Shown here: positions 1 through 64,000 of the stretch, in pieces
Layout of the letters: each line of letters opens with the position of its first letter
Position numbering within the stretch: position 1 is the first letter of the stretch
Assembly: GCF_000026045.1 (NCBI RefSeq)
Contig: NC_007426.1
Coordinates: 2,232,001-2,296,000, forward strand
DNA: 64,000 nt
Origin: Natronomonas pharaonis DSM 2160
GTDB lineage: Archaea > Halobacteriota > Halobacteria > Halobacteriales > Haloarculaceae
Reading direction: 5' to 3'
Notes under the pieces: model-generated
The model's database searches: none
Seen by the model: only the letters and a program-made list of their open reading frames with translations
Told to the model about the DNA's origin: nothing
Translations under genes and position numbers: made by a program

Positions 1-601
1 CGGCGTCGAGGGCATCGACATCGGCGATGCCGTCGGCCATTGGGTAGGTCGCAACCGAGACATCGTGGCCGATGAGGTAGTTTTCGAGCGTCCGTCGCTT
101 GCCTTCGCGGAGCTGTTCGGGCACCAGCACGCGGTCGCCATCGGCCTCGCGAACGCGGATGGCAAGCGTCGCCGCCTCGCCAAGCGCTGTCGCGGCGTCG
201 TACATCGAGCAGTTGGCAATCGCAAGGCCGGTCAACTCGGCGACCATCGACTGGTACTCGAAGAGCGCCTGGAGAAAGCCCTGTGCGATTTCCGGCTGGT
301 ATTGGGTGTAGCTCGTCAGAAACTCCGAGCGGCCGGCGAGGTCATCGACCATCGACGGGACGTAGTGGTCGTAGTGGCCGCGGCCGAGAAACTCGGTGAG
401 GTCGTGGTTGCGGCCGAGCTGTCGGTCGACAAGCGAACGGACATCGCGTTCGCTGCGGGATTCGATACCGAAGGTGTCGTCGAAACGGACCGAATCCGGG
501 ATGTCGAAAAGCGCCGCTTCGCTTTCGACACCCACCGCCGAGAGCATCGCCTCGGTCTCGGCGTCCGTATGGGGCGCGTAGGGGCTGCCGTTGGCTGTCA
601 T
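1..601 (-). CDS. gcvPA: Glycine dehydrogenase (decarboxylating) subunit 1, partial
   Basis: N-terminal 200 residues of the P-protein alpha subunit of the glycine cleavage system, which decarboxylates glycine with pyridoxal phosphate in the cytoplasm. The reading frame from the ATG at 601 gives [15 protein letters not shown], then [32 protein letters not shown] and [20 protein letters not shown]. The last two are hallmark motifs of the split archaeal/bacterial GcvPA (TPYQPEISQG type), and [14 protein letters not shown] follows. The gene runs off the left edge of the window, so the C-terminal half, and probably gcvPB beyond it, are not visible. Family assignment rests on motif recognition. Confidence 0.9.
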
Positions 602-681
602 GGACGGTGTCAGTCTGTCAGAAGGTTACGTCGCACCCGTAATAGGGGTTGCCTTGCCAGCGCGGTGGGTGGCTGGCTCGC

Positions 682-861
682 CTACTCGTCGTCCGACGAG
701 TGCGGCACCGCGATAAAAGCGTACAACCGTGGTAACACGATGCCGATGCCGACGAGCACAGCCGCGGCGACGACCAGCGACCACTGCTGGTAGGCGGCAT
801 ACGAGAAGGGTGCCGCAAGGATGACACAGACCGCCGTAACGAGCGTCTTCGAGGGGGCCAT
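682..861 (-). CDS. Small two-helix membrane protein
   Basis: A 59-codon frame starting MAPSKTLVTAVCVILAAPF. It has two hydrophobic segments (about residues 7-22 and 27-46) separated by the short turn YAAYQQW, and an acidic tail PHSSDDE typical of haloarchaeal membrane proteins. It lies 80 bp upstream of gcvPA and just downstream of the 129-aa gene, all on the same strand, so it may be cotranscribed. I do not recognise a family. The call rests on composition, an intact frame and position. Confidence 0.6.
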   Translation of the reverse strand: MAPSKTLVTAVCVILAAPFSYAAYQQWSLVVAAAVLVGIGIVLPRLYAFIAVPHSSDDE

Positions 862-908
862 CTACCGCGGCGGTACCGGCGGCTGCGATACCAACGTTCC
901 GGTCTCGG

Positions 909-1298
909 TCAGCCGGTACGAGTCGTCACACGCCAAGCGTGGTCGGAGCGGGCGCGTACCCGTCTGTAGAAGGCGGCGAGTCCCGGCGGCTCGGTCCCCG
1001 GAAGAACATGGAGTTCGATAGCGCCGTCGCGGACAGCGACACGGAAGGTGTCGCCCGTCTCGTCGTCGTGGACGATATAAACCGGCATCGGCAGGTCGAA
1101 CCAGTCGCCATATCGATACGGCCCCTCGTCGAGAACCCGTTCGATGGCAGCGGCGAGGGCGTCGTCGCTCCGGGCTGTCGCCGGCTGCAACGAAAAGACG
1201 GTCTCACCGTCGTATTCAACGCCGCCGCTCCGGGGGTAGCGTCTGACCGGCCGTTCCGGGATGGCGAACGTCGGCGTATCGTCGTCTGCCACGGACAC
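909..1298 (-). CDS. Conserved hypothetical haloarchaeal protein, 129 aa
   Basis: I chose the GTG at 1298 (MSVADDDTPTFAIPERP) because a TATA-like stretch lies about 20 bp upstream (around 1314-1322), which would fit a leaderless transcript; GTG at 1292 is an alternative. The frame stays open far upstream only because of GC-rich codon bias. The product is a soluble acidic protein with blocks VEYDGETVFSLQPA, DEGPYRYGDWFDLPMPVYIV, DTFRVAVRDGAIELHVLP and FYRRVRARS. No catalytic motif is evident, so function is unknown. It precedes the small membrane protein gene on the same strand with a 47-bp gap. Confidence 0.65.
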   Translation of the reverse strand: MSVADDDTPTFAIPERPVRRYPRSGGVEYDGETVFSLQPATARSDDALAAAIERVLDEGPYRYGDWFDLPMPVYIVHDDETGDTFRVAVRDGAIELHVLPGTEPPGLAAFYRRVRARSDHAWRVTTRTG

Positions 1299-1420
1299 AC
1301 ATACGCCGCCATCTGATATAAGTAGCCGGTCGGACACCGGCAGACGACGGAATAGTTGCTGACGCCGTGGGGACGAAAGCCTACCCGGAGACGAACGCCT
1401 TTGAGGACGTCGACCATACA

Positions 1421-1825
1421 GTGTCTGTGAACCCGCTCGACGAGGACAACGAAGGAGAAGTCCCGTTCGGCGAACCGTCCTCGGCCGAACAGGAGCTGGC
1501 ACCCGATGCGCCGGATGCTTCGGTACAGACGTTCGAGACGGAGAGCGATTTCTCGTCGATGTCGGAGGTCTCTTCGGAGACGCTCGGCGCGTTCGGCGCG
1601 TGCTTCGTCTATGCGCATCTCGCGTTGTTTCTCGGTGCAATCGGGCCGATGGGCTGGTATTTCGAGGGCTGGAGCCGGGCCGGGCCGCTGTTGTTCGCCG
1701 GCGGCGTGGTTGCAGGGTGGCTGACATATCGGCGGTATCGAAAGTGGGAGCGACAGCGGGCGACAGACGACACCGCCGGCAGTGACACCGCGACTGCGGC
1801 TGCTGACGGCGAAGACGCCGGCTGA
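1421..1825 (+). CDS. Hypothetical membrane protein with two transmembrane segments
   Basis: The frame is open from 1367 (ATG), but the codons before 1421 look non-coding. The GTG at 1421 or 1427 gives the acidic start (M)SVNPLDEDNEGEVPFGEP usual for haloarchaeal proteins. An acidic N-terminal domain (about 50 residues) is followed by two hydrophobic segments (FGACFVYAHLALFLGAIGPM and AGPLLFAGGVVAGWLTY), then the basic stop-transfer RRYRKWERQR and a D/T/A-rich tail. It is divergent from the 129-aa gene. No functional family is recognised, and the start is uncertain. Confidence 0.6.
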   Translation: MSVNPLDEDNEGEVPFGEPSSAEQELAPDAPDASVQTFETESDFSSMSEVSSETLGAFGACFVYAHLALFLGAIGPMGWYFEGWSRAGPLLFAGGVVAGWLTYRRYRKWERQRATDDTAGSDTATAAADGEDAG

Positions 1826-1978
1826 GCTGTCTACTTGGCGACGGCGGCGCTGCCGACAGCGCAATCGGGGGGTATAAGCCCCCCGGGCGAAATGTGGCGC
1901 AGCTGCATTGACGGGGTCAACGTGCCCGTCCTTTCAAAAGGTATCGCGGCTGTGCACGGCTGTGGCCGGCGGTGGGCG

Positions 1979-2227
1979 CTATTCGTCTGTCGACTCCCGC
2001 CAATCGAGCAGCGGTGAGTCGGCGTTCGCACAGTCGGGGCTGCCACAGACACCGGCGTCTGCGCCGGCGCGTTCGACGCCCTCAGCAGCGTGGTCGATAT
2101 CCCAGTCGATATCGTGGCCCGTCTCCGTCTCGTGGGCAGCCAGTGCAGTGCGGGCGCGGCCGAGGCTCGAAAACGACGCGGTGTACTCGCAGTCGCGGCA
2201 CGCTACAGCGACACGCTCGTCGGACAT
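1979..2227 (-). CDS. Small zinc-finger-like protein, 82 aa
   Basis: Starts MSDERVAVACRDCEYTASF. The CxxC knuckle (residues 10-13) and a later HETETGH pair suggest a C2H2-like zinc site, and a second Cys pair lies in VCGSPDCANAD. Haloarchaea carry many such very small zinc-finger proteins of unknown function, and zinc binding here is an inference from spacing. It lies upstream of the histidine kinase gene on the same strand in the opposite relative order, so an operon is unlikely. The stretch 1826-1978 shows nothing I can support. Confidence 0.65.
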   Translation of the reverse strand: MSDERVAVACRDCEYTASFSSLGRARTALAAHETETGHDIDWDIDHAAEGVERAGADAGVCGSPDCANADSPLLDWRESTDE

Positions 2228-2265
2228 ACCCGCCGTTTGTGGCCGGCGATAGAAAACGCTCCGGC

Positions 2266-5200
2266 TCAGTCGGCCTGTTGCAGCTCAACGACAAAGACCG
2301 CCCCGCGTGGGTCGTTGTCCTCGACGCGTATCTCGCCGTCGTAGCGGTCGATGAGTGTGTCGACGAGATACAGCCCCAGCCCCGTGCCATCGCTGTCGAG
2401 CCCCTTCTCGCCCTCCTGGAATATTCGGTCTTTCTGGTCGTCGGGGATACCGGGGCCGTTGTCGGCGATTCGAAGTTCGACGGTCTCGTCATCGGCTGTC
2501 GCTGCGACGGTCACTCTGGGGTGGTCGTTGTCGTTGTGTTGGATAGCGTTCGAAAGCAGGTTCCGGACGGCTGATTCAAGCATCTCGTCGGCACGGACCG
2601 CACAGTCCGGGATTGACCCCTCGATGTCGATGGTCGCGCGTTCGTGGCTCGCTCGGATGCTCGTGACTTGGTCATCGAGGACGCAGGTGAGGTTGACAGC
2701 TGTCAGTTCGTCCGCCGACCGGAGTAGGACTTCCGTCACATCGCGCGCCGTCTCGGTGATGGTGACCGCATCGCTGGCGGCCTCCGTGACGTGTTCGACG
2801 AAGTCCGCTGCGTCGCCATCGACGTGTGCTTCGAGCATCTCGCCGTAGGCGAGTACGAGCTGGAGGCTGTTGCGGATGTCGTGGCGGACAACCTGATTCA
2901 GGGTTTCGAGGTTGTCCCGCTGCTGTTCGAGCGTCCGCTCGTATGCTTTGAGTGCGGTGACATCACGGGCGTACGTGAGCGCTGTCGGTGTATCGGCGCG
3001 CGTGGTCTCGTACGGGATTCGTGTCAGTTCGAGCGTTTTATCGTCGCCGTGGGCTGTCGTCAATTCCTCTTCGGCTTCTATCCGTTCGCCGGAGTCGATG
3101 ACTGCGGCGACATCTTCGGTGCAGTCACTCGAATGCTGGACCTCGAAGGGGAGGTCATCATCGTCCTTTCCGTTGAGTGCCTCAGGCGTCGTTCCGTAGA
3201 GCTCTGCGGTCGCCTCGTTGGCGAGGATAAACCGACCGTCCTTGTCTCTGACGTGAATCGGGTCGGGCACGAGGTCGATAATCCGCCGGAGTTCGTTGCG
3301 AGCCGTCTCTAGTTCCTGTTCTCGACGCTTCCGTTCGGTGATATCGACAACATAGCCGAGAGCGATACGCCTGTCCTCGGTGTTATGTTGGACGAACTTC
3401 GTGTGCTCGAAGACCCATCGTGTTTCGCCGTCAGCGGTGACGACCCGGTATTCATGGCTGCCGCGGCCTCGTTTGCGAGCCTGCTCGGCCTTTTGTCGTG
3501 CTTGTCCAATGTCATCGTCGTGAATGATTTCCGCAAACGAACCGATATCGTCAGTCAATTCTTTGGGCTCGTATCCGAGAAGCGCTTCGACGTTGTCAGA
3601 AGCGTACTCGATGGGCCAGCCCGGCTCGTCGCGCCATCTGAAGAGCACGACAGGCCCCTCGGTGAACATATCTCGCTCCTGCTCGACGGTTATCCACGCC
3701 CGCTTTTTGTCGTCGATATCTAATTGGACACCGACCGCGCGGATCGGTTCACCGTCTTCGTCGCGTTCGATGACTTGGCCGAGGTCACGAACCCACCGCC
3801 AGTCGCCGTCACCGGCCAATACCCGATATTCTGCTTCGTAGTATTCTGATTCCTCCACAACGTGGTCTTCGAACGTCTCCCAGATACCGTCGATGTCGTC
3901 CGGATGGATTCGGCGTTCCCACTCTTTTTGCTTGATTCTACTATTATCGGAGTCCTGTCTTGACACTATCGCCGAGCTGTTGTGTAGTTCAATCGTGTTG
4001 GATTCGATATCCCAGTCCCAAACGGAGATGTTTGCGCCCTTGATAGCGAGCTCAAGCCGTTCGCGGAGCTGGTTGATCTCCTGTTCGCGTTGTTTCTTTT
4101 CGGTGATGTCCCGGGCGACAAGGACGAATCCGTTTGGGTCGCCTTTGTCATCGGTTAGCGGCGACACCGTCTGGGAGAACGTGATTTCCTCACCGTCGGC
4201 ACGTTCTTTGATGGCTTCGCCCTCCCAGCGCTCGCCAGCGAGAATCGTCTGCCACAGCTCGACATAAAAGGACCTGTCGTGGGCGTCCGAGCGGAGCAGC
4301 TGAATCGGCTCGCCAATCGCTGTCGCTGCATCGTACCCAGTAATGGCCTCAAAGGCGGGGTTGACGTATTCGATAGTACCGTCGGCGTCGAGCAGACAGA
4401 CAGCGTGGCCGGTTTGTTCGGCAGCCTCACGGAACTGTTCGAGCTTTCGACTGCGGCGCTTTTCGTCGGTGATATCCCGGATAGTACCGACAAGGCGGTC
4501 CGGGGTACCGTCGGTGCTGGCGACGGGCTGTGCGTGAACCCGGACCCAGTTGGCCGATTCACCATTCGATTGAACACGGAATTCGACCTCGCGCCCTGAC
4601 GGATCCCCAACAGCCTGGTCGTAGGCTGTCTCGAAATCATCCCAGTCGCCTGGGTGAACACACTCGGTGATTTCTGTCCACGTCCCGGTAAACGACGTCG
4701 GGGACAGCCCAAATATCGAGCAGGCTCGGTCGTCGCAGTAGACGGTCCGTGTTTCGGGGTCTACCTCCCAGACGCCGGCATCAGCGGCGTCGAGTGCCGA
4801 TTCGAGCCGCTGGTGGATATGCTCGGGGGAGTGCCGCCGTTCATGGGAGTCTTTTGGCTGGGTCTGTTCCCGGGGCGATTCTGTTGGCGATTCAACGACA
4901 CCGACAATGTGGTCGACTGCTCCGTCTTCGACGACCGGCGTGAGTGTTGTTTCCCAGCGGTCGGTCGCCGACGGCGTCGCAAACGACGCCGCATACTGGA
5001 GGGTTGTCTGTTCTTCGACACATCGCCGGCAGTAATGGTGGGCGCTTTGTTGCTGTGTTGTTGCTGGCTCTGGAATCACATTCCGGGCCGTATCGTGGCT
5101 CGATGTGTGTTCCGTGAGACGTCGGTAGGCGTCGTTGTGTTCCAGCAGCGTGAACTCGTAGCCGTCGTCCGTTCGTTCGGCATCGACGAGGAAGGCAGCA

Positions 5201-5292
5201 TCGCTGGTTGCACAAAGAAACGCCTCGTGGGTACTGTTGGCAGCGGCGGCACCCTGGGAGCTATCAGGGTCAGTAATAGATTCCTCGCTCAT
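2266..5292 (-). CDS. Cytoplasmic multi-PAS sensor histidine kinase (six PAS domains)
   Basis: A 1008-aa kinase without membrane segments. About six PAS/PAC units follow one another: roughly 25-135, 160-285, 287-405, 409-535, 543-660 and 662-785. The PAC ends read GTIRDITDEKRR, LVARDITEKKQRE, VQLDIDDKKR, YVVDITERKRRE and TYARDVTALKAYE. A HisKA segment has the phosphoacceptor in VVRHDIRNSLQLV (His804). The HATPase domain shows the N-box SAVRNLLSNAIQHN (about 907-920), DNGPGIP (944-950) and GTGLGLYLVDTL. There is no attached receiver domain or adjacent response regulator, as is common in haloarchaea, so the partner is unknown. Ligands of the PAS domains (heme, flavin, small molecules) cannot be read from sequence. 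Confidence 0.92.
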   Translation of the reverse strand: MSEESITDPDSSQGAAAANSTHEAFLCATSDAAFLVDAERTDDGYEFTLLEHNDAYRRLTEHTSSHDTARNVIPEPATTQQQSAHHYCRRCVEEQTTLQYAASFATPSATDRWETTLTPVVEDGAVDHIVGVVESPTESPREQTQPKDSHERRHSPEHIHQRLESALDAADAGVWEVDPETRTVYCDDRACSIFGLSPTSFTGTWTEITECVHPGDWDDFETAYDQAVGDPSGREVEFRVQSNGESANWVRVHAQPVASTDGTPDRLVGTIRDITDEKRRSRKLEQFREAAEQTGHAVCLLDADGTIEYVNPAFEAITGYDAATAIGEPIQLLRSDAHDRSFYVELWQTILAGERWEGEAIKERADGEEITFSQTVSPLTDDKGDPNGFVLVARDITEKKQREQEINQLRERLELAIKGANISVWDWDIESNTIELHNSSAIVSRQDSDNSRIKQKEWERRIHPDDIDGIWETFEDHVVEESEYYEAEYRVLAGDGDWRWVRDLGQVIERDEDGEPIRAVGVQLDIDDKKRAWITVEQERDMFTEGPVVLFRWRDEPGWPIEYASDNVEALLGYEPKELTDDIGSFAEIIHDDDIGQARQKAEQARKRGRGSHEYRVVTADGETRWVFEHTKFVQHNTEDRRIALGYVVDITERKRREQELETARNELRRIIDLVPDPIHVRDKDGRFILANEATAELYGTTPEALNGKDDDDLPFEVQHSSDCTEDVAAVIDSGERIEAEEELTTAHGDDKTLELTRIPYETTRADTPTALTYARDVTALKAYERTLEQQRDNLETLNQVVRHDIRNSLQLVLAYGEMLEAHVDGDAADFVEHVTEAASDAVTITETARDVTEVLLRSADELTAVNLTCVLDDQVTSIRASHERATIDIEGSIPDCAVRADEMLESAVRNLLSNAIQHNDNDHPRVTVAATADDETVELRIADNGPGIPDDQKDRIFQEGEKGLDSDGTGLGLYLVDTLIDRYDGEIRVEDNDPRGAVFVVELQQAD

Positions 5293-5560
5293 ATTCTCTG
5301 CTCGAATTGTCCTATTGCTTGCGACGGAACCTCTTAGTCTTCTAGGTTCTCAGGATACCGTTTTCACGCCCTCTGCCGGGAATATATGTGGGAATTCGAT
5401 TCCCAATCGTAACCGGCATCGTGGGGTGGACCTCTCCACCGTGGATGTGAGACAAAAGAGATTAGTATGCATAAATAATGGAGATAATATTATATAGACA
5501 AGTGAAAATGCTAGCCGAGCAATCGACGACCGTACCAGAAACCGAAACAGGATACCCTCC

Positions 5561-6997
5561 TTGCATGTATCCATGCGCGACGACCCCCGACCCGAGCAGC
5601 GCCTCTCGCCCTCTCAGCACGTATCACGCCGTCGACTCATCCAAGGCATCGGAGCCGGAGCAACCGTCATGCTTGCCGGCTGTGCCGAGGAGAACGGAAA
5701 CGGCGCTACTGAACAAACCCCCGACGATGACGACGAGACCGGTACCGAGCCGGACGACGGCGAGGAAGAACTAACAGCAGCCGCCTATGCGTTCACCGAC
5801 ACCGCCGTCGTCGGACTCGATACGGAGACAGAAGCGACAGCCGAAGTCGAATCCGTGCCCAACGCTAGCTGGGAGGATGTCATCGCGACGCCGGAATATC
5901 TCTTTGCTGTTGAGAATGGGAGTAGTGAGGTCTACGTCCTCGACCCCGGTACTGACGAAATCACCGACCGGATTCCAGTCGGTACCAACCCTGTCCATGG
6001 GTTCTATGCCGAAAGCACCGATGAGGTATGGGTCCACTCGGACGACGAAGCACAATTTTACGTCGTCGATGCGGCGGCACCTGATAGTGTCGAAGCGCGG
6101 GTCGCCGTCGGCGATGTCGGGGCCGGCCACGGGAAGGTTGCTGCGACCGGTGATGGACGAGCGGTCGTAACGAACATGGAGGCCGGTGGCCTGTTCGTGG
6201 TCAATCTCGAAGCCAAAGAGACAACCGAGCACATCGAGTTCGATGCGGATTACCACAGCCACTCCCACAGCGGCCACCAAACCCTGGAGCTACTGCATGA
6301 TGCTGGTGATGACCACGACCACGATGACGACGACCACGACCACGATGACGACGACCACGACCACAGCGACGGCACGCACTACGTCGCATACGCTCCCGAA
6401 AGCGGGCTTGCCTTTGTCGAGGAACTCGGCGGTGGCCACCACCAGCACAGCATGAGCGGCTCGAAAGAGACACAGCGGCTGACGGCCCGCGGCGTCTCCC
6501 CGCTTCACGGTGATGATGACGGGGGCGACGCCCGGACGGTCGTTGTTGATGTCGACAACGCCGAGGTTGAAGGGACGATTGACGCTGGCGGCCCCACGTA
6601 CGGCGCAGACGCCCACGAGCTCGTTTCGGTCATTGATGGCGATGATGTACACTTCGTGGATTCGACCGACAGCCACGGTCATGCGGACGAAACAGTAACG
6701 CTTTCTGATGCGTCACCCGCGGCTGTCAGATTCGGCGCGGACGGAGCCTACACCGCAAACCCACATTCCGGGGATATCTCGATTCTCGACATCGAGAGCT
6801 ACGAGGAACTCGAACGACTCTCGGTTCCGGGAGATCATCTCGACGACATGCCGAGTGTGATTGCCGATGAGACCTTCGCGACTGTCGCCGCAGACACAGC
6901 AGTGCTCGTCGACCTGGAGAGCCAAGACCCGGTACAGTTCGATGTGTCCGACATTCAGACGGTTGGCCTGCTTTCCGCCGGTGCGGTGACGAACTGA
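5561..6997 (+). CDS. Tat-exported His-rich beta-propeller-like lipoprotein, probably metal-linked
   Basis: Twin-arginine signal with lipobox: SRRRLIQGIGAGATVMLAGC, cleaved before Cys, then an acidic linker, so an outer-surface lipoprotein. The body has repeated strand-turn units with SSEVYVLDPGTDEITDRI, GGLFVVNLEAKE, TVVVDVDNAEVEGTI and GDISILDIESYEEL, as in YncE/surface beta-propellers. It is interrupted by a His/Asp tract at about residues 240-268 (repeated DHDHDDDD) and further His clusters (GGGHHQHSMSG). The copper CopC-CopD gene begins 62 bp downstream on the same strand, so a metal-handling role is inferred. Start could also be the ATG at 5573. A TATA-like stretch lies around 5487-5496. 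Confidence 0.8.
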   Translation: MHVSMRDDPRPEQRLSPSQHVSRRRLIQGIGAGATVMLAGCAEENGNGATEQTPDDDDETGTEPDDGEEELTAAAYAFTDTAVVGLDTETEATAEVESVPNASWEDVIATPEYLFAVENGSSEVYVLDPGTDEITDRIPVGTNPVHGFYAESTDEVWVHSDDEAQFYVVDAAAPDSVEARVAVGDVGAGHGKVAATGDGRAVVTNMEAGGLFVVNLEAKETTEHIEFDADYHSHSHSGHQTLELLHDAGDDHDHDDDDHDHDDDDHDHSDGTHYVAYAPESGLAFVEELGGGHHQHSMSGSKETQRLTARGVSPLHGDDDGGDARTVVVDVDNAEVEGTIDAGGPTYGADAHELVSVIDGDDVHFVDSTDSHGHADETVTLSDASPAAVRFGADGAYTANPHSGDISILDIESYEELERLSVPGDHLDDMPSVIADETFATVAADTAVLVDLESQDPVQFDVSDIQTVGLLSAGAVTN

Positions 6998-7059
6998 TGG
7001 CTGTCAGGACCGGCTGATACTCACAAAGCCGGCCACACGACACAAAATTCAGCAGTTAA

Positions 7060-9039
7060 ATGACACACACGCGGACGTTCGCACTCGTTGTTGTACTCCT
7101 TGTTGCCCTCTCGGTCGTTGCCGGGCCGGTGAGTGCACACGCCAACCTCGATTCGTCGACACCCGCAAACGGAGCGCAGGTGGAGTCAGTTCCAGAGGCT
7201 GTCGAACTTTCATTTACCGGCGATGGGATCCAAAGCGCCGAGGTTGCCGTCATCGGCCCCGACGACGAAGACATAAGCGGTGCTGTGTCGGTTGACGGCA
7301 CGGACAGACAACAGGTCACGGTACCCATCGATACTGCTGGCGACGCGTCGGGAATGTACGTCGTCGAGTGGGAGGTACTGGCCGATGACGGCCACACGAC
7401 AAGTGGGAGCTTCTTTTTTACAGTCGGTGATGGGCCAGCCGACCGCGAGGTGATTCTCGACACGCTCGAAGACGGTGTCGAGGCCGGGACGTCTTGGGCC
7501 GAAGCCGTGGCGAACGGGCTGTTGCTCGGTGCGATTGTCGGACTGTTCGGCATGGCCGTCGCGTTCAAAACCGCTGTCATGCCGGTGGTTGCAGGACGCA
7601 GCCACGCGGGCACCGGAACGCTCCAGCGACGGGCGTTTCGTCTCTGTGCCGCGCTCGTCGGGGGATTGGTGGCTGCAGTGCTCGCTGTCGGCCTCGTACA
7701 GCTCCGTTTGTTCGGGCCGCTCTCGGCTGAGACCGCCGAGGGGTTCCTTGCCAGTTCGCTTGGGCTCGTGTGGAGCATACAGCTGCTTTCGGCCGTTGGC
7801 CTCCTTGCTGCAGTGTTGTTTTCGGTCCGGAGGGCAGCAGGCACTGACACGCGCCCGAGGCCACCGTTGAAAGCGATTGCTGTGGGCACGTTCGTCGTCG
7901 CGGCCGGCGTCGCCGCGACGAGTCACTCCGCGACGGCGGTTGATGGACTGCTCGGAGGCGGCGTTGGGCTCCTCCATATCCTCGGTGCGGGGCTGTGGGC
8001 CGGCGGGCTGCTTGCCGTCTGGGTGGCTGTCTCCGGCCTCGACCAACAGTCCTCGATGGCATCTCGTATACGAATCGTCGGACGAATCGTCCGCCGGTAT
8101 GCCGTCCTCGCTGTTGCCGGGGTTGCACTCTTGCTTTCAACGGGGCTGTTTTTTGCCTCGTGGCATGTCGGCGGGGCTGCGGGACTGCGGGACACCCAAT
8201 ATGGCCTCCTGTTGCTCGGCAAGCTCAGCGGTGTCGCTGTTGGGCTTGCTATCGGTGGCTACCATCATTTCGTCGTGCTTCCGCGACTCGAAGGGCGGCC
8301 GTCTCTGCTGTCGCGGTTGCGTGGGGACCCGGCGGCGACCGATGGGGGGTCACCCGCAGGCCTCGACCGGTTTGGGCGGACGCTGCGGCTCGAAATCGGT
8401 GTGTTGGCGGTCGTTGTACTTCTCTCCGGAATCGTGACGGCGACCGCTCCAGCCGCTGTTGCGCTCGATGCCGGCGAGGACACAAGCGAACAGATCGAGA
8501 CGACCTTCGATGACGCGGCCGGTATCGAGAGTCACATCGAACTCCAGCCGACGGCTGCGGCAGCCGACGACGAGCTTCGTCTACAGGACGGCCAGCCGGT
8601 CGTGGTCGATGTCCGGTTTGAACGCGATGGGGACCCGGTATCCGCCACAGACGGGCTTGAGCTCCGGGCGACGGCGCTCGATGGGGGGACGAACATGAAC
8701 TTCGATGTCGAGCAACATGACGACCGATACAGCGCCGTCATCACCCTCCCCGAGACCGGCGCGTGGGAGCTGCGGCTCGTCGGCGACCCGGACGGCGTTT
8801 TCGGGAGCGTTTCGCTCGATGTAACCGTGGGTGGCGACCCGCAGTCGGAGGCCAGCAACGAGGCCAGTGATGACGACGGGGGCCACGACCACGAACACGA
8901 CCACGGCGCGGGAGACCTCTCCGAGGACCCGCTGCAGGTCGGCGGGGTGTTGGTCGGTATTTACGGCTTGCTGGCCGTTGGCTATCAAGCACAGGCGCTC
9001 ACCGGGCGGGCCGAAGAGGGCGACGGCGAAGAAGGATAG
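7060..9039 (+). CDS. CopC-CopD fusion copper transport/resistance protein
   Basis: A Sec signal peptide ends at VSA and the mature protein starts HANLDSSTPANGA. The N-terminal His is the CopC copper ligand, and the CopC domain (about 27-125) ends with the usual DDGHTTSGSFFFTV. It is followed by a multi-span CopD region (about 150-480) containing HILGAGLWAGGLLAVW and KLSGVAVGLAIGGYHHF. The last part is an extracellular beta-rich domain and a His-rich stretch (GGHDHEHDHGAG) before one final membrane segment. Known role of the family is copper binding outside and movement across the membrane; direction is not decidable here. It probably forms an operon with the His-rich lipoprotein upstream. Confidence 0.88.
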   Translation: MTHTRTFALVVVLLVALSVVAGPVSAHANLDSSTPANGAQVESVPEAVELSFTGDGIQSAEVAVIGPDDEDISGAVSVDGTDRQQVTVPIDTAGDASGMYVVEWEVLADDGHTTSGSFFFTVGDGPADREVILDTLEDGVEAGTSWAEAVANGLLLGAIVGLFGMAVAFKTAVMPVVAGRSHAGTGTLQRRAFRLCAALVGGLVAAVLAVGLVQLRLFGPLSAETAEGFLASSLGLVWSIQLLSAVGLLAAVLFSVRRAAGTDTRPRPPLKAIAVGTFVVAAGVAATSHSATAVDGLLGGGVGLLHILGAGLWAGGLLAVWVAVSGLDQQSSMASRIRIVGRIVRRYAVLAVAGVALLLSTGLFFASWHVGGAAGLRDTQYGLLLLGKLSGVAVGLAIGGYHHFVVLPRLEGRPSLLSRLRGDPAATDGGSPAGLDRFGRTLRLEIGVLAVVVLLSGIVTATAPAAVALDAGEDTSEQIETTFDDAAGIESHIELQPTAAAADDELRLQDGQPVVVDVRFERDGDPVSATDGLELRATALDGGTNMNFDVEQHDDRYSAVITLPETGAWELRLVGDPDGVFGSVSLDVTVGGDPQSEASNEASDDDGGHDHEHDHGAGDLSEDPLQVGGVLVGIYGLLAVGYQAQALTGRAEEGDGEEG

Positions 9040-9104
9040 TTCAGGCCGTGCCTATCTCTGAGGCAAGATTCCCCTCGCGAGTACTCCGGTTTATATGATG
9101 AGAA

Positions 9105-9245
9105 TCAGAACTCGTCACGTGCTCGCTCGAGAGCCGTCCCGTACAACTTGTCTGAGATCCAAAAGCCCGCTTCGCGGAGGCGGTCGAGTTCTGTCCGTAG
9201 TAGCTCTGTATCGTCACCACATTCGCGTAGCAACATTCCAATTAC
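9105..9245 (-). pseudogene. C-terminal remnant of a DUF3368-type PIN toxin
   Basis: The last 46 residues read VIGMLLRECGDDTELL then LDRLREAGFWISDKLY. This matches the C-terminus of DUF3368 PIN-domain proteins (…LRxAGFxISDxLY), the toxin part of VapBC-like modules. The N-terminal PIN core is missing. Upstream the same frame runs into three 48-bp (16-codon) hairpin repeats and reaches an ATG at 9416, so an artificial 103-codon frame survives. The family match is by motif memory, and the truncation is seen directly. Confidence 0.6.
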
Positions 9246-9389
9246 AGTGGTAGCGAGGCGAAAGCCCACTGGCTTTAGCCGTGGGATGAAGCCAGTGGTA
9301 GCGAGGCGAAAGCCCACTGGCTTTAGCCGTGGGATGAAGCCAGTGGTAGCGAGGCGAAAGCCCACTGGCTTTAGCCGTGGGATGAAGCC
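9246..9389. repeat. Three tandem 48-bp units carrying an IS200/IS605-type hairpin
   Basis: Three exact 48-bp units begin at 9246, 9294 and 9342. Each contains an imperfect palindrome, CCCAC-(T)-GGC-TTTA-GCC-GTGGG, preceded by GCGAGGCGAAAG and followed by ATGAAGCC. The same hairpin and flanks occur singly at 54004-54032 and, inverted, at 16080-16123, and similar palindromes end haloarchaeal IS200/IS605 elements. Because 48 is a multiple of three, the array keeps the adjoining frame open. Confidence 0.85.
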
Positions 9390-9412
9390 GACTCGCTTCG
9401 TGCTCGCACTCG

Positions 9413-9901
9413 TCACCGGAACCTAGCCGGCCGTCCGTCGGTCCACTCGACTGCAGCGACTGCATCGGGGAGTGATTCGAGTCTCCGCTCGATAACGTCG
9501 AGCGGGTGTGAGTCGATGAAGTCCGCTGGCTGATGGTCCACAGCTGTTGTGCTATCGTTGACTTGCAGGTGAACTGGTCCAATATCGTCGTGCGTGTCGT
9601 CTTGATGCCAGCCAACCAGCAGCTGTCGTTCCGGTTCGATCCAGTTGAACCAGTAGTATTCGTGCGGGTCGCCCGTCTGCAGTTGGAATCCGACTTCGAT
9701 TCGTGCGGTTGTCGTCGGATACGCTTTCTCACCGAAGAACTGTCGTGGATTGACTGTGCCGACGACGCGGTACGGCCCAGTTTCACGTGGTTCGGTACGG
9801 CGTCGGCAAACAGCATCGAACTCGGAACTGAGCCGATTTTGAATGCGATCGTGGAGCCGCTTGCTCTGTAAGTTCGCCCGATTAGCGAGAAAAACGACCA
9901 T
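9413..9901 (-). CDS. Hypothetical protein, probable toxin-like partner of the upstream HTH gene
   Basis: A 162-aa soluble protein. Distinct blocks are VVGTVNPRQFFGEKAYPT, EYYWFNWIEPERQLLVGWHQ, DIGPVHLQVND and ADFIDSHPLDVIERRLESLP. I do not recognise a named domain. Its start codon overlaps the stop of the HTH gene by one base (TAATG), indicating translational coupling. The layout (HTH first, small acidic partner second) and a loose resemblance of the WHQDDTHDD…HLQV block to TumE-type proteins (RYDNxN…GRHE…EIEF) suggest a toxin-antitoxin-like pair. That role is inference only. Confidence 0.7.
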   Translation of the reverse strand: MVVFLANRANLQSKRLHDRIQNRLSSEFDAVCRRRTEPRETGPYRVVGTVNPRQFFGEKAYPTTTARIEVGFQLQTGDPHEYYWFNWIEPERQLLVGWHQDDTHDDIGPVHLQVNDSTTAVDHQPADFIDSHPLDVIERRLESLPDAVAAVEWTDGRPARFR

Positions 9902-10440
9902 TAGGCAAACGAGGAGAAACTGTTACTTTTGGGTGAGGTAAGTTCGACGACGTCACCATACAGGTAGAGCGCATGTTTCACGAGCGCGAGTTCCGTGTTG
10001 ACCGCCTCCCATGTAGCGATCACATTACGCCGTTCACGAAGTTCCGAAGCCGACAATTCCTCTTCGGCGAGTTGTTCACGAAACTCATCGAGCGAACTGG
10101 CATTGAACTCCGATGCTAATGCTTCTTGTTCTTCTTTCAGGTCTGTGAGCTGCTCTTCTAACTCATCCCGCGTATGCTCCTCGATGAGGGTGGTAACCTC
10201 GTCAAAGAGCATCCGAACTGGATTCGCGTCGTATGCTTTCGTGCCGTCAATTGTCGTTTCGATGACCCAGTCGTCATCTTCTAACCGCTGGAGTTCATCA
10301 TCTGCCGTTGCCCGCGAAACCGCTGCCTGATCGGCAATCTCTTGGACAGCTGTCGCCTCGTTCAGCGTTTCGACGACTTCACGGACGCGTTCACGGCCAC
10401 TCATCGTGTTCGTCCACGGCCCGTGACTTGCGTCTCCCAT
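9901..10440 (-). CDS. Winged-HTH transcriptional regulator (haloarchaeal DUF7342-like)
   Basis: The N-terminal HTH is preceded by the conserved-looking leader WTNTMSGRERVREVVETL and contains TAVQEIADQAAVSRATADDE (recognition helix around SRATADDELQRL), then the wing WVIETTIDGTKAYDANP. A long coiled-coil segment follows (TTLIEEHTRDELEEQLTDLK), and the C-terminus is helical (NVIATWEAVNTELALVKHAL). Similar proteins in haloarchaea are annotated as DUF7342/ArsR-like regulators. It is translationally coupled to the downstream gene, so it may be its antitoxin or autoregulator. ATG at 10404 is an alternative start. Confidence 0.75.
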   Translation of the reverse strand: MGDASHGPWTNTMSGRERVREVVETLNEATAVQEIADQAAVSRATADDELQRLEDDDWVIETTIDGTKAYDANPVRMLFDEVTTLIEEHTRDELEEQLTDLKEEQEALASEFNASSLDEFREQLAEEELSASELRERRNVIATWEAVNTELALVKHALYLYGDVVELTSPKSNSFSSFA

Positions 10441-10524
10441 TGTCTCCCTCTAGGACTCGCTTCCTCAAATAATTTATCGTGGATTAACTATCTGAATGGC
10501 CGATTTCTCGAGTGGACCAGTGTG

Positions 10525-10591
10525 GTGAACTGCCTCGGTGTCAAGCGGTTCGAGACGCCTTCGGCGTCTCGTCATCATCATTGAGCCGAGC
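10525..10591 (+). repeat. Degenerate copy of the dispersed cloverleaf element
   Basis: Reads GTGAACTGCCTCGGTGTCAA, then GCGGTTC and the arm GAGACGCC-TTC-GGCGTCTC, then GTCATC. The second arm is replaced by TGATGA-like sequence before GAGCCGAG. The order matches the first half of the full copy at 26499-26581. The rest of the 329-bp gap 10441-10769 holds no gene I can support. Confidence 0.55.
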
Positions 10592-10769
10592 CCATCGCTC
10601 GATGAGTTACTCGCATCCACGCTGGCGAGCTCGAACGCGGTGACGTGCTGGAGCGGGGTCGGGAGAATGAAAGACGAGTAGCAGCTCGTAGCCGACGTGA
10701 CCGCTATTGTCGGCGCTCAAGCAGTGACGCAAAAAACGAAGGCCCGAACGTGTCGGCCGGCCTAGTGCT

Positions 10770-11921
10770 CTATCCTTGAAGCTGCAGCAGTGCCGCGGTC
10801 TCGCCGTCGGCAAGAACGACAGCGTTGTCGAGGTCGTCACAGTCAACTTCGGAGGCGATGCCGGCCGTCTCCGCGTCGTTTACGTCCTCGGTGCCGTCGC
10901 GGACGAAGAAGGCCACGTTCCCATCGCCGAGGGCATCGGCGTCGGTTTCAAAGCGGACGTAGCCGCCGCCGGCGGGGACCTCGACATCGTAAAGCTGGCC
11001 GAGTTCGTCGACGGTCGGCGCGTCGTCGGCACTTTCGGTCGCGTCGACGGGTTCTGCGTCGCCGCCAGCGGCGTCGCAGGCCGCCGCGACATCGTCGGCG
11101 TCGATGGTGACTTCGTCTTCCTGGACGACATCGAGGTCGACTTCGAAGAGCATCTCAAACCAGTTGTTGCCCGGCTCTGTCGACGGCAGGCCAAGGTTGG
11201 CGTCGACGATGCCGTCGCCCGTCTGGTCGTCGATGACGAACTCGTTGTCGACAAGCGTCACTTCGCCGCCGTCGATATCGATTGTCGTCTCGCCTTCGAG
11301 GTCGCCGCTTTGGTTCGTCGTCGCCGAGATATCGAAGCTAAACGAGCGGTCCTCGTCGCCGTCGATGAGCGTGTTGAACCGGCCTTCCAGCGTCATCACG
11401 CCCGTCTCCTCGTCGATTTCGCCGCTGACGCCATCGGGTGCTTCGACGACAACATCGATGCCGTTGACATCCAGGACGGGAAACTCGATGGAGTCGGAGG
11501 CCCACTGGTTGCCGGCGACGGTCCCCTCCAGCTGGATGGCTTCGTCGCCCTCGGCGGCCGACGGGAAGTCGACACCGCCCTCGCGAGCCTCGTCTTCGGT
11601 CTCCTCGTTGAACGAGACAAAGCCACCCTCGCCGGACGCCTCGAAGTCGCCACGGACCGGCAGGTCGAACTCGGCGGATTCCTCACGTTCGACGGTTTCG
11701 TAGGCGACCCCGTCGGCGAGCAGGCCGACGGTCGCTGCCTCTGGGTCTTCCTCGGGGGTTTCCTCCGGCGTCTCTTCAGGTGTCTCGTCGGGCGTTTCCT
11801 CGGGGGTTTCTTCGGGGTCTTCTTCGCCGTTGCCGTTACCGTTTCCGTTACAGCCGGCGAGTGCCGCGGCGGCCGCCACGCCCACACCGGATTTGAGAAC
11901 CGTTCGTCGTGAAGGATTCAT
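10770..11921 (-). CDS. Tat lipoprotein with TPEE stalk, unknown function
   Basis: Twin-arginine lipoprotein signal SRRTVLKSGVGVAAAAALAG followed by the lipobox Cys, so probably lipid-anchored outside the cell. Immediately after it come NGNGNGNGEEDPEE and a TPEE/TPDE-rich spacer (about residues 36-62), then a roughly 310-residue acidic beta-rich region. The C-terminal half reads like a bacterioferritin-free PPC-type beta sandwich (VPAGGGYVRFETDADALGDG). No enzyme motif is seen. The TPEE spacer resembles the C-terminal stalk of the S-layer-like proteins just downstream. It is the first gene of a minus-strand surface-protein block. Confidence 0.8.
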   Translation of the reverse strand: MNPSRRTVLKSGVGVAAAAALAGCNGNGNGNGEEDPEETPEETPDETPEETPEETPEEDPEAATVGLLADGVAYETVEREESAEFDLPVRGDFEASGEGGFVSFNEETEDEAREGGVDFPSAAEGDEAIQLEGTVAGNQWASDSIEFPVLDVNGIDVVVEAPDGVSGEIDEETGVMTLEGRFNTLIDGDEDRSFSFDISATTNQSGDLEGETTIDIDGGEVTLVDNEFVIDDQTGDGIVDANLGLPSTEPGNNWFEMLFEVDLDVVQEDEVTIDADDVAAACDAAGGDAEPVDATESADDAPTVDELGQLYDVEVPAGGGYVRFETDADALGDGNVAFFVRDGTEDVNDAETAGIASEVDCDDLDNAVVLADGETAALLQLQG

Positions 11922-12216
11922 ACACCGGTTTCATGTTGAGTAGTTACAAAAGATTATCGCTTCCTTCACCATTGTTAACTACAGTCCCGGAGTATGATAA
12001 CTGTGGATGGGCGGGTGTTCGCCGCACGCTGATGGCTTCGGGAGGTATGGGGCGCTGTCAGTCGAACCGCTGGACGAGCGTGCCGTCCTCGCGGGGTTCA
12101 GGGGCGTTTTCGGGCTGTTCCGCAAAATCGTAGGACGTGATTATCGCGCGACCTCTTGGGCACATCCATGCTGTGGTCAGGGCGTGCATCGTTCGGCCAA
12201 ACCAGCCACCGCTATC

Positions 12217-12262
12217 GAACGAAGCGCGCGAAAGAATGAAACCGCGAAACGGCGGGACTGCG
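12217..12262 (-). terminator. Shared 3' element downstream of S-layer-like gene 1
   Basis: A stretch starting GAACGAAGCGCGCGAAAGAA and ending ACGGCGGGACTG is repeated almost exactly at 16139-16184, in the same place downstream of the paralogous gene. On the minus strand it contains a GC-rich inverted segment followed by TTTCATTCTTT, so it could end transcription. The duplication evidently included the 3' flank. The rest of 11922-12276 shows nothing I can support. Confidence 0.4.
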
Positions 12263-12276
12263 CCGCGGTGGCTCAG

Positions 12277-15200
12277 TTAGTTGTCGAGTGCGTTGCGTCG
12301 GCGGGTCGCCAGCAGAGCTGCGCCGATAAGCGCGATGAGGGCGACGACAGCACCGAAGCCGGCCTGGTCGTCAGGCTCTTCCGGTGTGTCCTCAGGCGTC
12401 TCCTCAGGCGTCTCCTCAGGCGTCTCCGGTGTCTCTTCTGGTGTGTCCTCAGGCGTGTCTTCCGGCGTCTCTTCCGGTGTGTCCTCAGGCTCTTCGAATT
12501 CACCGAAGATACCGTTCTGCTGGACGACCGTGCTCCCACGGACGCGGAAGCCGACTCGTGCTTCATCGCCTTCCTCGCGGTCGCTCAGGTCGATCTCTGC
12601 CTCGAAGGCACCGTCGTCGTCGATGTCGACGCTGACGGTCTCGAGGAAGCTCTCGGTGTCACCACGCTGCTGGACGCGGACGGAAGCTTCCGAACCGGGT
12701 GCGACGTTTGTCGTCCCCGAGACGGTCGCTTCCTCGCCGGGTTCGATGGTGACGAGGTCGTCCTCGTCGACGTTGTCGAACTCGGCGTCGGCGTCAGCGA
12801 ACGTGAACGTGGCGCTGGTCACAGCGCCTTCACCTGCTTGGAAGTACGGGTAGGCAGCCTCGCCGGTGTCGCCGTCGTCAGCGCCACCCAGTGGGCCGTA
12901 CTCTTCAATATCGCCGATATCCTCGAAGCGGAACCGGTCATCGTCGTCGGTTTCGTATTCGAGTTCAACCTCGAACTCCGCACCGTCGCGGAGGTCGCGG
13001 TCGAATGGCTCGTCATCCGTGTCGACGATAACGTACATCTCGCCGGCCTCGTTGTCGGCGAGGATGAAGATTTCATCGTCACCGGACTCTTGGAGGTCGA
13101 GTTCGTTGGCGTCCTGGTTGCCAACCGGGTCGACATCCTCGAAGGTGAAGGAAATGCCTTCGCCTTCACGCTCAGTCAGCTCATAGAGCGTTTCGCTGTC
13201 GAAGCCCTCTTCCTCCTCGGGGATGACGGGGTCGAACTCGCCTTCGATGTCGACCATGTGGCCGTAGAGGCCGGAGGCTTCGATCTGTGCGACGAGGAGG
13301 TCATCAATCGCGACTTCGTCCGTCTCCGTCAGCGGACTGTCGTTGATGAGCTCTTCGATGGTGTCTTCCTCGTCGGCGTTCTCTTCAGGGCCCATCCAGA
13401 CCGTCGTGTCACCGAGGCCGGGGCGCTGGAGGTCAACCGTCGCGAATCCATCCTCGTCTTCGAGGTCGGATTCGCCGTCCTCAACGATGAACTCCTCGGA
13501 GCTGGTCGCTGCGAGGTCGTAGTCGGCCGGCTGGAGCGGTCGAACGAGCTGCTGAGTCGGGTGCTCGTCGCTGTCGTCCAGCAGGTCAAGGTCTTCGAGG
13601 TAGGTCTGGAAGTCAACGCGGTCACCATCATCGAGGTCACTGTCGTCGTAGAACTCGGGGATGGCATCCCAGCCGGCGTCATCGGCTATCTGCGAATAGG
13701 CACCATCTGGTACCTCGGTTTCACCATCAGGGTTGACGGGGTCCTCGTTTGCAATGCCGATGAGACTCTCCGCGATGTCATCCTCGGAGTGAATCATCTG
13801 GTCAGAGGGAGCGTTGGTTCCCATCATCCGTGTGTTCACCCAGAATTCGACGGTATCGTCATCCGTGTCGTCCTCGGCGTAGATGACGTCGACGAAGCCG
13901 GCGTCCTCGTCACCGAACTGCAGCAGTACCTCATCGGCGGTGCCGATGTCGGCCTCAACGTGGACGATGTCACCCGCAGATTGGGTGTAGACGTTCTCAT
14001 CGAAGTCGACAGTCACGTCCTCGTCGATGACTTCGATTTGGGCGTCGTCTGAGGCGTCGGCATCGTGGACATCAAAGTCGATAACGTAGATGAGTTCGTC
14101 GCGTTCGAAGAAGCTCAGGAATTCCTCTTGGTCCTGTATGTCGTGTGCGAGCGCTTTGCTGTCTGCGTCGTCGACCGCATCAGGGTCGTATAGTCGGATG
14201 TTCCACGGGCCAACGGCGTCACCGGATGGCTCAATCTCGTGGTTGGCATCGCCTTCAAGAGTCGTGAAGCCAGGGATATAGACTGCGTTATCGTCTGGGC
14301 CGAGATCGCCTGGCGGGCTCTCTTCGATTGGGTCCCACGCATTTCGCGCGATGACCTCATCGGCGCTATCGTCAATACCCGCAACATACTCTTGGAACTC
14401 CATTAGCGTCTCGCCACCGACGCCTTCATTTTCGAGTATCTGAGCGGCGTCGAACAGCTGTCCGTCGAGATAGGCTTCGTAGGGGCCGTCATATTCGTCG
14501 TCATCAAAGACCGTATAGGCGACAGTCGCCGAATCGAAGATGTTCTCGACATCACCCCAATCGCCCACACTCACGTTAACCGAGTAGCTTCCACGGTTTG
14601 ATTCCGCATCGAGATCGACAAGGCTCTGATCAAAGTCGTCGCTAATGAGCGGCTCTTCGTCCTCATCGAGCTCGGTGTCAAGTGTTTGGGTAGTCGTCTC
14701 AAAAGTTGCCTGCTGTGGATACGCTCCGCTGGATGGCAAGGGCGTACCACTAACGAAGTAGTCACCGTCATCGTAGTCCTCAGTGTCAATCTCAACGACT
14801 GCCGTTTGGGTCTCCGGTTCACCCGGTGCGATTGTAAATAACGTTCCAAAGTTTGGCTCATCGCCAATCGCGGAGGCAATGACGCTTGCCGGAAGCTCAG
14901 CAACATCAACCGCTTCCGGAGGAACGCCCTCTTCTTCTGCAACTGCTTGCTGTAGCTGGGCCTCTAGGTCGTCGTCAGCGAAAGAATCAACTGTCTCAAA
15001 CACTCCGTAAAGCCCTTGATCTTCAAATTCGCCGCCGATATACCCCTGCTTCAGCAAGAAATCAAGTGTCCCAGCCGAAAACTCATCAACAAAATCGTTG
15101 ATTGTATTATCGTCTTCAAAGAAGACCACATCGAGTTCTTCTTCGAATGAGCTCGAATCGACTGTTCCACTGTCAAAGCCATCAGCGCTCCGAAGTTGGT

Positions 15201-15411
15201 AATCGTCAAACTCCGGGTCAATGTCGTCGCCGAAGGCATATGTCGTCTGTCCCTGCCAGACAACACTTCCGTCAAAAGCGTATGTTATCTCAACGTCGCC
15301 TTGTTCCTGTGCCATCGCTGTACCGCCGAAAGCGACGCCTGCACCGATTACAGAGGTAACCATAACCAACGATAGAAAGATAGCACGTACACATAGCCGC
15401 TTGTTATTCAT
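12277..15411 (-). CDS. S-layer-type surface glycoprotein 1 with C-terminal anchor
   Basis: I chose the ATG at 15411 (MNNKRLCVRAIFLSLVMVTS…), which opens directly into a Sec signal peptide; the product is about 1044 aa. The mature part is very acidic and Thr/Ser-poor until a stalk of TPEE/TPED/TPEE repeats. The C-terminal sorting region is DDQAGFGAVVALIALIGAAL then RRR. This matches the PGF-CTERM arrangement removed by archaeosortase A, but with AGF where PGF is usual. It is closely related to the next gene, sharing NTRMMGT, ALIDDLLVAQIEASGLYG-like and DLRDGAEFEVELEYETDDDD blocks. Likely the cell-surface lattice or a major surface glycoprotein. Confidence 0.88.
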   Translation of the reverse strand: MNNKRLCVRAIFLSLVMVTSVIGAGVAFGGTAMAQEQGDVEITYAFDGSVVWQGQTTYAFGDDIDPEFDDYQLRSADGFDSGTVDSSSFEEELDVVFFEDDNTINDFVDEFSAGTLDFLLKQGYIGGEFEDQGLYGVFETVDSFADDDLEAQLQQAVAEEEGVPPEAVDVAELPASVIASAIGDEPNFGTLFTIAPGEPETQTAVVEIDTEDYDDGDYFVSGTPLPSSGAYPQQATFETTTQTLDTELDEDEEPLISDDFDQSLVDLDAESNRGSYSVNVSVGDWGDVENIFDSATVAYTVFDDDEYDGPYEAYLDGQLFDAAQILENEGVGGETLMEFQEYVAGIDDSADEVIARNAWDPIEESPPGDLGPDDNAVYIPGFTTLEGDANHEIEPSGDAVGPWNIRLYDPDAVDDADSKALAHDIQDQEEFLSFFERDELIYVIDFDVHDADASDDAQIEVIDEDVTVDFDENVYTQSAGDIVHVEADIGTADEVLLQFGDEDAGFVDVIYAEDDTDDDTVEFWVNTRMMGTNAPSDQMIHSEDDIAESLIGIANEDPVNPDGETEVPDGAYSQIADDAGWDAIPEFYDDSDLDDGDRVDFQTYLEDLDLLDDSDEHPTQQLVRPLQPADYDLAATSSEEFIVEDGESDLEDEDGFATVDLQRPGLGDTTVWMGPEENADEEDTIEELINDSPLTETDEVAIDDLLVAQIEASGLYGHMVDIEGEFDPVIPEEEEGFDSETLYELTEREGEGISFTFEDVDPVGNQDANELDLQESGDDEIFILADNEAGEMYVIVDTDDEPFDRDLRDGAEFEVELEYETDDDDRFRFEDIGDIEEYGPLGGADDGDTGEAAYPYFQAGEGAVTSATFTFADADAEFDNVDEDDLVTIEPGEEATVSGTTNVAPGSEASVRVQQRGDTESFLETVSVDIDDDGAFEAEIDLSDREEGDEARVGFRVRGSTVVQQNGIFGEFEEPEDTPEETPEDTPEDTPEETPETPEETPEETPEDTPEEPDDQAGFGAVVALIALIGAALLATRRRNALDN

Positions 15412-15704
15412 TCTTCCCTCCGAGAGCGTGCTTGATCGATGGTCGAACCTGTCTATCACCGGTAGTCGCCGCCGACAAATGACATCTTCTTATGTCTCCT
15501 GTCAGCCACCCCGGTACGGGACTCCAATGCATAGTGGATACCACACCCACACAATTGAAACTGTGATACAAATATTTTGCGCTCAGAACCGTCATCAACC
15601 GGTTTATTAGTTATTCAGATGACCTGATGAATGATTATAAACCCACTTTGGGTTTTATCAGGGATAATTGAGTGTATTGTTAGCAGATTGGGCGAGATGC
15701 CTCC

Positions 15705-16123
15705 CACACTCTAGGAGCGACCAATTGGGAGCGAGCAGGATGAGGTTGACTTTCTCCCACCCGTAAACGGGGTGGGATTCCCACGGCACCGCACCGCTTG
15801 GTTGGGAGTTTCAGGTTTGCAGTCCAGTCGGCATGACCAGAACTCTTGGCGGGGCCAAGCCGCCGTTACTCCTCTCCCAGCATGGGATTCAGAGTTACCG
15901 TGCTGTTCGGCATCCACAGCCAGCGGCCCGAAGGGTTCCTCCAGACGTGGCGTGGCCCGAATCCCGATAGTATCCGTTTACCAGGGCGGTGAAACCGCCT
16001 CGGCGAGATTATATTCACGTCCCGATTGAGCATAAAACTCCGGGATGACTTGATCTCGTGGAGGGGTTTCTAGTTGTCGGCTTCATCCACACCCGTGTGG
16101 GCTTTCGCCTCGCTACCGCTGTA
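15705..16123 (-). mobile_element. Decayed IS200/IS605-type remnant between the two S-layer genes
   Basis: The 15460-16201 gap has no intact gene. At 15713-15745 the sequence AGGAGCGACCAATTGGGAGC is a variant of the element end at 29595-29628 (AGGAGCGACCAACGGAAGCG). At 16080-16123 it carries, inverted, the GCGAGGCGAAAGCCCAC hairpin unit seen three times at 9246-9389. Between them the minus strand has short open pieces (for example WSCRLDCKPETPNQAV) without a start. I read this as a degraded transposon; exact limits are unknown. Confidence 0.5.
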
Positions 16124-16138
16124 AACTAGCTGCCGCTG

Positions 16139-16184
16139 TCGAACGAAGCGCGCGAAAGAATGAAACCGCGAAACGGCGGGACTG
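16139..16184 (-). terminator. Shared 3' element downstream of S-layer-like gene 2
   Basis: Near-identical to 12217-12262, just downstream of the second S-layer-type gene; see that entry. A weaker version (AAAAAATAAAACCGTGAAAC) lies at 19769-19797 downstream of the third surface-protein gene. Confidence 0.4.
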
Positions 16185-16201
16185 AGTCGTCGGGGACTCA
16201 G

Positions 16202-19200
16202 TTAGTTGTCGAGTGCGTTGCGTCGGCGGGTCGCCAGCAGGGCTGCGCCGATGAGCGCGATGAGGGCGATGACAGCACCGAAGCCGGCCTGGTCATCGGG
16301 GTCCTCAGGCGTGTCCTCAGGCGTGTCCTCAGGCGTGTCCTCAGGCGTGTCCTCAGGCGTGTCCTCAGGCGTGTCCTCAGGCGTGTCCTCAGGCGTGTCC
16401 TCAGGCGTCTCTTCGGGTTCCTCTTCGACTTCACCGAAGATACCGTTCTGCTGGAGAACCGTGCTGCCACCAACGCGGAAGCTAAGGCGCGCTTGGTCGC
16501 CTTCCTCACGGTCGCTCAGGTCGATCTCTGCCTCGAAGCTACCGTCGTCTTCGATATCAACGTCGGCAGTCTCAAGGAAGCTTTCAGTGTCACCACGCTG
16601 CTGGATGCGGACAGCGGCGTCCGAGCCGGGTGCGACGTTCGTCGTACCCGAGATGGTTGCTTCCTCGCCAGGTTCGACAACAACGAGGCCGTCGTCAACG
16701 TTGTCGAACTCGGCGCTCGCGTCAGCGAACATGAACGTGGCCGACGTTATCGCGCTTTCACCCGCGTCGAAGTACGGGTAGGCAGCGTCTCCGTCACCGT
16801 CGCTACCGTCCTCAGCGCCATCGGGACCGTACTCTTCGATACCATCGCGGTCGAAGAAGTTGAATCGGTCATCGTCGTCGGTTTCGTATTCGAGTTCAAC
16901 CTCGAACTCCGCACCGTCGCGGAGGTCGCGGTCGAATGGCTCGTCGCTCGTATCGACGACAACGTACATCTCGCCGGCTTCGTTGTCGACGAGGATGAAG
17001 ACCTCATCGTCGTTTGCGTCTTCGAGGTCAAGGTTGTTGGCGTCCTGGTTGCCAATCGGGTCAACATCTTCGAAGGTGAACGAGATACCTTCACCTTCTC
17101 CGAAGTGGCTTTCGTCTTCAGCCAGCTCGTAGAGCGTTTCGCTATCGAAGCCATCCTCTTCGTCAGGGATGACGGGGTCGAAGTCGTCTTCGACGTCAAC
17201 CATCGCGCCGTAGAGGCCGGAGGCCTCTATCTGGGCAACGAGGAGGTCGTCAATTGCGACTTCGTCAGTCTGCGTCAGCGGACTGTCGTTGACAAGCTCT
17301 TCGATGGTTTCTTCTTCGTCAGCATTCTCTTCAGGACCGGTCCAGACGACTGTGTCGCCGAGCGTCGGTCGCTGGAGGTCAGCTGTTGCGAAGCCGTCTT
17401 CATCTTCGACTTCGGATTCGCCGTCCTCAGCGATGAACTCGGTCGAGCCAGTCGCAGCCATTTCGTAGTCAGTCGGCTGGAGCGGGCGGACGATCTGCGT
17501 GGTCGGGTGTTCATCGTCGTCGTCAATCAGGTCGAGTTCTTCGAGATACTCGGTGAAGCTGATCTGGTCGTTGTCGCCACCAAGCTCGAGGTCGTCGTCA
17601 TCGAAGAACTCCGGCTGCAGCTCCCAAGAGGAAACTGCGGCCGTGTAGTCGCCTGCTTCTGCGTCAGGGTCGACATCCTGAGTCTCACCGATGAGGCTCT
17701 CCGCGATGTCGTCATCGGAGTAGAGCATACGGTCAGAGTCGACACCAGTACCCATCATACGGGTGTTCATCCAGAATTCGACGCTGTCGCTGTCATCGTC
17801 ATCCTCGACGTAGATGATGTCGAGGAAGCCAGCGTCTTCGCTACCGAACTGAATGAGTGCCTCGTCGGTGTCTTCGAGGTCAGCTTCGAAGTGAACGACG
17901 TCACCTGCGGACTGCGTGTAGACACTCTGGCTGAAGTCAACGGAGACATCTTCTTCGTCGACGTTGGCTTCGGCTGTGTCTTCTGCCTCAGTGTCGTGGA
18001 CCTCGAACTCAAGCTCGTAGCTGTCTTCGTCAATGCCAAAGAAGCTCACGTCCTCATCAGTGTTGCCGGTGTTAACCAGCAGGACCTGTTCGTCGGCGTC
18101 GTCAACGTCCTCATCATAGAGGATGACGTTCCAGTCGCCGATAGCGAGGCCGGTGTTGCGGAGGTCGTAGTCACCGTCACCGTCGACGGTAGCCTCGTAG
18201 TCGCTGATATCGAGGAGGCCTTCCTCGTCAGCCTCTTCGAGTGCTTCGAACGGACTGTTGACGGTCTCGTCATCATCGCCACCGATGATGAGCTCTTCTG
18301 GGCTGTCGCCACGTTCGATGCCGGGGACTTCATCGATTCCCGTCCACGCGAAGATGTCGAACAGCTCCTCGTTGTCGAGGTCGCCGTCAGCACTCACGTT
18401 CATCGAGTAGCCGCTACGGGTAGAGTCCGTTTCGAGTTCGGCGAGACTGTCGTTCCAGTCATCGTTGAGAACCGGGAGGTCATCCTCGTCGAACTCAGCA
18501 TCGAGGTCCTGAATGGATATCTCGAAGGTGTCTTGTTCAGGCGGGTTGGTTGGCAGATCGCCGCCACGGAGGAAGTGGTCGTCAGCGTCGAGGTCGTCAC
18601 TGTCGATAACAACTATCGGGCCTTCACCGTAACCCGCCTCAGTAACGAGTTCTTGGGCACCGTCCGAGAGGTCCTCGAACTCTTCGATGTCGTCGTCATC
18701 GATTTCGGTTGCGAAGGAGCTGGACTCAACTGCGTCGTCTTCGAAGTCATCGACGGAGCGGACCTGGTAGTCGCCACCCTCGACGATTTCCTCACCGAAG
18801 GCGAAGACATCCTGGCCCTGGAATGCAACGGAGCCCGGGAACTCGTAGGTGAGCTCAGCAGGCTCGCCCGGTTCGGGGGCGCCGTTGTCGCCGTTGTCGC
18901 CGTTGTCAGGCACCGTGACCGTCTCGGTCACGTCAATCTCTTCGCCACCAATGCCGACGTTAAAGAAATTAAAGTCGACATCCGCACCGGGAGTCAGGTC
19001 AGCTTCGCCGGTCAGAGAGATGGTGACCTCGGAGGGATTGTTATCGAAGTTGATCAGGCTGCCAAAATCGCTGGCATCAACGTCGAAGTCATCCTCTTCG
19101 AGTTCGAATTCGTTGCCGTCAACCTCAACTGTGGCACCGATGCCAGTCAGTTCGTCGGACGACAACGTGGCGTCAATCTCGACGTTATCTGGGTCGTCAA

Positions 19201-19351
19201 TGTCTATAAACTCTACATCTACATCCACTTGGTCCTCTTGAGCCGCTGCCGAGCCGGCAAAGGCTGCGCCGGCAGCGACCATAGAGAGCACCATTATCGC
19301 AGCAAGGAATAGTGCGCGGCCTTGCTCGCGATAAGTCGTATTTCCTGTCAT
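16202..19351 (-). CDS. S-layer-type surface glycoprotein 2 with TPED stalk and C-terminal anchor
   Basis: The ATG at 19351 gives MTGNTTYREQGRALFLAAIM, the signal peptide typical of haloarchaeal major surface glycoproteins (cleavage near SAAA-QED), and a product of about 1049 aa. Domain order parallels the neighbour: an N-terminal region, several acidic beta domains, EFWMNTRMMGT, TDYEMAATGSTEFI, a stalk of about nine TPED repeats, then DDQAGFGAVIALIALIGA and a RRRNALDN tail. The stalk is coded by a 12-bp tandem repeat. As in the paralogue, AGF replaces the PGF consensus. A TATA-like AAACATTTAATGG around 19452-19464 would give a roughly 75-90-nt leader. It is a substrate candidate for the glycosylation genes at 38-54 kb. 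Confidence 0.9.
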   Translation of the reverse strand: MTGNTTYREQGRALFLAAIMVLSMVAAGAAFAGSAAAQEDQVDVDVEFIDIDDPDNVEIDATLSSDELTGIGATVEVDGNEFELEEDDFDVDASDFGSLINFDNNPSEVTISLTGEADLTPGADVDFNFFNVGIGGEEIDVTETVTVPDNGDNGDNGAPEPGEPAELTYEFPGSVAFQGQDVFAFGEEIVEGGDYQVRSVDDFEDDAVESSSFATEIDDDDIEEFEDLSDGAQELVTEAGYGEGPIVVIDSDDLDADDHFLRGGDLPTNPPEQDTFEISIQDLDAEFDEDDLPVLNDDWNDSLAELETDSTRSGYSMNVSADGDLDNEELFDIFAWTGIDEVPGIERGDSPEELIIGGDDDETVNSPFEALEEADEEGLLDISDYEATVDGDGDYDLRNTGLAIGDWNVILYDEDVDDADEQVLLVNTGNTDEDVSFFGIDEDSYELEFEVHDTEAEDTAEANVDEEDVSVDFSQSVYTQSAGDVVHFEADLEDTDEALIQFGSEDAGFLDIIYVEDDDDSDSVEFWMNTRMMGTGVDSDRMLYSDDDIAESLIGETQDVDPDAEAGDYTAAVSSWELQPEFFDDDDLELGGDNDQISFTEYLEELDLIDDDDEHPTTQIVRPLQPTDYEMAATGSTEFIAEDGESEVEDEDGFATADLQRPTLGDTVVWTGPEENADEEETIEELVNDSPLTQTDEVAIDDLLVAQIEASGLYGAMVDVEDDFDPVIPDEEDGFDSETLYELAEDESHFGEGEGISFTFEDVDPIGNQDANNLDLEDANDDEVFILVDNEAGEMYVVVDTSDEPFDRDLRDGAEFEVELEYETDDDDRFNFFDRDGIEEYGPDGAEDGSDGDGDAAYPYFDAGESAITSATFMFADASAEFDNVDDGLVVVEPGEEATISGTTNVAPGSDAAVRIQQRGDTESFLETADVDIEDDGSFEAEIDLSDREEGDQARLSFRVGGSTVLQQNGIFGEVEEEPEETPEDTPEDTPEDTPEDTPEDTPEDTPEDTPEDTPEDPDDQAGFGAVIALIALIGAALLATRRRNALDN
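16301..16408. repeat. 12-bp tandem repeat coding the TPED stalk
   Basis: Nine units of GTCCTCAGGCGT run without interruption. On the coding strand each unit encodes four residues, making (TPED)n next to the membrane anchor. The paralogue at 12370-12490 has fewer and more varied units, so stalk length has changed since duplication. Such arrays can change length by slippage. Confidence 0.95.
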
Positions 19352-19530
19352 AGTTATTTTTGAATCCTCGGATGCCGCCCGGTCACGTCGGAACTCCGAC
19401 GGTCGCGGCGCGGTTCCATGGGTAGGGGCGTCTGATGTTACCCGAGCCTCCATTAAATGTTTTGTGGTGCTGTATGGGACAGTTCCCCACGAGAAGGCGT
19501 CTATCCAGCAATTTCGGATAAATAGTCTAT

Positions 19531-19785
19531 TTGCACAGCGAGCATCGATTTGACATCTTCCCCAGCGTGATCACAGGGGAATTCAAGCAGTGGGTGGTTC
19601 AGGCTTGCAGTCCGACCACCGGACTATCACACCTTTCGGGCGCGGGGCGTCCCACAGGCACGGTGGAGTATCGTTTGGCTCGCTTTGAGCAATCGCGGGC
19701 TCCGCAATCATCCAGTCATTCAATCGCAGAGTGGCTACACGGCAAGAAGCCGCAGCTACGAGCGAAGGAAAAAATAAAACCGTGA
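19531..19785. other. Intergenic stretch with faint transposon-like remnant
   Basis: The 478-bp gap 19352-19829 begins with the S-layer gene leader and promoter. Around 19591-19612 it contains TTCAGGCTTGCAGTCCGACC, similar to TTCAGGTTTGCAGTCCAGTC at 15809-15828 in the other decayed patch, suggesting a second degraded copy. Frames here lack codon bias of the neighbours, and I do not call a gene. Confidence 0.35.
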
Positions 19786-19829
19786 AACGGACGTTGAGCG
19801 TGTATTACCGCGACACGCTCTTCAGGTCG

Positions 19830-22800
19830 TTATTCTTGCTGTTCTTGCCAGGCGTCGATGACTTCGAAGATACCGCCTTCGAGCTCAACGTCGTCTGCGA
19901 ATGCGCCTTCGTCATTCTGGAAGTCATCGATGATGCCGAAGATGTCCTGGATCTGGCCATCTTCGTCAGCGTAGAACTCGACAACCGTGTCGGGTTCAGG
20001 CTCACCAGCATCTTCGACGAACGTCAGCGTGGCGCTGAGCTCATCGTCTTCGGTTGCGAAGACGTAGTCAATGCTGTCACCAGTTTCGAGGACTTCCTCG
20101 GCGAGGCCGAGGTCGACATCGAATTCAACCGTTTCGGTGGCCTCTGCGTCAAGCTCGACGGTAGTCTCGCCGAGATCGAGTTCACCGAGTTCTTCATCGG
20201 TGGCTGTCAGGGAGACCTCAGTCTCACCAGCCTCGTCGTTGTTGTTCGTAACGTCGACGGAGGCAGTGACATCCTGATCGAATTCGACCTCAACGTCACC
20301 GGGCTGGATGTTGCTCAGCGTGAAGCCTTCTGCGGGTTCGTCATCTTCGAGGGTGACGGTCAGCGTGGCAGTCTCCGAATCGATGTCAGTGGAGATACCG
20401 TGCTCGTAATCGCCTTCCTCGACATCAGGCACGGTCACGTCGAAGGAGACCTCTTGGGTTTCACCGGGGCCAAGAGTGAGCTCCTGCGAGTCGACATCCT
20501 GACTGTCGAAGAAGAACGTTACGTCGCCAGTGTCTTCCTCGCCAGCAGTGTTGGCGACGTTGGCCGTCACTTCGATCTCGTCACCGGGTGACGCCTCAGC
20601 CGGAGCCGCGAGGTCGGAGACCTCGAAGCCTTCCGGCGCGAGGACATCCTCGATGACGATGTCGGCGTTCGTCGTGCCACCGGGGATCTCGGTTAGCTGG
20701 GCGAAGCCAGTACCTTCGTTACCTTCTTCGTCAACGAAGGTAGCCTCGACCGTGTAGTCCTGCCCGGAGCGCACGCCGTCACTACCGGTGAAGGAGAACG
20801 AACCTCCCGGACCGGCAGTCGTCTCCGCCACCTGCTCGAGTTCGCCGGTTTCGTTCTCGACGAAGAGCGTCACTTCGGCACCCGGCAGGTTGTTACTGGG
20901 TGTCTCGTCGTCGACAACGTCGCCGGTGATCTGTGCGCCTTGGAAGACGTCAATGGTTGCCTGCTCGGAGCCTTCAGTCTGGAAGACCTCTCCAGCACTC
21001 TCAGCGGACGCACTGATGTTCGTCTCGCCAACGGTTGGCGAGTCACCAGTGAACGTCGTGGTGGCAACGCCCTCATCGTCGGTAGTCACCGTCTCGTCGG
21101 CGAGGTCACCGACGATCTGGTCGGTGGCTTCGAGGTCGATCTCGAGGCCTTCGGCCGCTTCAGGTTCGTCGTCAACGCCGATCTCTTCCTGTGTGGCCTC
21201 TACTTCAACGCTAACAGGCTCATCAACAGGAACTTCCGTGTACTTGTCACCGTTGTCGACAGTCACGTCAAGGTTGTACGTGAACTCATCGACGGGTTCG
21301 AATTCCTGAGCGCTCAGGTCGACGTTCATCTGGTCGCCCTGGGCGTTCGCGGAGACGTTCACGACGTCGTAGCCACGGAAGTTCGCGAAGCCGTAGGCCG
21401 TGGATGCGTCGTCAGTATCGTCACCGCCAGCGATCACGGCGTAGGTCCGTGGGTCGTCGACGTCGACGGGCAGGTTCAGCAGTTCGAAGTCACCCTGGTC
21501 GTTGGTGACGTCGGTGGGGATCGCACGCTCGTCATCGAAGCGATTCTCGGTTGCTTCGTAGGTCAGGTCCTCAGACGCATCGAACACGTTCTCAGTGTCC
21601 TGCTGGAAGTCCTCTTCACCATCCAGATCCTCGTTGACCGTGATGTTCTGGAAGGTCGAGACCGACGCTTCGACGGATTCGTTCTCGATGGTTACCTTCT
21701 GCTGGACCTGGTAGTCCTCAGCAGGTGCGAGGAACGACAGGTCGAAGGACGGCTCATCGCCGGTTGCGGAGTTGATTTCGATACTCCGGTCGGTTTCGTT
21801 CTGGATGACCTCGACGTTCTCTGGCGTGTGGGTCAGGTAGTCCGACCGTGGATCCTGCACGACAGCATCGCCATCGTCAGTGAAGGTGACGACACGGAAC
21901 TGGTCGCCCACGTCGAGGCGGACGTCACCGAGACCCGTTTCCTCACCGTCGACATCACTGTAGTCCAGGTTGATGTCTGCATCTTCAACCTCACCGAAGT
22001 CATCAACGTTGATGTCCTCGAGGAGCGTCGACAGCTCGATGCTGTTCAGCTCTTCGACGCCATCGTTGGTGGCGTTAACGCGAACGGTGTTCTCAAGGAC
22101 CCGATCGAACTCGACAGCGTGGACTTCCACGCCGGACTCAGCAGCGATGTTGGACTGAGTGCCCACATCGATGTCCTCATCGATCACGTCGGCCTCACCG
22201 GAGATCGTACCGGTGTCGCCGATGTCCGGGACGAATTCGAGTTCCGCTTCTTCGGTAATGACCTCGTCGTCACCCTCAGTCGCTTCGAAGGTGAGTTCAG
22301 TTACTTCGACGATATCCTCGATGTCATCGAAGCCGTTGTCGGGGTCGACCTCGAAGGTGAAGTTGACTGTACCGTCGTCACCAGTCTCTGCGGTCGTTGG
22401 GCTGCCTGGTTCGATGGTGTTGACTTCAGGAATATCGCCCTCATTGTCCTCGAAGGTCACTTCAACGGGCGTGTTATCGAGCGGCAGGTCATCTCCCTCC
22501 GGGAAGTCGTCAGTGGTCACCGTGACCGTTGCCTCGATCTCGTCATCGATGCTGACGGTCTGGCCCGGATCGAATTCGACGTCGATGTCGTCAGGCGTGA
22601 TGATTCGCTGAAGCGATGGGTTCACCGTCTCTTCGACGTTGTTCTCGTCGAGAGAGGCACTACGGGTCGATGCTTCGAACCCTTCTCGTTCTGCTTTGAC
22701 AACGTATTCGACGCCGTTAGCAGCACCGACTGCAAGACCGTCGTCGATTCCGTCGACACTACCGTCGAAGCGGAAGAAGTCATCATTGCCAGTGTTTCCT

Positions 22801-23801
22801 GTAGCAATGAGGTTACCAGATGCTTCACTACCCTTGTAGAGGAGCACATCAACTCCCTCAACGGGGTTGTTTGCTGTATCCGAAGTGACAACTTCGACAG
22901 CACCGCCATCATCAGTACCGATTGTTAGCGTTCGGGCGTTACTTTCGCCACCATCGCCGCTGTCTGCATCCTGAACAGTAGCTTGGAGGTCATCTGCCTC
23001 GGCAGCACCAGCAGTTGCGTCAGTGTCATCTTCCGTATTGAATGTTTCACTGACAGTCTCATTTTCACCTGCTGAGAGTGCATCAATGTTGTCGAAGGTT
23101 ATTGACGCATTGAGGTCGTACTCGTTATCCGCATTGTCATTGTCGACCTCGATGTCTTCAACGTCGATATCGGATTCACCAACGTTTTCGACAGTTACGT
23201 CAACGCCAACATCAGCACCGAACGGTGCTGCGCTTGTGACGCCGAGAGTGACATCGATTGATGACTCGATGTCGAGGAGGTTAGTTCCAGTTTCGGTCTG
23301 CTGGGAGGAATCATTACCAGACTGAGAGTCACTGAAACCAACGGTAACATTAACGTCAGATTCCTCGGTCTCAGGGTTCACAACACCATCATAAGTGATG
23401 TTGATGGAATCTCCATCACTCAGTCCAGTCTCACCTGTCTGAATGAAGAAATCCTCACCGCCAGCATCACTTACATTCTGAGTGATATTCTCGCCACCGA
23501 CATCCACATTCACGTTAGAAACGTCAGTGGTGTTGAAAGCGTCACCATCAGAGAGGTCAATCTCCAGCTCTTCGAGAGCACTGCTTGTCCCATTGGTAAC
23601 TGAAATATCTATACTATGCGATGCAACATCGTTAGTGGTATTCACCGTGAGATCAGCATCGTCGACGGTGAACTCTGCATCACTATCTGCGGCCGCCGCC
23701 GGTGCCGCAAACGCTGCGGACATGGCGACCATCCACATAACCATAATCGCGGCCAGGAACACGGCACGGACTTTCCCTTTTGTGTTTACGTCCCCTGACA
23801 T
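19830..23801 (-). CDS. Large secreted adhesin-like surface protein with C-terminal dockerin-like module
   Basis: A 1323-aa protein. The signal peptide MSGDVNTKGKVRAVFLAAIM… is very like those of the S-layer genes and is cleaved after AAAA. The body is a chain of Ig/CARDB-like and carboxypeptidase-regulatory-like beta domains: GVVNPETEESDVNVTVGFS, PVEGVDVLLYKGSEASGNL, LPGAEVTLFVENETGEL, and two CARDB-like units with PAEASPGDEIEVTANVANTA and DVTNNNDEAGETEVSL. It lacks the archaeosortase anchor. Instead it ends in a roughly 46-residue module (VVEFYADEDGQIQDIFGIID … GGIFEVIDAW) also found twice in the protease downstream. It may bind the cell surface through that module, which is inference. Confidence 0.85.
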   Translation of the reverse strand: MSGDVNTKGKVRAVFLAAIMVMWMVAMSAAFAAPAAAADSDAEFTVDDADLTVNTTNDVASHSIDISVTNGTSSALEELEIDLSDGDAFNTTDVSNVNVDVGGENITQNVSDAGGEDFFIQTGETGLSDGDSINITYDGVVNPETEESDVNVTVGFSDSQSGNDSSQQTETGTNLLDIESSIDVTLGVTSAAPFGADVGVDVTVENVGESDIDVEDIEVDNDNADNEYDLNASITFDNIDALSAGENETVSETFNTEDDTDATAGAAEADDLQATVQDADSGDGGESNARTLTIGTDDGGAVEVVTSDTANNPVEGVDVLLYKGSEASGNLIATGNTGNDDFFRFDGSVDGIDDGLAVGAANGVEYVVKAEREGFEASTRSASLDENNVEETVNPSLQRIITPDDIDVEFDPGQTVSIDDEIEATVTVTTDDFPEGDDLPLDNTPVEVTFEDNEGDIPEVNTIEPGSPTTAETGDDGTVNFTFEVDPDNGFDDIEDIVEVTELTFEATEGDDEVITEEAELEFVPDIGDTGTISGEADVIDEDIDVGTQSNIAAESGVEVHAVEFDRVLENTVRVNATNDGVEELNSIELSTLLEDINVDDFGEVEDADINLDYSDVDGEETGLGDVRLDVGDQFRVVTFTDDGDAVVQDPRSDYLTHTPENVEVIQNETDRSIEINSATGDEPSFDLSFLAPAEDYQVQQKVTIENESVEASVSTFQNITVNEDLDGEEDFQQDTENVFDASEDLTYEATENRFDDERAIPTDVTNDQGDFELLNLPVDVDDPRTYAVIAGGDDTDDASTAYGFANFRGYDVVNVSANAQGDQMNVDLSAQEFEPVDEFTYNLDVTVDNGDKYTEVPVDEPVSVEVEATQEEIGVDDEPEAAEGLEIDLEATDQIVGDLADETVTTDDEGVATTTFTGDSPTVGETNISASAESAGEVFQTEGSEQATIDVFQGAQITGDVVDDETPSNNLPGAEVTLFVENETGELEQVAETTAGPGGSFSFTGSDGVRSGQDYTVEATFVDEEGNEGTGFAQLTEIPGGTTNADIVIEDVLAPEGFEVSDLAAPAEASPGDEIEVTANVANTAGEEDTGDVTFFFDSQDVDSQELTLGPGETQEVSFDVTVPDVEEGDYEHGISTDIDSETATLTVTLEDDEPAEGFTLSNIQPGDVEVEFDQDVTASVDVTNNNDEAGETEVSLTATDEELGELDLGETTVELDAEATETVEFDVDLGLAEEVLETGDSIDYVFATEDDELSATLTFVEDAGEPEPDTVVEFYADEDGQIQDIFGIIDDFQNDEGAFADDVELEGGIFEVIDAWQEQQE

Positions 23802-24109
23802 ATATCAGAGTACCTCCTGTGGGCTAGCCGCTCCCGTATCAGACACGGTACTCCTGTACCGAGTGTGAGTCAATGTTACGCTACGTTGTGTTTCTATCAT
23901 ATTTCGTTTGTCTCGTAGGTAGTTAGCGAACGATACGACAGCCGTCCCCGCGAGCCGGCAGCACTGCCACCGAATCGCGGTATATGGTGTGTCATAGTGT
24001 ATTTGTTTGGTGGGTCTGGTTCAGTCTCTTAGCAGCGATGTCACGTTCGTGGCTGTCGAAGCGCCCCATTATATATTTTCCCCTCTAGCCTCCCTTGCGA
24101 AGCGGTGGC

Positions 24110-24365
24110 GTTTATACGCTGAGCAGGCGCAATACCACGGCCTTCAGGCCGTGGATACGCGCCGTCACTTAATGAGTAACGGCTGGTTGGCACAGCCCGG
24201 AGTCTTCCTGTTCGACCGCGAGAGCGGACGGTTCACACCAAGAAAACAGGGAGTCTGCAAACCGTAATATCCCAACGCTGAGCAAATCGGAGATTTGCGA
24301 TGTACGCGAATCTTCGATTCGCTTGACTCGGGATTCCTCCGCCTTCAGGCGGAGGAGGATGTCAA
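24110..24365 (+). mobile_element. Short non-autonomous IS200/IS605-type element
   Basis: The left part (CGCTGAGCAGGCGCAATACC, 24118-24137) shares GAGCAGGCGCAATA with 26464-26477 beside the complete element. A perfect 8-bp stem hairpin CCACGGCC-TTCA-GGCCGTGG follows (24135-24154). A double hairpin lies at 24278-24330, and the right end GGATTCCTCCGCCTTCAGGC…GGATGTCAA closes it at 24365. The same right-end pattern is at 54329-54364 and, in the other orientation, at 55580-55614. No transposase frame is inside. The rest of the 23802-24713 gap has GC-rich decayed sequence (24480-24690) with no gene I can support. Confidence 0.55.
24278..24330 (-). repeat. Double-hairpin element, copy near 24.3 kb
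   Basis: Two hairpins, GCAAATC-GGA-GATTTGC (24282-24298) and GCGAATC-TTC-GATTCGC (24306-24322), are joined by GATGTAC and flanked by CTGA and TTGACT. The same loops (GGA and TTC) and linker pattern occur in the 51-bp insertion in tnpA, where the stem bases differ but remain paired. Confidence 0.8.
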
Positions 24366-24713
24366 CTGGGAACCCTGCATCTGACGGACACCGCGGGTTC
24401 GGGAACCACTCTTTGGACGTGGATTCTACCACGAAACTTATAACGGTAGCACAAAAATCAGCAAATCGCCTACAAGGGTACTCCCCCGTGTAGGCAGCGA
24501 TGTCACACCTCCGGGGGCGGCGGTCGCTCCCGGTGCGGTTTCCGGTTCGGTCTCGACTGGGGCCCCACGCGGGGCATAACCCACTTTTCGGGGCGTTTTT
24601 CACGGCGTTGGCGAGACACAAAGCGCCGTCTGGTCTCCTGTATGGCTTCAGTGTGGCGTCGAAGCAAGTGGGCTTTCGCCTCAAAGCGCTGTGGGCTTCC
24701 GCGCGGTGTCCAC

Positions 24714-26441
24714 TCAGGAGGTCTGGAAGGCATTGATGACATCGAAAATCGACCCCTCTACGGTCGACCCCGGAGCGAACGCACCGCGGTCGTTCTGAAA
24801 GTCATCTATCGCATCAAACACCGCTATCGAACCGTCATCGCGCGTGTAGTACTCCACCGCCGTCTCTGGGTCGTCTAACGAGTTCCAGGCATTGATGACA
24901 TCGAAAATCGACCCCTCTACGGTCGACCCCGGAGCGAACGCACCGCGGTCGTTCTGAAAGTCATCTATCGCATCAAACACCGCTATCGAACCGTCATCGC
25001 GCGTGTAATGGTCCTCCGCCCGCTCTGGCTCTGTCGGCGGGGCAACAGCATCCACGGCCGCGGAGGCATTGATACGACCGGCTCCCTGCCGGGTGGCTGG
25101 CTCACCAAGGTCGTCTGTGGTTTCAGCAAGGACATCTCGAGTGGCTTCCGGGGATAGCTCTTCGGAGGCGGTGGCGGCCAGCAGCGCCGCGACACCGCTT
25201 GCGTGCGGGACAGCCATGCTGGTACCGAACTTGCGCTCGTACCCGCCGTCTGCTGAGGCACTGCGGACATCAGCACCGGGCGCAACGACGTTCGGAACAA
25301 CGTACTCGTCGGGCCACGTTGATGGGATTTCGTCCGTATCCCACTCGCTTTTGAAAACCTGCTCGCCGCTCGATTCAGGCCAGATTTGCTCCCCGTCTTG
25401 GCTGGTCGCCCCGACCGAAAGCACGGGATAGACATCAGCCGGTGACGTGCTCGTTCCCGGACCGTTATTGCCCGCCGAAGAGACGACGAGGGAACCGGAC
25501 GCATGCGCGTTCTGAATGTGTTCGACGTACTGGTGTGTTCTGCTGTCGCCACCAAGACTGATGCTGATAACATCAGCATCGTGTTTTACCGCCCACTCCA
25601 TCGCCGCGGTGAGCTGGCTGAAGGTTGCACCGTCGTCGTCGAGCCGTCCGTGGAACAGTTCGGCGTCGGGAGCGACGCCGATTCCGTTGTCGCCAGCAAC
25701 GGTACCACTGACATGTGTTCCGTGGCCGTCACCGTCGTGTGGCTCCGAGTCGATTCGGTTTCCAGCTAGATCAAAGTCGGCCCAGCCATTGGGAGCAAGC
25801 TCAATATCCGGATGCGACGCATTGACCCCGGTATCAAGGACGGCGACTCTGGCTCCGTCCCCTCGGTTTCCGGCACGTTCCCATGCCTCCGGGACAGCTA
25901 TCGCCTCTATACCGGTTGTGTACGCTTCTTGTGATGTCAGTTGAGCGGCCGGCTCGGTCGCTGCTGACGACTGCGCCGGGTCGGAAGCAGCGAGGTCGAC
26001 ACCATCGGCGGTTGAAGCGCTGTGATGCTCTACTTCGAAGTCGGCATGGACCTCCGAGACGGCCTCGAACCGACCAACAGAGCGTTCAAAATCAATCGCA
26101 GTTGTATCGACGGTAATCGAAACAGCATTAACCAACCAGAACTGCCGTTCGATGGCTATTCCTGGGTGATCGTTGGCAAAGTCAACGAACGCCGCTTGCG
26201 TGTCGTTTGCCCGCGTCTCCATTGTGGCTGGGCCCGCTTTCGCTTCGGTGTCGAGTGCCGCTGAAGCCTCAAACCGAACAATGGCGGTCACCGTTTCGTT
26301 CGTTTCAGCCTCTTCTGCGACTTCGGGGCCGATTTCAAGGTCTGGTTCCGACGCGGCCGCTCCCCCAACGGTGATACCAAAGCAAGCACCGAAACCGAAA
26401 ATCAATACGAGTAGCAGCCTAAGCGTGATTTCGTCTGGCAT
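24714..26441 (-). CDS. Secreted subtilisin-like serine protease (halolysin type) with two C-terminal dockerin-like modules
   Basis: I chose the ATG at 26441 because MPDEITLRLLLVLIFGFGAC begins a signal peptide. The 575-aa product has a propeptide (about 45-150) and an S8 catalytic domain with the complete triad: Asp203 in ARVAVLDTGVNASHPD, His240 in GDGHGTHVSG, Ser408 in FGTSMAVPHASG, with the oxyanion Asn in SSAGNNG. The C-terminus is two identical modules (about 478-518 and 531-571) containing DDGSIAVFDAIDDFQND and VEGSIFDVINA, shared with the 1323-aa protein downstream. Halolysins usually end in other beta domains, so this tail is uncommon. Likely roles are processing or turnover of surface and secreted proteins. 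Confidence 0.92.
   Translation of the reverse strand: MPDEITLRLLLVLIFGFGACFGITVGGAAASEPDLEIGPEVAEEAETNETVTAIVRFEASAALDTEAKAGPATMETRANDTQAAFVDFANDHPGIAIERQFWLVNAVSITVDTTAIDFERSVGRFEAVSEVHADFEVEHHSASTADGVDLAASDPAQSSAATEPAAQLTSQEAYTTGIEAIAVPEAWERAGNRGDGARVAVLDTGVNASHPDIELAPNGWADFDLAGNRIDSEPHDGDGHGTHVSGTVAGDNGIGVAPDAELFHGRLDDDGATFSQLTAAMEWAVKHDADVISISLGGDSRTHQYVEHIQNAHASGSLVVSSAGNNGPGTSTSPADVYPVLSVGATSQDGEQIWPESSGEQVFKSEWDTDEIPSTWPDEYVVPNVVAPGADVRSASADGGYERKFGTSMAVPHASGVAALLAATASEELSPEATRDVLAETTDDLGEPATRQGAGRINASAAVDAVAPPTEPERAEDHYTRDDGSIAVFDAIDDFQNDRGAFAPGSTVEGSIFDVINAWNSLDDPETAVEYYTRDDGSIAVFDAIDDFQNDRGAFAPGSTVEGSIFDVINAFQTS
24728..25007. repeat. Duplicated 121-bp module-coding segment
   Basis: 24728-24848 and 24887-25007 are identical over 121 bp and lie 159 bp apart (53 codons). 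They encode the two C-terminal modules of the protease. Identity extends to third codon positions, so the duplication is recent or kept uniform by gene conversion. Confidence 0.95.
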
Positions 26442-26498
26442 TTGTTGTTGCGGCTTATAGGCGGAGCAGGCGCAATAACACTGTCGCGTTTCGAGTTG

Positions 26499-26581
26499 GT
26501 GAACCGCCTCGGGGTCAAGTGGTTCGAGACGCAAAGCGTCTCGTCATCACGGAAGACTCCGTCTTCCGTCCGACCCCGAGG
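26499..26581 (+). repeat. Cloverleaf element, full copy beside the IS605-type element
   Basis: The outer stem CCTCGGGGTC (26507-26516) pairs with GACCCCGAGG (26572-26581). Inside are two arms: GAGACGC-AAA-GCGTCTC (26526-26542) and ACGGAAGAC-TCC-GTCTTCCGT (26549-26569), separated by GTCATC. GTGAACCG precedes it. Copies with the same plan are at 48628-48713 and 62831-62919 (both on the minus strand). Confidence 0.85.
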
Positions 26582-26654
26582 CTTCCCGTCTCTACAGAGA
26601 AAGCAGGCAGAGTGCCTCGGGGCTTGACCCCGAGGGTGAATGCCGTAAGCTCCA

Positions 26655-27119
26655 TTAGACGTGTTCAGTGCGTTCGATATACTGCTCAATCGTCTGGCTA
26701 GATACTTCACCAGCCGTTCCGATGTAGTATGATTCTTCCCAGAATCCGCCACCCCACAAGTAGTTTTCCAAGAGGTGTTCGTGTTGCTGCCACATCTCTC
26801 TGGCCGTGATGCTCTTGATTTTTCGTGCAATCTTACTTGGAGAATATTTTGGATGTGCTGAAAGAAACAAGTGAACGTGGTCTGGCGAGATATGCAATGA
26901 GGGTATTTCATAATTGTACTCGCCGCAAACGTCTTTGAACGATGCTTCTAACGACTGTTCTATCTCATCAAGCACTGAGTGACGGTACTGAGCGGGATCG
27001 GAGATCCCGCGAGGTACGCAAATCTTCGATTTGCTTGACTTCGGACACCACACGAAGTGGTAATTGATGTTGTAAACCGTGTGATTTGACCGTGTTTCGC
27101 CCATATCGGCTAGAGTCAT
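26655..27119 (-). CDS. tnpA: IS200/IS605 Y1 transposase TnpA with in-frame palindromic insertion
   Basis: The single-strand HUH transposase of the IS200/IS605 family nicks and joins element ends. The HUH motif is HVH at residues 81-83 (ISPDHVHLFLS), and the catalytic Tyr is probably Tyr147 (TIEQYIERT); YHFVWCPK opens the fold. Family members continue CPKYRHSVL, but here 17 residues (28-44) separate CPK from YRHSVLDEIE. The 51 extra bases (26988-27038) are a double hairpin of the dispersed family. The frame is intact, so the protein might still fold with a loop insertion, or be inactive. It is divergent from the RHH gene and tnpB. Confidence 0.9.
   Translation of the reverse strand: MTLADMGETRSNHTVYNINYHFVWCPKSSKSKICVPRGISDPAQYRHSVLDEIEQSLEASFKDVCGEYNYEIPSLHISPDHVHLFLSAHPKYSPSKIARKIKSITAREMWQQHEHLLENYLWGGGFWEESYYIGTAGEVSSQTIEQYIERTEHV
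26988..27038 (-). repeat. 51-bp double-hairpin insertion inside tnpA
   Basis: Hairpins GCGGGATC-GGA-GATCCCGC and GCAAATC-TTC-GATTTGC are joined by GAGGTAC and flanked by CTGA and TTGA. Removing it restores the family sequence CPK-YRH, so it is an insertion of exactly 17 codons without stop codons. Confidence 0.85.
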
Positions 27120-27163
27120 GCCAAAAAATTAAGTATAAGCGTATCTAAGTATATACTGTAGAG
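27120..27163. promoter_or_regulatory. Divergent promoter region between tnpA and RHH-tnpB
   Basis: AT-rich spacer with TTAAGTATAAG about 30 bp before the RHH start (27164) and, for the minus strand, the symmetric AGTATATACT (27149-27158) about 30 bp before the tnpA start (27119). The distances fit archaeal TATA boxes for leaderless transcripts in both directions. The RHH product would be well placed to bind here. Confidence 0.45.
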
Positions 27164-27298
27164 ATGACCAAACGCCTCACCGTAGACTTCGAGGACGATT
27201 TGTACAAGGAGTTCTCGAAGAAATGTATCGACGTTGAACGTCCGAAATCAGAAGTCGTGCGTGAACTTGTCCAAGACTGGGTAAACGACCAAGAATGA
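27164..27298 (+). CDS. Ribbon-helix-helix (CopG/Arc type) small regulator inside the IS element
   Basis: A 44-codon gene, MTKRLTVDFEDDLYKEFSKK…, has the RHH plan: a beta strand (KRLTVDFE), helix 1 (DDLYKEFSKKCID), a turn with RPKS, and helix 2 (EVVRELVQDWVND). Its stop overlaps the tnpB start (ATGA), so the two are translationally coupled. RHH proteins usually dimerise, bind palindromic operators and regulate their own operon. Here it could hold down tnpB and tnpA from the divergent promoter (inference). It is too short for many gene finders. Confidence 0.75.
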   Translation: MTKRLTVDFEDDLYKEFSKKCIDVERPKSEVVRELVQDWVNDQE

Positions 27299-28599
27299 CG
27301 CAGACACAGGCTCTCACCAAGACGCTCGTGTTTCCGCTTGACGTGCAGAGTGGCAACGAGAGCCTGCTTCACGACGCCCGCTTGGAGTGTCGCCGCGTGT
27401 TCAACGAGGTGCTACGTCTCAACTACGACGGGTGGAACTGGGACAAGATAGAAAACGTTGTTGAGCAGAACGCTGACCTCGTGCAAAACACCGCACAGCG
27501 TATCATCGACAAAGCCTTTGACGCACTCGATAACTACTACGACTACGACGACTGGGGACGACCGTGGTACAAACACGAGACGTTCCCACTGCGGATGAAC
27601 TACGGCGAAGGCTACAACCTCTTTCTCGAAGACGAAACGGTACGGTTCCGCATTTCAGCAAAGCCGTACAATCACGTCAAAGGCGAGCTTCGCGGTACGC
27701 AAGACCAATTCGACCTGCTCAGACAAGCAATCGAAGATGATGACTGGCACGTTGGCACTGCTGAGGCGCTTGTCCGACACGGACGCGAAGAGTTGCACGC
27801 CACCGTCACGAACGAAACTGCCGAAGTCGGTGCGAAAACAACGACAGAAACGGTCACCGGCGTCGATATTAACGAAGACTGTGTTGCGCTAGCGGCACTG
27901 ACTGAACACGGTATCGAAGATTCCGTCGTCATTGACTACCCAGAAATCAAGGAACAACGCCACCGGTACTTCACGATGCGGAAACGCATGCAGGAAGCCG
28001 GACAGACCGGGTTTAACGATGTGTTCCGCGACAAGGAACAACAGTTCGTTCACGACCAGCTACACACGGTGTCACGGCGCGTAGTCGAGTGGATTCAACG
28101 GTTCGACAGTCCTGTAATTGTCTTTGAAGACCTCAAGGACATGAGAGACGACATTGAGTACGGGACGCGAATGAACCGGCGACTCCATTCACTACCGTTC
28201 GCCAAACTGCGGGACTTCATCACGTACAAGGCCGCATGGCGCGGCATTCCGTCAGATGACGTTGACCCGGAGTACACCAGCCAACAGTGTCCGGTCTGTG
28301 GACACACAGAACGGGCGAACCGTCACAAGAAACGGTTCAAGTGCTGTGAGTGCGAGCATCAAGACCACGCTGACCGTGGTGCTGGTATCAGTGTCGCACA
28401 GAAATGGTTGAGAACACAAGAGGATAGAAATGTGCCTGCTCTCAACACACTCCCGCAGGTGCGGAAATGGGAGTTGCGACGGCAGGCATCGGGGCCTGTG
28501 GACGGCCCGACCGTGACCCACCACACCGAGAGAGGCCACCAGACCGATGGTGTGTCGGGTGTGTCCGACCAATCCACGGGAAGAAGCTCCGGGGCTTGA
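27295..28599 (+). CDS. tnpB: RNA-guided nuclease TnpB of IS200/IS605-type element
   Basis: 434 aa. The RuvC-like catalytic residues are all present: Asp191 in TVTGVDINEDC, Glu278 in PVIVFEDLKDM, Asp360 in HQDHADRGAG. The zinc finger has Cys332, Cys335, Cys350 and Cys353 (CPVCGHTERANRHKKRFKCC then EC). The N-terminal region RLECRRVFNEVLRLNYDGWN is the usual helical start. Known TnpB proteins cut DNA using an omega RNA whose scaffold overlaps the 3' end of the gene and whose guide lies past the right end. Here that would start near 28610. Full-length and probably active by residues seen. Confidence 0.92.
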   Translation: MTQTQALTKTLVFPLDVQSGNESLLHDARLECRRVFNEVLRLNYDGWNWDKIENVVEQNADLVQNTAQRIIDKAFDALDNYYDYDDWGRPWYKHETFPLRMNYGEGYNLFLEDETVRFRISAKPYNHVKGELRGTQDQFDLLRQAIEDDDWHVGTAEALVRHGREELHATVTNETAEVGAKTTTETVTGVDINEDCVALAALTEHGIEDSVVIDYPEIKEQRHRYFTMRKRMQEAGQTGFNDVFRDKEQQFVHDQLHTVSRRVVEWIQRFDSPVIVFEDLKDMRDDIEYGTRMNRRLHSLPFAKLRDFITYKAAWRGIPSDDVDPEYTSQQCPVCGHTERANRHKKRFKCCECEHQDHADRGAGISVAQKWLRTQEDRNVPALNTLPQVRKWELRRQASGPVDGPTVTHHTERGHQTDGVSGVSDQSTGRSSGA

Positions 28600-28618
28600 C
28601 CCCGGAGCAGTTCACGCC
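28583..28618 (+). other. Right-end hairpin and probable omega-RNA scaffold end
   Basis: Perfect hairpin CTCCGGGG-CTT-GACCCCGGAG just after the TnpB codons SSGA, with the gene stop inside its loop region, then CAGTTCAC. By analogy to studied IS605 elements this is both the TnpA-recognised terminal structure and the 3' part of the omega RNA. The guide would be copied from sequence beyond it. Confidence 0.5.
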
Positions 28619-28847
28619 GCATGACGCAGACTTTTTCGTCGTGCCTCGTGCTTCGACCTGCACGACGTGACAGCCGTACAGGTCGGCCTTATATTCGAGG
28701 AGTGTGATGAACTGTCGCCATGCCGCATCTTGCTTGTTTCGAGCGTTGGCCAACTGTTCGAGCATTCCCTTCACGTTCAAGTCTTCAACGAACACGGCGT
28801 CGTACTCGCGGACGAGCCACGTCGTGAGTTTGTGCTGGTAGTCCAGG
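28617..28847 (-). pseudogene. Middle fragment of an older, different tnpB
   Basis: The frame reads DYQHKLTTWLVREYDAVFVE, then DLNVKGMLEQLANARNKQDA and ends VQVEARGTTKKSASCG. These are the RuvC-II Glu region (FVEDLNVKGM) and the first zinc-finger Cys of an IS1341-type TnpB unlike the intact one. The C-terminal side is cut by the right end of the IS605-type element and the N-terminal side by the IS6-type element at 28848. Neither missing part is found nearby. Confidence 0.8.
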
Positions 28848-29540
28848 TCGTGTTTAGTTAAGGATGAAGAGTGAGGCGAGCCGATTTACTGAGTGGATAT
28901 GGCAGAAATCGCTCGCCTCAGCGGTCGTAGCGACTGGATCGAGTTAGACGTTGTGGAGCGAGAGCGGACACCGAGCGAGCTGATGAAGCTCGGTATTCGA
29001 CTCCATCTGGCTGGATTATCACTTTCGAATACCATTCGAGAACTTGAGAAGTTCGGTGTCAACCGGTCGCGGAAAGCCGTCCACGATTGGGTACAGAAAG
29101 CCGATCTACAGCCGGCAGACGATGCCAGTCCGGATCACATCGCGCTTGACGAAACCGTGATCCGAATCAATGGACAGCAGTTTTGGCTGTACGCCGCTGT
29201 CGATCCTGATACAAATGAACTCCTGCACTTGAGACTATTCACAACAACTACAACCGCACTAACTCAGACGTTTTTGCGGGAGCTTCAACAGAAACACGAC
29301 GTCGAAGACGCCGTGTTTCTCGTCGATTACACGCAACATCTAGCGACAGCACTCCGCCGAGCAGGGCTCCGATTTCAGACGGTCCGCCATGGAAATCGGA
29401 ATGCTGTCGAACGTGTATTTAGAGATATAAAACGACGGACACCTTCATTTAGTAATAGCTTCAGCCACGTGCAGCCGACGACCGCAGAAATATGGCTGCA
29501 AGCCTTCGCCGTCTGGTGGAATTCGCTTAACTAAACACGA
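28848..29540 (+). mobile_element. IS6-family insertion sequence (haloarchaeal ISH14/ISH15-like)
   Basis: Bounded by 15-bp perfect inverted repeats, TCGTGTTTAGTTAAG at 28848-28862 and its complement at 29526-29540, with a single transposase gene inside. No 8-bp target duplication is visible at the flanks (TCCAGG.. versus TGGATA..), which fits replicative cointegration or later recombination. It interrupts an older tnpB fragment. Confidence 0.85.
28899..29534 (+). CDS. IS6-family DDE transposase
   Basis: About 211-213 aa (ATG at 28893 or 28899; the former gives MDMAEIARLSGRSDW). An N-terminal HTH region contains LKLGIRLHLAGLSLSNTIRE-like sequence. The DDE residues, counting from MAEIARL, are Asp84 in HIALDETVIRI, Asp143 in VFLVDYTQHL and Glu171 in RHGNRNAVERVFRDIKRRT. 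The C-terminal FAVWWNSLN is the usual haloarchaeal ending. Relatives mostly read VDGAHHL around the second Asp; here it is VDYTQHL, so Asp is kept but the context changed. The frame is complete and the element is probably functional. Confidence 0.9.
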   Translation: MAEIARLSGRSDWIELDVVERERTPSELMKLGIRLHLAGLSLSNTIRELEKFGVNRSRKAVHDWVQKADLQPADDASPDHIALDETVIRINGQQFWLYAAVDPDTNELLHLRLFTTTTTALTQTFLRELQQKHDVEDAVFLVDYTQHLATALRRAGLRFQTVRHGNRNAVERVFRDIKRRTPSFSNSFSHVQPTTAEIWLQAFAVWWNSLN

Positions 29541-29582
29541 TGGATACAGCCACACAAGCACTTTTAACTTTTGCAGGCTAAG

Positions 29583-29628
29583 TCCCCGTCCTCAAGGAGC
29601 GACCAACGGAAGCGAGTAGGGCAGAGAT
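29583..29628 (+). repeat. Orphan right end of an IS1341-type tnpB element
   Basis: CCTCAAGGAGCGACCAACGG then AAGCGAGTAGGGCAGAG matches the end of the deleted tnpB at 30030-30070 (CCTCAAGGAGCCGCCAACGG) and, more loosely, 15711-15745. It is a solo element end lying between the IS6-type element and the deleted tnpB. Confidence 0.6.
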
Positions 29629-29689
29629 ACAGCCGTTCGCTCCTTTACTTCCCGAATGTTCAAGTGGTAGGCAACCAAGCAGGTCAGTA

Positions 29690-30071
29690 GTGGTTGAGGA
29701 GAGGTTCAAGTACGCTGCAACGCCGGAAGACGCCAAGACAGCCACGGTTGCATGGGCCGATATTCAGACGTGCCGGGAAGTGTGCAATCACGCTCTCACA
29801 CAAGAATATCGGCCACGTCCAGACTACGACAAACCCTCCTACACGGCAATGCAAACAAACTCACCGGCCCCAATGGATGGAAACAACGGTGGCCAGAGTG
29901 GAAGCACATACGATGACAGTAGGTCAGGGCATGGCCGAATCAACGCTTGTGGAGACTGCGCTCCCTGGGGAGACTGAGGAAACATCCGATGATGTGTCTC
30001 CAAAGCGCGTCGTTGAAACAGGAAGCCCTTGCCTCAAGGAGCCGCCAACGGCGGCGGGTAGGCAGAGGTAG
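29690..30071 (+). pseudogene. Internally deleted, frameshifted IS1341-type tnpB
   Basis: The start reads VVEERFKYAATPEDAKTATV and then CNHALTQEYRPRPDYDKPSY, the N-terminus of haloarchaeal TnpB. A frameshift near 29855 moves the frame to KLTGPNGWKQRWPEWKHI, which ends at a stop. The sequence then jumps to the C-terminus, AESTLVETALPGETEETSDD then RVVETGSPCLKEPP, in another frame. The RuvC domain and zinc finger are gone (roughly 300 codons). Both ends remain, so the copy could still be moved by a TnpA acting in trans. Confidence 0.85.
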
Positions 30072-30133
30072 TTCACTAGAGAGCACACAAGTAATCGAGG
30101 CGAAACGGGTACACAAGGGAGAGCGGCCAATGC

Positions 30134-32728
30134 ATGAGTGACAGGCAGGAGGCATCGGAAACAAACGAACCCAGACCAGACTGGGGCCAGCTCGCATTGG
30201 TTGGTCTGGCAATTGTACTATTGGCGTTCACAGCGGTTGCCGTATCCGCAGCCGGAGGGGTCAGTCTAGACGGGACTGCCCAGGATGACAGGCTGGACAC
30301 CTATGGCAGCACCGATGAAACCAGCTCGGATGAAGGGGGCAGCCAACAAGATGAAACAGACGAGGACGCATCGGACACAGAGCGCTCCGAAGACGACGCC
30401 GCACGCAAACCGAACCAGCAAGGCGGTGACGAGGAAAGCAAAGGACAATCCCAGGAGCCGGAACAGCAAGACGGTGATTCCGAAGCGGCGGAAGGACCAG
30501 AAAACGAAGCCGAGGCCGAGCCGGGAGGCACTGATAAGGCAAGCCAAAGCGACAGAGGGCAGCCGAAAGATCCAGGGGCAGAAAGCCCGGACGAGACCCA
30601 GCCAAGCGATGCGCAAGCCGGCGATACGCAAACTGCTGAAGAGACGGATTCCGAACCGAACGACGACAGCAGTGGTGACTCAGGGACAGACGCCACTGAT
30701 GCAGACAGCGACAACGACACGGCCGACACAGGCGACGCGGGCGGAAGCGGCTCCGATGCACAGGAAATCGGGGACGATCCCACAGACACAGAGAACATAG
30801 ACGAAGACGCCGAGGACGGACACGACCGCGAAGGCGATGCCACTGATGATGCTGCTGCAGGAGAAGACGCTGACGACACGCCGGAGGCGCAAAAAGATAC
30901 CAACGGCACAGAAAGAGAGACAGATGATGCACAGGGTCCTGAAGGAGATACTGAAAACCCCGGAGACACAGAAGAGACACAGGACACTGAAGATGGTGCT
31001 GACGGCATTGACGAGCCGGAAGCAGACGGTGGTGATGCTGATGATGATGCTGCTGCACCCGACTATACTGTCTCGCTCGCTGAAGAGCCGACCCCTGGTA
31101 CGACAGTCGAAGTAACCGTCACCGAGGATGACCGTCCAGTTGAGGGAGCGACGGTCTACTTTGATAATAACTCAATCGGAACCACCGACGCTGATGGGAC
31201 AACAAATGGTGAAGTCCCATTTACCCAGTCGCTGACTATCAAAGTTACACCACCTGGAGAGGGGGCACAAGCGGACGTGTTTGCCAGTGGAACCACGGTG
31301 CGAGGGCTTGCTAGCGCGACCACGGCCGCAACGGAGAACGTAACAAAAAGCGTCGAAATCGATGCAGAGCCAGCACTAAGAATTGACGGCCCAGCAGTAA
31401 CTGGCGAACAGGTGCGCCTGTCGGCGGCGGTAAACGACGTTCCGATTCCGAACGGTGATGTAGTCGTTGACGGTGAGAAACAGACCACTACCGGCGGGGA
31501 CGGGCACGCAACGGTGACCCTTCCAGAGAACACCGACGAGGCGACGCTGGCTGTCACACGCGGCGAAATCAACGCCGAGCGATCAATCGATATCATTGAG
31601 TTCTCAATTGAAGTCGTCGATTCACTTCCGCTCCCAGGCCGTCCAGCCGAAGTCGAAATCAAACGGGGAGATGACCCAGTCTCGGGGACACAAATATCCG
31701 TCGATGGTGATGTTGCAGAAACGACCGATGACAATGGGATTGCCATCGTTGATTTGCCCATAGCAAGCGAGGCAACGCTGTCCGCACAATCCGATGGAAC
31801 AGCAGTAGAAACGACTGTTGACGGGCTCTATCGAAATCTTGCCATCTTCGCTTTCATGGGGCTTGGTGCACTCGTCCTCACTGGATACGTATCGAAACGG
31901 TACTTAGGCCACTCACGGACAGCTGCTCGCAGGATTCCACAGTTGCTCATCGCCGTCGTTCGAAGTGGCAGTCGGTGGTGTATCAGTGCAATCGTACGTA
32001 CTGCTGCCACGCTCGAACGCACAGGCGACTGGCTGTTCAGACAGTGGCAGACGGGTATCGATACACTTCAGCGAGGGGGAAGGTTACTTATGAGCCTTCC
32101 AGGCGTGATCGCCGACAGAGGACTGGCAGCGCTGACTGCGGTCCACCCGAGCCGACTGTACCGGGCTGTTATCGCTGTGCTCCAATCTCTGTTTCATGTC
32201 TCAGCCGAACAGGTTACTGAAGCAGCTCGCTCAGGGGGTGGTGATACGACGACCGGACAGCGGCAGGCGACAGTCAACGAAACGGTGCTCACCCTGCGAG
32301 GGTTGTGGGCGGAGTTCGTCCGACTGGGCGGCCCAGACAAAAGCCGGACAAAAACGCCGGGGGAAATTGGTCGGTATGCGGTTAAGAGGGGAATTCCTGA
32401 GTCGTCAGTCCGAACCATCGTTGAGTCCTATAGAGATGTCGAGTATGGCGACCAACGCCCGTCATCCGAGCGAGTCAAACGCGTTTACACAGCGCTTCGG
32501 TCAGCTGTAGATGACCCGGACGAGATCGATCTCGATGCGCCGTCTACATCTTACAGAGATGGAAAAGCAACACATAATATTAGGAAAAACACTACAGCGG
32601 CCGAACGTGAGATATCCAAACAAAAAGAGTCAGCTACAGAATCGACCGGTGATCCTGTAGATAGTGAGCATGCTGACGCATCGCTTGATAACCCATCGTC
32701 CAACAGCAGTGATAGAGCTAATCAGTGA
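30134..32728 (+). CDS. Membrane protein with acidic low-complexity ectodomain and DUF4129-like C-terminus
   Basis: 864 aa. An N-terminal membrane segment (LALVGLAIVLLAFTAVAVSA) is followed by about 280 residues of Asp/Glu/Thr/Gly-rich low complexity. Ig-like units come next (TPGTTVEVTVTEDDRPVEGA and GEQVRLSAAVNDVPIPNGDV), then a second membrane segment (LAIFAFMGLGALVLTGYVSK) and a cytoplasmic helical part. The end has the DUF4129 pattern KTPGEIGRYAVKRGIPESSV then SYRDVEYGDQRPSSERVKRV. DUF4129 proteins accompany transglutaminase-like, DUF58 and MoxR genes, which matches the next three genes. Function of the complex is not known; it starts a four-gene operon. Confidence 0.8.
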   Translation: MSDRQEASETNEPRPDWGQLALVGLAIVLLAFTAVAVSAAGGVSLDGTAQDDRLDTYGSTDETSSDEGGSQQDETDEDASDTERSEDDAARKPNQQGGDEESKGQSQEPEQQDGDSEAAEGPENEAEAEPGGTDKASQSDRGQPKDPGAESPDETQPSDAQAGDTQTAEETDSEPNDDSSGDSGTDATDADSDNDTADTGDAGGSGSDAQEIGDDPTDTENIDEDAEDGHDREGDATDDAAAGEDADDTPEAQKDTNGTERETDDAQGPEGDTENPGDTEETQDTEDGADGIDEPEADGGDADDDAAAPDYTVSLAEEPTPGTTVEVTVTEDDRPVEGATVYFDNNSIGTTDADGTTNGEVPFTQSLTIKVTPPGEGAQADVFASGTTVRGLASATTAATENVTKSVEIDAEPALRIDGPAVTGEQVRLSAAVNDVPIPNGDVVVDGEKQTTTGGDGHATVTLPENTDEATLAVTRGEINAERSIDIIEFSIEVVDSLPLPGRPAEVEIKRGDDPVSGTQISVDGDVAETTDDNGIAIVDLPIASEATLSAQSDGTAVETTVDGLYRNLAIFAFMGLGALVLTGYVSKRYLGHSRTAARRIPQLLIAVVRSGSRWCISAIVRTAATLERTGDWLFRQWQTGIDTLQRGGRLLMSLPGVIADRGLAALTAVHPSRLYRAVIAVLQSLFHVSAEQVTEAARSGGGDTTTGQRQATVNETVLTLRGLWAEFVRLGGPDKSRTKTPGEIGRYAVKRGIPESSVRTIVESYRDVEYGDQRPSSERVKRVYTALRSAVDDPDEIDLDAPSTSYRDGKATHNIRKNTTAAEREISKQKESATESTGDPVDSEHADASLDNPSSNSSDRANQ

Positions 32729-32737
32729 TACACGCCT

Positions 32738-33427
32738 ATGAGCCGCTTCTCAACTATTATAAACAAACTACTCGTCGGCATCGCCCTTTTTGCGTTCGTT
32801 TTTGCGATTATCCTGTCAGTACAGCCATCACTACTTCCGTCAGCCGTACTGGATTCCTTCTTGACAGTCGAAAACGAGGCCAATCATAATTATGTCCTCC
32901 TGGGTATCGCAACAGTAGTGGCGCTGTTCGCGCTGTGGCGGATGTGCTTCCCAACGAGCGGGAGTCTGGATGCCGAGGACGGCAGAGGCGGGGCAGCTGC
33001 CAGTGTGTACGACCATGAGTATGACGCCGGCATCGTCGGCGAGCGGATGGACCGGCGTATAGAGCAGGCACTCGAGTCGCTGAAGCAAGGCCAGCGGTCT
33101 GAAAGCAACGTCGAGACAGTCATCGACGATATGCGAAAGACGCTGTTGGCTGTTGAAAAATCCAAGGGGCGATCAGATGCGGCTGCTTCCGAGCGGGTCC
33201 AGTGTGGTGACTGGACTGACGATCAAGTCGTTGCGGTGTTCCTCGGTGATGCACCTGCTGGCAGGCTGTCGTTTCGGCATCGCGTTGAGATGTGGCTGTT
33301 CCCTGAACGAACATGGAGGCGGCGGCTCGAGCGAACGGTTGCCGAGCTCGAGCAGTACGCGACTGAATCGAGAGAATGGACTGCTGAGGGGGAACGAGGT
33401 GAATCCGATGGGAACCAGACATATTAA
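32738..33427 (+). CDS. Two-helix membrane protein of the MoxR/DUF58 cluster (DUF7269-like)
   Basis: 229 aa. Two membrane segments near the N-terminus (LLVGIALFAFVFAIILSV and YVLLGIATVVALFALW) precede a cytoplasmic acidic, helical domain containing VYDHEYDAGIVGERMDRRIE, ETVIDDMRKTLLAVEKSKG and the C-terminal FRHRVEMWLFPERTWRRRLE. Proteins of this shape sit between the DUF4129-like and DUF58 genes in other haloarchaea. It begins 9 bp after the previous stop and overlaps the DUF58 gene by 20 bp, so translation is probably coupled. Confidence 0.75.
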   Translation: MSRFSTIINKLLVGIALFAFVFAIILSVQPSLLPSAVLDSFLTVENEANHNYVLLGIATVVALFALWRMCFPTSGSLDAEDGRGGAAASVYDHEYDAGIVGERMDRRIEQALESLKQGQRSESNVETVIDDMRKTLLAVEKSKGRSDAAASERVQCGDWTDDQVVAVFLGDAPAGRLSFRHRVEMWLFPERTWRRRLERTVAELEQYATESREWTAEGERGESDGNQTY

Positions 33428-34778
33428 CCGGTTGAATTCGGGGGTTACTGCATCGGCTACCCTTGTTGCCGCCGGCGTCACGTTTGGCTCGGCGGCGCTA
33501 CTGCTTGCCGCGGCTGTTCCCATTACGTACTTGGGCTATGCTGCAGTATCTTCGGTTCCTGACCCGGAAGCAAAGATATCGGTTACCCGTGAGCTCACTC
33601 CCCGAAATCCGCTTCCGGGCAGGCGAGTCGAAGTGACGCTGACCGTGCGCAACGAGTCTAGCCGGACGCTGGCAGATGTTAGGATTGTAGACCAGATCCC
33701 GGACAATCTAGAGCTGGCTGATGGCAAAGCCAGCAGCGCAGTCACCCTCCAAGCCGGCGAAGCGACAGAAATTACGTACACGCTGCGACCTCGTCGCGGA
33801 ACATATGTCTTCGACGACGCTTGGGTTCGTGTTCGAAGCCTAAGCGCAGCCAGCATCGGAACGGCTTCGATTCCAGTTACCGGCGACACCGAACTAGAGT
33901 GCACCGTTCCGCTGGACGGCTTGCCGGTGTATCGGGAAACGGTGGCGACGACGGGCTCGGTTGCAAGCGATCGCGGAGGAAACGGAACTGAATTTTATGC
34001 CACAAGGGAATACCGACATGGAGATTCGCTCAGCCGGATCGATTGGCGACGGTACGCTCGAACCGGGGAACTCGGCACAGTTCTGTATCGTGAGCAAGAA
34101 ACGACGAACATTATCGTTCTGGTTGACGGACGTGAAAAAGCAGGCGTCGCGCCGGCTCCTGGACAGCCCGGTGGCCTAACGCTTGCGGCATATGCAGGGC
34201 TGATAACCAGCAGTGCCGCTGCCAATGCCGGCCACAATGTTGGTGTCGTTGGGCTCGGTGTCGACAGTGAGCTGCCTGGGGTCTATCGGGGGCCGCCAGC
34301 CTACGTCCCTCCTGGCAACGGTGCCGATATCGGTGGGAGAATCGCCCGTGTTTGTGATGCGATTGCAGCGCGAGGCAGTGGAACCGAGCTTTCGACAACA
34401 GACGGAGACGAACACACGGCAGGCGATGCCTGTACGACGAAAGCTGATGGAGGCACGCAAAACACTCAGGCGGCGGGGGTATCTATCGCTCGCCTTGAGG
34501 CACTCCTTCCAGCTACTGCACAGCTTGTTGTCTGCACTCCAGCTATCGACGACGAGGGCATCGATCTCATAGCAAAACTCCGACAGCGAGGCTATCCGAC
34601 GGCGGTCGTCTCGCCGGATGTCAATGACCACGACAGTATCGGTGCTCGACTGGCAGACGTTCGTCGCCAAGCACGGCTGGAGCGGCTCCGTCGTCTGGAT
34701 GTTGCGGTTACGGACTGGGACCCTAAGACACCGCTTGCTTCGGCGTTCAACCGGGGGATCGATGAGGTGATTCGATAA
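33408..34778 (+). CDS. DUF58 domain protein, MoxR partner
   Basis: I chose the ATG at 33408 (MGTRHINRLNSGVTASATLV), preceded by a purine-rich GGGGAACGAGGTG; GTG at 33399 is possible. About 456 aa. A membrane hairpin at about 12-50 leads to a CARDB/DUF11-like beta domain (EVTLTVRNESSRTLADVRIV). The DUF58 signature is EFYATREYRHGDSLSRIDWR then RYARTGELGTVLYREQE. A vWA-like fold follows, with NIIVLVDGREKAG and QLVVCTPAIDDEGIDLIAKL. In studied systems DUF58 proteins act with MoxR ATPases in membrane-protein or envelope maturation. The MoxR gene is 1.6 kb downstream on the other strand. Confidence 0.88.
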   Translation: MGTRHINRLNSGVTASATLVAAGVTFGSAALLLAAAVPITYLGYAAVSSVPDPEAKISVTRELTPRNPLPGRRVEVTLTVRNESSRTLADVRIVDQIPDNLELADGKASSAVTLQAGEATEITYTLRPRRGTYVFDDAWVRVRSLSAASIGTASIPVTGDTELECTVPLDGLPVYRETVATTGSVASDRGGNGTEFYATREYRHGDSLSRIDWRRYARTGELGTVLYREQETTNIIVLVDGREKAGVAPAPGQPGGLTLAAYAGLITSSAAANAGHNVGVVGLGVDSELPGVYRGPPAYVPPGNGADIGGRIARVCDAIAARGSGTELSTTDGDEHTAGDACTTKADGGTQNTQAAGVSIARLEALLPATAQLVVCTPAIDDEGIDLIAKLRQRGYPTAVVSPDVNDHDSIGARLADVRRQARLERLRRLDVAVTDWDPKTPLASAFNRGIDEVIR

Positions 34779-36397
34779 TGGGAAGCTCGCCTGAGGGCAG
34801 TACGACCGCCCCAGACGGATCTGGACGGTCCAACGCGGAATCAGCCAGCGCAACCGCGGCTGCAATTATCACGGGTTTTGGAGCGCTTGCTGGGGGGATT
34901 TTGCTTTCCGCCGGAATCGGTGTTTTACGAGCTGGGGTTGTCGCCGCTATCGGCGGTGGGGTGATGGCTGCAGCTGTTACAGCAACGAGTCGTCGGACGC
35001 CCGGCGGCCGAGCTGTCGGAAGCGTTCTCATCGTTGTCGGCGCCATCGCCGTTACTGCAGCCCTTAGTCTCGCAGCCATCGAGGGCCGCACAACTGATCG
35101 GGCAACTGCTTATATCATGGTTGTCTTAATGGTCGTGCTTTCGACATTCGGCGCGACGGCAGCTACCACGGGAGCGATAGGTGCCAGTAGTGTTCAGTCT
35201 GCACTCCCAGTCACCGCCTTTAGTTTGCTTCCAGTCAGCGCCGTGGCTGCCGGGTATGCCGACCTATTCCACGAGCTTATACCCACCGCACCGCACGAGG
35301 GCGCGAACATCAGTGCTGTCATTTCTGAGAACGTGTTATTCCCTAACGACCAGCCTGAGGCAGCTATCTCGTTCGTTTTCCTTCTGGTTGGTGGGCTATG
35401 GCTTTCTGCGTATCTGATTCCACGGCTCTCACTCTCGGAGCTCGTCCCACGAGAGAAGCGCTCTGAGGCCCGCCAGTTTGTCAGGCGGGTCGCGACGGGG
35501 TTAAGCAGATTTAGCTTACTCACGCTGCTCGGAAGCGTTGGGCTCGGTGTCTTTATGAGACTTTCCCACGGAGATAGAATACAGCGGGTTACTGAAACGC
35601 TTCCAATGTCAACGATAGAGGCGTTTCTCCACTCAATCACAACAGTGGTTGGGCTGCGCATAATAATCCTTCTCGGTATCGGTGTTGTTCTGCTCGTATA
35701 TTTTCTCTCAAAACTCCGGAGGCTACGCAGTATCGAAGAGTATGTTATCATCCAGTGGTTGCCGGCTGGAGCCGGGGGGGCATTGGTTGCGGTATTTGTT
35801 ATTATAGCCTATCCATATGCCTTTGAACAGTGGATACGTCCTGTTGCCAGGGGGACGTCCGAACAAGGGCCCGGCCCACTGCTATGGGTTGCGGAAGCCG
35901 GGGTCGAGCTATCGCAGCTCGCACCGCCGAACGGAATCGCACTTGCCGCCATCGCGATGATCGGAATCATTGGCGGCCTCTTCGGTATACTGGCGATAGT
36001 TTGGCTCCTGGAATCGGTACAGCTCCTTCCCGACCGTGGTCCCTCGGGCGGTCTTGCAGCCGCCGCACTTATCGGCGGCACAATCGCCGCAGCAGTGGCA
36101 GAAGCCTCGGTCGTTGTAGTCAGCGGCGCAGTTGCATTTGCTATACTGTCGTGGGATGCCGCTACGTACGGGGTATCCGCCACCGAAGAACTCGGTCCTG
36201 ATACCGATATCCGCCGCCCAGCACTTGCCCACGCACTCGGCTCGGCAGTTGTAGGTGGTATCGGGATTGCCCTTGCTTTGGGAGCTAATCAGATCGCACA
36301 GACGATAGCCGAGGAGACAGGCATCATAATCGTTGGGGGCCTAGTTGTCGGCTTCCTTGCATTGGCCATCACACTAACCGCTTCTTCCTCAGCCTGA
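34778..36397 (+). CDS. Polytopic membrane protein of the MoxR/DUF58 cluster (DUF7519-like)
   Basis: 539 aa with about a dozen hydrophobic segments, for example AAIITGFGALAGGILLSAGI, VVLMVVLSTFGATAATTGAI, FSLLTLLGSVGLGVFMRLSH, LRIIILLGIGVVLLVYFLSK and IIIVGGLVVGFLALAITLTA. An extracytoplasmic loop near HELIPTAPHEGANISAVISE may be soluble. The start codon overlaps the DUF58 stop by one base (TAATG). No transporter signature is recognisable. Haloarchaeal MoxR clusters often end with such a protein; the role is unknown. Confidence 0.75.
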   Translation: MGSSPEGSTTAPDGSGRSNAESASATAAAIITGFGALAGGILLSAGIGVLRAGVVAAIGGGVMAAAVTATSRRTPGGRAVGSVLIVVGAIAVTAALSLAAIEGRTTDRATAYIMVVLMVVLSTFGATAATTGAIGASSVQSALPVTAFSLLPVSAVAAGYADLFHELIPTAPHEGANISAVISENVLFPNDQPEAAISFVFLLVGGLWLSAYLIPRLSLSELVPREKRSEARQFVRRVATGLSRFSLLTLLGSVGLGVFMRLSHGDRIQRVTETLPMSTIEAFLHSITTVVGLRIIILLGIGVVLLVYFLSKLRRLRSIEEYVIIQWLPAGAGGALVAVFVIIAYPYAFEQWIRPVARGTSEQGPGPLLWVAEAGVELSQLAPPNGIALAAIAMIGIIGGLFGILAIVWLLESVQLLPDRGPSGGLAAAALIGGTIAAAVAEASVVVVSGAVAFAILSWDAATYGVSATEELGPDTDIRRPALAHALGSAVVGGIGIALALGANQIAQTIAEETGIIIVGGLVVGFLALAITLTASSSA

Positions 36398-36419
36398 GGC
36401 AACTGCAGGGCAGTCTTGC

Positions 36420-37397
36420 TTATTTTTGTGGGGTAGGGGTTTCTACCCGCTCAAGAACATCATAGACGACATCGGCACCACTGATACCATCAATCTGCGC
36501 GTCGGTCGTCAAGACAATTCGATGCTGCATAACTGGTTCAGCAATCTGCTTGACATCGTCTGGGGCAACATAGTCTCGTCCTTCAATAGCCGCTTTCGCC
36601 CGTGCGGCCTCGAAATATCGCTGAATGCCACGCGGAGAAATACCAACATCGACACGGCGGTCAGTTCGTGTCTCGCGTGCGAGCGTCACGAGATATTCCC
36701 GTATCGCTGAATCCATTGTAATCCGCTCTGGAACCATCTGTATCCGTTGGGCTCCTTCAGTATCTAGTACCGAGTCAACGGTTGGCATCTTTGCGTGCCG
36801 CTGACTGCGGCGTTCAAGCAGTTCAAGCTCTCCCTCCTTATCGGGGTAACCGATCGAACTTTTCACAATAAATCGGTCGCGCTGGGCTTCCGGAAGCTCA
36901 AAGGTTCCCTCCTGCTCGACCGGATTTTGTGTTGCGATTACGAGAAATGGATCGGGCAATCTACGGGTGGTCCCGTCGACTGTGACTTGAGATTCATCCA
37001 TTGCTTCAAGCAGCGCTGCCTGCGTCTTCGGTGGAGCGCGGTTAATTTCGTCAGCCAAAACCACATTTGCAAACACTGGGCCCTTGGTGAATTCAAAGTC
37101 CCCTGTTTGCTCATTGAACACGTGCGATCCGGTGATATCGTTTGGAAGGAGATCTGGGGTAAACTGAATTCGGGAAAACTCTAGCCCGAGTGCCTGTGCA
37201 AACGTCAGTGCTGTCAGCGTCTTGCCTGTCCCAGGTACATCTTCAAGCAGAACGTGTCCACGGGCAAGAGTGGCAGTAAGTACAGTTTTCAAGAATTCAC
37301 GGTCAGTGATTACCGCGTCACTAACCCGCTCGATGATTTTTTTACAGGTGTTACTAGTTTCGGCAAATGAAGGACCTTCGACACCCATTGTATACAT
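36420..37397 (-). CDS. moxR: MoxR-family AAA+ ATPase
   Basis: 325 aa. Walker A is LLEDVPGTGKT (about 51-60), Walker B VVLADEINRAPPKTQAALLE (about 112-131), sensor 1 FLVIATQNPVEQEGTFELPE, arginine finger AQRDRF, and the lid domain ends ISPRGIQRYFEAARAKA. MoxR proteins remodel or activate partners with vWA or DUF58 domains, here most likely the 33408 product. It is convergent with that operon rather than at its head, which is not the usual arrangement. ATG at 37388 (MGVEGPSF) is an equally good start. The 37398-37864 gap holds only a GC-rich inverted segment around 37520-37550. Confidence 0.92.
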   Translation of the reverse strand: MYTMGVEGPSFAETSNTCKKIIERVSDAVITDREFLKTVLTATLARGHVLLEDVPGTGKTLTALTFAQALGLEFSRIQFTPDLLPNDITGSHVFNEQTGDFEFTKGPVFANVVLADEINRAPPKTQAALLEAMDESQVTVDGTTRRLPDPFLVIATQNPVEQEGTFELPEAQRDRFIVKSSIGYPDKEGELELLERRSQRHAKMPTVDSVLDTEGAQRIQMVPERITMDSAIREYLVTLARETRTDRRVDVGISPRGIQRYFEAARAKAAIEGRDYVAPDDVKQIAEPVMQHRIVLTTDAQIDGISGADVVYDVLERVETPTPQK

Positions 37398-37864
37398 TGT
37401 CGAAAGGCTGTTATATCAGCATTTGGGATTTGCTGAGGGGAGTATTTAGCTGAATGCAGGCGCTAAGCCCTCTTCTTCGAGCAGTCAGTCGAGAATTGAA
37501 GAGTCTCGTGATCACAAAAAGCGGGGGTTCTCCGACGGCCCCACCCGCACCGAGCACGTCAGCGCGAGCAGGATGGGCAGTTCACTATGATGGATAACAA
37601 AATTTGTATCTATCTGAATGTAATTAAATTTTTGATATACTAATCATATATTCTCCAACTTCCGTCCGCTGATACCGAGGCGGCCGTGGGGGTGCTGTAC
37701 CCATTCGCCAGCGGCTGGCCGACCCTCGGCTCCGTGCTCGCAGATGCCACGCGCGAGCAGCCGCGGACACTTAAGAGAGACGACGAAAACGACCCCGCCC
37801 GCCGCCGAACAGTTTTATGTGTCGCCGGGGAACTACGCAGTATGACTTCCTGCGGTGAGACAGC

Positions 37865-39019
37865 ATGAAGGCAGCTATTCTGGCGGCCGGCGAGGGGCGG
37901 CGGCTCCGGCCGCTGACGAACCGCCGACCGAAGCCCATGCTTCCGGTCGGGAACCGACCGATTTTGGAGCACGTCGTTGCGGCAACGGCAGCGGCCGGCC
38001 TCGACGGCATCGTCCTCGTCGTCGGCTACGAGCGCGACCGAATTCAAACGCACTTCGGCGACGGCGACGACTGGGACATCGACATCGAGTACGCCGTCCA
38101 AAAGCGACAACTCGGCACCGGCCATGCAGTCCAGCAGGTCAGCGACCGCATCGACGGCGAGTTCCTCGTGTTGAACGGCGACCGCATCGTCAACGCCGAC
38201 CTCATCGAACGCATGGCCGGCGACGTTGCCGCCCCCGCCGTCGCGGTGACGCGGGTCGACCAGCCACAACGCTACGGCATCGTCGACACCGACGGCGACC
38301 GGCTCCGCGACATCGACGAAAAGCCGGCCGAGCCCGCACCGAGCGAGGTCATCAACGCTGGGGTCTATCGGTTCTCCCAGTCCGTGTTCGAGACCATCGA
38401 GCGAACCGACCCCGACGAAAGCGGCGAGCGAACGCTGCCGGACGCCCTCGCTGCCATGGCCGCCGACGGCGATGTGCGGGCGGTCCGATACCGAGGGACG
38501 TGGCTGGACGTAACCCAGTTGTGGGACCTGCTGGCGACGAACAACGACGTACTCGACCGGCAGGGGGCAACGACGCGGGGCGACATCGCGCCGTCAGCGG
38601 CCATCGCCGACCGCGTTGATACGGCGTCCGGGGTCGCTGTCGGCCCGAACAGCACGCTCAAACGCGGAACCACGCTCGGCGCGAACGCGACCATCGGCGC
38701 GAACGTTGTCATCTCGAACGCCATCGTAATGGCGGATGCGACCATCGCCGACGGTGCAGTTATCAGAGACTGTATCATCGGCGAGAACGCGACGGTCGGC
38801 CCGAACACGACTATCACTGGTGGGCCAGCCAAACAGGTCGTCATCGATGGCGAAGTCCACGCGGAGGTGCCATTGGGCGGCGTCATCGGCGACAACGCGA
38901 CCCTCGGCGGCAACGTTTCAGTGCTGCCGGGGACAGTACTTGGTGACGGCTCAACGGTCGCCGATAACGCGACTATCAGCGGCACCATCGAACCGGACAC
39001 GGAGGTGCGACGCGGCTAG
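37865..39019 (+). CDS. GlmU-like sugar nucleotidylyltransferase with left-handed beta-helix domain
   Basis: 384 aa. The N-terminal nucleotidyltransferase domain has MKAAILAAGEGRRLRPLTNR then PKPMLPVGNRPILEHVV, GTGHAVQQ, FLVLNGDRIVNADLI and INAGVYRFS. The C-terminal region (about 235-380) is a hexapeptide-repeat left-handed helix (GANATIGANVVISNAIVMAD). It ends 2 bp before glmS. The fold is that of archaeal GlmU and Glc-1-P uridylyl/thymidylyltransferases. The C-terminal helix is short and lacks the GDRAKTGINTSL-type acetyltransferase motif present in the 40889 product, so it may only have pyrophosphorylase activity. Substrate is not certain. Confidence 0.85.
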   Translation: MKAAILAAGEGRRLRPLTNRRPKPMLPVGNRPILEHVVAATAAAGLDGIVLVVGYERDRIQTHFGDGDDWDIDIEYAVQKRQLGTGHAVQQVSDRIDGEFLVLNGDRIVNADLIERMAGDVAAPAVAVTRVDQPQRYGIVDTDGDRLRDIDEKPAEPAPSEVINAGVYRFSQSVFETIERTDPDESGERTLPDALAAMAADGDVRAVRYRGTWLDVTQLWDLLATNNDVLDRQGATTRGDIAPSAAIADRVDTASGVAVGPNSTLKRGTTLGANATIGANVVISNAIVMADATIADGAVIRDCIIGENATVGPNTTITGGPAKQVVIDGEVHAEVPLGGVIGDNATLGGNVSVLPGTVLGDGSTVADNATISGTIEPDTEVRRG

Positions 39020-39021
39020 CC

Positions 39022-40833
39022 ATGTGCGGCATCACTGGCTACGTCGGCGACGGCGATGCACTTGCCCCTGTTCTTGACGGGCTACGAAATCTCGAATACC
39101 GCGGCTACGACTCGGCCGGCATCGCCTTGGTCGATGGCGGAGCGCCATCGGTCTACAAAACGAGCGGTGAGGTCGACGCCCTCGTTGCGGCGGCCCCGGA
39201 CGAAAGCGAGGCGAACTGCGCTATCGGCCACACCCGCTGGTCGACGCATGGCCCGCCAACCGACACGAACGCTCATCCACATACAGACTGTACGGAGAAA
39301 ATCGCCGTCGTCCACAACGGCATCATCGAGAACTACGAGACGCTGCAGGCAGACCTCGATGACCACACCTTCACCAGCGAGACCGACACAGAGGTCATCC
39401 CGCATCTCCTCGAAGAGCGGCGGGCCGCTGGCGACGCACACGTCGAAGCAGTACAGGCAGTTACCGACCGCCTCGACGGTAGCTACGCCTTCTGTGTCGT
39501 CTTCGAGGACTTCGAGGGCATCATCGCCGTCCGCCACGACAGCCCGCTTGTCGTCGGCCACGGCGAAACGGGCGCGTACGTTGCAAGCGACGTGACCGGC
39601 TTCCTCGACCGCACCCGCCAAGTTAGCTATCTCGAAGACAACGACATTGCCGTCCTTGACGGGGACGTGACAGTCTACCGCGACGGCGAGCGCATCGACC
39701 CCGCTATCGAGACCATCGAGTGGGAAGCCGACGCCGCCGAGAAAGGCGGCTACGAGCATTACATGCGCAAAGAGATTCACGAACAGCCCCAATCGCTCCG
39801 GCAGACGATAGCCGGCCGGCTCGATGTCGACGGTGGCGATGTCGACCTCGATGTCTCGCTGTCCGAAGAGCAACTGCAGTCGCTCGACGAAATCGAGTTC
39901 GTCGCCTGCGGCACGTCCTACTACGCTGGGCTGTATGCCGCCCGGCTCTTCGAGACGCTCGCCGACGTGCGGGCGTCGGTAACCATCGCCAGCGAATACG
40001 ACTTCGGCGGCGGCCGCGACCCATGGCGGACGTTGACGGTCGCTGTCACCCAGAGCGGCGAAACCGCCGACACGCTGTCGGCGATTCGAGCGGCCAAGCA
40101 GGCGGGCGCACAGACGCTCGCGGTGACGAACACGCTGGGCAGCACCGTCACTCGCGAGGTCGACGACAGCGTCTTCATCCGCGCCGGCCCCGAAATCGGC
40201 GTGGCGGCGACAAAGACCTTCGCCTCACAGGTGGCGACGCTGGCGCTTCTGGCGGTCTATGTCGGCCGTCGACGCAACGCACTGCGGGCTGGGCGTGCCT
40301 CGACGTTGTTGGAAAACCTCCGAGCGCTGCCGGGGGCGGTCCAGCAGGTCCTCGACAACGAGCCGGTCGTCGAGGAGTTGGCCGACACCTACGCGGACAG
40401 TGAGGCGTTCTTTTTTATTGGCCGCGAGCTCGCCTACCCGGTCGCGCTGGAAGGCGCACTCAAGCTGAAGGAGATCTCCTACGACCACGCCGAGGGGTTT
40501 GCAGCCGGCGAACTCAAGCACGGCCCGCTGGCGCTTGTCACCGAAGAAACGCCCGTGTTGGCATCGCTGACAGACGGCAGCCGGGCCGAAAAGACCCACA
40601 GCAACGTCAAGGAGGTACAGGCCCGCGGCGCGCCCGTTATCGCCGCAGCCTCGGCGGACGGGGACGGAACACGGCCGGCGGTTGACGAACAGCTTCCGGT
40701 GCCGAACATTGGGCTCGTCGAACCGCTCGCGGCAAACGTCTACTGGCAGCTGTTTGCCTATCACGTCGCCGCAAACAAGGGCCGACCCATCGACAAGCCA
40801 CGGAACTTAGCCAAGAGCGTCACTGTTGAGTAA
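39022..40833 (+). CDS. glmS: Glutamine--fructose-6-phosphate aminotransferase (isomerizing)
   Basis: 603 aa, the full length of the family. Cys2 after the initiator Met is the glutaminase nucleophile (MCGITGYVGDGDALAPVLDG). GHTRWSTHGPPTDTNAHPH and HNGIIENYE complete the class II amidotransferase domain. Two SIS domains follow with CGTSYYAGLYAARLFE, VTQSGETADTLSAIR and GRELAYPVALEGALKLKEIS, and the conserved C-terminus NLAKSVTVE. It makes glucosamine-6-phosphate, the first step to UDP-GlcNAc. It is cotranscribed with the upstream nucleotidyltransferase (2-bp gap) and probably with the following glmU (55-bp gap). Confidence 0.97.
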   Translation: MCGITGYVGDGDALAPVLDGLRNLEYRGYDSAGIALVDGGAPSVYKTSGEVDALVAAAPDESEANCAIGHTRWSTHGPPTDTNAHPHTDCTEKIAVVHNGIIENYETLQADLDDHTFTSETDTEVIPHLLEERRAAGDAHVEAVQAVTDRLDGSYAFCVVFEDFEGIIAVRHDSPLVVGHGETGAYVASDVTGFLDRTRQVSYLEDNDIAVLDGDVTVYRDGERIDPAIETIEWEADAAEKGGYEHYMRKEIHEQPQSLRQTIAGRLDVDGGDVDLDVSLSEEQLQSLDEIEFVACGTSYYAGLYAARLFETLADVRASVTIASEYDFGGGRDPWRTLTVAVTQSGETADTLSAIRAAKQAGAQTLAVTNTLGSTVTREVDDSVFIRAGPEIGVAATKTFASQVATLALLAVYVGRRRNALRAGRASTLLENLRALPGAVQQVLDNEPVVEELADTYADSEAFFFIGRELAYPVALEGALKLKEISYDHAEGFAAGELKHGPLALVTEETPVLASLTDGSRAEKTHSNVKEVQARGAPVIAAASADGDGTRPAVDEQLPVPNIGLVEPLAANVYWQLFAYHVAANKGRPIDKPRNLAKSVTVE

Positions 40834-40888
40834 ACTGCCGCGGAAAGCTACCGGACGCTATTTGTCACCGGCGACGCTTGGGCGGCGT

Positions 40889-42082
40889 ATGGATGCTGTT
40901 GTTATCGCCGCCGGTCGCGGCACTCGCATGCGGCCATTGACCGAGACGCGTCCGAAGCCGCTGTTGCCTGTCGGGGAGGCGTCGTTGCTCGAACGAACGC
41001 TGTCGCAGTGTGTTGGGCTGGTCGACCGGTTTGTCATCGTCGTCGGCTATCGCGATGACATGATACGCGGACGCATCGGCGACAACTACGAGGGCGTCCC
41101 CGTCGAATACGTCAAACAGACGGAGCGTCTCGGAACCGCCCACGCGGTCGAGCAGGCGGCCGACATCGTTTCGGACTCGTTTCTCGTTCTCAACGGCGAT
41201 GTCGTCTGTGACAAACCGTTGCTGAGACAGCTTGCCGACGCTGACGGCCACGCCATGGCGACGACGACGGTCTCCGACCCGACCAGCTACGGCGTCGTTG
41301 AAACCGAGGCTGGGGCTGTCAGCGCGTTGTACGAAAAGCCCGACGACCCGCCGACTGACCGAATCAATGTCGGCATCTACGCCTTTGAGCCGTCGGTGTT
41401 CGAAGCGATTGCAGCGACGGCCGAAAGCCCACGCGGCGAGTACGAGCTCACCGACGCTATCGAACGGCTTATCGACGCCGGCGAGCGGGTGACAACAGTT
41501 GATTACGACGGGGCGTGGATTGATGTCGGCCGACCATGGGAGCTGCTGGAGGCGACGACGGCGACGCTTGATGGATTGGAGACGCGGCTTGCTGGTACCG
41601 TCGAAGAGGGCGCACACCTGCACGGACCGGTCGTCGTACAGGAGGGCGCACGCGTCCGTTCGGGTGCGTACATCGAGGGGCCGGTCGTCATTCACAAAGG
41701 CGCAGACGTTGGGCCGAACGCCTACGTACGCGGAGCGACGGTCATCGGCCCCGATGTCCGGGTCGGCAACGGCGTCGAAATCAAGAACTCAGTGTTGATG
41801 GCCCACACCGCAGTCGGACATCTCTCGTATGTCGGGGACTCGGTGCTTGGAGCCGACGTCAACGTCGGCGCTGGGACGATGGTCGCAAATCTCCGCCACG
41901 ACGACGAGTCAGTTCGCGTGACTGTCAAAGGTGACCGCGTCGACACCGGCCGGCGGAAGCTGGGCGTTATCGTGGGCGACCGGGCGAAGACAGGTATTAA
42001 TACGAGCCTGAACGCCGGCGTCGTGCTAGGTGTTGATGCTCGGACTGCGCCCGGCGAAACGGTCACGCGGGACCGACGATAG
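40889..42082 (+). CDS. glmU: Bifunctional UDP-GlcNAc pyrophosphorylase / GlcN-1-P acetyltransferase
   Basis: Start at 40889 (MDAVVIAAGRGTRMRPLTET) rather than the upstream ATG at 40826, because the catalytic loop must lie at the N-terminus; 397 aa. Nucleotidyltransferase motifs are RPKPLLPVGEASLLERTL, GTAHAVEQAADIV, FLVLNGDVV, GVVETEAGAVSALYEKPDD and AWIDVGRPWELLEA. The C-terminal left-handed helix contains YVRGATVIGPDVRVGNGVE and GVIVGDRAKTGINTSLNAGV, characteristic of archaeal acetyltransferase-type GlmU. With glmS and a phosphoglucosamine mutase (43141-44460) it completes UDP-GlcNAc synthesis. Confidence 0.9.
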   Translation: MDAVVIAAGRGTRMRPLTETRPKPLLPVGEASLLERTLSQCVGLVDRFVIVVGYRDDMIRGRIGDNYEGVPVEYVKQTERLGTAHAVEQAADIVSDSFLVLNGDVVCDKPLLRQLADADGHAMATTTVSDPTSYGVVETEAGAVSALYEKPDDPPTDRINVGIYAFEPSVFEAIAATAESPRGEYELTDAIERLIDAGERVTTVDYDGAWIDVGRPWELLEATTATLDGLETRLAGTVEEGAHLHGPVVVQEGARVRSGAYIEGPVVIHKGADVGPNAYVRGATVIGPDVRVGNGVEIKNSVLMAHTAVGHLSYVGDSVLGADVNVGAGTMVANLRHDDESVRVTVKGDRVDTGRRKLGVIVGDRAKTGINTSLNAGVVLGVDARTAPGETVTRDRR

Positions 42083-42106
42083 CCGGCCGTCAGCGCCTCG
42101 GTATTG

Positions 42107-43051
42107 TTACTCGTCGTTTTGTTCTTCGAGTTGGTCGGCGATATCGTCGAGCCGGCGGCTTTGCTCTCGGTGTATTGAGACGATGATATCCGAAAGCACC
42201 CCGAACATCAGCAGTTGGACCGACAGCAACACCAGAAACGCTGCCAAAAGCGCCAAGACCTCATGCGAAACGCCGGCAGTCAGATACCGGTAGCCCACAA
42301 ACGCTCCCAGTGCCACACCACCGGCGGTCCCGACAGCCGCCACGCTCCCGAAGTAGAAAATCGGATTGTTCATCCGCGCAAGCCGGTACAGCGTCAGCAG
42401 AATGCGGCCGCCGTCCTTCAGTGGATGCAGGTTCGTCTCCGACCCTCCCGGCCGAGCCTCGTACCGAATCGGCACGACCGCAGTCGAAACCCCGCGACGG
42501 ACGCACTCGACGGCCAACTCGGTCTCGATGCCGAACCCATCAGCCGAGAGCTGCGACCGCTCGAACGATTGGGTCGTAAACGCCCGGTATCCCGACAGAA
42601 TGTCCTGTAAGTCACGCCCGTGAATCGTTGCAAACAGGCGATTGATGAGGCGGTTACCGACAGCGTTCAACCGCGTCATCGCCCCCGCCTCCATGTCGGC
42701 AAACCGGTCGCCGATGACATGCTCGGCCCGCCCCGCAAACAGCGGCGTGAGCATTTTGTCGGCGTCTTCCGGCCGATACGTGCCATCGCCGTCGGCCATC
42801 AACACGTACGGTTGGTCAATCTGTTCGACACCTTCCCGGACTGCCTGTCCCTTTCCGCTGCCCGACTGCGTGATGACGCGGGCCCCGTGCTCGCGGGCGA
42901 TGGCCCGCGTTCCATCCGTCGAGTCACCGTCAACGACAAGTACGTGCTCGAAGCCCTCCTCATGAAAGCCCTCGATAACATCGCCTATCGTCTCGGCCTC
43001 GTCAAGCGTCGGCAACAGCACGCATACATCCGTCCGGTCTGGCATTCTCAT
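42107..43051 (-). CDS. aglJ: Dolichyl-phosphate hexosyltransferase AglJ-like (GT2, two membrane spans)
   Basis: Start at 43051 (MRMPDRTDVCVLLPTLDEAE) or 43045; about 314 aa. The GT2 fold has VLLPTLDEAETIGDVIEGF, VVDGDSTDGTRAIA, SGSGKGQAVREG, MADGDGTYRPEDADKML (DGD metal site) and DILSGYRAF. The C-terminal third has two hydrophobic segments (IFYFGSVAAVGTAGGVALGA and LALLAAFLVLLSVQLLMFGV). In Haloferax AglJ loads the first hexose on dolichyl phosphate for S-layer N-glycans, and this gene sits in a sugar-nucleotide cluster near S-layer-type genes. A DPM1-like specificity cannot be excluded. Confidence 0.85.
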   Translation of the reverse strand: MRMPDRTDVCVLLPTLDEAETIGDVIEGFHEEGFEHVLVVDGDSTDGTRAIAREHGARVITQSGSGKGQAVREGVEQIDQPYVLMADGDGTYRPEDADKMLTPLFAGRAEHVIGDRFADMEAGAMTRLNAVGNRLINRLFATIHGRDLQDILSGYRAFTTQSFERSQLSADGFGIETELAVECVRRGVSTAVVPIRYEARPGGSETNLHPLKDGGRILLTLYRLARMNNPIFYFGSVAAVGTAGGVALGAFVGYRYLTAGVSHEVLALLAAFLVLLSVQLLMFGVLSDIIVSIHREQSRRLDDIADQLEEQNDE

Positions 43052-43140
43052 CGACTCTCCGACCCGACCCGCAAAAATACCACCGGGTATCACGGCAGCG
43101 AAAAGCGCTGGACACCCGATTCATCACGGCCATCATCCGT

Positions 43141-44460
43141 TCATGCAGGCCGAGCCGACGCCACGATATCCCGGGCCGTAGCCAGTAGCGACGCGGCGTC
43201 CGCATCGGTTGTCCCTTCGGCAGTCAGCCGGACAAGCGGCTGGGTGCCGCTGGCGCGGATGAGCATCCAGCCGTCGTCGCGTTCGATACGGACGCCATCA
43301 AGCTGCTGGACGGTGTCGTATCGGTCGGTCGCAGCCTCGGTGACGCCGTCCATCACAGCGCGCTTGTCGTCAACCGGGATGCTTTCGCGCCGCAGCGGAT
43401 ACTGTTCGAGTGACGCAACCTGCTCGGATAGTGGCCCATTCGTGGCAACGAGTTCGACTGCACGCGCGGCAGCAAGCGGACCATCAGGAGCCAGCGTCGT
43501 CGTCGGCCATATCCACGCCCCGCTCGGCTCGCCGCCGAAGACGACATCGGCTTCGCGTGCCCGCTCGGCAACGTACACATCGCCAACGCGGGTACGAACG
43601 AGTTCAGCGCCAACCTCCGCCAAGGCAGCGTCAACGAGTTGGCTGGTGTTCAGCGGCGCAGCGATGCGGTCGCCCTCCGTCGCGACCGCGCGGCCGAAAA
43701 GCGCCAGCAGTTCGTCGCCGCCAACGAACCGCCCGGTCTCGTCGACAGCCATCATCCGGTCGCCGTCGCCGTCGTGGGCGATGCCGATATCGGCCGCCGT
43801 CGCTTCGACATGGGCTTGGAGTGCGGTACAGGCCTCCGCGGTCGGTTCGCTGGGACGGCTCGGGAAGTGACCGTCCGGGCGGGCATTGAGCGTGTCGACG
43901 GTACAGCCGAGGGCGCGAAGGGCGTCAATAGTGAGGTCGCCAGCGCCGTTGCCAACATCGACGACTGCATGCACGTCTTCGACTTGCGGGACTGTATCAG
44001 CGATTGCCGTTATGTGTTGCTCGGTGGCTGCCTCCCAACGTTCTTCACTGCCGACAGCATCCCACGCCGCCGACTCGAAGCGGTCCGACGCCAGCAGCGT
44101 CTCGATTTCGCTCCGTTGGGCTTCGTCGAAAGCCATGCCGGATGGTGACCAAAGTTTGATACCGTTGTCTTCGGGCGGATTGTGTGAGGCCGTTACCGAG
44201 ACGCCCGCATCGGCTGCCCGCCAGCCGACGCTCCGAGCGACAGTCGGTGTCGATGCAACGCCGACGTTGATGACGTTGCCACCGCCCTCGCGGATGCCCG
44301 CCGACAGCGCGTCGACAAGGAGCGGGCCAGTCGTCCGTGGGTCGCGACCGACGACGATGGTGTTGTACCCTGCCGTTGTGAGCGCACGGCCGATGTCGAG
44401 CGCCAACTCCGCTGTGACCGTCTCGCCGAAGGGACCGCGAATACCGCTCGTGCCGAACAT
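43141..44460 (-). CDS. glmM: Phosphoglucosamine/phosphohexose mutase
   Basis: Start at 44460 (MFGTSGIRGPFGETVTAELA), 439 aa. Catalytic Ser92 in VSVTASHNPPEDNGIKLWS, metal loop IAHDGDGDRMMAVDETG, sugar-binding loop VFGGEPSGAWIWP and phosphate-binding loop IRASGTQPLVRLTAEG. The family interconverts hexose 6- and 1-phosphates. With GlmS and GlmU encoded beside it, glucosamine phosphate is the likely substrate, though archaeal members also act on glucose or mannose phosphates. The sugar loop GGEPSGAW departs from the GGExSGH of bacterial GlmM. Adjacent to aglJ on the same strand (89-bp gap). Confidence 0.88.
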   Translation of the reverse strand: MFGTSGIRGPFGETVTAELALDIGRALTTAGYNTIVVGRDPRTTGPLLVDALSAGIREGGGNVINVGVASTPTVARSVGWRAADAGVSVTASHNPPEDNGIKLWSPSGMAFDEAQRSEIETLLASDRFESAAWDAVGSEERWEAATEQHITAIADTVPQVEDVHAVVDVGNGAGDLTIDALRALGCTVDTLNARPDGHFPSRPSEPTAEACTALQAHVEATAADIGIAHDGDGDRMMAVDETGRFVGGDELLALFGRAVATEGDRIAAPLNTSQLVDAALAEVGAELVRTRVGDVYVAERAREADVVFGGEPSGAWIWPTTTLAPDGPLAAARAVELVATNGPLSEQVASLEQYPLRRESIPVDDKRAVMDGVTEAATDRYDTVQQLDGVRIERDDGWMLIRASGTQPLVRLTAEGTTDADAASLLATARDIVASARPA

Positions 44461-44517
44461 ACACCCGTCTGCGATGCCGCGGGGTAAAACGGCTCCGACC
44501 GAGTGGGTGGCTGCAGA

Positions 44518-44552
44518 TTGACCTCCTCCCCGCGCTAAAGCACGGCGCTTTC
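44518..44552 (+). repeat. IS200/IS605-type end hairpin, degenerate
   Basis: TTGACCTCCTCCCCGCGCTA then AAGCACGGCGCTTTC has the layout of the TTGACATCCTCC-hairpin ends at 24365 (inverted), 54364 (inverted) and 55580. It lies 57 bp upstream of the phosphohexomutase start. The remainder of the gap 44461-45005 is the cloverleaf-type end at 44928-44990 and nothing else I can support. Confidence 0.45.
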
Positions 44553-44927
44553 TCATTGGTTTTCCGTAATATCTGCTCACGCAGAACGATGCTCTGATAT
44601 CAACGGTAGCGTTTATTTCACTTAAATTATCTATTCGGAATATGCGCAGATAGCGGTATCGGCTCGGTGGCATCGCAGGCGTTGCCGCACTCACGGCGTT
44701 TGCCGGCGCTGTCAAAACCATCCGGTCTTCCAACAGCTTTTCGCTACATATGTGCCGCTGTTCTGGCGTCTCGGCCCAGCTGTGCTCTTTAGTCTGCTGT
44801 GTTGAATAGCGACCTCTGTGCTGGTGTATGGCTATCTGTCTTGTGCGATTACTACCGACGGCGTCTCATGCGAGTAGCCAGATTACAACTAGTCCCAGAA
44901 GCACCGCTATTCAACAGAGCAGAATCG

Positions 44928-44990
44928 AGGGTCTCGAACGGCTTGGCCCCAGAAGGCGAATCCTCGGGGCTTGCTCCCGAGGTGTTTCAC
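44928..44990 (+). repeat. Degenerate cloverleaf-type element end near the epimerase stop
   Basis: GGGTCTCGAACGGCTTGGCC then CCAGAAGGCGAA leads into hairpin CCTCGGGG-CTT-GCTCCCGAGG (44962-44982, one mismatch) and GTGTTTCAC. The inner arms are lost. It ends 15 bp before the stop of the convergent-strand epimerase gene (45006). Confidence 0.5.
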
Positions 44991-45005
44991 TACTACAGGA
45001 ACGGT

Positions 45006-45992
45006 TCAGGAGCCCCGCACGAGCGGGTCGTACCACGCTTTGTTCTCTCGGTACCAATCAATAAACGCCGATACGCCCTCACGGATGTCGACAGTCGGCT
45101 CATAGCCAAGCAACGCGTTGGCTTTCGAGATGTCAGCATGGGTGTGTTCGGCATCGCCCTCTCGGGGGTCTGTATACTCAATGTCCAGCGACGGATCAAT
45201 TTCGTCGCGGACGACCTCGGCCAGCGTCTGGATATCGATCGTATCAGTCGAACCGATATTCAGAATCTCGCCATCGGCGCTGTCGTCATTCAGTAGCTGT
45301 GCGTTCACCCGCTTTATATCAGCAACGTAGGTGAAATCCCGCGTCTGTGTCCCATCGCCATAGATGACCGGCGACTCGCCGTGCAAACACCGCGAGACGA
45401 AGTTCGTCATCGCCATGTTCGGTCGCATGCGCGGCCCGTAGACGGTAAAATAGCGCAGCCCGACAGTCGGTAGGCCATACACTTCGCTGTACACGCGGGC
45501 GTATTGTTCGGCCGCCAGCTTCGAGACGCCATACGGCGACACAGGCGTTGTCGGGTGGGCTTCGTCATACGGCAGATACTCCGGTTTGCCATACACCGAC
45601 GACGACGAGGCAAGCACGACACGCTCGACGTCGTGCCGGCGAGCTGCCTCCAAAAGCGTCACCGTGCCATCAACGTTGTAGGCATTGACCTTCGCGGGCT
45701 GTTCGACGCTTTTGCGAACGCCTGCTTGAGCGGCTTGATGGTAGATGACATCAGCTTCACTAACCAGTGTGTCCACTTGATCATCGTCCGTAATCGAGCC
45801 ATCAATCAGTTTGTACGTGGCGCCGTTTGCCTTGGCGGCGTCACGGGCCGCTTCGACGTTGTGTTCTTTGATGCCAAGATCGTAGTATGGCTCGAAGTTA
45901 TCGAGCACCACCACATCGTGGCCATCAGCGGCGAACTGTTCGGCGAGATGGCCGCCGATAAAGCCCGCCCCGCCAGTGACAAGCACCTGCAT
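45006..45992 (-). CDS. NAD-dependent UDP-sugar epimerase (GalE/WbpP type)
   Basis: An extended SDR enzyme of about 328 aa; the start MQVLVTGGAGFIGGHLAEQF at 45992 puts the Rossmann GxxGxxG at the N-terminus. Further motifs are VVVLDNFEPYYDLGIKEHNV, VIYHQAAQAGVRKS, VLASSSSVYGK (catalytic Ser), SPYGVSKLAAEQYARVY (YxxxK) and LRYFTVYGPRMRPNMAM. These resemble UDP-GlcNAc/GalNAc or UDP-glucuronate 4-epimerases and the closest substrate cannot be decided by eye. It sits between glmM and the UDP-glucose dehydrogenase, supplying a sugar nucleotide for glycans. Confidence 0.88.
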   Translation of the reverse strand: MQVLVTGGAGFIGGHLAEQFAADGHDVVVLDNFEPYYDLGIKEHNVEAARDAAKANGATYKLIDGSITDDDQVDTLVSEADVIYHQAAQAGVRKSVEQPAKVNAYNVDGTVTLLEAARRHDVERVVLASSSSVYGKPEYLPYDEAHPTTPVSPYGVSKLAAEQYARVYSEVYGLPTVGLRYFTVYGPRMRPNMAMTNFVSRCLHGESPVIYGDGTQTRDFTYVADIKRVNAQLLNDDSADGEILNIGSTDTIDIQTLAEVVRDEIDPSLDIEYTDPREGDAEHTHADISKANALLGYEPTVDIREGVSAFIDWYRENKAWYDPLVRGS

Positions 45993-46325
45993 TGCCACCG
46001 CCTGCGTTGGCCAGCATAAAAAGTCGTCTGCTCTGACTCAGTTGTGTAGACACAGATCGGCATTCGCCTCCACCTGAGGACGGCAGCAAATGCCAACTAG
46101 TTTGGAGCGTATTCTGACGGCAACAGCTCTTGCCGGAGCCTCCTCGCGAAAATACGACCGAACACATAGACAGAGAGGCGTGCTATAGAAACGACCACGA
46201 ATTGCTGACAGCCGGTCGACTGGACGCAGACGGTGTCTGTCCGAGACCGAGGTGTCTACGCAACTGGCACTTTCATATTATTCCGACAATATCTGGACTG
46301 GTTTGAATAGCCACGTTTATTCGCG

Positions 46326-46341
46326 TGCATACAATAATGCA
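46326..46341. promoter_or_regulatory. Candidate VapB operator / promoter
   Basis: Inverted repeat TGCAT-ACAATA-ATGCA ends 3 bp before the vapB start (46345) and overlaps an AT-rich TATA-like stretch. VapB-type antitoxins usually repress their own operon through such palindromes. The rest of 45999-46344 shows nothing I can support. Confidence 0.4.
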
Positions 46342-46344
46342 TAC

Positions 46345-46572
46345 ATGAGCACGTCGATCCGACTTTCAGAGGAGGCAAAGTCCCGGCTCGATCTCTACAA
46401 ACGCGAAGGTGAGAGCTATGACGACGTCATCATTCGGCTCACATCCGACGATAAGTGGGCTGGGTTCGGCGTTGCATCGTCGGACCCAAAAGAATCTAGG
46501 GAGGGCATGGAAGCGATCCGTGACCGGATGCGGAGCCGAATGGACGACCACGTCGAGAAGCTGGACCGATGA
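46345..46572 (+). CDS. vapB: VapB-type antitoxin
   Basis: 75 aa. The start at 46345 gives MSTSIRLSEEAKSRLDLYKR, an RHH/AbrB-like haloarchaeal antitoxin N-terminus with helix ESYDDVIIRLTSDD. The C-terminal helical tail (SREGMEAIRDRMRSRMDDHV) would wrap the toxin. The last codons overlap the toxin start by four bases (ATGA). It binds and neutralises the PIN RNase and represses the pair. The upstream part of the open frame (46252-46344) contains the promoter and is not coding. Confidence 0.88.
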   Translation: MSTSIRLSEEAKSRLDLYKREGESYDDVIIRLTSDDKWAGFGVASSDPKESREGMEAIRDRMRSRMDDHVEKLDR

Positions 46573-46979
46573 CGCTGCTCGTCATTGACACCAACCTGCT
46601 GAGTGATTACCTGAACGGTACTGACGAAGCAAGAGCGTTCCTTGCGGCGTTTGAACGCGACCGCTGGGGCGTTCCGTCCATCGTTCTCTTTGAAGCGCTC
46701 ATGGGATCTCTCTACGGACATATTGACGCCACGCCTGACGAGATCGTTCGGAGTGTCGACTCCTCGATGGAAGTCCTCGAGACAGGAATGGAAACCGCGA
46801 TCGAAGCCCAAGAGTTACAGGCGGCCCTTCTCAGTCGAGGAGCGCCTGTCGACCAACTCGATGCACTAATCGCTGCCGCTGCTCTCGAACACGGCGGAAC
46901 GTTTGCGACAGCCGAGAAGCAGTTCTGGACGGACGATGTCCAAGAGATCATTCAGGTCGAGCCGTACGATCCGTATTGA
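46569..46979 (+). CDS. vapC: VapC-type PIN-domain RNase toxin
   Basis: 136 aa. Starts MTLLVIDTNLLSDYLNGTDE with the first catalytic Asp in VIDTN. The second acid is in SIVLFEALMGSLYG, and the third in PVDQLDALIAAAALEHGGTF. The fourth position, usually Asp in a T-x-D motif, reads ATAEKQFW, so Glu may substitute. PIN toxins cleave tRNA or rRNA when free of antitoxin. The pair sits within the glycosylation island between the epimerase and UDP-glucose dehydrogenase genes, an accessory insertion. Confidence 0.9.
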   Translation: MTLLVIDTNLLSDYLNGTDEARAFLAAFERDRWGVPSIVLFEALMGSLYGHIDATPDEIVRSVDSSMEVLETGMETAIEAQELQAALLSRGAPVDQLDALIAAAALEHGGTFATAEKQFWTDDVQEIIQVEPYDPY

Positions 46980-47131
46980 TCGCTACGGCTACCACATTCC
47001 GGTGTTTCCAGTCATCTCCACCGAAACTTGAGGTCGTCGAACGGCAAGTTCTCGGGAAACCGTTCGACGGCGTCAGTTTCCTCGATCGCCTCCCGAAGCT
47101 CGCGTTCGGCCGGGGCCTCAAGGAAGACGGT

Positions 47132-48499
47132 TCACCACGTCAGCCCTTCATACGTAATCCCCTCGCGTCGGTCGATAATCCGGCGGCCATCGACCACCAC
47201 CGGCGTGGCCATCTCATCGAAGGCCGAATCAAGCGCCGCAAACTCGTCCCAGTCGGTCGTGACAACCGCACCGGTCGCATCAGCGAGGGCCTCAGCCGCC
47301 GAGTCCGCGTACGTTAGCGACGGGAACCGCTCGCGCATGTTTTCGGCCGCAACAGGGTCGTAGCCAACGACGGTCGCTCCACGGTCCAGTAGCCCCTCGA
47401 TAACCGGAATCGCCCGGGAGTTGCGGATGTCGTCCGTCCCGGGCTTGAACGCCAACCCCAGAACGGCAACCCGTGCGCCTTCGATGTCGATGTGTGAAGC
47501 AAGCAGCTCAAGCAGCCGATCGGGCTGGCGGTCGTTGACCGTCGTCGTTGCCCCAAGCAACGGCGGCTCATACCCCGCCTCGCGTGCCGCCGCCCGCAAT
47601 GCGGCGACATCTTTCGGGAAGCAACTGCCGCCGTAGCCGACGCCGGACTCAAAGAATGCCCCCGCAATTCGGTCATCGAGCCCGACGGCATCCATTACCT
47701 CGTAGGCATCAAGGCCAAACGCCTTGCAGATGTTTCCGATATCGTTGGCCAACGAGATTTTCGTCGCCAGCGTCGCGTTGTTGGCGTATTTGATCATCAT
47801 CGCCGTTTCGGGGTCCGTTCGGACGACGGGCGCGTCAGTCGACGCCATCAGTGGCGCATACAGCGTCTCAAGCGTCTCCAGTGCCCCCTCGGATGCCGTC
47901 CCGAACACGAGCTTGTCGGGATTGCGGAAATCCTCGACCGCGCTGCCTTCCCGGAGGAACTCCGGATTGGTCGCTACCTCGATGTCCAGTTGGTCACTAT
48001 CGACGCTTGCGCCGTCGGCAAGCGCCTCCCGAACCGTCGCCACCGCCGGCGGCGTAATCGTCGATTTGACAACGACAAGGTGGTCGTGGGTGTCCTCAGC
48101 AGCGGCGTCGGCACTCCCATCGGCGCCAGAACCGACATTGCCACCGCTATTGCTGGATTCGCCGTTGGCTTCTGTCAACGCCGCACCGAGCATCTCGGCG
48201 GCCGCAGCAAGCGGCGCCACGTCGATACTGCCGTCGTCGTTGGTGGGCGTGCCGACAGCCAGGAAGCTACAGTCGGCCGCCGCCGCGTCGGCATACGAGG
48301 TCGTCGCCTGCAGGCGGTCGCCAACGTGGTCGGCCAGCAGGTCCTCGAGCCCCGGCTCATGGATCGGGGCCGACCCTTGGTTGAGCGCGGCGACGGTTGC
48401 CTCGTCAATGTCGATCGCAGAGACGTTGTGGCCCATCTCCGCCAGACAGGCGGCCAGCGTCGTTCCCACGTAGCCGCTGCCGACGACATTTAGCTTCAT
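47132..48499 (-). CDS. aglM: UDP-glucose 6-dehydrogenase (AglM-like)
   Basis: Start at 48499 ([20 protein letters not shown]), 455 aa. Rossmann [22 protein letters not shown], the family motif [18 protein letters not shown] and catalytic Cys293 in [13 protein letters not shown]-terminal domain with [20 protein letters not shown]. It oxidises UDP-glucose to UDP-glucuronate, which Haloferax AglM supplies for the S-layer glycan. Residues 112-136 are a Gly/Ser/Ala/Asp-rich insertion ([20 protein letters not shown]) in a surface loop, not typical of the family. Other nucleotide-sugar dehydrogenases (UDP-ManNAc) are possible. Confidence 0.88.
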
Positions 48500-48627
48500 A
48501 CTGGTGGTGTGTGCGGCGGCGGCTAAATACGCGTGGGTCGACGGGGACACTCCAAGTGCCAGCGATAGCAACGTTGCCATTGCCACCGCCAAGTCGACTA
48601 CCTCTGTCTACAGAAAACGCAGGCAGA

Positions 48628-48713
48628 GTGCCTCGGGGTCGTACGGAAGACGAAGTCTTCCGTGATGACGAGACGCTCTGCGTCTCGAACCACTTGACCC
48701 CGGAGCGGTTCAC
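48628..48713 (-). repeat. Cloverleaf element at the tumA stop codon
   Basis: Outer stem CCTCGGGGTC (48631-48640) pairs with GACCCCGGAG (48696-48705). Arms: ACGGAAGAC-GAA-GTCTTCCGT and GAGACGC-TCT-GCGTCTC, with GATGAC between. CGGTTCAC follows, and the tumA stop codon (TCA on this strand, 48710-48712) lies in it. To the left, CTACAGAAAACGCAGGCAGA resembles 26594-26612. Confidence 0.85.
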
Positions 48714-49159
48714 GCTGACGCCGGCGATTCGGATGCGTCGTCGAGCGACTTAGTGAGTTCGACTTCAATCTTCACTGTGTCGTACGGGACGTGTGGCTTC
48801 TTCGCGCCCCCCTCTTCGCGGAAGTGGACGATCCGATACTCGTTCAGGATCTGGAGGTCGTCGTGGACCTGCCTTACGTCCCGACCGAGGCGGTCGGCGA
48901 GGGCACGCATACTCTCGGCGGGCGAACCCATCAGACTCTGCACCAGCTCCAAGCGACGTGACGTGAGGATGCGCTGGAGACGGCTAGCGTCTTGGAAATT
49001 GACGACGTGTGGCACTTCTTCGCCCTGCTCCCAGCGCTCAGCACGATCCAGAACGCTCTCTTTGTGGTCCGCAAACGGCTTCGACGTGATACGAAGCGTC
49101 GAGGGGTACTCGGCATCCTCTGGCGGTTCGTGGGGGTTGTCAGGCGTATTCTTGCTCAT
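48710..49159 (-). CDS. tumA: TumA-type antitoxin (HVO_A0114-like HTH), first copy
   Basis: Start at 49159 (MSKNTPDNPHEPPEDAEYPS), 149 aa. It contains STLRITSKPFADHKESVLDR and ERWEQGEEVPHVVNFQDASR, then a winged HTH: RLELVQSLMGSPAESMRALA then DRLGRDVRQVHDDLQILNEY. Domain order equals that of the 55145 protein (VRFILNFEEFDDIARLM then LAETVDRDYREVHRNLTELE). The start overlaps the stop of tumE by 20 bp. In known TumE-TumA modules the HTH partner is the antitoxin and regulator. Stop codon lies in the cloverleaf right flank, so the last residues may come from the insertion. Confidence 0.82.
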   Translation of the reverse strand: MSKNTPDNPHEPPEDAEYPSTLRITSKPFADHKESVLDRAERWEQGEEVPHVVNFQDASRLQRILTSRRLELVQSLMGSPAESMRALADRLGRDVRQVHDDLQILNEYRIVHFREEGGAKKPHVPYDTVKIEVELTKSLDDASESPASA

Positions 49160-49475
49160 GGATGGTTTCGACTTCCTCGAGGAAGTTCTGGATATGCGAC
49201 CGAAGGCCCTCGAATTCGATACCTTCGACCTCACCACGGGAGTGGCGGTGGTGCCGCCCAACACCGTGGGCGTCGTTCGCGTTGTCGTATCGCAGGATCT
49301 CTTCGTCTGCCGGCCCGAGGTACTGAAAACTGTACTTCAGCCCCTCAGGAAATTTGTCGCTCTTGGAGACATCCCAGGCAAGCGCTTCCCATCGGTCGCC
49401 TTCCGGGAATTCATCGTCGTCCTCGAAGAGCTTCCTCGCTGGCATCCGAGCACCTGTGTTGTCCACATAGAACAA
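49140..49475 (-). CDS. tumE: TumE-type toxin (DUF6516), first copy
   Basis: 111 aa from the ATG at 49475; ATG at 49445 (MPARKLFEDDDEFPEGDRWE) is an alternative. The core reads GLKYSFQYLGPADEEILRYD then NANDAHGVGRHHRHSRGEVE and IEFEGLRSHIQNFLEEVE. The second copy at 54867 has the same plan: YRYALHYGYTDGRDTILRYD, VGRHECHTPEGVTEIEF. The RYDN and GRHxxH residues are the family's likely active region. The DUF6516/TumE group was described as toxins paired with HTH antitoxins. It lies first in its operon and overlaps tumA. Confidence 0.82.
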   Translation of the reverse strand: MFYVDNTGARMPARKLFEDDDEFPEGDRWEALAWDVSKSDKFPEGLKYSFQYLGPADEEILRYDNANDAHGVGRHHRHSRGEVEGIEFEGLRSHIQNFLEEVETIHEQEYA

Positions 49476-49618
49476 CGGCTGTCTGACTAATAGGTGTTGT
49501 GGCTATCGAACAACACAGCACCAACCGAAGCATCGAGGGGCAGAGACTCATTTATTTCACAGCATACGATGCCCTCAAAGACCTAAAAAGTCGCGAGCAA
49601 TGGAAACAGGGCGAAACC

Positions 49619-49665
49619 ACGGGACGCCTAGCGTCTCGAACCACTTGCTCCCGAGACAGTTCACT
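49619..49665 (-). repeat. Partial cloverleaf element at the aglF stop codon
   Basis: GGGACGC-CTA-GCGTCTC arm, then GAACCACTTGCTCCCGAGAC and AGTTCAC. The stop codon of the nucleotidyltransferase (49661-49663, TCA on this strand) lies within TTCAC, as at tumA. The other arm and the left outer stem are lost. Confidence 0.65.
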
Positions 49666-50407
49666 CTACGGCGACGCTTTCAGTCTCATCAGCCGCCGCG
49701 TTTTGCAGCCTGCGCTCGGCCTCGTCACGGTCTTCCGGGTAACCAACGTCGATCCGCCAGCCTTCGAGTCCGATAGCGTCAATCGTCCGGCCGGACTGAA
49801 GCAGCAGGTCGATCGCCTCGCTAATCTCGTATTCGCCGCGGTCGGAGGGCTGCACCAGATGGCAAGCGTGGAAGATAGCAGGTGTAAACGTGTAGAAGCC
49901 GGTCATCACGAGATTTGACGGCGGGTCGTCGGGCTTCTCGATGACATCCGTAATTTCGCCGTACTGGTTGGTGTCGCAGACGCCGTAGCGGCTGGCCTCA
50001 TCCCACGGTACCTCTTCGACGAGAAAGGCGGCGTCAGCGCGCTCTTCTTGCTGTCGCCGGACAACATCCTCAAGATTGGCCTGGAAGATGTTGTCGCCGA
50101 GCATGAGCATGAAATCGTCGTCAATGTGTTCCTCAACGGTCAACAGCGCGTGGGCAAGCCCCTGCTGGTCGCGCTGGTGGGTGTAGGTAATCGGCACGTC
50201 GCGGTACTCATCGCCGTAATGGTCGATGATGACTTCTTTCATGTAACCGACGACCACGACGAGTTCGTCAGCACCGAGGTCGACGAGCTGGTCAAAACAG
50301 TGCGTCAAGATCGGCTTGTCATCGATTTCGACCATCCCTTTCGGCTTGTCTTCAGTCAGCGGGCGGAGGCGGGTCCCCTCACCGGCGGCCAAGACGACTG
50401 CTTGCAT
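49661..50407 (-). CDS. aglF: UTP--glucose-1-phosphate uridylyltransferase (AglF-like)
   Basis: 248 aa. MQAVVLAAGEGTRLRPLTED then KPKGMVEIDDKPILTHCFDQ, GLAHALLTVEEHI, FMLMLGDNIFQANLEDVV, YGVCDTNQYGEITDVIEKPD and WRIDVGYPEDRDEAERRLQN are the single-domain nucleotidyltransferase motifs. No beta-helix follows. Haloferax AglF makes UDP-glucose that AglM converts to UDP-glucuronate, and the dehydrogenase gene is 1.2 kb away on the same strand. TTP as co-substrate cannot be ruled out. Confidence 0.88.
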   Translation of the reverse strand: MQAVVLAAGEGTRLRPLTEDKPKGMVEIDDKPILTHCFDQLVDLGADELVVVVGYMKEVIIDHYGDEYRDVPITYTHQRDQQGLAHALLTVEEHIDDDFMLMLGDNIFQANLEDVVRRQQEERADAAFLVEEVPWDEASRYGVCDTNQYGEITDVIEKPDDPPSNLVMTGFYTFTPAIFHACHLVQPSDRGEYEISEAIDLLLQSGRTIDAIGLEGWRIDVGYPEDRDEAERRLQNAAADETESVAVE

Positions 50408-50484
50408 ATGGAATTGGATTGGAGCCTTACGTGATAATTTTTCGTGTTTATCAGGAGGAGCCGGGCAGGATGCTTTCTGCTTTC

Positions 50485-50526
50485 TTAACCAACAAAACGA
50501 GGCGTCCGGCGAATTCTGTTGGTTAA
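50485..50526. repeat. Inverted repeat TTAACCAACA…TGTTGGTTAA
   Basis: Perfect 10-bp arms (50485-50494 and 50517-50526) around a 22-base loop containing AAACGAGG. Related inverted repeats occur at 54400-54445, 56462-56506 and 57929-57973. It is in the gap upstream of two divergently transcribed sugar genes. A terminator role is unlikely here; a protein-binding palindrome is possible. Confidence 0.75.
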
Positions 50527-50667
50527 ATCAAAAATCGACGCTGCCGCCGATTCTCACTGCATGGGCATACGCAAGCACAATGTATAGCCTACGTTAGCAG
50601 ATTGAACGCAGATGTCGGACCCCAATAATATTCAGTCTGCATTCCATCTGCTTGTCCAAACATAACT

Positions 50668-52167
50668 ATGGACACAGCAAACATCGAGACCATTGCGTTC
50701 GGCACAGACGGCTGGCGAGACACGAGAGAGGCGTTGACGCCGATACGTCTGCAGGCGGTCGCCGCCGCGGTGAGTACAGTTGTAGCTGAACGTGGGCGAC
50801 GGGAAGACCCTGTTGCGGTCGGCTACGATGCTAGGGCAGGCGCCAGCGAAGCTGCCCGCGAGGTCGCGGCCGGGTTGGCTGCTAACGGCCATGATGTCCT
50901 GTTTGCCGAACGTGATTGTCCCACGCCAGCGTTAGCGTATGCGGTCGTCGACCGCGATCTTGCCGGCGCACTCACCATTACCGCCTCGCACAACCCACCT
51001 TCAGATAGCGGTGTCAAATTCATCCCGGAAGACGGTGCCCCTGCGCGACCCAAGCAGACAGATGCTATCGAGACAGCCCTCCAATCAGTCGATATACCAC
51101 CGCTGGCACCGAAGCCGGATATCGGACCCAAACCGTTAGCCACGGAAGCCCAAATAACAGATGGGGCGACAGAATCTCCGGTGCGTGATCGGCCGCTCAG
51201 CGGTCATTGTGAAGAAGTCGATTTTTGTAGGCCACATGTCGACGCCGTCCTTGAGCGGCTCGGCGCTGACCTCGAAGGGGTAACGGTTGCCTACGATGCG
51301 ATGTACGGCAGTGGCCGTGGCTGTACTGATGCAGCTTTGGCCGCCGCCGGCGCCGATGTCATTCGGCTTCGGTGTGGTCGTGACCCGACGTTCGGCGGTG
51401 GCGCCCCTAACCCAACGCCCGGGCGGCTGGCAGCGCTGACCGACCGAGTCGTCGATGGGCCGGCCGACATCGGGATCGCAAACGATGGGGATGCCGACCG
51501 GGTCGCCGTCGTGACTGAGGATGGGCCGCTTGATGCCAATCGGCTGTTTGCCGTCTTGTACGACTATCTGCTAGCGGCGACTGATACGCCCGCACCGGCT
51601 GTCCGGACGGTCTCAACGACATTCCTGATCGACCGTATCGCCGACGCCCACGGCACAACAGCTGTCGAGACGCCGGTCGGCTTCAAATGGGTCGCCGAGA
51701 CAATGGCGGAGCACGACGCTCTCATTGGCGGCGAGGAAAGCGGGGGATTCACGATTCGAGATCATATCCGGCTGAAAGACGGTGTTCTGACCGGGGTGTT
51801 GGCAGCGATGGCCGCCGCCGACCAGCCACTCACAGACCGGCTCGCCACACTGGTAGACACCTACGGCGACATCAAGCAGGCCCGGCGGAGTCTCGAGTGC
51901 CCGGACGCAAAGAAGGCGCCGACGATGGCGGCGTTGACATCGCATCCGCCCGAGTCCATCACCGGTACTGCGGTCGACGAAATTAACGACGCCGACGGTA
52001 GCAAGTTCCTGCTGGCGGACGGAGCGTGGCTGCTGGTTAGACCCAGCGGCACCGAAGCGAAACTTCGGATATACGCCGAGGCGGCCACCGACGACCGCGT
52101 TGAAGCGCTTTTAACAGCCGGCGAAGCTCTCATCAACGACGCCAGAGAGTCCGCCGAGCTCGACTGA
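50668..52167 (+). CDS. Phosphoglucomutase/phosphomannomutase family protein
   Basis: 499 aa. FGTDGWRDTREALTPIRLQA at the N-terminus, catalytic Ser107 in GALTITASHNPPSDSGVKFI, metal loop IGIANDGDADRVAVVTEDG, sugar loop DALIGGEESGGFTIRDHI and phosphate loop LVRPSGTEAKLRIYAE. The EESGGF loop points to glucose- or mannose-phosphate rather than glucosamine-phosphate, so this is more likely to feed AglF with glucose-1-phosphate, while the 439-aa paralogue feeds GlmU. It is 498 bp from and divergent to aglF, which also supports a shared role. Confidence 0.9.
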   Translation: MDTANIETIAFGTDGWRDTREALTPIRLQAVAAAVSTVVAERGRREDPVAVGYDARAGASEAAREVAAGLAANGHDVLFAERDCPTPALAYAVVDRDLAGALTITASHNPPSDSGVKFIPEDGAPARPKQTDAIETALQSVDIPPLAPKPDIGPKPLATEAQITDGATESPVRDRPLSGHCEEVDFCRPHVDAVLERLGADLEGVTVAYDAMYGSGRGCTDAALAAAGADVIRLRCGRDPTFGGGAPNPTPGRLAALTDRVVDGPADIGIANDGDADRVAVVTEDGPLDANRLFAVLYDYLLAATDTPAPAVRTVSTTFLIDRIADAHGTTAVETPVGFKWVAETMAEHDALIGGEESGGFTIRDHIRLKDGVLTGVLAAMAAADQPLTDRLATLVDTYGDIKQARRSLECPDAKKAPTMAALTSHPPESITGTAVDEINDADGSKFLLADGAWLLVRPSGTEAKLRIYAEAATDDRVEALLTAGEALINDARESAELD

Positions 52168-52220
52168 TTGATACCTAGCGAGCGAAAGCCCTCCTCTCGG
52201 AAAGCACAATCTCGTATTGC

Positions 52221-52691
52221 CTACCGGTCGGCGTACCAACCTCGGACTCGAGCAGCGAGCGTTGCCATCGGCTGCAACTCCAAGTATGGGCGGAGTGCAT
52301 ACCATACAACAACACCACTGGCGCCGAGCGTGTTCGCCGCGACATCGATGAGGAGAAAATCAGACCGATGCGGGAGGAATGCTTGCCCGAGTTCCATACA
52401 GGCACCATACAGCGCTGCGGCCGCAATTACTAACACAGCATTCCGCCAGCGCGGGATCGCCCAGTGGTCGGTCGCATAGGCGAGTACACCTGCGAGGCCG
52501 AAGTACGCGAGGATGTGTCGCCACAGATGGAGCGGAACAATACCTGGGTCAGTCTCATCGATTACCGTCTCAGGAACTGTAGCTAGCGATGAATAAAAGA
52601 TGAGCCCTGCAACGGCAAGTACGCCAAGCCAGCGTATTGACCACGGTAACAATGGTACCGGGAGCTTCACTGTGGGCGAGTGGTCAGCCAT
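52221..52691 (-). CDS. VanZ-like membrane protein
   Basis: Start at 52691 (MADHSPTVKLPVPLLPWSIR), 156 aa. Four hydrophobic segments: WLGVLAVAGLIFYSSLATV, LWRHILAYFGLAGVLAYAT, NAVLVIAAAALYGACMELGQ and LLIDVAANTLGASGVVVWYA. The VanZ signature is ELGQAFLPHRSDFLLIDVAA then NTLG. VanZ-like proteins have no settled function; many lie in envelope and polysaccharide clusters, as here. It is convergent with the phosphohexomutase and divergent from the nucleotidyltransferase at 52874. Confidence 0.88.
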   Translation of the reverse strand: MADHSPTVKLPVPLLPWSIRWLGVLAVAGLIFYSSLATVPETVIDETDPGIVPLHLWRHILAYFGLAGVLAYATDHWAIPRWRNAVLVIAAAALYGACMELGQAFLPHRSDFLLIDVAANTLGASGVVVWYALRPYLELQPMATLAARVRGWYADR

Positions 52692-52873
52692 CCTGTGCAA
52701 ATCTTTTGGTATCGGGTCACAGTGTGTTATCCGACAGCTGCTTCCAGCGATACGCACTTTACCGGACATTGAGACGGTTGTGACTGAAACGTGGTCAAAG
52801 TCAATTCTCCCATCCCTGGACTTGCGCCGTTCTGCCACGCCTTTTATATATCAGCCACCCACAGACCGAGCCA

Positions 52874-53947
52874 ATGGACGCTATCGTTCTGGCTGGCGGT
52901 TATGCGACGCGACTGTGGCCGGTCACGCGCCATCGGCCGAAGATGCTCCTGCCGCTCGGGGAAAGAACAGTCCTCGATCGATTGCTGGCCGAGTTGGAAG
53001 CCGAATCCCGCATCGACGACGTCTTCGTCAGCACCAACGCGCAGTTCGAGACGCTCATCCGAAACCATCTCGCGGAAACGGACTTCGAGAAACCACAGGT
53101 CAGCGTCGAGTCGACGACCGGCGAGGACGAGAAGCTGGGCGTGATTGCGGCGCTGGCACAACTCGTCGAGCGAGAAGCCCTCGACGATGACACGTTGGTC
53201 GTTGGCGGCGACAACGTCCTCGGGCTGTCGCTTGCGCGGTTTTGCGACCAGTTTGAGGCACACGGTGGGCCGACACTGGCCGCCTACGATGTCGGCACGC
53301 CAGCGGCCGCCAGCAGCTACGGCGTGCTCGAAACCGCAGCGCCAGCAGGGCAGACGGACGGTGGGAGCGACACAGCAGCTGCGACACCCACAGACAGCGA
53401 CGCTGAGGTCGGCGGCGATACCAGCCTCGAAGTCACCACTTTCGCCGAAAAGCCCGACGATCCGTCGAGTTCGCTCGTTTCCGTTGCCTGTTACGGCTTC
53501 CCGGCCGAGCTGCTGTCGAAGTTTGACGCCTATCTTGCAGCCGGCAACAACCCGGACGAGCCGGGATGGTTCGTCAAATGGCTCGTCGAGGAGACGCCTG
53601 AAACCGTACAGGCCGTGCCCTTCGATGACGCGTGGTTCGATGTCGGCACGCCGGAGAGCTATCTCAACGCGGTCGCTTGGGCACTCGATGGCGACAGCTA
53701 TGTTCACCCTGAGGCGGCTATCGGCGACGACGTGACGCTTGGGTCGAATGTCCACGTGATGGCCGACGCAGAGATCACTGATTCGAGCCTTGAGCGGACG
53801 GTCGTCTTCCCCGAAGCGACGATTGCCGACAGTGAGCTGGAACGAACGCTCGTTGACACCGGAGCAGAATTGGAGTCGGTGGCGCTTTCTGAGTCCGTTA
53901 TCGGCGCTTATACGCGGCTGGGTGGTGCTGGCGGGCGGCCGGGCTGA
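52874..53947 (+). CDS. Sugar-1-phosphate nucleotidylyltransferase with short beta-helix
   Basis: 357 aa. MDAIVLAGGYATRLWPVTRH then RPKMLLPLGERTVLDRLLAE is the nucleotide-binding loop (LAGGYATRLWP is nearer to RfbA/mannose-type enzymes than to GlmU). TLVVGGDNVLGLSL, FAEKPDD and AWFDVGTPESYLNAV follow. A low-complexity insertion (about residues 155-185, GQTDGGSDTAAATPTDSDAE) separates strands. The C-terminal 60 residues have hexapeptide-like repeats (AAIGDDVTLGSNVHVMADAE). It is the last gene of the sugar island; product nucleotide sugar is not determinable by eye. Confidence 0.85.
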   Translation: MDAIVLAGGYATRLWPVTRHRPKMLLPLGERTVLDRLLAELEAESRIDDVFVSTNAQFETLIRNHLAETDFEKPQVSVESTTGEDEKLGVIAALAQLVEREALDDDTLVVGGDNVLGLSLARFCDQFEAHGGPTLAAYDVGTPAAASSYGVLETAAPAGQTDGGSDTAAATPTDSDAEVGGDTSLEVTTFAEKPDDPSSSLVSVACYGFPAELLSKFDAYLAAGNNPDEPGWFVKWLVEETPETVQAVPFDDAWFDVGTPESYLNAVAWALDGDSYVHPEAAIGDDVTLGSNVHVMADAEITDSSLERTVVFPEATIADSELERTLVDTGAELESVALSESVIGAYTRLGGAGGRPG

Positions 53948-54003
53948 CAGTGTGACGAACGGAAGCCCACCCCTTCAGGGCTGTCTCTTACAGGGATACA
54001 GGA

Positions 54004-54032
54004 GAAAGCCCACGGCTTTAGCCGTGGGATGA
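54004..54032. repeat. Solo IS200/IS605-type hairpin
   Basis: GAAAGCCCACGGCTTTAGCC then GTGGGATGAA is the perfect version of the hairpin repeated at 9246-9389. It lies 57 bp after the nucleotidyltransferase stop, again at the 3' end of a gene. Confidence 0.7.
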
Positions 54033-54083
54033 ATCTGTCACCCACAACTCCTATCGCTGTAGCTCGTCGAGAAAGAGACCAAG

Positions 54084-54276
54084 ATGCAGAGCGGCTCACG
54101 AAGCCAGCGGACTGATCTAGACGAGGCGGGGCTGTGTGAGATCGATGTTTCTGGCACGGCTCGAAAGGAATTCCAGTCTGCTGAGTTCGGTGACAAACGG
54201 CTCACTGACCGGTTGGTGCAGGTCGGAGATCGGCTCGGTAGGGCACCCGCCGAGTCGAGCCCACAAACCGGAGTAC
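54084..54276 (+). pseudogene. N-terminal remnant of an IS4-type haloarchaeal transposase
   Basis: MQSGSRSQRTDLDEAGLCEI then DVSGTARKEFQSAEFGDKRL and TDRLVQVGDRLGRAPAESSP match the N-terminal DNA-binding start of haloarchaeal IS4/Tn5-type transposases. Homology stops after PAES, where the frame continues into the IS605-type end at 54329. The DDE domain is absent. Confidence 0.65.
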
Positions 54277-54328
54277 CCGTGAGGGGAATCTTGCCTCAGA
54301 GTCAGGCATGGCCTAAATCACCCACCGA

Positions 54329-54364
54329 GGAATCCCACGGCTTCAGCCGTGCGGAGGATGTCAA
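54329..54364 (+). repeat. IS200/IS605-type right-end hairpin
   Basis: GGAATCCCACGGCTTCAGCC then GTGCGGAGGATGTCAA; same pattern as 24331-24365. It closes the decayed patch carrying the IS4-type fragment. Confidence 0.65.
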
Positions 54365-54399
54365 TTAACTAGCTGCTTCGCTCTACTACGCTCGCACGT

Positions 54400-54445
54400 A
54401 TCTTAACCAACAGAACGATGTCTATTCGTTAATGTTGGTTAAGAT
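54400..54445. repeat. Long inverted repeat ATCTTAACCAACA…TGTTGGTTAAGAT
   Basis: 13-bp perfect arms (54400-54412 and 54433-54445) with an inner AACGA/TCGTT pair, forming a near-complete 46-bp hairpin. It marks the left edge of the accessory patch. See also 50485, 56462 and 57929. Confidence 0.85.
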
Positions 54446-54451
54446 AGCGTT

Positions 54452-54712
54452 GAGTGGGGTCGGCGGTCGCTCCGCTGTCGGGAGGTCTTGAGGGGTGGGG
54501 TGAGGTGTTTCTGTTGGCGTGGGGGGACGCGCGTGGGGGCCTGCGATGGAGGGTGTCTGGTGGCCCGCCGCTGGGCGTCGCCGCCGAGGCGTGGGGTGGG
54601 CGCGGCTCGATGCCGCCCGGAGGTGGTGGGTGTGGTTTTGGGTCGTCCCACGCCTGCGCGTGTAGTGTCTCAGGTGGGCGGTGGGTGCAGTAGTGGTTGT
54701 GCTGTCCACCGT
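54452..54712. other. G-rich, strand-asymmetric non-coding stretch
   Basis: The plus strand has many G runs (GGGGTGGGGTGAG, GTGGGGGGACGCG, CGTGGGGTGGGCGCGG, GGAGGTGGTGGGTG) and few C runs. Frames here lack haloarchaeal codon character. It lies between the long inverted repeat and the first copy of the 85-bp direct repeat. Confidence 0.6.
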
Positions 54713-54777
54713 CGGCGGAAATGGCTGTGCAGAAGACCGCCCACACACCGTTATCGATTTGAAATGCTTCACTGGTG
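54693..54777. repeat. 85-bp direct repeat, left copy, flanking tumE-tumA
   Basis: Identical to 55724-55808 over 85 bp, starting GTGGTTGTGCTGTCCACCGT and ending GCTTCACTGGTG. It includes one CACACACCGTTATCGATTTG repeat unit. A related degenerate unit, CACACACCATATTCGAATGA, is at 54798-54817. Confidence 0.92.
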
Positions 54778-54866
54778 CTCCCCAGAGAAGCAGCTCTCAC
54801 ACACCATATTCGAATGAGGCTCTTCCCATACATTTACTGTGGTGGGATTCGTACCATAGGGTATTG

Positions 54867-55148
54867 ATGGGCCATACGGTCATTGAAGACGTCGAGGACC
54901 GCGTTGGCAACCGTGTGATCCGGCGAAAGATCATCAAGACCGATGACCCGCAGTATCCCAGCGGCTACCGCTATGCGCTCCACTACGGCTATACGGATGG
55001 CCGAGACACCATCCTCCGGTACGACAACGAGAACGAAACTGTCGGCCGACACGAGTGTCACACACCGGAGGGCGTCACCGAAATCGAGTTTCCGGGGATG
55101 ATGGACCTCCGTGACCGGTTCCGCAAAGAAATCGAACACAACCCATGA
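54867..55148 (+). CDS. tumE: TumE-type toxin (DUF6516), second copy
   Basis: 93 aa from the ATG at 54867 (MGHTVIEDVEDRVGNRVIRR). Core: SGYRYALHYGYTDGRDTILR then YDNENETVGRHECHTPEGVT and EIEFPGMMDLRDRFRKEIE. The RYDNxN, GRHE and EIEF elements are shared with the copy at 49140-49475, which lies in the opposite orientation. Its stop overlaps the antitoxin start by four bases (ATGA). Expected to inhibit growth unless bound by TumA; the exact biochemical activity is not visible. Confidence 0.85.
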   Translation: MGHTVIEDVEDRVGNRVIRRKIIKTDDPQYPSGYRYALHYGYTDGRDTILRYDNENETVGRHECHTPEGVTEIEFPGMMDLRDRFRKEIEHNP

Positions 55149-55573
55149 CCGAAAACACACTCAAAATCACGTTCCAGCAAGCCAGGGAGCATCGCCAGGC
55201 GGCACGCGAACGCTTGCGACAGGCTGAAGCGGGTGACACTAGCAAGCCGATCGAACAGGACGTGCGATTCATCCTCAACTTCGAGGAGTTCGACGACATC
55301 GCCCGACTCATGCGTACCGCAAATCTTGAGCTCATCGAGGCAATCGTCTCCGAGGAGCCAGCAAGCATCCGTCAGCTGGCTGAGACTGTTGACCGCGATT
55401 ACCGCGAAGTCCACCGCAATCTGACTGAGCTCGAATCACTCGGTGTGATCGAGTTCGAAGACGACGGCTCCCGTAAGAAGCCACTGCTCCGTGATGGAGC
55501 CGAGAACATCGATTTCTCAATTCGGTTCCCCCGGTCTCCTGACCGTGGAGAGGTACCGGGCACATCGGCTTGA
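55145..55573 (+). CDS. tumA: TumA-type antitoxin (HVO_A0114-like HTH), second copy
   Basis: 142 aa. MTENTLKITFQQAREHRQAA, then the shared block DVRFILNFEEFDDIARLMRT, then a winged HTH: NLELIEAIVSEEPASIRQLA then ETVDRDYREVHRNLTELESL, wing VIEFEDDGSRKKPLLRDG and tail ENIDFSIRFP. Order toxin-antitoxin and the four-base overlap equal the module at 48.7-49.5 kb, but sequence similarity is moderate, so two separate acquisitions are likely. An IS605-type end starts 7 bp after its stop. Confidence 0.85.
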   Translation: MTENTLKITFQQAREHRQAARERLRQAEAGDTSKPIEQDVRFILNFEEFDDIARLMRTANLELIEAIVSEEPASIRQLAETVDRDYREVHRNLTELESLGVIEFEDDGSRKKPLLRDGAENIDFSIRFPRSPDRGEVPGTSA

Positions 55574-55579
55574 GGCACA

Positions 55580-55614
55580 TTGACATCCTCTCCACCTTGG
55601 AGGGTGGGGATCCC
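55580..55614 (+). repeat. IS200/IS605-type end hairpin after tumA
   Basis: TTGACATCCTCTCCACCTTG then GAGGGTGGGGATCCC: the TTGACATCC-hairpin-GGATCCC layout of the ends at 24331-24365 and 54329-54364, in opposite orientation. Together with 54329-54364 it brackets the tumE-tumA module. Confidence 0.65.
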
Positions 55615-55723
55615 TCGCGTGGGGGTCTCGGCTCATGCCGAACCACCCCGCGAGCGACATTCTCCGACGCCGGTTGTAGGGTACTCTGGTCTGTGCGCGC
55701 TTCTTTGGGACTTTCGTGGGAGT

Positions 55724-55808
55724 GTGGTTGTGCTGTCCACCGTCGGCGGAAATGGCTGTGCAGAAGACCGCCCACACACCGTTATCGATTTGAAATGCTT
55801 CACTGGTG
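55724..55808. repeat. 85-bp direct repeat, right copy
   Basis: Exact copy of 54693-54777; the two enclose tumE-tumA. Confidence 0.92.
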
Positions 55809-56188
55809 TTCTTCTCAAATCGGTTCTCACACACCGTTGTCGAAATGAAATACTGTGGCTAGGGCGGCCAAACTCGAACACCCACACACCGTTTTCGAAG
55901 TGAAATGGATTCGCAAAATCCGGATATTGGGCCATATGGACAGTGGGTGGCGTTATTGGTAGCTGCTGTAGCCACGCTAGCTGATTCATTTCGATGGCGG
56001 TCTCACGTCCTGGGGTGCGACAGACGATTTCACTTCGAAAACGGTGTGTGACGGTGGCCGCTCCGCCTCGACTCTCCCCCACTGGGTGTGAGAAGACGGA
56101 CAGTGTTTCATTTCGAATACGGGGCCTTCATTTCGATGACACCCCTTTCATTTCGACAACACCCCCTTCATTTCGAAGACGGGTCGCC
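55773..56188. repeat. Cluster of ORB-like CACACACCGTT-TCGAAATGAAA repeats
   Basis: Forward units at 55773, 55828 and 55883 (CACACACCGTTNTCGANNTGAAAT), an inverted unit at 56027-56050 (ATTTCACTTCGAAAACGGTGTGTG), and a tandem run of inverted short units TTCATTTCGANNAC-ACCCC at about 56106, 56126, 56146 and 56166. Further forward units are at 54742 and 54798. Spacing, opposed orientation and C/G runs resemble origin recognition boxes of haloarchaeal replication origins, but no orc1/cdc6 gene is in the window. No gene is supported in 55615-56591. Confidence 0.7.
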
Positions 56189-56377
56189 GGAGTGCGTCAG
56201 CTAGCCCGAACGACCACCAGACACGATATCTGTGAGAAGCCCCCGAAACGAGCACGCCCAGCGCATGGGGCGAGACCCACACGAAAACGACTCGCCTGTC
56301 GGTTGTGGGAGAGCGGATGTCGCGAGTTCTTTCGACCACAGTGCGAACCGCTTCGCCAGAAGAACTCGCGACATCTC

Positions 56378-56585
56378 CTCTCTTTTTCGCCACCCGAACA
56401 GTGGAGCACACGCCGCCGTCCCCCGAGCTTCACGTGAAAAAGTGGTGTGTCCCCCCCACCGTCTTACCCAACAACGCGACGGCAAAGAGTCCGGTGTTGG
56501 GTAAGATGGCACCCACCACCGTTTCAGCAATTCTCAGCCAACCGCCTCCACACCGCAGAACAACGACCACGAACACACACCACCG
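56378..56585. repeat. About 200-bp direct repeat, left copy, flanking the HTH-PIN pair
   Basis: Nearly identical to 57846-58050 (CTCTTTTTCGCCACCCGAA… through CAATTCTCAGCCAACCGCC…). It includes the inverted repeat at 56462-56506. Confidence 0.9.
56462..56506. repeat. Inverted repeat TCTTACCCAACA…TGTTGGGTAAGA
   Basis: 12-bp perfect arms (56462-56473 and 56495-56506). It is a G/C-shifted version of the 54400 palindrome: both arms changed A to C and T to G together, so symmetry is kept. Confidence 0.85.
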
Positions 56586-56591
56586 TTTTAA

Positions 56592-57128
56592 TTAAATCAG
56601 AGTGAAATCATCGTCCTCGGCATCAATTAGATCCCAGAGCGTAATAATAGAAACTTGACCAGTGTAGCCCAACGAGGATATTGCGGTTTCAATCGCCTCA
56701 CAGGCAATCCGATCAGCGGTGATCACCGTCACGGTATCTGCCGTCTTCTTATCGAGGAGATATTCGACAGCGAGACCAGCGAACACCGGATCCGCTTTCT
56801 CGACGTCATGTTCGTCTTTGTCTGTAGATTTTGAAGCGATCGCCCGCCGTGCAATATCCTGAGCGGTCGTCGCCTTGCTGTGTGACACAGTCGGTGCATC
56901 AACAGTCTTGGCCCACCCCTCATCTTGAGCGCGCTCCAAGGCTGGTCTGACGCCTCCCTGTTCGATTTCTTCTTCAACGCGGGAGGGTACGAAGAGAGTG
57001 ACGCTGGCACGTCGAACGACTTGGCGGAACCGACGATGTTTGGACGTTCCGGGATTCCCTGCGCTGATGAAGACATTCGTATCGACTAATGTGACGTGCT
57101 CGGGGGAGAGAGGAGATGACTCGTCCAT
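56592..57128 (-). CDS. PIN-domain protein, probable toxin of an HTH-PIN pair
   Basis: 178 aa. VTLVDTNVFISAGNPGTSKH gives the first PIN Asp, FVPSRVEEEIEQGG the second acid, EKADPVFAGLAVEYLLDK the third and TVITADRIACEAIETAI the last (TADR in place of the common TND). The length exceeds typical VapC (about 130) and has an added middle helix region (AQDIARRAIASKSTDKDEHD). It follows the HTH gene by 15 bp on the same strand. Expected to be a ribonuclease; the HTH protein would be its antitoxin or regulator, which is inferred from arrangement. Confidence 0.82.
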   Translation of the reverse strand: MDESSPLSPEHVTLVDTNVFISAGNPGTSKHRRFRQVVRRASVTLFVPSRVEEEIEQGGVRPALERAQDEGWAKTVDAPTVSHSKATTAQDIARRAIASKSTDKDEHDVEKADPVFAGLAVEYLLDKKTADTVTVITADRIACEAIETAISSLGYTGQVSIITLWDLIDAEDDDFTLI

Positions 57129-57143
57129 GAGACGGAAGGCAAA

Positions 57144-57770
57144 TTACGATTCTGAATTCGGAAGCGGGGCGGCCACGTCGAGGTCAGTCTCGAACTCGAT
57201 ATCACCTGCGATGTCTGGAAAGATGACATCGAAGTGTGGATCGTATTCTTGTCCGACTGCGAGCGCAGGTCTCAAAGCGAGAACGATACTGATTGCCTCG
57301 CCAGTCGGAATGTCGAGTGGATCGGCAACCATCCGCTGTGTGATTTGACCTGCATAGTGCAGCCCAGCCTGTCGGACTGCAGCAGCCACTTTCCCAACAC
57401 CATATCGCTCCACGAAGTACGAGACGTCTTCATCGACCTCTTGAAGCGCGACTGCATGCAGGATCGTCGGTGTCACCACAATGCCGTCGGTCGTGATTTG
57501 TAGTGGCTCCGCGGTCACTTCGACAGGCCGGTCACCTTCCAGCGTGACGATACCGAGCGCCTCGAGCGTTTCGACGTGATCGTAGACCGTGGTCTTCGGA
57601 ATCGCCAGAGCCTCCTTGATCTGTGGGCGAGTGGCTGGTCCGTAATAGCAAGCGTAGACGTAGACGCGAGCAAGCGCTGGATGCTCCAGCAGTCGTCCGA
57701 CGGTCGCAAGCTGATTGATTCCGGCTTCGAGGTCCTGCGATGGTGTTTTTGAGACGGAACGTGGGGGCAT
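57144..57770 (-). CDS. HTH (TrmB/DUF7437-like) regulator paired with the PIN protein
   Basis: Start at 57770 (MPPRSVSKTPSQDLEAGINQ); 208 aa. The winged HTH is LLEHPALARVYVYACYYGPA then TRPQIKEALAIPKTTVYDHV and ETLEALGIVTLEGDRPVEV. The C-terminal domain (LHAVALQEVDEDVSYFVERY, then GVGKVAAAVRQAGLHYAGQI) may bind the PIN partner or a ligand. This architecture with a following PIN gene recurs in haloarchaea. The pair is enclosed by long direct repeats, suggesting it moves or was captured as a cassette. Confidence 0.8.
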   Translation of the reverse strand: MPPRSVSKTPSQDLEAGINQLATVGRLLEHPALARVYVYACYYGPATRPQIKEALAIPKTTVYDHVETLEALGIVTLEGDRPVEVTAEPLQITTDGIVVTPTILHAVALQEVDEDVSYFVERYGVGKVAAAVRQAGLHYAGQITQRMVADPLDIPTGEAISIVLALRPALAVGQEYDPHFDVIFPDIAGDIEFETDLDVAAPLPNSES

Positions 57771-57845
57771 ACACTCTAGTACGAAATCCGTAAACTTCAA
57801 ACTAGTCCCGCCGCCCGAACCAGCAGAGACACCACCACATTGGCG

Positions 57846-58050
57846 CTCTTTTTCGCCACCCGAAGAGTGGAGTACACGCCGCCGTCCCCCCGAGCTTCAC
57901 GTGAAAGAGTGGTGTGTCCCCCCCACCGTCTTACCCAACAACGCGACGGCGGAGAGTCCAGCGTTGGGTAAGATGGCACCCACCACCGTTTCAGCAATTC
58001 TCAGCCAACCGCCGACACGCACCGCAGAACAGCGAGCACGAACACACACC
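57846..58050. repeat. About 200-bp direct repeat, right copy
   Basis: Partner of 56378-56585; the two enclose the HTH-PIN pair. Differences are scattered single bases. It continues into the GC-rich 58051-58188 gap, in which I see no gene. Confidence 0.9.
57929..57973. repeat. Inverted repeat TCTTACCCAAC…GTTGGGTAAGA
   Basis: 11-bp perfect arms (57929-57939 and 57963-57973) inside the right direct repeat, equivalent to 56462-56506. Confidence 0.85.
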
Positions 58051-58188
58051 ATCACTTCACCGAACGGTGGTGTGTGTCTCCGCTCGACGGGCGGGGACGG
58101 ACACGACACAGAGGTGGGTGGTGGGCCGCCTTTCGAGGGAGGCCCCGTCCGTGCCGTCCGGGCCACGTACCGTCCCGCCGTGGCACGT

Positions 58189-61116
58189 TCAGGTGTCGGC
58201 CTCGGGAACCGTGTCCGGGCGTCGCAGGACGTACGCTATGGCGACGACGATTCCGAGCACCGGCACCAGCGTACCGAGCACGTAGCCCCACCAGAACCGC
58301 GGCGTCCCCGTCAGCCGATACATCCGACGGGCGTCGAAGAACGTCGCGACCGGTAACAGCGGCCACGCGACGACGACGAGCGGCGGAAACAGGAACGTGG
58401 CACCCCAGACGAGCACGCCCCCGACAAGTAGTTTGTACCAGACATCCGAGGGAGCCGGTTCGCGGGACTCCGTTTCCGCGTCGGTCGCCCCCGACGACGG
58501 CACCGGGTCGGCTGTGGTCTCGGCGGCGTCCCCGGCGCGCTGTTCGGGGTGTGTCCGCTCCGGCGCGTTCTCCTCCCGCTCCGGCGCTTCCCCGTCATCG
58601 GCGGCGTCCACGCCGCGCTCTGCGGTCCGCGGTTGCGCTGTCGACGCCGGGGCCGGGGTGTCGTCCACCGACGCCGGGCCGTCCCGCCCCGCGCTGGAAC
58701 TGCCCAGCGACCCGAAGACGTCGGCGACCCGGTCGACGACGGGTCGCGCTGTGCTTTCGGGCCGTCCGACGCGGTAGACGGTCGGGTCGCTTTCGGACTG
58801 GGCGGGCAAACTGTCGAACGCCTCGAATTCGGAAGCGCCCGTCTGGGCGGTCGTTTCTATCCGCTCGGTACCGACGAGGTCCGCGCGGGTTCGGTCCCAG
58901 ACTGGGATACCGGCCCGCTCCAGCAGACCCACGAGCACGAATACGACGACAAAAAAGACACACAGGCCAACAATGGCGGCGGATACGTAGCCAACCGTCG
59001 ACGACCCAACTGCGTCGAACGTACCGTATGCGGCCCCACCACCGATGATAAGGCTGAGGACACCGGCCACGAAGAATGGCAACGCCGACGGTCGCCACTT
59101 TTTGAGTGCTGCGATGGCTTGTGGAACAATATACCACGTATCAGCATCGCGCGTCCCAGCATCGAACTCGAGGACATCCCCCCGAATCGTTTGTAATCGC
59201 TCACAGACCGCTTCGGCATCGGCATTGGGAGCAGCAAGCCGTCCGCTGGCGGTGACAACCTGTGTCCCCTCCTCGGGGGCCAGCCAGCCAAAGGCCACGA
59301 CCGAGAGAACGACGCCGAGGACAGCGACAACGGCAGGGGGAATCAAGCCGAGGTCGTAGCCCGAAACGAGATAGACAGCGCCCCCAAGGGCAAAAGCGAG
59401 CGGAAGCAGCACGACCAGCTTCCGAGCCCACCCCAGCGAGGGAACTGACGGAGTGACGACGCCCGCCCGTTCAAGATTGGCGTATCGATGCTGCGTCCAA
59501 AACAGCGAGTCGTCCGTTGTCGACACCGTTGGTTGACTGTCACAGAAGGTCTGGCGAATGGCAGCAGCGTCGTCCGGTTCGAGTCGGTAGCGTCGCAGCA
59601 AGCCATCCCGAAGCTGGAGCCGAATCAGCGCGTCGTCGTCTTCGAGAGACAGTACAACGAGTGCCCCAAGCGTGACAAGCCCGCCGATGGCGGACAAATA
59701 GAGCCACAGCAGTCCGTCATCCACGGCTCGCGCCAGAAGCGTCGTCACGACGGTCGCGATGACAACGGCGGCAATGAATTTCGCATACCGGAGGAGATAC
59801 CACCTGCCTTCGTAGTAGTCCAGTATCTCGACCTGTTCCGGAGCAACCTGCGTCCGATACTGGACCCGTCGAAACGGTGTCCGCGTCGTCCCCGTCACCG
59901 TGACAGTGGTCTCGAAGGTGTCGGTGAACGCCTCGAAGACCCGGTCGAGTTCTGCGGATGGGATGGCGCGGCTCGCAGCAAGCGACGAAAGCTCTCCCTC
60001 GTCGGAAGGTCGGGTAGAAAACCAGACTGCAAGCACAAAGAGGCCGGCCACAAGAGCCGACGCGACGGTCCGTTGCACAGTAGTGCCCCCAACCACGCCC
60101 GTCACGAGCCACGTCAGCACGCCAGCGAGCACGGCGATGACAGCGCCGACAACCAACGACAGCCACGTCCACGTGACCGTTCGGCGGCCTGCAACGAGCA
60201 GTTTTGACCGGGGGACGTACTCCGTTAGCCCGTCGTCATGCTCGACCGTGAGCAGGGGCTCGTCGAGTTCAGCCATCGCCGATTCGTACTGCTCGACCGC
60301 CGTTGCAGCGGTTTCGGCGGGCAGTTTGAACAGCGCCCGAGTTCCGCCATCGGTTCGGAAGACAAGCGTATCAAGGTCTGTGGGACTACGTAGATACAGC
60401 CACAGCGCGATGCCACCGACGAGTGCCGCCACCCCACCGACGCCAATGGAGATAGGGAGGTCGTATGCAGTGCTCGCAAGTCCTCCAGCGGCAAGCCCGG
60501 CGAGCAATCCACCGCCGACCGCGATATATCGGCTCCAGTCGTCAGGTGCCGAGCGATAGCGGAGGCCGTCGAGGCGGGCAGGAACGAACCAGTACTCGCG
60601 GTCGACGATGTACAGAGGGGTCTTCCAGCCCGAAGCATACCGCAAGAGCACATCGGCCCGCTGCTGGAAACGTTCGAGGTACGGCTCCGGCTCACCGCCG
60701 AAGGAGACACGCCCGCCGAGAGACTGAATGGTAACCCCCTCCGAGGGACGTCTGGAAACCGCGGCGACCACGTACCCGCCCACGACGGCTGTCCAGGCCA
60801 CCATTCCAGCAGTCCCGCCGATTACGTCCGTTACGAGCGAATTGGCAACAAAAGCGACCAGCAACACCGCAACGGCAACCCCAATCCGCAGACTCGTCGT
60901 GTCGGTCAACAAATACGCGATAGCGTCCTTGTTTAGATGGCGGATGGTTCGAGGCGTCTCGTCGTCGTCCTCCTCGTAGCGCTCGTATACAATCGTCCGC
61001 TCGTCGAATCGCGCGAATGACTGGCCGTCGCATACGCGACACGACCGAGTGTTCGTTGTGTATGTATCTCCGCAGTCTGTACACCGCCACTCGGTAGCGC
61101 TCTCCGAATGACCCAT
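58189..61116 (-). CDS. Large zinc-ribbon polytopic membrane protein, unknown function
   Basis: 975 aa. The N-terminus has a zinc ribbon (WRCTDCGDTYTTNTRSCRVC then DGQSF). About 14 hydrophobic segments then occur, mostly in pairs (LRIGVAVAVLLVAFVANSLV with AGMVAWTAVVGGYVVAAVSR; TWTWLSLVVGAVIAVLAGVL; FFVAGVLSLIIGGGAAYGTF). They are separated by cytoplasmic beta-rich segments that look alike: GWKTPLYIVDREYWFVPARL, YYEGRWYLLRYAKF and TRDADTWYIVPQAIAAL. The C-terminal quarter has an acidic Ser/Ala/Glu-rich linker and a last pair of spans. The repeated span-pair plus beta unit suggests internal duplication. Function is not recognised and no operon partner is apparent. Confidence 0.75.
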   Translation of the reverse strand: MGHSESATEWRCTDCGDTYTTNTRSCRVCDGQSFARFDERTIVYERYEEDDDETPRTIRHLNKDAIAYLLTDTTSLRIGVAVAVLLVAFVANSLVTDVIGGTAGMVAWTAVVGGYVVAAVSRRPSEGVTIQSLGGRVSFGGEPEPYLERFQQRADVLLRYASGWKTPLYIVDREYWFVPARLDGLRYRSAPDDWSRYIAVGGGLLAGLAAGGLASTAYDLPISIGVGGVAALVGGIALWLYLRSPTDLDTLVFRTDGGTRALFKLPAETAATAVEQYESAMAELDEPLLTVEHDDGLTEYVPRSKLLVAGRRTVTWTWLSLVVGAVIAVLAGVLTWLVTGVVGGTTVQRTVASALVAGLFVLAVWFSTRPSDEGELSSLAASRAIPSAELDRVFEAFTDTFETTVTVTGTTRTPFRRVQYRTQVAPEQVEILDYYEGRWYLLRYAKFIAAVVIATVVTTLLARAVDDGLLWLYLSAIGGLVTLGALVVLSLEDDDALIRLQLRDGLLRRYRLEPDDAAAIRQTFCDSQPTVSTTDDSLFWTQHRYANLERAGVVTPSVPSLGWARKLVVLLPLAFALGGAVYLVSGYDLGLIPPAVVAVLGVVLSVVAFGWLAPEEGTQVVTASGRLAAPNADAEAVCERLQTIRGDVLEFDAGTRDADTWYIVPQAIAALKKWRPSALPFFVAGVLSLIIGGGAAYGTFDAVGSSTVGYVSAAIVGLCVFFVVVFVLVGLLERAGIPVWDRTRADLVGTERIETTAQTGASEFEAFDSLPAQSESDPTVYRVGRPESTARPVVDRVADVFGSLGSSSAGRDGPASVDDTPAPASTAQPRTAERGVDAADDGEAPEREENAPERTHPEQRAGDAAETTADPVPSSGATDAETESREPAPSDVWYKLLVGGVLVWGATFLFPPLVVVAWPLLPVATFFDARRMYRLTGTPRFWWGYVLGTLVPVLGIVVAIAYVLRRPDTVPEADT

Positions 61117-61263
61117 CCGCCGATTCCCCCAGTAAGAATATGTATATAACCATACAATAATTTTGCGGAAGACGGGTTTGTGAATCGCTCAGGAAGTATG
61201 ACGCTCGGCTTCGGCAGACGAACCGCGGCAAAAGGTGGGGTGGGATGGGCCGACGCCGTCCGT

Positions 61264-62421
61264 TCATTCCTCGACGGTAATCGTCCCCTGCATCGACAGC
61301 CGGTGTGGCTCACACCGATATTCGTAGACGCCCGGCACCTCGAAGGTGTGTTCGTATTCGAACCCCTCGTTTCGCGTCTCGGGGACGCCCTCCCACTGGC
61401 TGTCGTCGGGCTGGCTGCGAACCTCGATGTTGTGAAAGTCGCCCTCCCAGACGAACCGGACCGTCGTACCACTCGAAACAGTCAGGGCCTCGGGCTCGAA
61501 GTTCTGTGTTCCACCGGGGCCGACAATGACCGTCTCGGGGGCTTCCACAACGGTCAGCGACATGGTGTCTGTCGCCGGTAACGCGCGCCCGTCGGGAGTT
61601 GCCATCTGTACCGTGAGTTCGTACTCGCCGGGCGAGCGCTCGATGTCCGCCGTCGTTGCCCCGTCGTCGAGGTGGACAACCGCATCCGTACGCGGTATCT
61701 GCTCGCCGGTCGGTGTCGCGCCCGTTCCAAACCCGACGACGAAGTAGCCGGCCGTCTGGCCGGCCTCGGAAAGCGGCGTCTCCGCCGCCGCTGTGGTGAC
61801 CGCACCGCTGGGTTCGAACGCGAACGACACCGGCGACGTGGCCGGCTCGTCCGCGGCAGGGTCGGCGATGGTGAACGACCCCGACTCGACGCTCACCGCG
61901 ACGGTGTCGGTAAGCGGGAGCGCACGCCCCTCGCCGTCGGCGGCCTGCAGCGTCAGCTCGTGTGTGCCGACGGGTAGCTCAAGGACATCGCGGGTGTCGC
62001 CATCCTCGTAGTGGACGTGGGCGTCGCCGTGTGGCACCGGCTCGCCGGGGTCGGTGGCACCCTCGCCGATGCTGATAGAAAAATACCCCGCGTTGTCGGT
62101 CGCCTCGCCGGCCGGCTGTATCTCGATGTTCGTCGCGGTCATCGAGACCGCGACGCCGTTGGCTGCCGTCTCGCCATCCAGCGGTGCCTCGAACGATACG
62201 GCCGCGTCGGCTGCGACGTTGGTGGGCTGGTCTTCGTCGGCGGCTTCGTCGCCGGCAGCGGGCTCGTCGTCGTCGTCGGGCTCTGGGGTCGCATCTGTCT
62301 CGTCGTCGTCCACCGACTCGGGCGTATCGTCATCCGGCGCTGTATCGCCACAGCCCGCGATGGCTGCGGCAAGTCCAAGCCCACCGATGCTGAGAATCTG
62401 TCGTCGCCGGGGCGGAGCCAT
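61264..62421 (-). CDS. Tat lipoprotein with two DUF4399-like domains and a halocyanin-type copper domain
   Basis: Start at 62421 (MAPPRRRQILSIGGLGLAAA then IAGC lipobox); 385 aa. After an acidic linker come two DUF4399-like domains (about 75-180 and 190-280), each with AGYFSISIGEG or AGYFVVGFGTG, a PHGDAHVHYEDG or PRTDAVVHLDDG block and GTHELTLQAADGEGRALP or GEYELTVQMATPDGRALP. The cupredoxin domain has the type 1 ligands: His in FVWEGDFHNIEV and Cys-His-Met in YEYRCEPHRLSMQG. It is probably an extracellular membrane-anchored blue copper electron carrier. The DUF4399 pair joined to halocyanin is an unusual combination. Confidence 0.88.
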   Translation of the reverse strand: MAPPRRRQILSIGGLGLAAAIAGCGDTAPDDDTPESVDDDETDATPEPDDDDEPAAGDEAADEDQPTNVAADAAVSFEAPLDGETAANGVAVSMTATNIEIQPAGEATDNAGYFSISIGEGATDPGEPVPHGDAHVHYEDGDTRDVLELPVGTHELTLQAADGEGRALPLTDTVAVSVESGSFTIADPAADEPATSPVSFAFEPSGAVTTAAAETPLSEAGQTAGYFVVGFGTGATPTGEQIPRTDAVVHLDDGATTADIERSPGEYELTVQMATPDGRALPATDTMSLTVVEAPETVIVGPGGTQNFEPEALTVSSGTTVRFVWEGDFHNIEVRSQPDDSQWEGVPETRNEGFEYEHTFEVPGVYEYRCEPHRLSMQGTITVEE

Positions 62422-62575
62422 ACATCGAGTATGGCTGCAAGTAGCATATCGCAGTCGATAGCGGCAGCGTTTGAGCCGTGTCGGCGCAATACCCGCCCTA
62501 GGTTCGAGCCGTCGGTGTCGACACACCGCCAACAGCGCAGTCCATCCCGGGTCGGCGATACGCCACTTCGACATC

Positions 62576-62780
62576 TCAGAGAGCGTGGATCGCAGTAGTT
62601 CGAGGAGAAAGCCTCGTGTTTTTGCAGGGTGAAATGGTGGCGTCCTCTCGCTCACTCTTGAGAATGGTAACAATGTCGGAGAGCTCAAAGAGTCGACGAT
62701 CATCACGCTCGTCTGCTGCGTCCTCAACGGAGCGTTTGAAACCAGAGCGGCTGAACAGGGCGAGTCTATATGGTAGCACA
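62576..62780 (-). pseudogene. C-terminal remnant of a DUF234-type AAA ATPase or restriction-like protein
   Basis: The minus-strand frame reads ALFSRSGFKRSVEDAADERD then DRRLFELSDIVTILKSERED, ending at 62576. The YxLFSRSGF…RDDxRLFxLxDI pattern is typical of the last residues of archaeal ATPases with a DUF234-like nuclease fold. No upstream part exists; a cloverleaf element lies at 62831. Weakly supported but not random-looking. Confidence 0.45.
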
Positions 62781-62830
62781 CCACTTCCATTGGGTGTCCA
62801 GTCGATGTGCACTACAGGCGGGACAGGCCG

Positions 62831-62919
62831 AGTGCCTCGGGGTCGTACGGAAGACGAAGTCTTCCGTGATGACGAGACGCCTTCGGCGTCTCGAACCACT
62901 TGCCCCCGAGGCGGGTCAC
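62831..62919 (-). repeat. Cloverleaf element upstream of the KaiC-like gene
   Basis: Outer stem CCTCGGGGTC (62835-62844) with GCCCCCGAGG (62902-62911). Arms ACGGAAGAC-GAA-GTCTTCCGT and GAGACGCC-TTC-GGCGTCTC, linker GATGAC, flank CGGGTCAC. It is 65 bp before the KaiC-like start, next to a gene remnant. Confidence 0.85.
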
Positions 62920-62983
62920 CGGCTACCAGTGTTCGCTGACTGGAAGGGGTAGTGCTATTTGGTATCACGTTTTAGTGTCTAAG

Positions 62984-64000
62984 ATGAGTAATCCGTCACC
63001 AACCATGATGCAGGGTGATAGTGGCGTTGTCGGGCTGAATCAGCTGCTCCGCGGCGGATATCTTCGGAACCGGATGTATCTCATCGTCGGAACGCACGGC
63101 ACGGGGAAGACGACGCTTTGCAGCCACTTTGTGGAGGCGGGCCTCGACGCCGGCGAAACCGCCCTGTTCGTCCACGGCGAGGAGTCGGCATCCGAACTCC
63201 GCGAAAACGCCGCCCAGTTCGGCATTGATATTGCGGGTGCCGAATTCCTTGACCTCGGCCCGGATTCGGCGTTCTTTGAGAAAGACGAAACGTATGACCT
63301 CGTCGACGCCAGCGAGGTCGAGGGCAAGCGATACACAGAGCAAATCCGCGAGGCGATTACGGAGATCGACCCCGACCGCCTCGTCATCGACCCGATTACG
63401 CAGCTTCGGTATATTGAGGCGTCGGACTACCACTACCGCAAGCGTGTCCTCTCGCTGATTCGCTTTCTCAAAGAACACGAGATTACCGTCCTCGGGACGA
63501 CATCGGTCAGCGACACCCACTCGACGGCGTCGGAGATTCTGTCGATTAGCGACGGCGTCGTTCGGCTGTCACGGAGCGAAACGGGGCGTCGAATCGAGGT
63601 CGAAAAGAACCGCGGCCGCGGCCAACAGAGCGGCACCCACGGAGTCGAAATCCGCGCCCACGGCGTCGAGGTGTTCCCGAAGCTCACGCCGCCCGAATCG
63701 CCCGCCGAGCGGCGTGGTCTCGACCCCGTCGCAACCGGCGTTGGGGAACTCGATTCGCTCACCGGCGGCGGGTTCGAACACGGTACGACGACGTTTATCA
63801 GCGGTCCGCCCGGCGTCGGCAAGACAACGGTTGGAGCATATTTCTTATTTTGGGCGGCACAGCAGGGCGAAACCGCGGCCGTCTACCTGTTCGAAGAGCG
63901 CATCGAAACGTTCGAAAAGCGGTGTCGGGCGATCGGGCTGCCTATCGATGCGCTCCGGGATGACGGCCGGCTCAAACTCACCCGTATCGAACCGAACGCG
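62984..64000 (+). CDS. KaiC-like double-domain ATPase, partial at the right edge
   Basis: 339 residues are visible. First RecA-like domain: MYLIVGTHGTGKTTLCSHFV (Walker A), ALFVHGEESASELRENAAQF, DRLVIDPITQLRYIE (Walker B) and VLGTTSVSDTHSTASEILSI. The second domain begins VATGVGELDSLTGGGFEHGT then ISGPPGVGKTTVGAYFLFWA and VYLFEERIETFEKR with its catalytic Glu pair. This layout is that of KaiC/RadA-like ATPases common in haloarchaea, which may act with kinases in signalling; no circadian function is implied. The start ATG at 62984 gives MSNPSPTMMQGDSGVVGLNQ; ATG at 63005 is possible. Confidence 0.88.
   Translation, partial: MSNPSPTMMQGDSGVVGLNQLLRGGYLRNRMYLIVGTHGTGKTTLCSHFVEAGLDAGETALFVHGEESASELRENAAQFGIDIAGAEFLDLGPDSAFFEKDETYDLVDASEVEGKRYTEQIREAITEIDPDRLVIDPITQLRYIEASDYHYRKRVLSLIRFLKEHEITVLGTTSVSDTHSTASEILSISDGVVRLSRSETGRRIEVEKNRGRGQQSGTHGVEIRAHGVEVFPKLTPPESPAERRGLDPVATGVGELDSLTGGGFEHGTTTFISGPPGVGKTTVGAYFLFWAAQQGETAAVYLFEERIETFEKRCRAIGLPIDALRDDGRLKLTRIEPNA

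Follow-up and report, generated by a model that had tools for sequence, protein, structure and literature searches.

Introduction

In Haloquadratum walsbyi, the small mobile repeats known as SMR-A (HqIRS42/43/55) are multi-copy, transposase-free sequences of ~110 bp that have inverted terminal repeats and produce no target duplication (PMC3119063). They insert into the near-terminal palindromes of IS605-type transposons and of PATEs, which they were proposed to inactivate, and their mobilisation was called "enigmatic" (PMC3119063). REPINs, or REP doublets, are pairs of hairpins mobilised by RAYT Y1 transposases (PMC3116915). The CGTC-tagged REPs, which include Rickettsia RPE-4 and RPE-6, have 4-5-nt loops and stems with A/T pairs at their foot, and the survey of these repeats lists bacteria only (PMC3733652). 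Rickettsia RPEs are palindromic repeats of ~150 bp that are found in frame in many unrelated ORFs (PMC10969869), while mitochondrial double-hairpin or repetitive hairpin elements and the byps of Magnusiomyces are organellar (PMC2800124, PMC5009743).

We analysed a 64,000-nt stretch of the Natronomonas pharaonis DSM 2160 genome (the window), in which an IS200/IS605 transposase gene is interrupted by a 51-nt double hairpin. A first-pass annotation had interpreted this segment as a coding-tolerant mobile palindrome of a dispersed family, comparable in spirit to the Rickettsia RPEs. We consider it likely that the segment is instead one copy of a non-autonomous haloarchaeal mobile double hairpin that parasitises IS200/IS605 elements.

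A double hairpin lies within the tnpA gene of the window

The insert and its host element comprise the following features, given in window positions:

26655..27119, minus strand: tnpA, IS200/IS605 Y1 (HUH) transposase gene, 154 aa, insert-bearing
27295..28599, plus strand: tnpB of the same divergent IS200/IS605 element, an ORF with a TnpB/OrfB-type Zn motif as read from its sequence
26615..26635, tnpA side of the IS: near-terminal palindrome CCTCGGGG-CTTGA-CCCCGAGG, insert-free (empty site)
28586..28608, tnpB side of the IS: near-terminal palindrome GCTCCGGGG-CTTGA-CCCCGGAGC, insert-free (empty site)
26988..27038, minus strand: the B-type insert of tnpA, 51 nt with two hairpins, matching the R2 model at 78.6 bits (E 4e-15)
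26992..27010, plus strand: insert hairpin 1, GCGGGATC-GGA-GATCCCGC, perfect 8 bp stem, triloop, C-G closing pair
27018..27034, plus strand: insert hairpin 2, GCAAATC-TTC-GATTTGC, perfect 7 bp stem, triloop, C-G closing pair

The host is assigned to IS200/IS605 by its Y1 HUH transposase (the tnpA product matches Pfam Y1_Tnp with E 1e-34), its tnpB and its subterminal palindromes, all of which are present. Two Rfam families of tnpB-overlapping sense RNA / omega-RNA, sot2652 (28430-28567) and sot0042 (24162-24356), match the window with scores below the gathering threshold. This tnpA is single-copy in its 2.75 Mb genome, where the next best TnpA is only 45% identical, so the genome offers no second copy with an empty site for comparison. 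Elsewhere in the window, three large adjoining genes (12277-15459, 16202-19453 and 19830-23801) have a surface-layer-type look, with secreted, acidic products; the proteins of the first two are related, and in these Thr/Pro/Glu repeats precede a C-terminal hydrophobic segment.

On the tnpA strand, the sequence across the insert reads TGTCCGAAG^TCAAGCAAATCGAAGATTTGCGTACCTCGCGGGATCTCCGATCCCGCTCAG^TACCGTCAC (carets mark insert ends here and junctions below), which adds 17 residues (SSKSKICVPRGISDPAQ) between CPK and YRH. The first-pass annotation had placed 51 extra bases at 26988-27038 between these triplets, in frame and without a stop codon. The coordinates proved exact and the frame open (51 nt, 17 aa); the boundary could shift by up to 3 nt, AGT being present at each end. 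The annotation was also right that the catalytic residues are intact, as both the HVH motif and the C-terminal Tyr are present, and that CPKYRH is the usual block of the family. The block is near-invariant among 28 homologues, it is unbroken in the solved relatives ISDra2 TnpA and 2ec2, and most homologues lack the insert, with ~22 of 106 tnpAs bearing one at the CPK^YRH site. Empty, insert-free sites reading CPKYRH occur in the closest homologues, locus L012 and L007 of Halonotius pteroides (the latter with 92% DNA identity).

The two hairpins of the insert are joined by 7 nt, and the whole folds as DNA at -14.2 kcal/mol (z -5.2 versus shuffles). The window holds 31 hairpins with stems of at least 8 bp, compared with 2-8 in shuffled sequences.

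The insert belongs to a family of haloarchaeal double hairpins

From the tnpA and window copies we built two covariance models, R1 for an A type and R2 for a B type. Members have two stems of 7-9 bp, typically capped by C-(GNA/TNC)-G triloops, with an overall length of 45-62 nt. The A type (~54 nt) has the layout TCGTTCGA-hairpin-TCGTGATCACGA-hairpin-TCGAACGA; its ends are TCGTT/AACGA, extended in many copies to TCGTTCGA/TCGAACGA. The B type (49-51 nt), to which the window insert belongs, has the layout CTGAGC-hairpin-GCGAGGTACGC-hairpin-GCTTGA, and its terminal inverted repeats are weak.

The stems covary. There were 26 double-changed cells in the A type versus 9.2 in shuffles, and 15 versus 5.4 in the B type (0/500 shuffles in each case), while slid controls gave at most 3 for either type. 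Distinct copies supplied 270 apices, of which 252 are triloops; a C-G pair closes 247 of these 252, and the loop sequence is GNA or TNC in 196 of the 252. Triloops of the d(GCGAAGC) type, to which C-GNA-G belongs, are extraordinarily stable in DNA, which suggests that it is the DNA hairpins that matter. Loops vary freely and stems do not: in the inserts at tnpA site 2 (defined below), loops are 37% identical, versus 97% for the rest of the insert and 88% for the exons, and loops often appear as reverse complements. In the sister tnpAs L050 and L065, both triloops of the site 2 insert are reverse-complemented while stems and spacer are the same, and these sequences suggest that hairpin tips may invert independently.

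The family is spread across the haloarchaea. R1 matches occur in 48 of 59 haloarchaeal genomes versus 2 of 101 genomes from the phylum's other orders. The two latter genomes (G219 and G235) belong to one genus, their matches have E values of about 1e-7 to 4e-8, and they possibly reflect horizontal transfer or chance. One genome, G010, has 69 R1 matches counted on both strands, or ~35 copies. The N. pharaonis genome has nine strong R1 copies and two R2 copies; a fixed-spacer pattern search of the same genome returned just the two B copies and one chance-like match with 3 mismatches. The B insert is also present in three haloarchaeal plasmid records, and a DNA search of phages for the element returned nothing relevant. 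The element itself matches no Rfam family: sot0042 and sot2652 represent the host RNA, in which the element appears as an insertion.

Copies occupy palindromes and a few fixed coding sites in IS200/IS605 elements

Four further copies lie in the window:

26520..26573, minus strand: A-type copy of 54 nt, filling an IS200/605 end-palindrome loop that adjoins the insert-bearing IS
48639..48692, plus strand: A-type copy, likewise filling an IS200/605 end-palindrome loop, here of a terminal-only remnant with no adjoining tnp genes
62843..62898, plus strand: A-type copy of 56 nt, also filling an IS200/605 end-palindrome loop
24278..24326, minus strand: the other B-type copy, of 49 nt, in a hairpin loop of the sot0042 (omega-RNA) homologue

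Eight of the nine strong A copies of the genome split the near-terminal palindrome of an IS200/605 element between its GGGG and its CTTGA, CCTCGGGG^CTTGACCCCGAGG, and end palindromes are likewise occupied at many related loci. The B copy at 24278-24326 fills the loop of the UCCCAA/UCGGGA hairpin of the sot0042 homologue. Here the Rfam consensus represents the empty site, with 5 nt where the window copy has 52; since the 49-nt double hairpin replaces the consensus loop, the guide-RNA scaffold is itself insert-bearing. Two half elements in the window (10546-10589 and 49591-49643), each a single A-type hairpin before an IS200/605 end sequence, are possibly deletion remnants.

Within tnpA, inserts were found at four sites: HFVW^CPK (45 nt), CPK^YRH (51 nt), ILS^LHI (54 nt) and HPK^HAP (54 nt), hereafter sites numbered as in the turnover analysis below. 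One further coding site lies in the tail of tnpB. In L137 and L141, from a set spanning several genera, an A-type element (1501-1554) interrupts the C-terminal tail at RKV^RRQ, and a TGA stops the ORF a few codons into the element. No insertion into a host gene was recognised, tnpA and tnpB alone being convincing when inspected by eye; the candidate host-gene insertions were mostly spurious, lying in long empty-site ORFs of GC-rich DNA.

Outside IS elements, 59 distinct sites define a symmetric target, C-G-(A/G)-N-G^C-N-(C/T)-C-G, with G at -1 in 46/59 and C at +1 in 50/59, and with G/C at -4/+4 and C/G at -5/+5. Over all sites, the G^C junction accounts for 79 of 116, against a background of 8%. 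At 31% of sites an inverted repeat of 5 bp or longer bridges the junction, versus 13% of control G^C positions. There is no consistent target duplication: short repeats occur at tnpA sites 1 and 3 only (AGT and TGTC), with none at sites 2 and 4 or in IS ends.

The two types also insert into each other, A inside B in L205 and L218 and B inside A in L121 and L123. In the latter pair, a B element at 1501-1551 of the locus splits the A-type spacer as TGA^TGA. The A/B composite is present in several copies in genome G047 and may itself be mobile.

Inserts come and go faster than tnpA evolves

Sites 1 to 4 are filled in 22, 16, 6 and 3 of 106 distinct tnpAs. On a tnpA tree (396 columns, quick search), the filled and empty states require at least 16, 12, 5 and 3 changes, respectively, compared with means of 20.4, 15.3, 5.9 and 3.0 when labels are shuffled. 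Because the observed values are near those for random labels, the turnover of inserts is much more rapid than the evolution of tnpA. Recombination between tnpA copies of different IS elements may inflate the tree counts, and gain and loss are indistinguishable on the tree; clean filled/empty pairs are independent of it. Exact pairs with exon identities of 98.5-99.2% are L022/L054, L022/L185, L051/L174 and L211/L221. Among these, L022 has no insert, L054 is filled at sites 2 and 4, and L185 at site 3, with flanks unchanged.

An identical 51-mer is shared by five tnpAs, those of the window, L008, L057, L186 and L198, although the exons of the other four are only 72-73% identical to those of the window gene. 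Similarly, L205 and L218, from one genome and with exons 53% identical, share one nested insert of 109 nt in the same position. Together with the recurrent sites and exact pairs, the shared 51-mer upholds the first-pass view of the segment as a mobile palindrome belonging to a dispersed family. We regard recurrent exact insertion or loss as established, along with the family, its structure and covariation, its target consensus and its nesting.

Most inserts break the transposase gene that carries them

Among 38 insert-bearing tnpAs, 25 are broken by their own insert and 13 are open. The breaks are stops (TAG, TGA or TAA), as in L051 of Haloarcula amylolytica, or frameshifts, with insert lengths of 49, 53, 55 and 109 nt. 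Non-coding copies provide an expectation for openness: 549 of 726 random frames are stop-free, and 78 of 121 copies have a length that is a multiple of three. Since such copies are thus open about half the time, the open frame in the window is unremarkable, a roughly one-in-two accident. The coding tolerance advanced by the first-pass annotation is not supported by these counts; the element is not shaped for coding. The likeness to Rickettsia RPEs fails as well, in that recognised coding insertions are confined to tnpA and the tnpB tail. At site 2, a stop-making T outnumbers G by 10 to 6, and selection for openness at this site was discarded as an explanation since the T-to-G change also lengthens the stem.

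An AlphaFold2 model of the window protein alone, from a shallow alignment of 28 sequences, gives residues 29-45 as a loop of low confidence, with pLDDT <50, and retains the core fold. By the same model, a translated insert at site 2 would interrupt beta strand 71-77, which the protein would probably not tolerate.

The broken genes otherwise look healthy. A lesion elsewhere was found in 1 of 25 insert-broken tnpAs versus 18 of 68 insert-free ones (Fisher p 0.019). This test is weakened by shared ancestry and by a possible detection bias, since a gene with two breaks is less easily retrieved; L223, for example, has a frameshift elsewhere and was left out because its score did not reach the cut. 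The pN/pS ratio is 0.15 in insert-broken and 0.14 in insert-free tnpAs. Such a lack of decay would not be expected of a simple killer insertion unless the insertions were very young, which is the simplest reading.

A mobile double hairpin and alternative explanations

We propose that the element moves as structured DNA and inserts exactly at the centre of the palindromic target CG(A/G)NG^CN(C/T)CG, preferring inverted repeats. IS200/IS605 elements would be its hot spots, through their end-palindrome loops, omega-RNA hairpins, the four places in tnpA and the one in tnpB. Mobilisation would probably depend on an enzyme supplied in trans, and the direction of change would be mainly gain. In the window tnpA, the insert would be open by accident and would add a flexible loop of 17 residues after strand 1 and before helix A, which may affect TnpA. 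Because the same insertion elsewhere truncates or shifts the gene, the element would parasitise IS200/605 and effectively act as its brake. Against this explanation, the search for an enzyme that mobilises the element identified none, and a comparison by eye found no obvious dependence of copy number on this TnpA subfamily.

Two alternatives concern how the inserts reached their sites. The insertions could be old, passed down together with the IS and then lost many times over, or could have spread among tnpA copies by gene conversion. We think this unlikely: stem sequences are indeed site-specific, and the tree retains a weak phylogenetic signal (changes slightly below the shuffled means), but the stems and spacers of the inserts are 95-97% identical where exon third positions are 60-75% identical, filled and empty sisters have unchanged flanks, and identical 51-mers span 27% exon divergence. 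Rather improbable, in our judgement, is that the IS200/605 TnpA itself mobilises the double hairpins as RAYTs do REPINs. The Y1 family acts on single-stranded hairpins, as established for ISHp608 and ISDra2, and by analogy it might act on a pair that looks like a REP doublet and is associated with IS200/605 ends, tnpA and tnpB. However, the element ends (TCGT..ACGA and CTGA..TTGA) and symmetric target are unlike IS ends (..TTCAC), there is no conserved GTAG-like tag, copies are as many in genomes without a close TnpA, and insertion into tnpA would harm the element's own mobiliser.

The other two concern what becomes of the insert in the gene. That it is an RPE-like, coding-tolerant palindrome, in frame because its peptide is harmless or useful, agrees with the open window copy, with the 13 of 38 open tnpAs and with the loop modelled by AlphaFold2 on a retained core fold. 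We nonetheless hold it to be quite improbable, given the 25 of 38 broken genes where about half of random copies should be open, the excess of T over G at site 2 (with G explicable by stem lengthening) and the lack of recognised host-gene insertions. Very doubtful is translational bypass or RNA-level removal, by which the ribosome would skip the insert, or it would be excised from the mRNA, and insert-free TnpA would be made. The insert in T4 gene 60 is skipped by ribosomes in this way. Such a process would account for the 25 tnpAs with stop or frameshift inserts whose exons are otherwise intact and whose pN/pS is unrelaxed, and for inserts at site 2, where a translated insert should, on the modelled structure, be lethal because it splits a beta strand. 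The size of 45-54 nt, the strong hairpins and the exact restoration of frame on removal are byp-like, and in haloarchaea omega-RNAs are circularised with no BHB motif being recognised (PMC12558985). Yet neither shared codons, nor a BHB motif, nor host-gene copies provide positive evidence: no take-off or landing codons are common to the four sites, no BHB motif was seen by eye at the site 1 junctions, and the element is unseen in host genes, although these should retain it too if it did no harm. Moreover, rapid turnover makes recent insertion a sufficient explanation, and the lesion count is open to the bias described above, low-scoring copies such as L223 having been dropped. If bypass or removal were true, the insert would be an archaeal equivalent of a byp or a new kind of miniature intron, and tnpAs with stops or frameshifts would still yield normal transposase.

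Relation to known elements

Returning to the mobile, parasitic double hairpin that we favour, the SMR-A repeats are its closest known counterparts, compared by description, with the double hairpins a smaller, haloarchaea-wide variant. Both are multi-copy and transposase-free, occur in IS near-terminal palindromes (8/9 strong A copies) and lack target duplication. SMR-A repeats are ~110 bp long, belong to one genus and are described mainly outside the transposase ORF, whereas the double hairpins are 45-62 nt long and order-wide; the latter also have triloops, compensatory drift, fixed tnpA/tnpB sites and mutual nesting, as set against SMR-A by its description. With REPINs they share the arrangement of two adjacent hairpins as one small mobile unit and a link to the IS200/605 superfamily. 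Unlike REPINs, they have no GTAG tag at the hairpin foot (their ends being TCGT..ACGA or CTGA..TTGA), are shorter, and have a symmetric palindromic target and coding insertions in IS genes. A dedicated RAYT for the double hairpins was not found; an IS200/605 tnpA is often near copies, but copies also abound in genomes without a close TnpA.

CGTC REPs resemble the double hairpins in their 8-9 bp stems, frequent dimers, lack of a known dedicated transposase and some intragenic copies. Their tails are CCA, where the A-type double hairpin ends in AACCA or AACGA, and they differ from the double hairpins, which have 3-nt loops (252/270) and, in the A type, C-G at the stem foot. Rickettsia RPEs share the insertion of a palindromic repeat in frame into an ORF, but two thirds of double-hairpin coding insertions break the frame, and host ORFs were not seen among them. 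The mitochondrial elements are likewise tiny mobile double hairpins, sometimes in genes, and byps are similar in size; ribosomes bypass byps, whereas for the double hairpins bypass is putative.

The double hairpins are thus best classified as a haloarchaeal small mobile repeat preying on IS200/IS605 elements. Where small mobile repeats had been described in one Haloquadratum study, the double hairpins form a family that spans the order, whose target, structure and turnover are defined, and which attacks even the gene for the transposase, at fixed nucleotides. With the filled/empty pairs and the stop-bearing tnpAs, two matters become directly testable: what moves the repeat, and whether archaeal genes can be expressed through such an insert.
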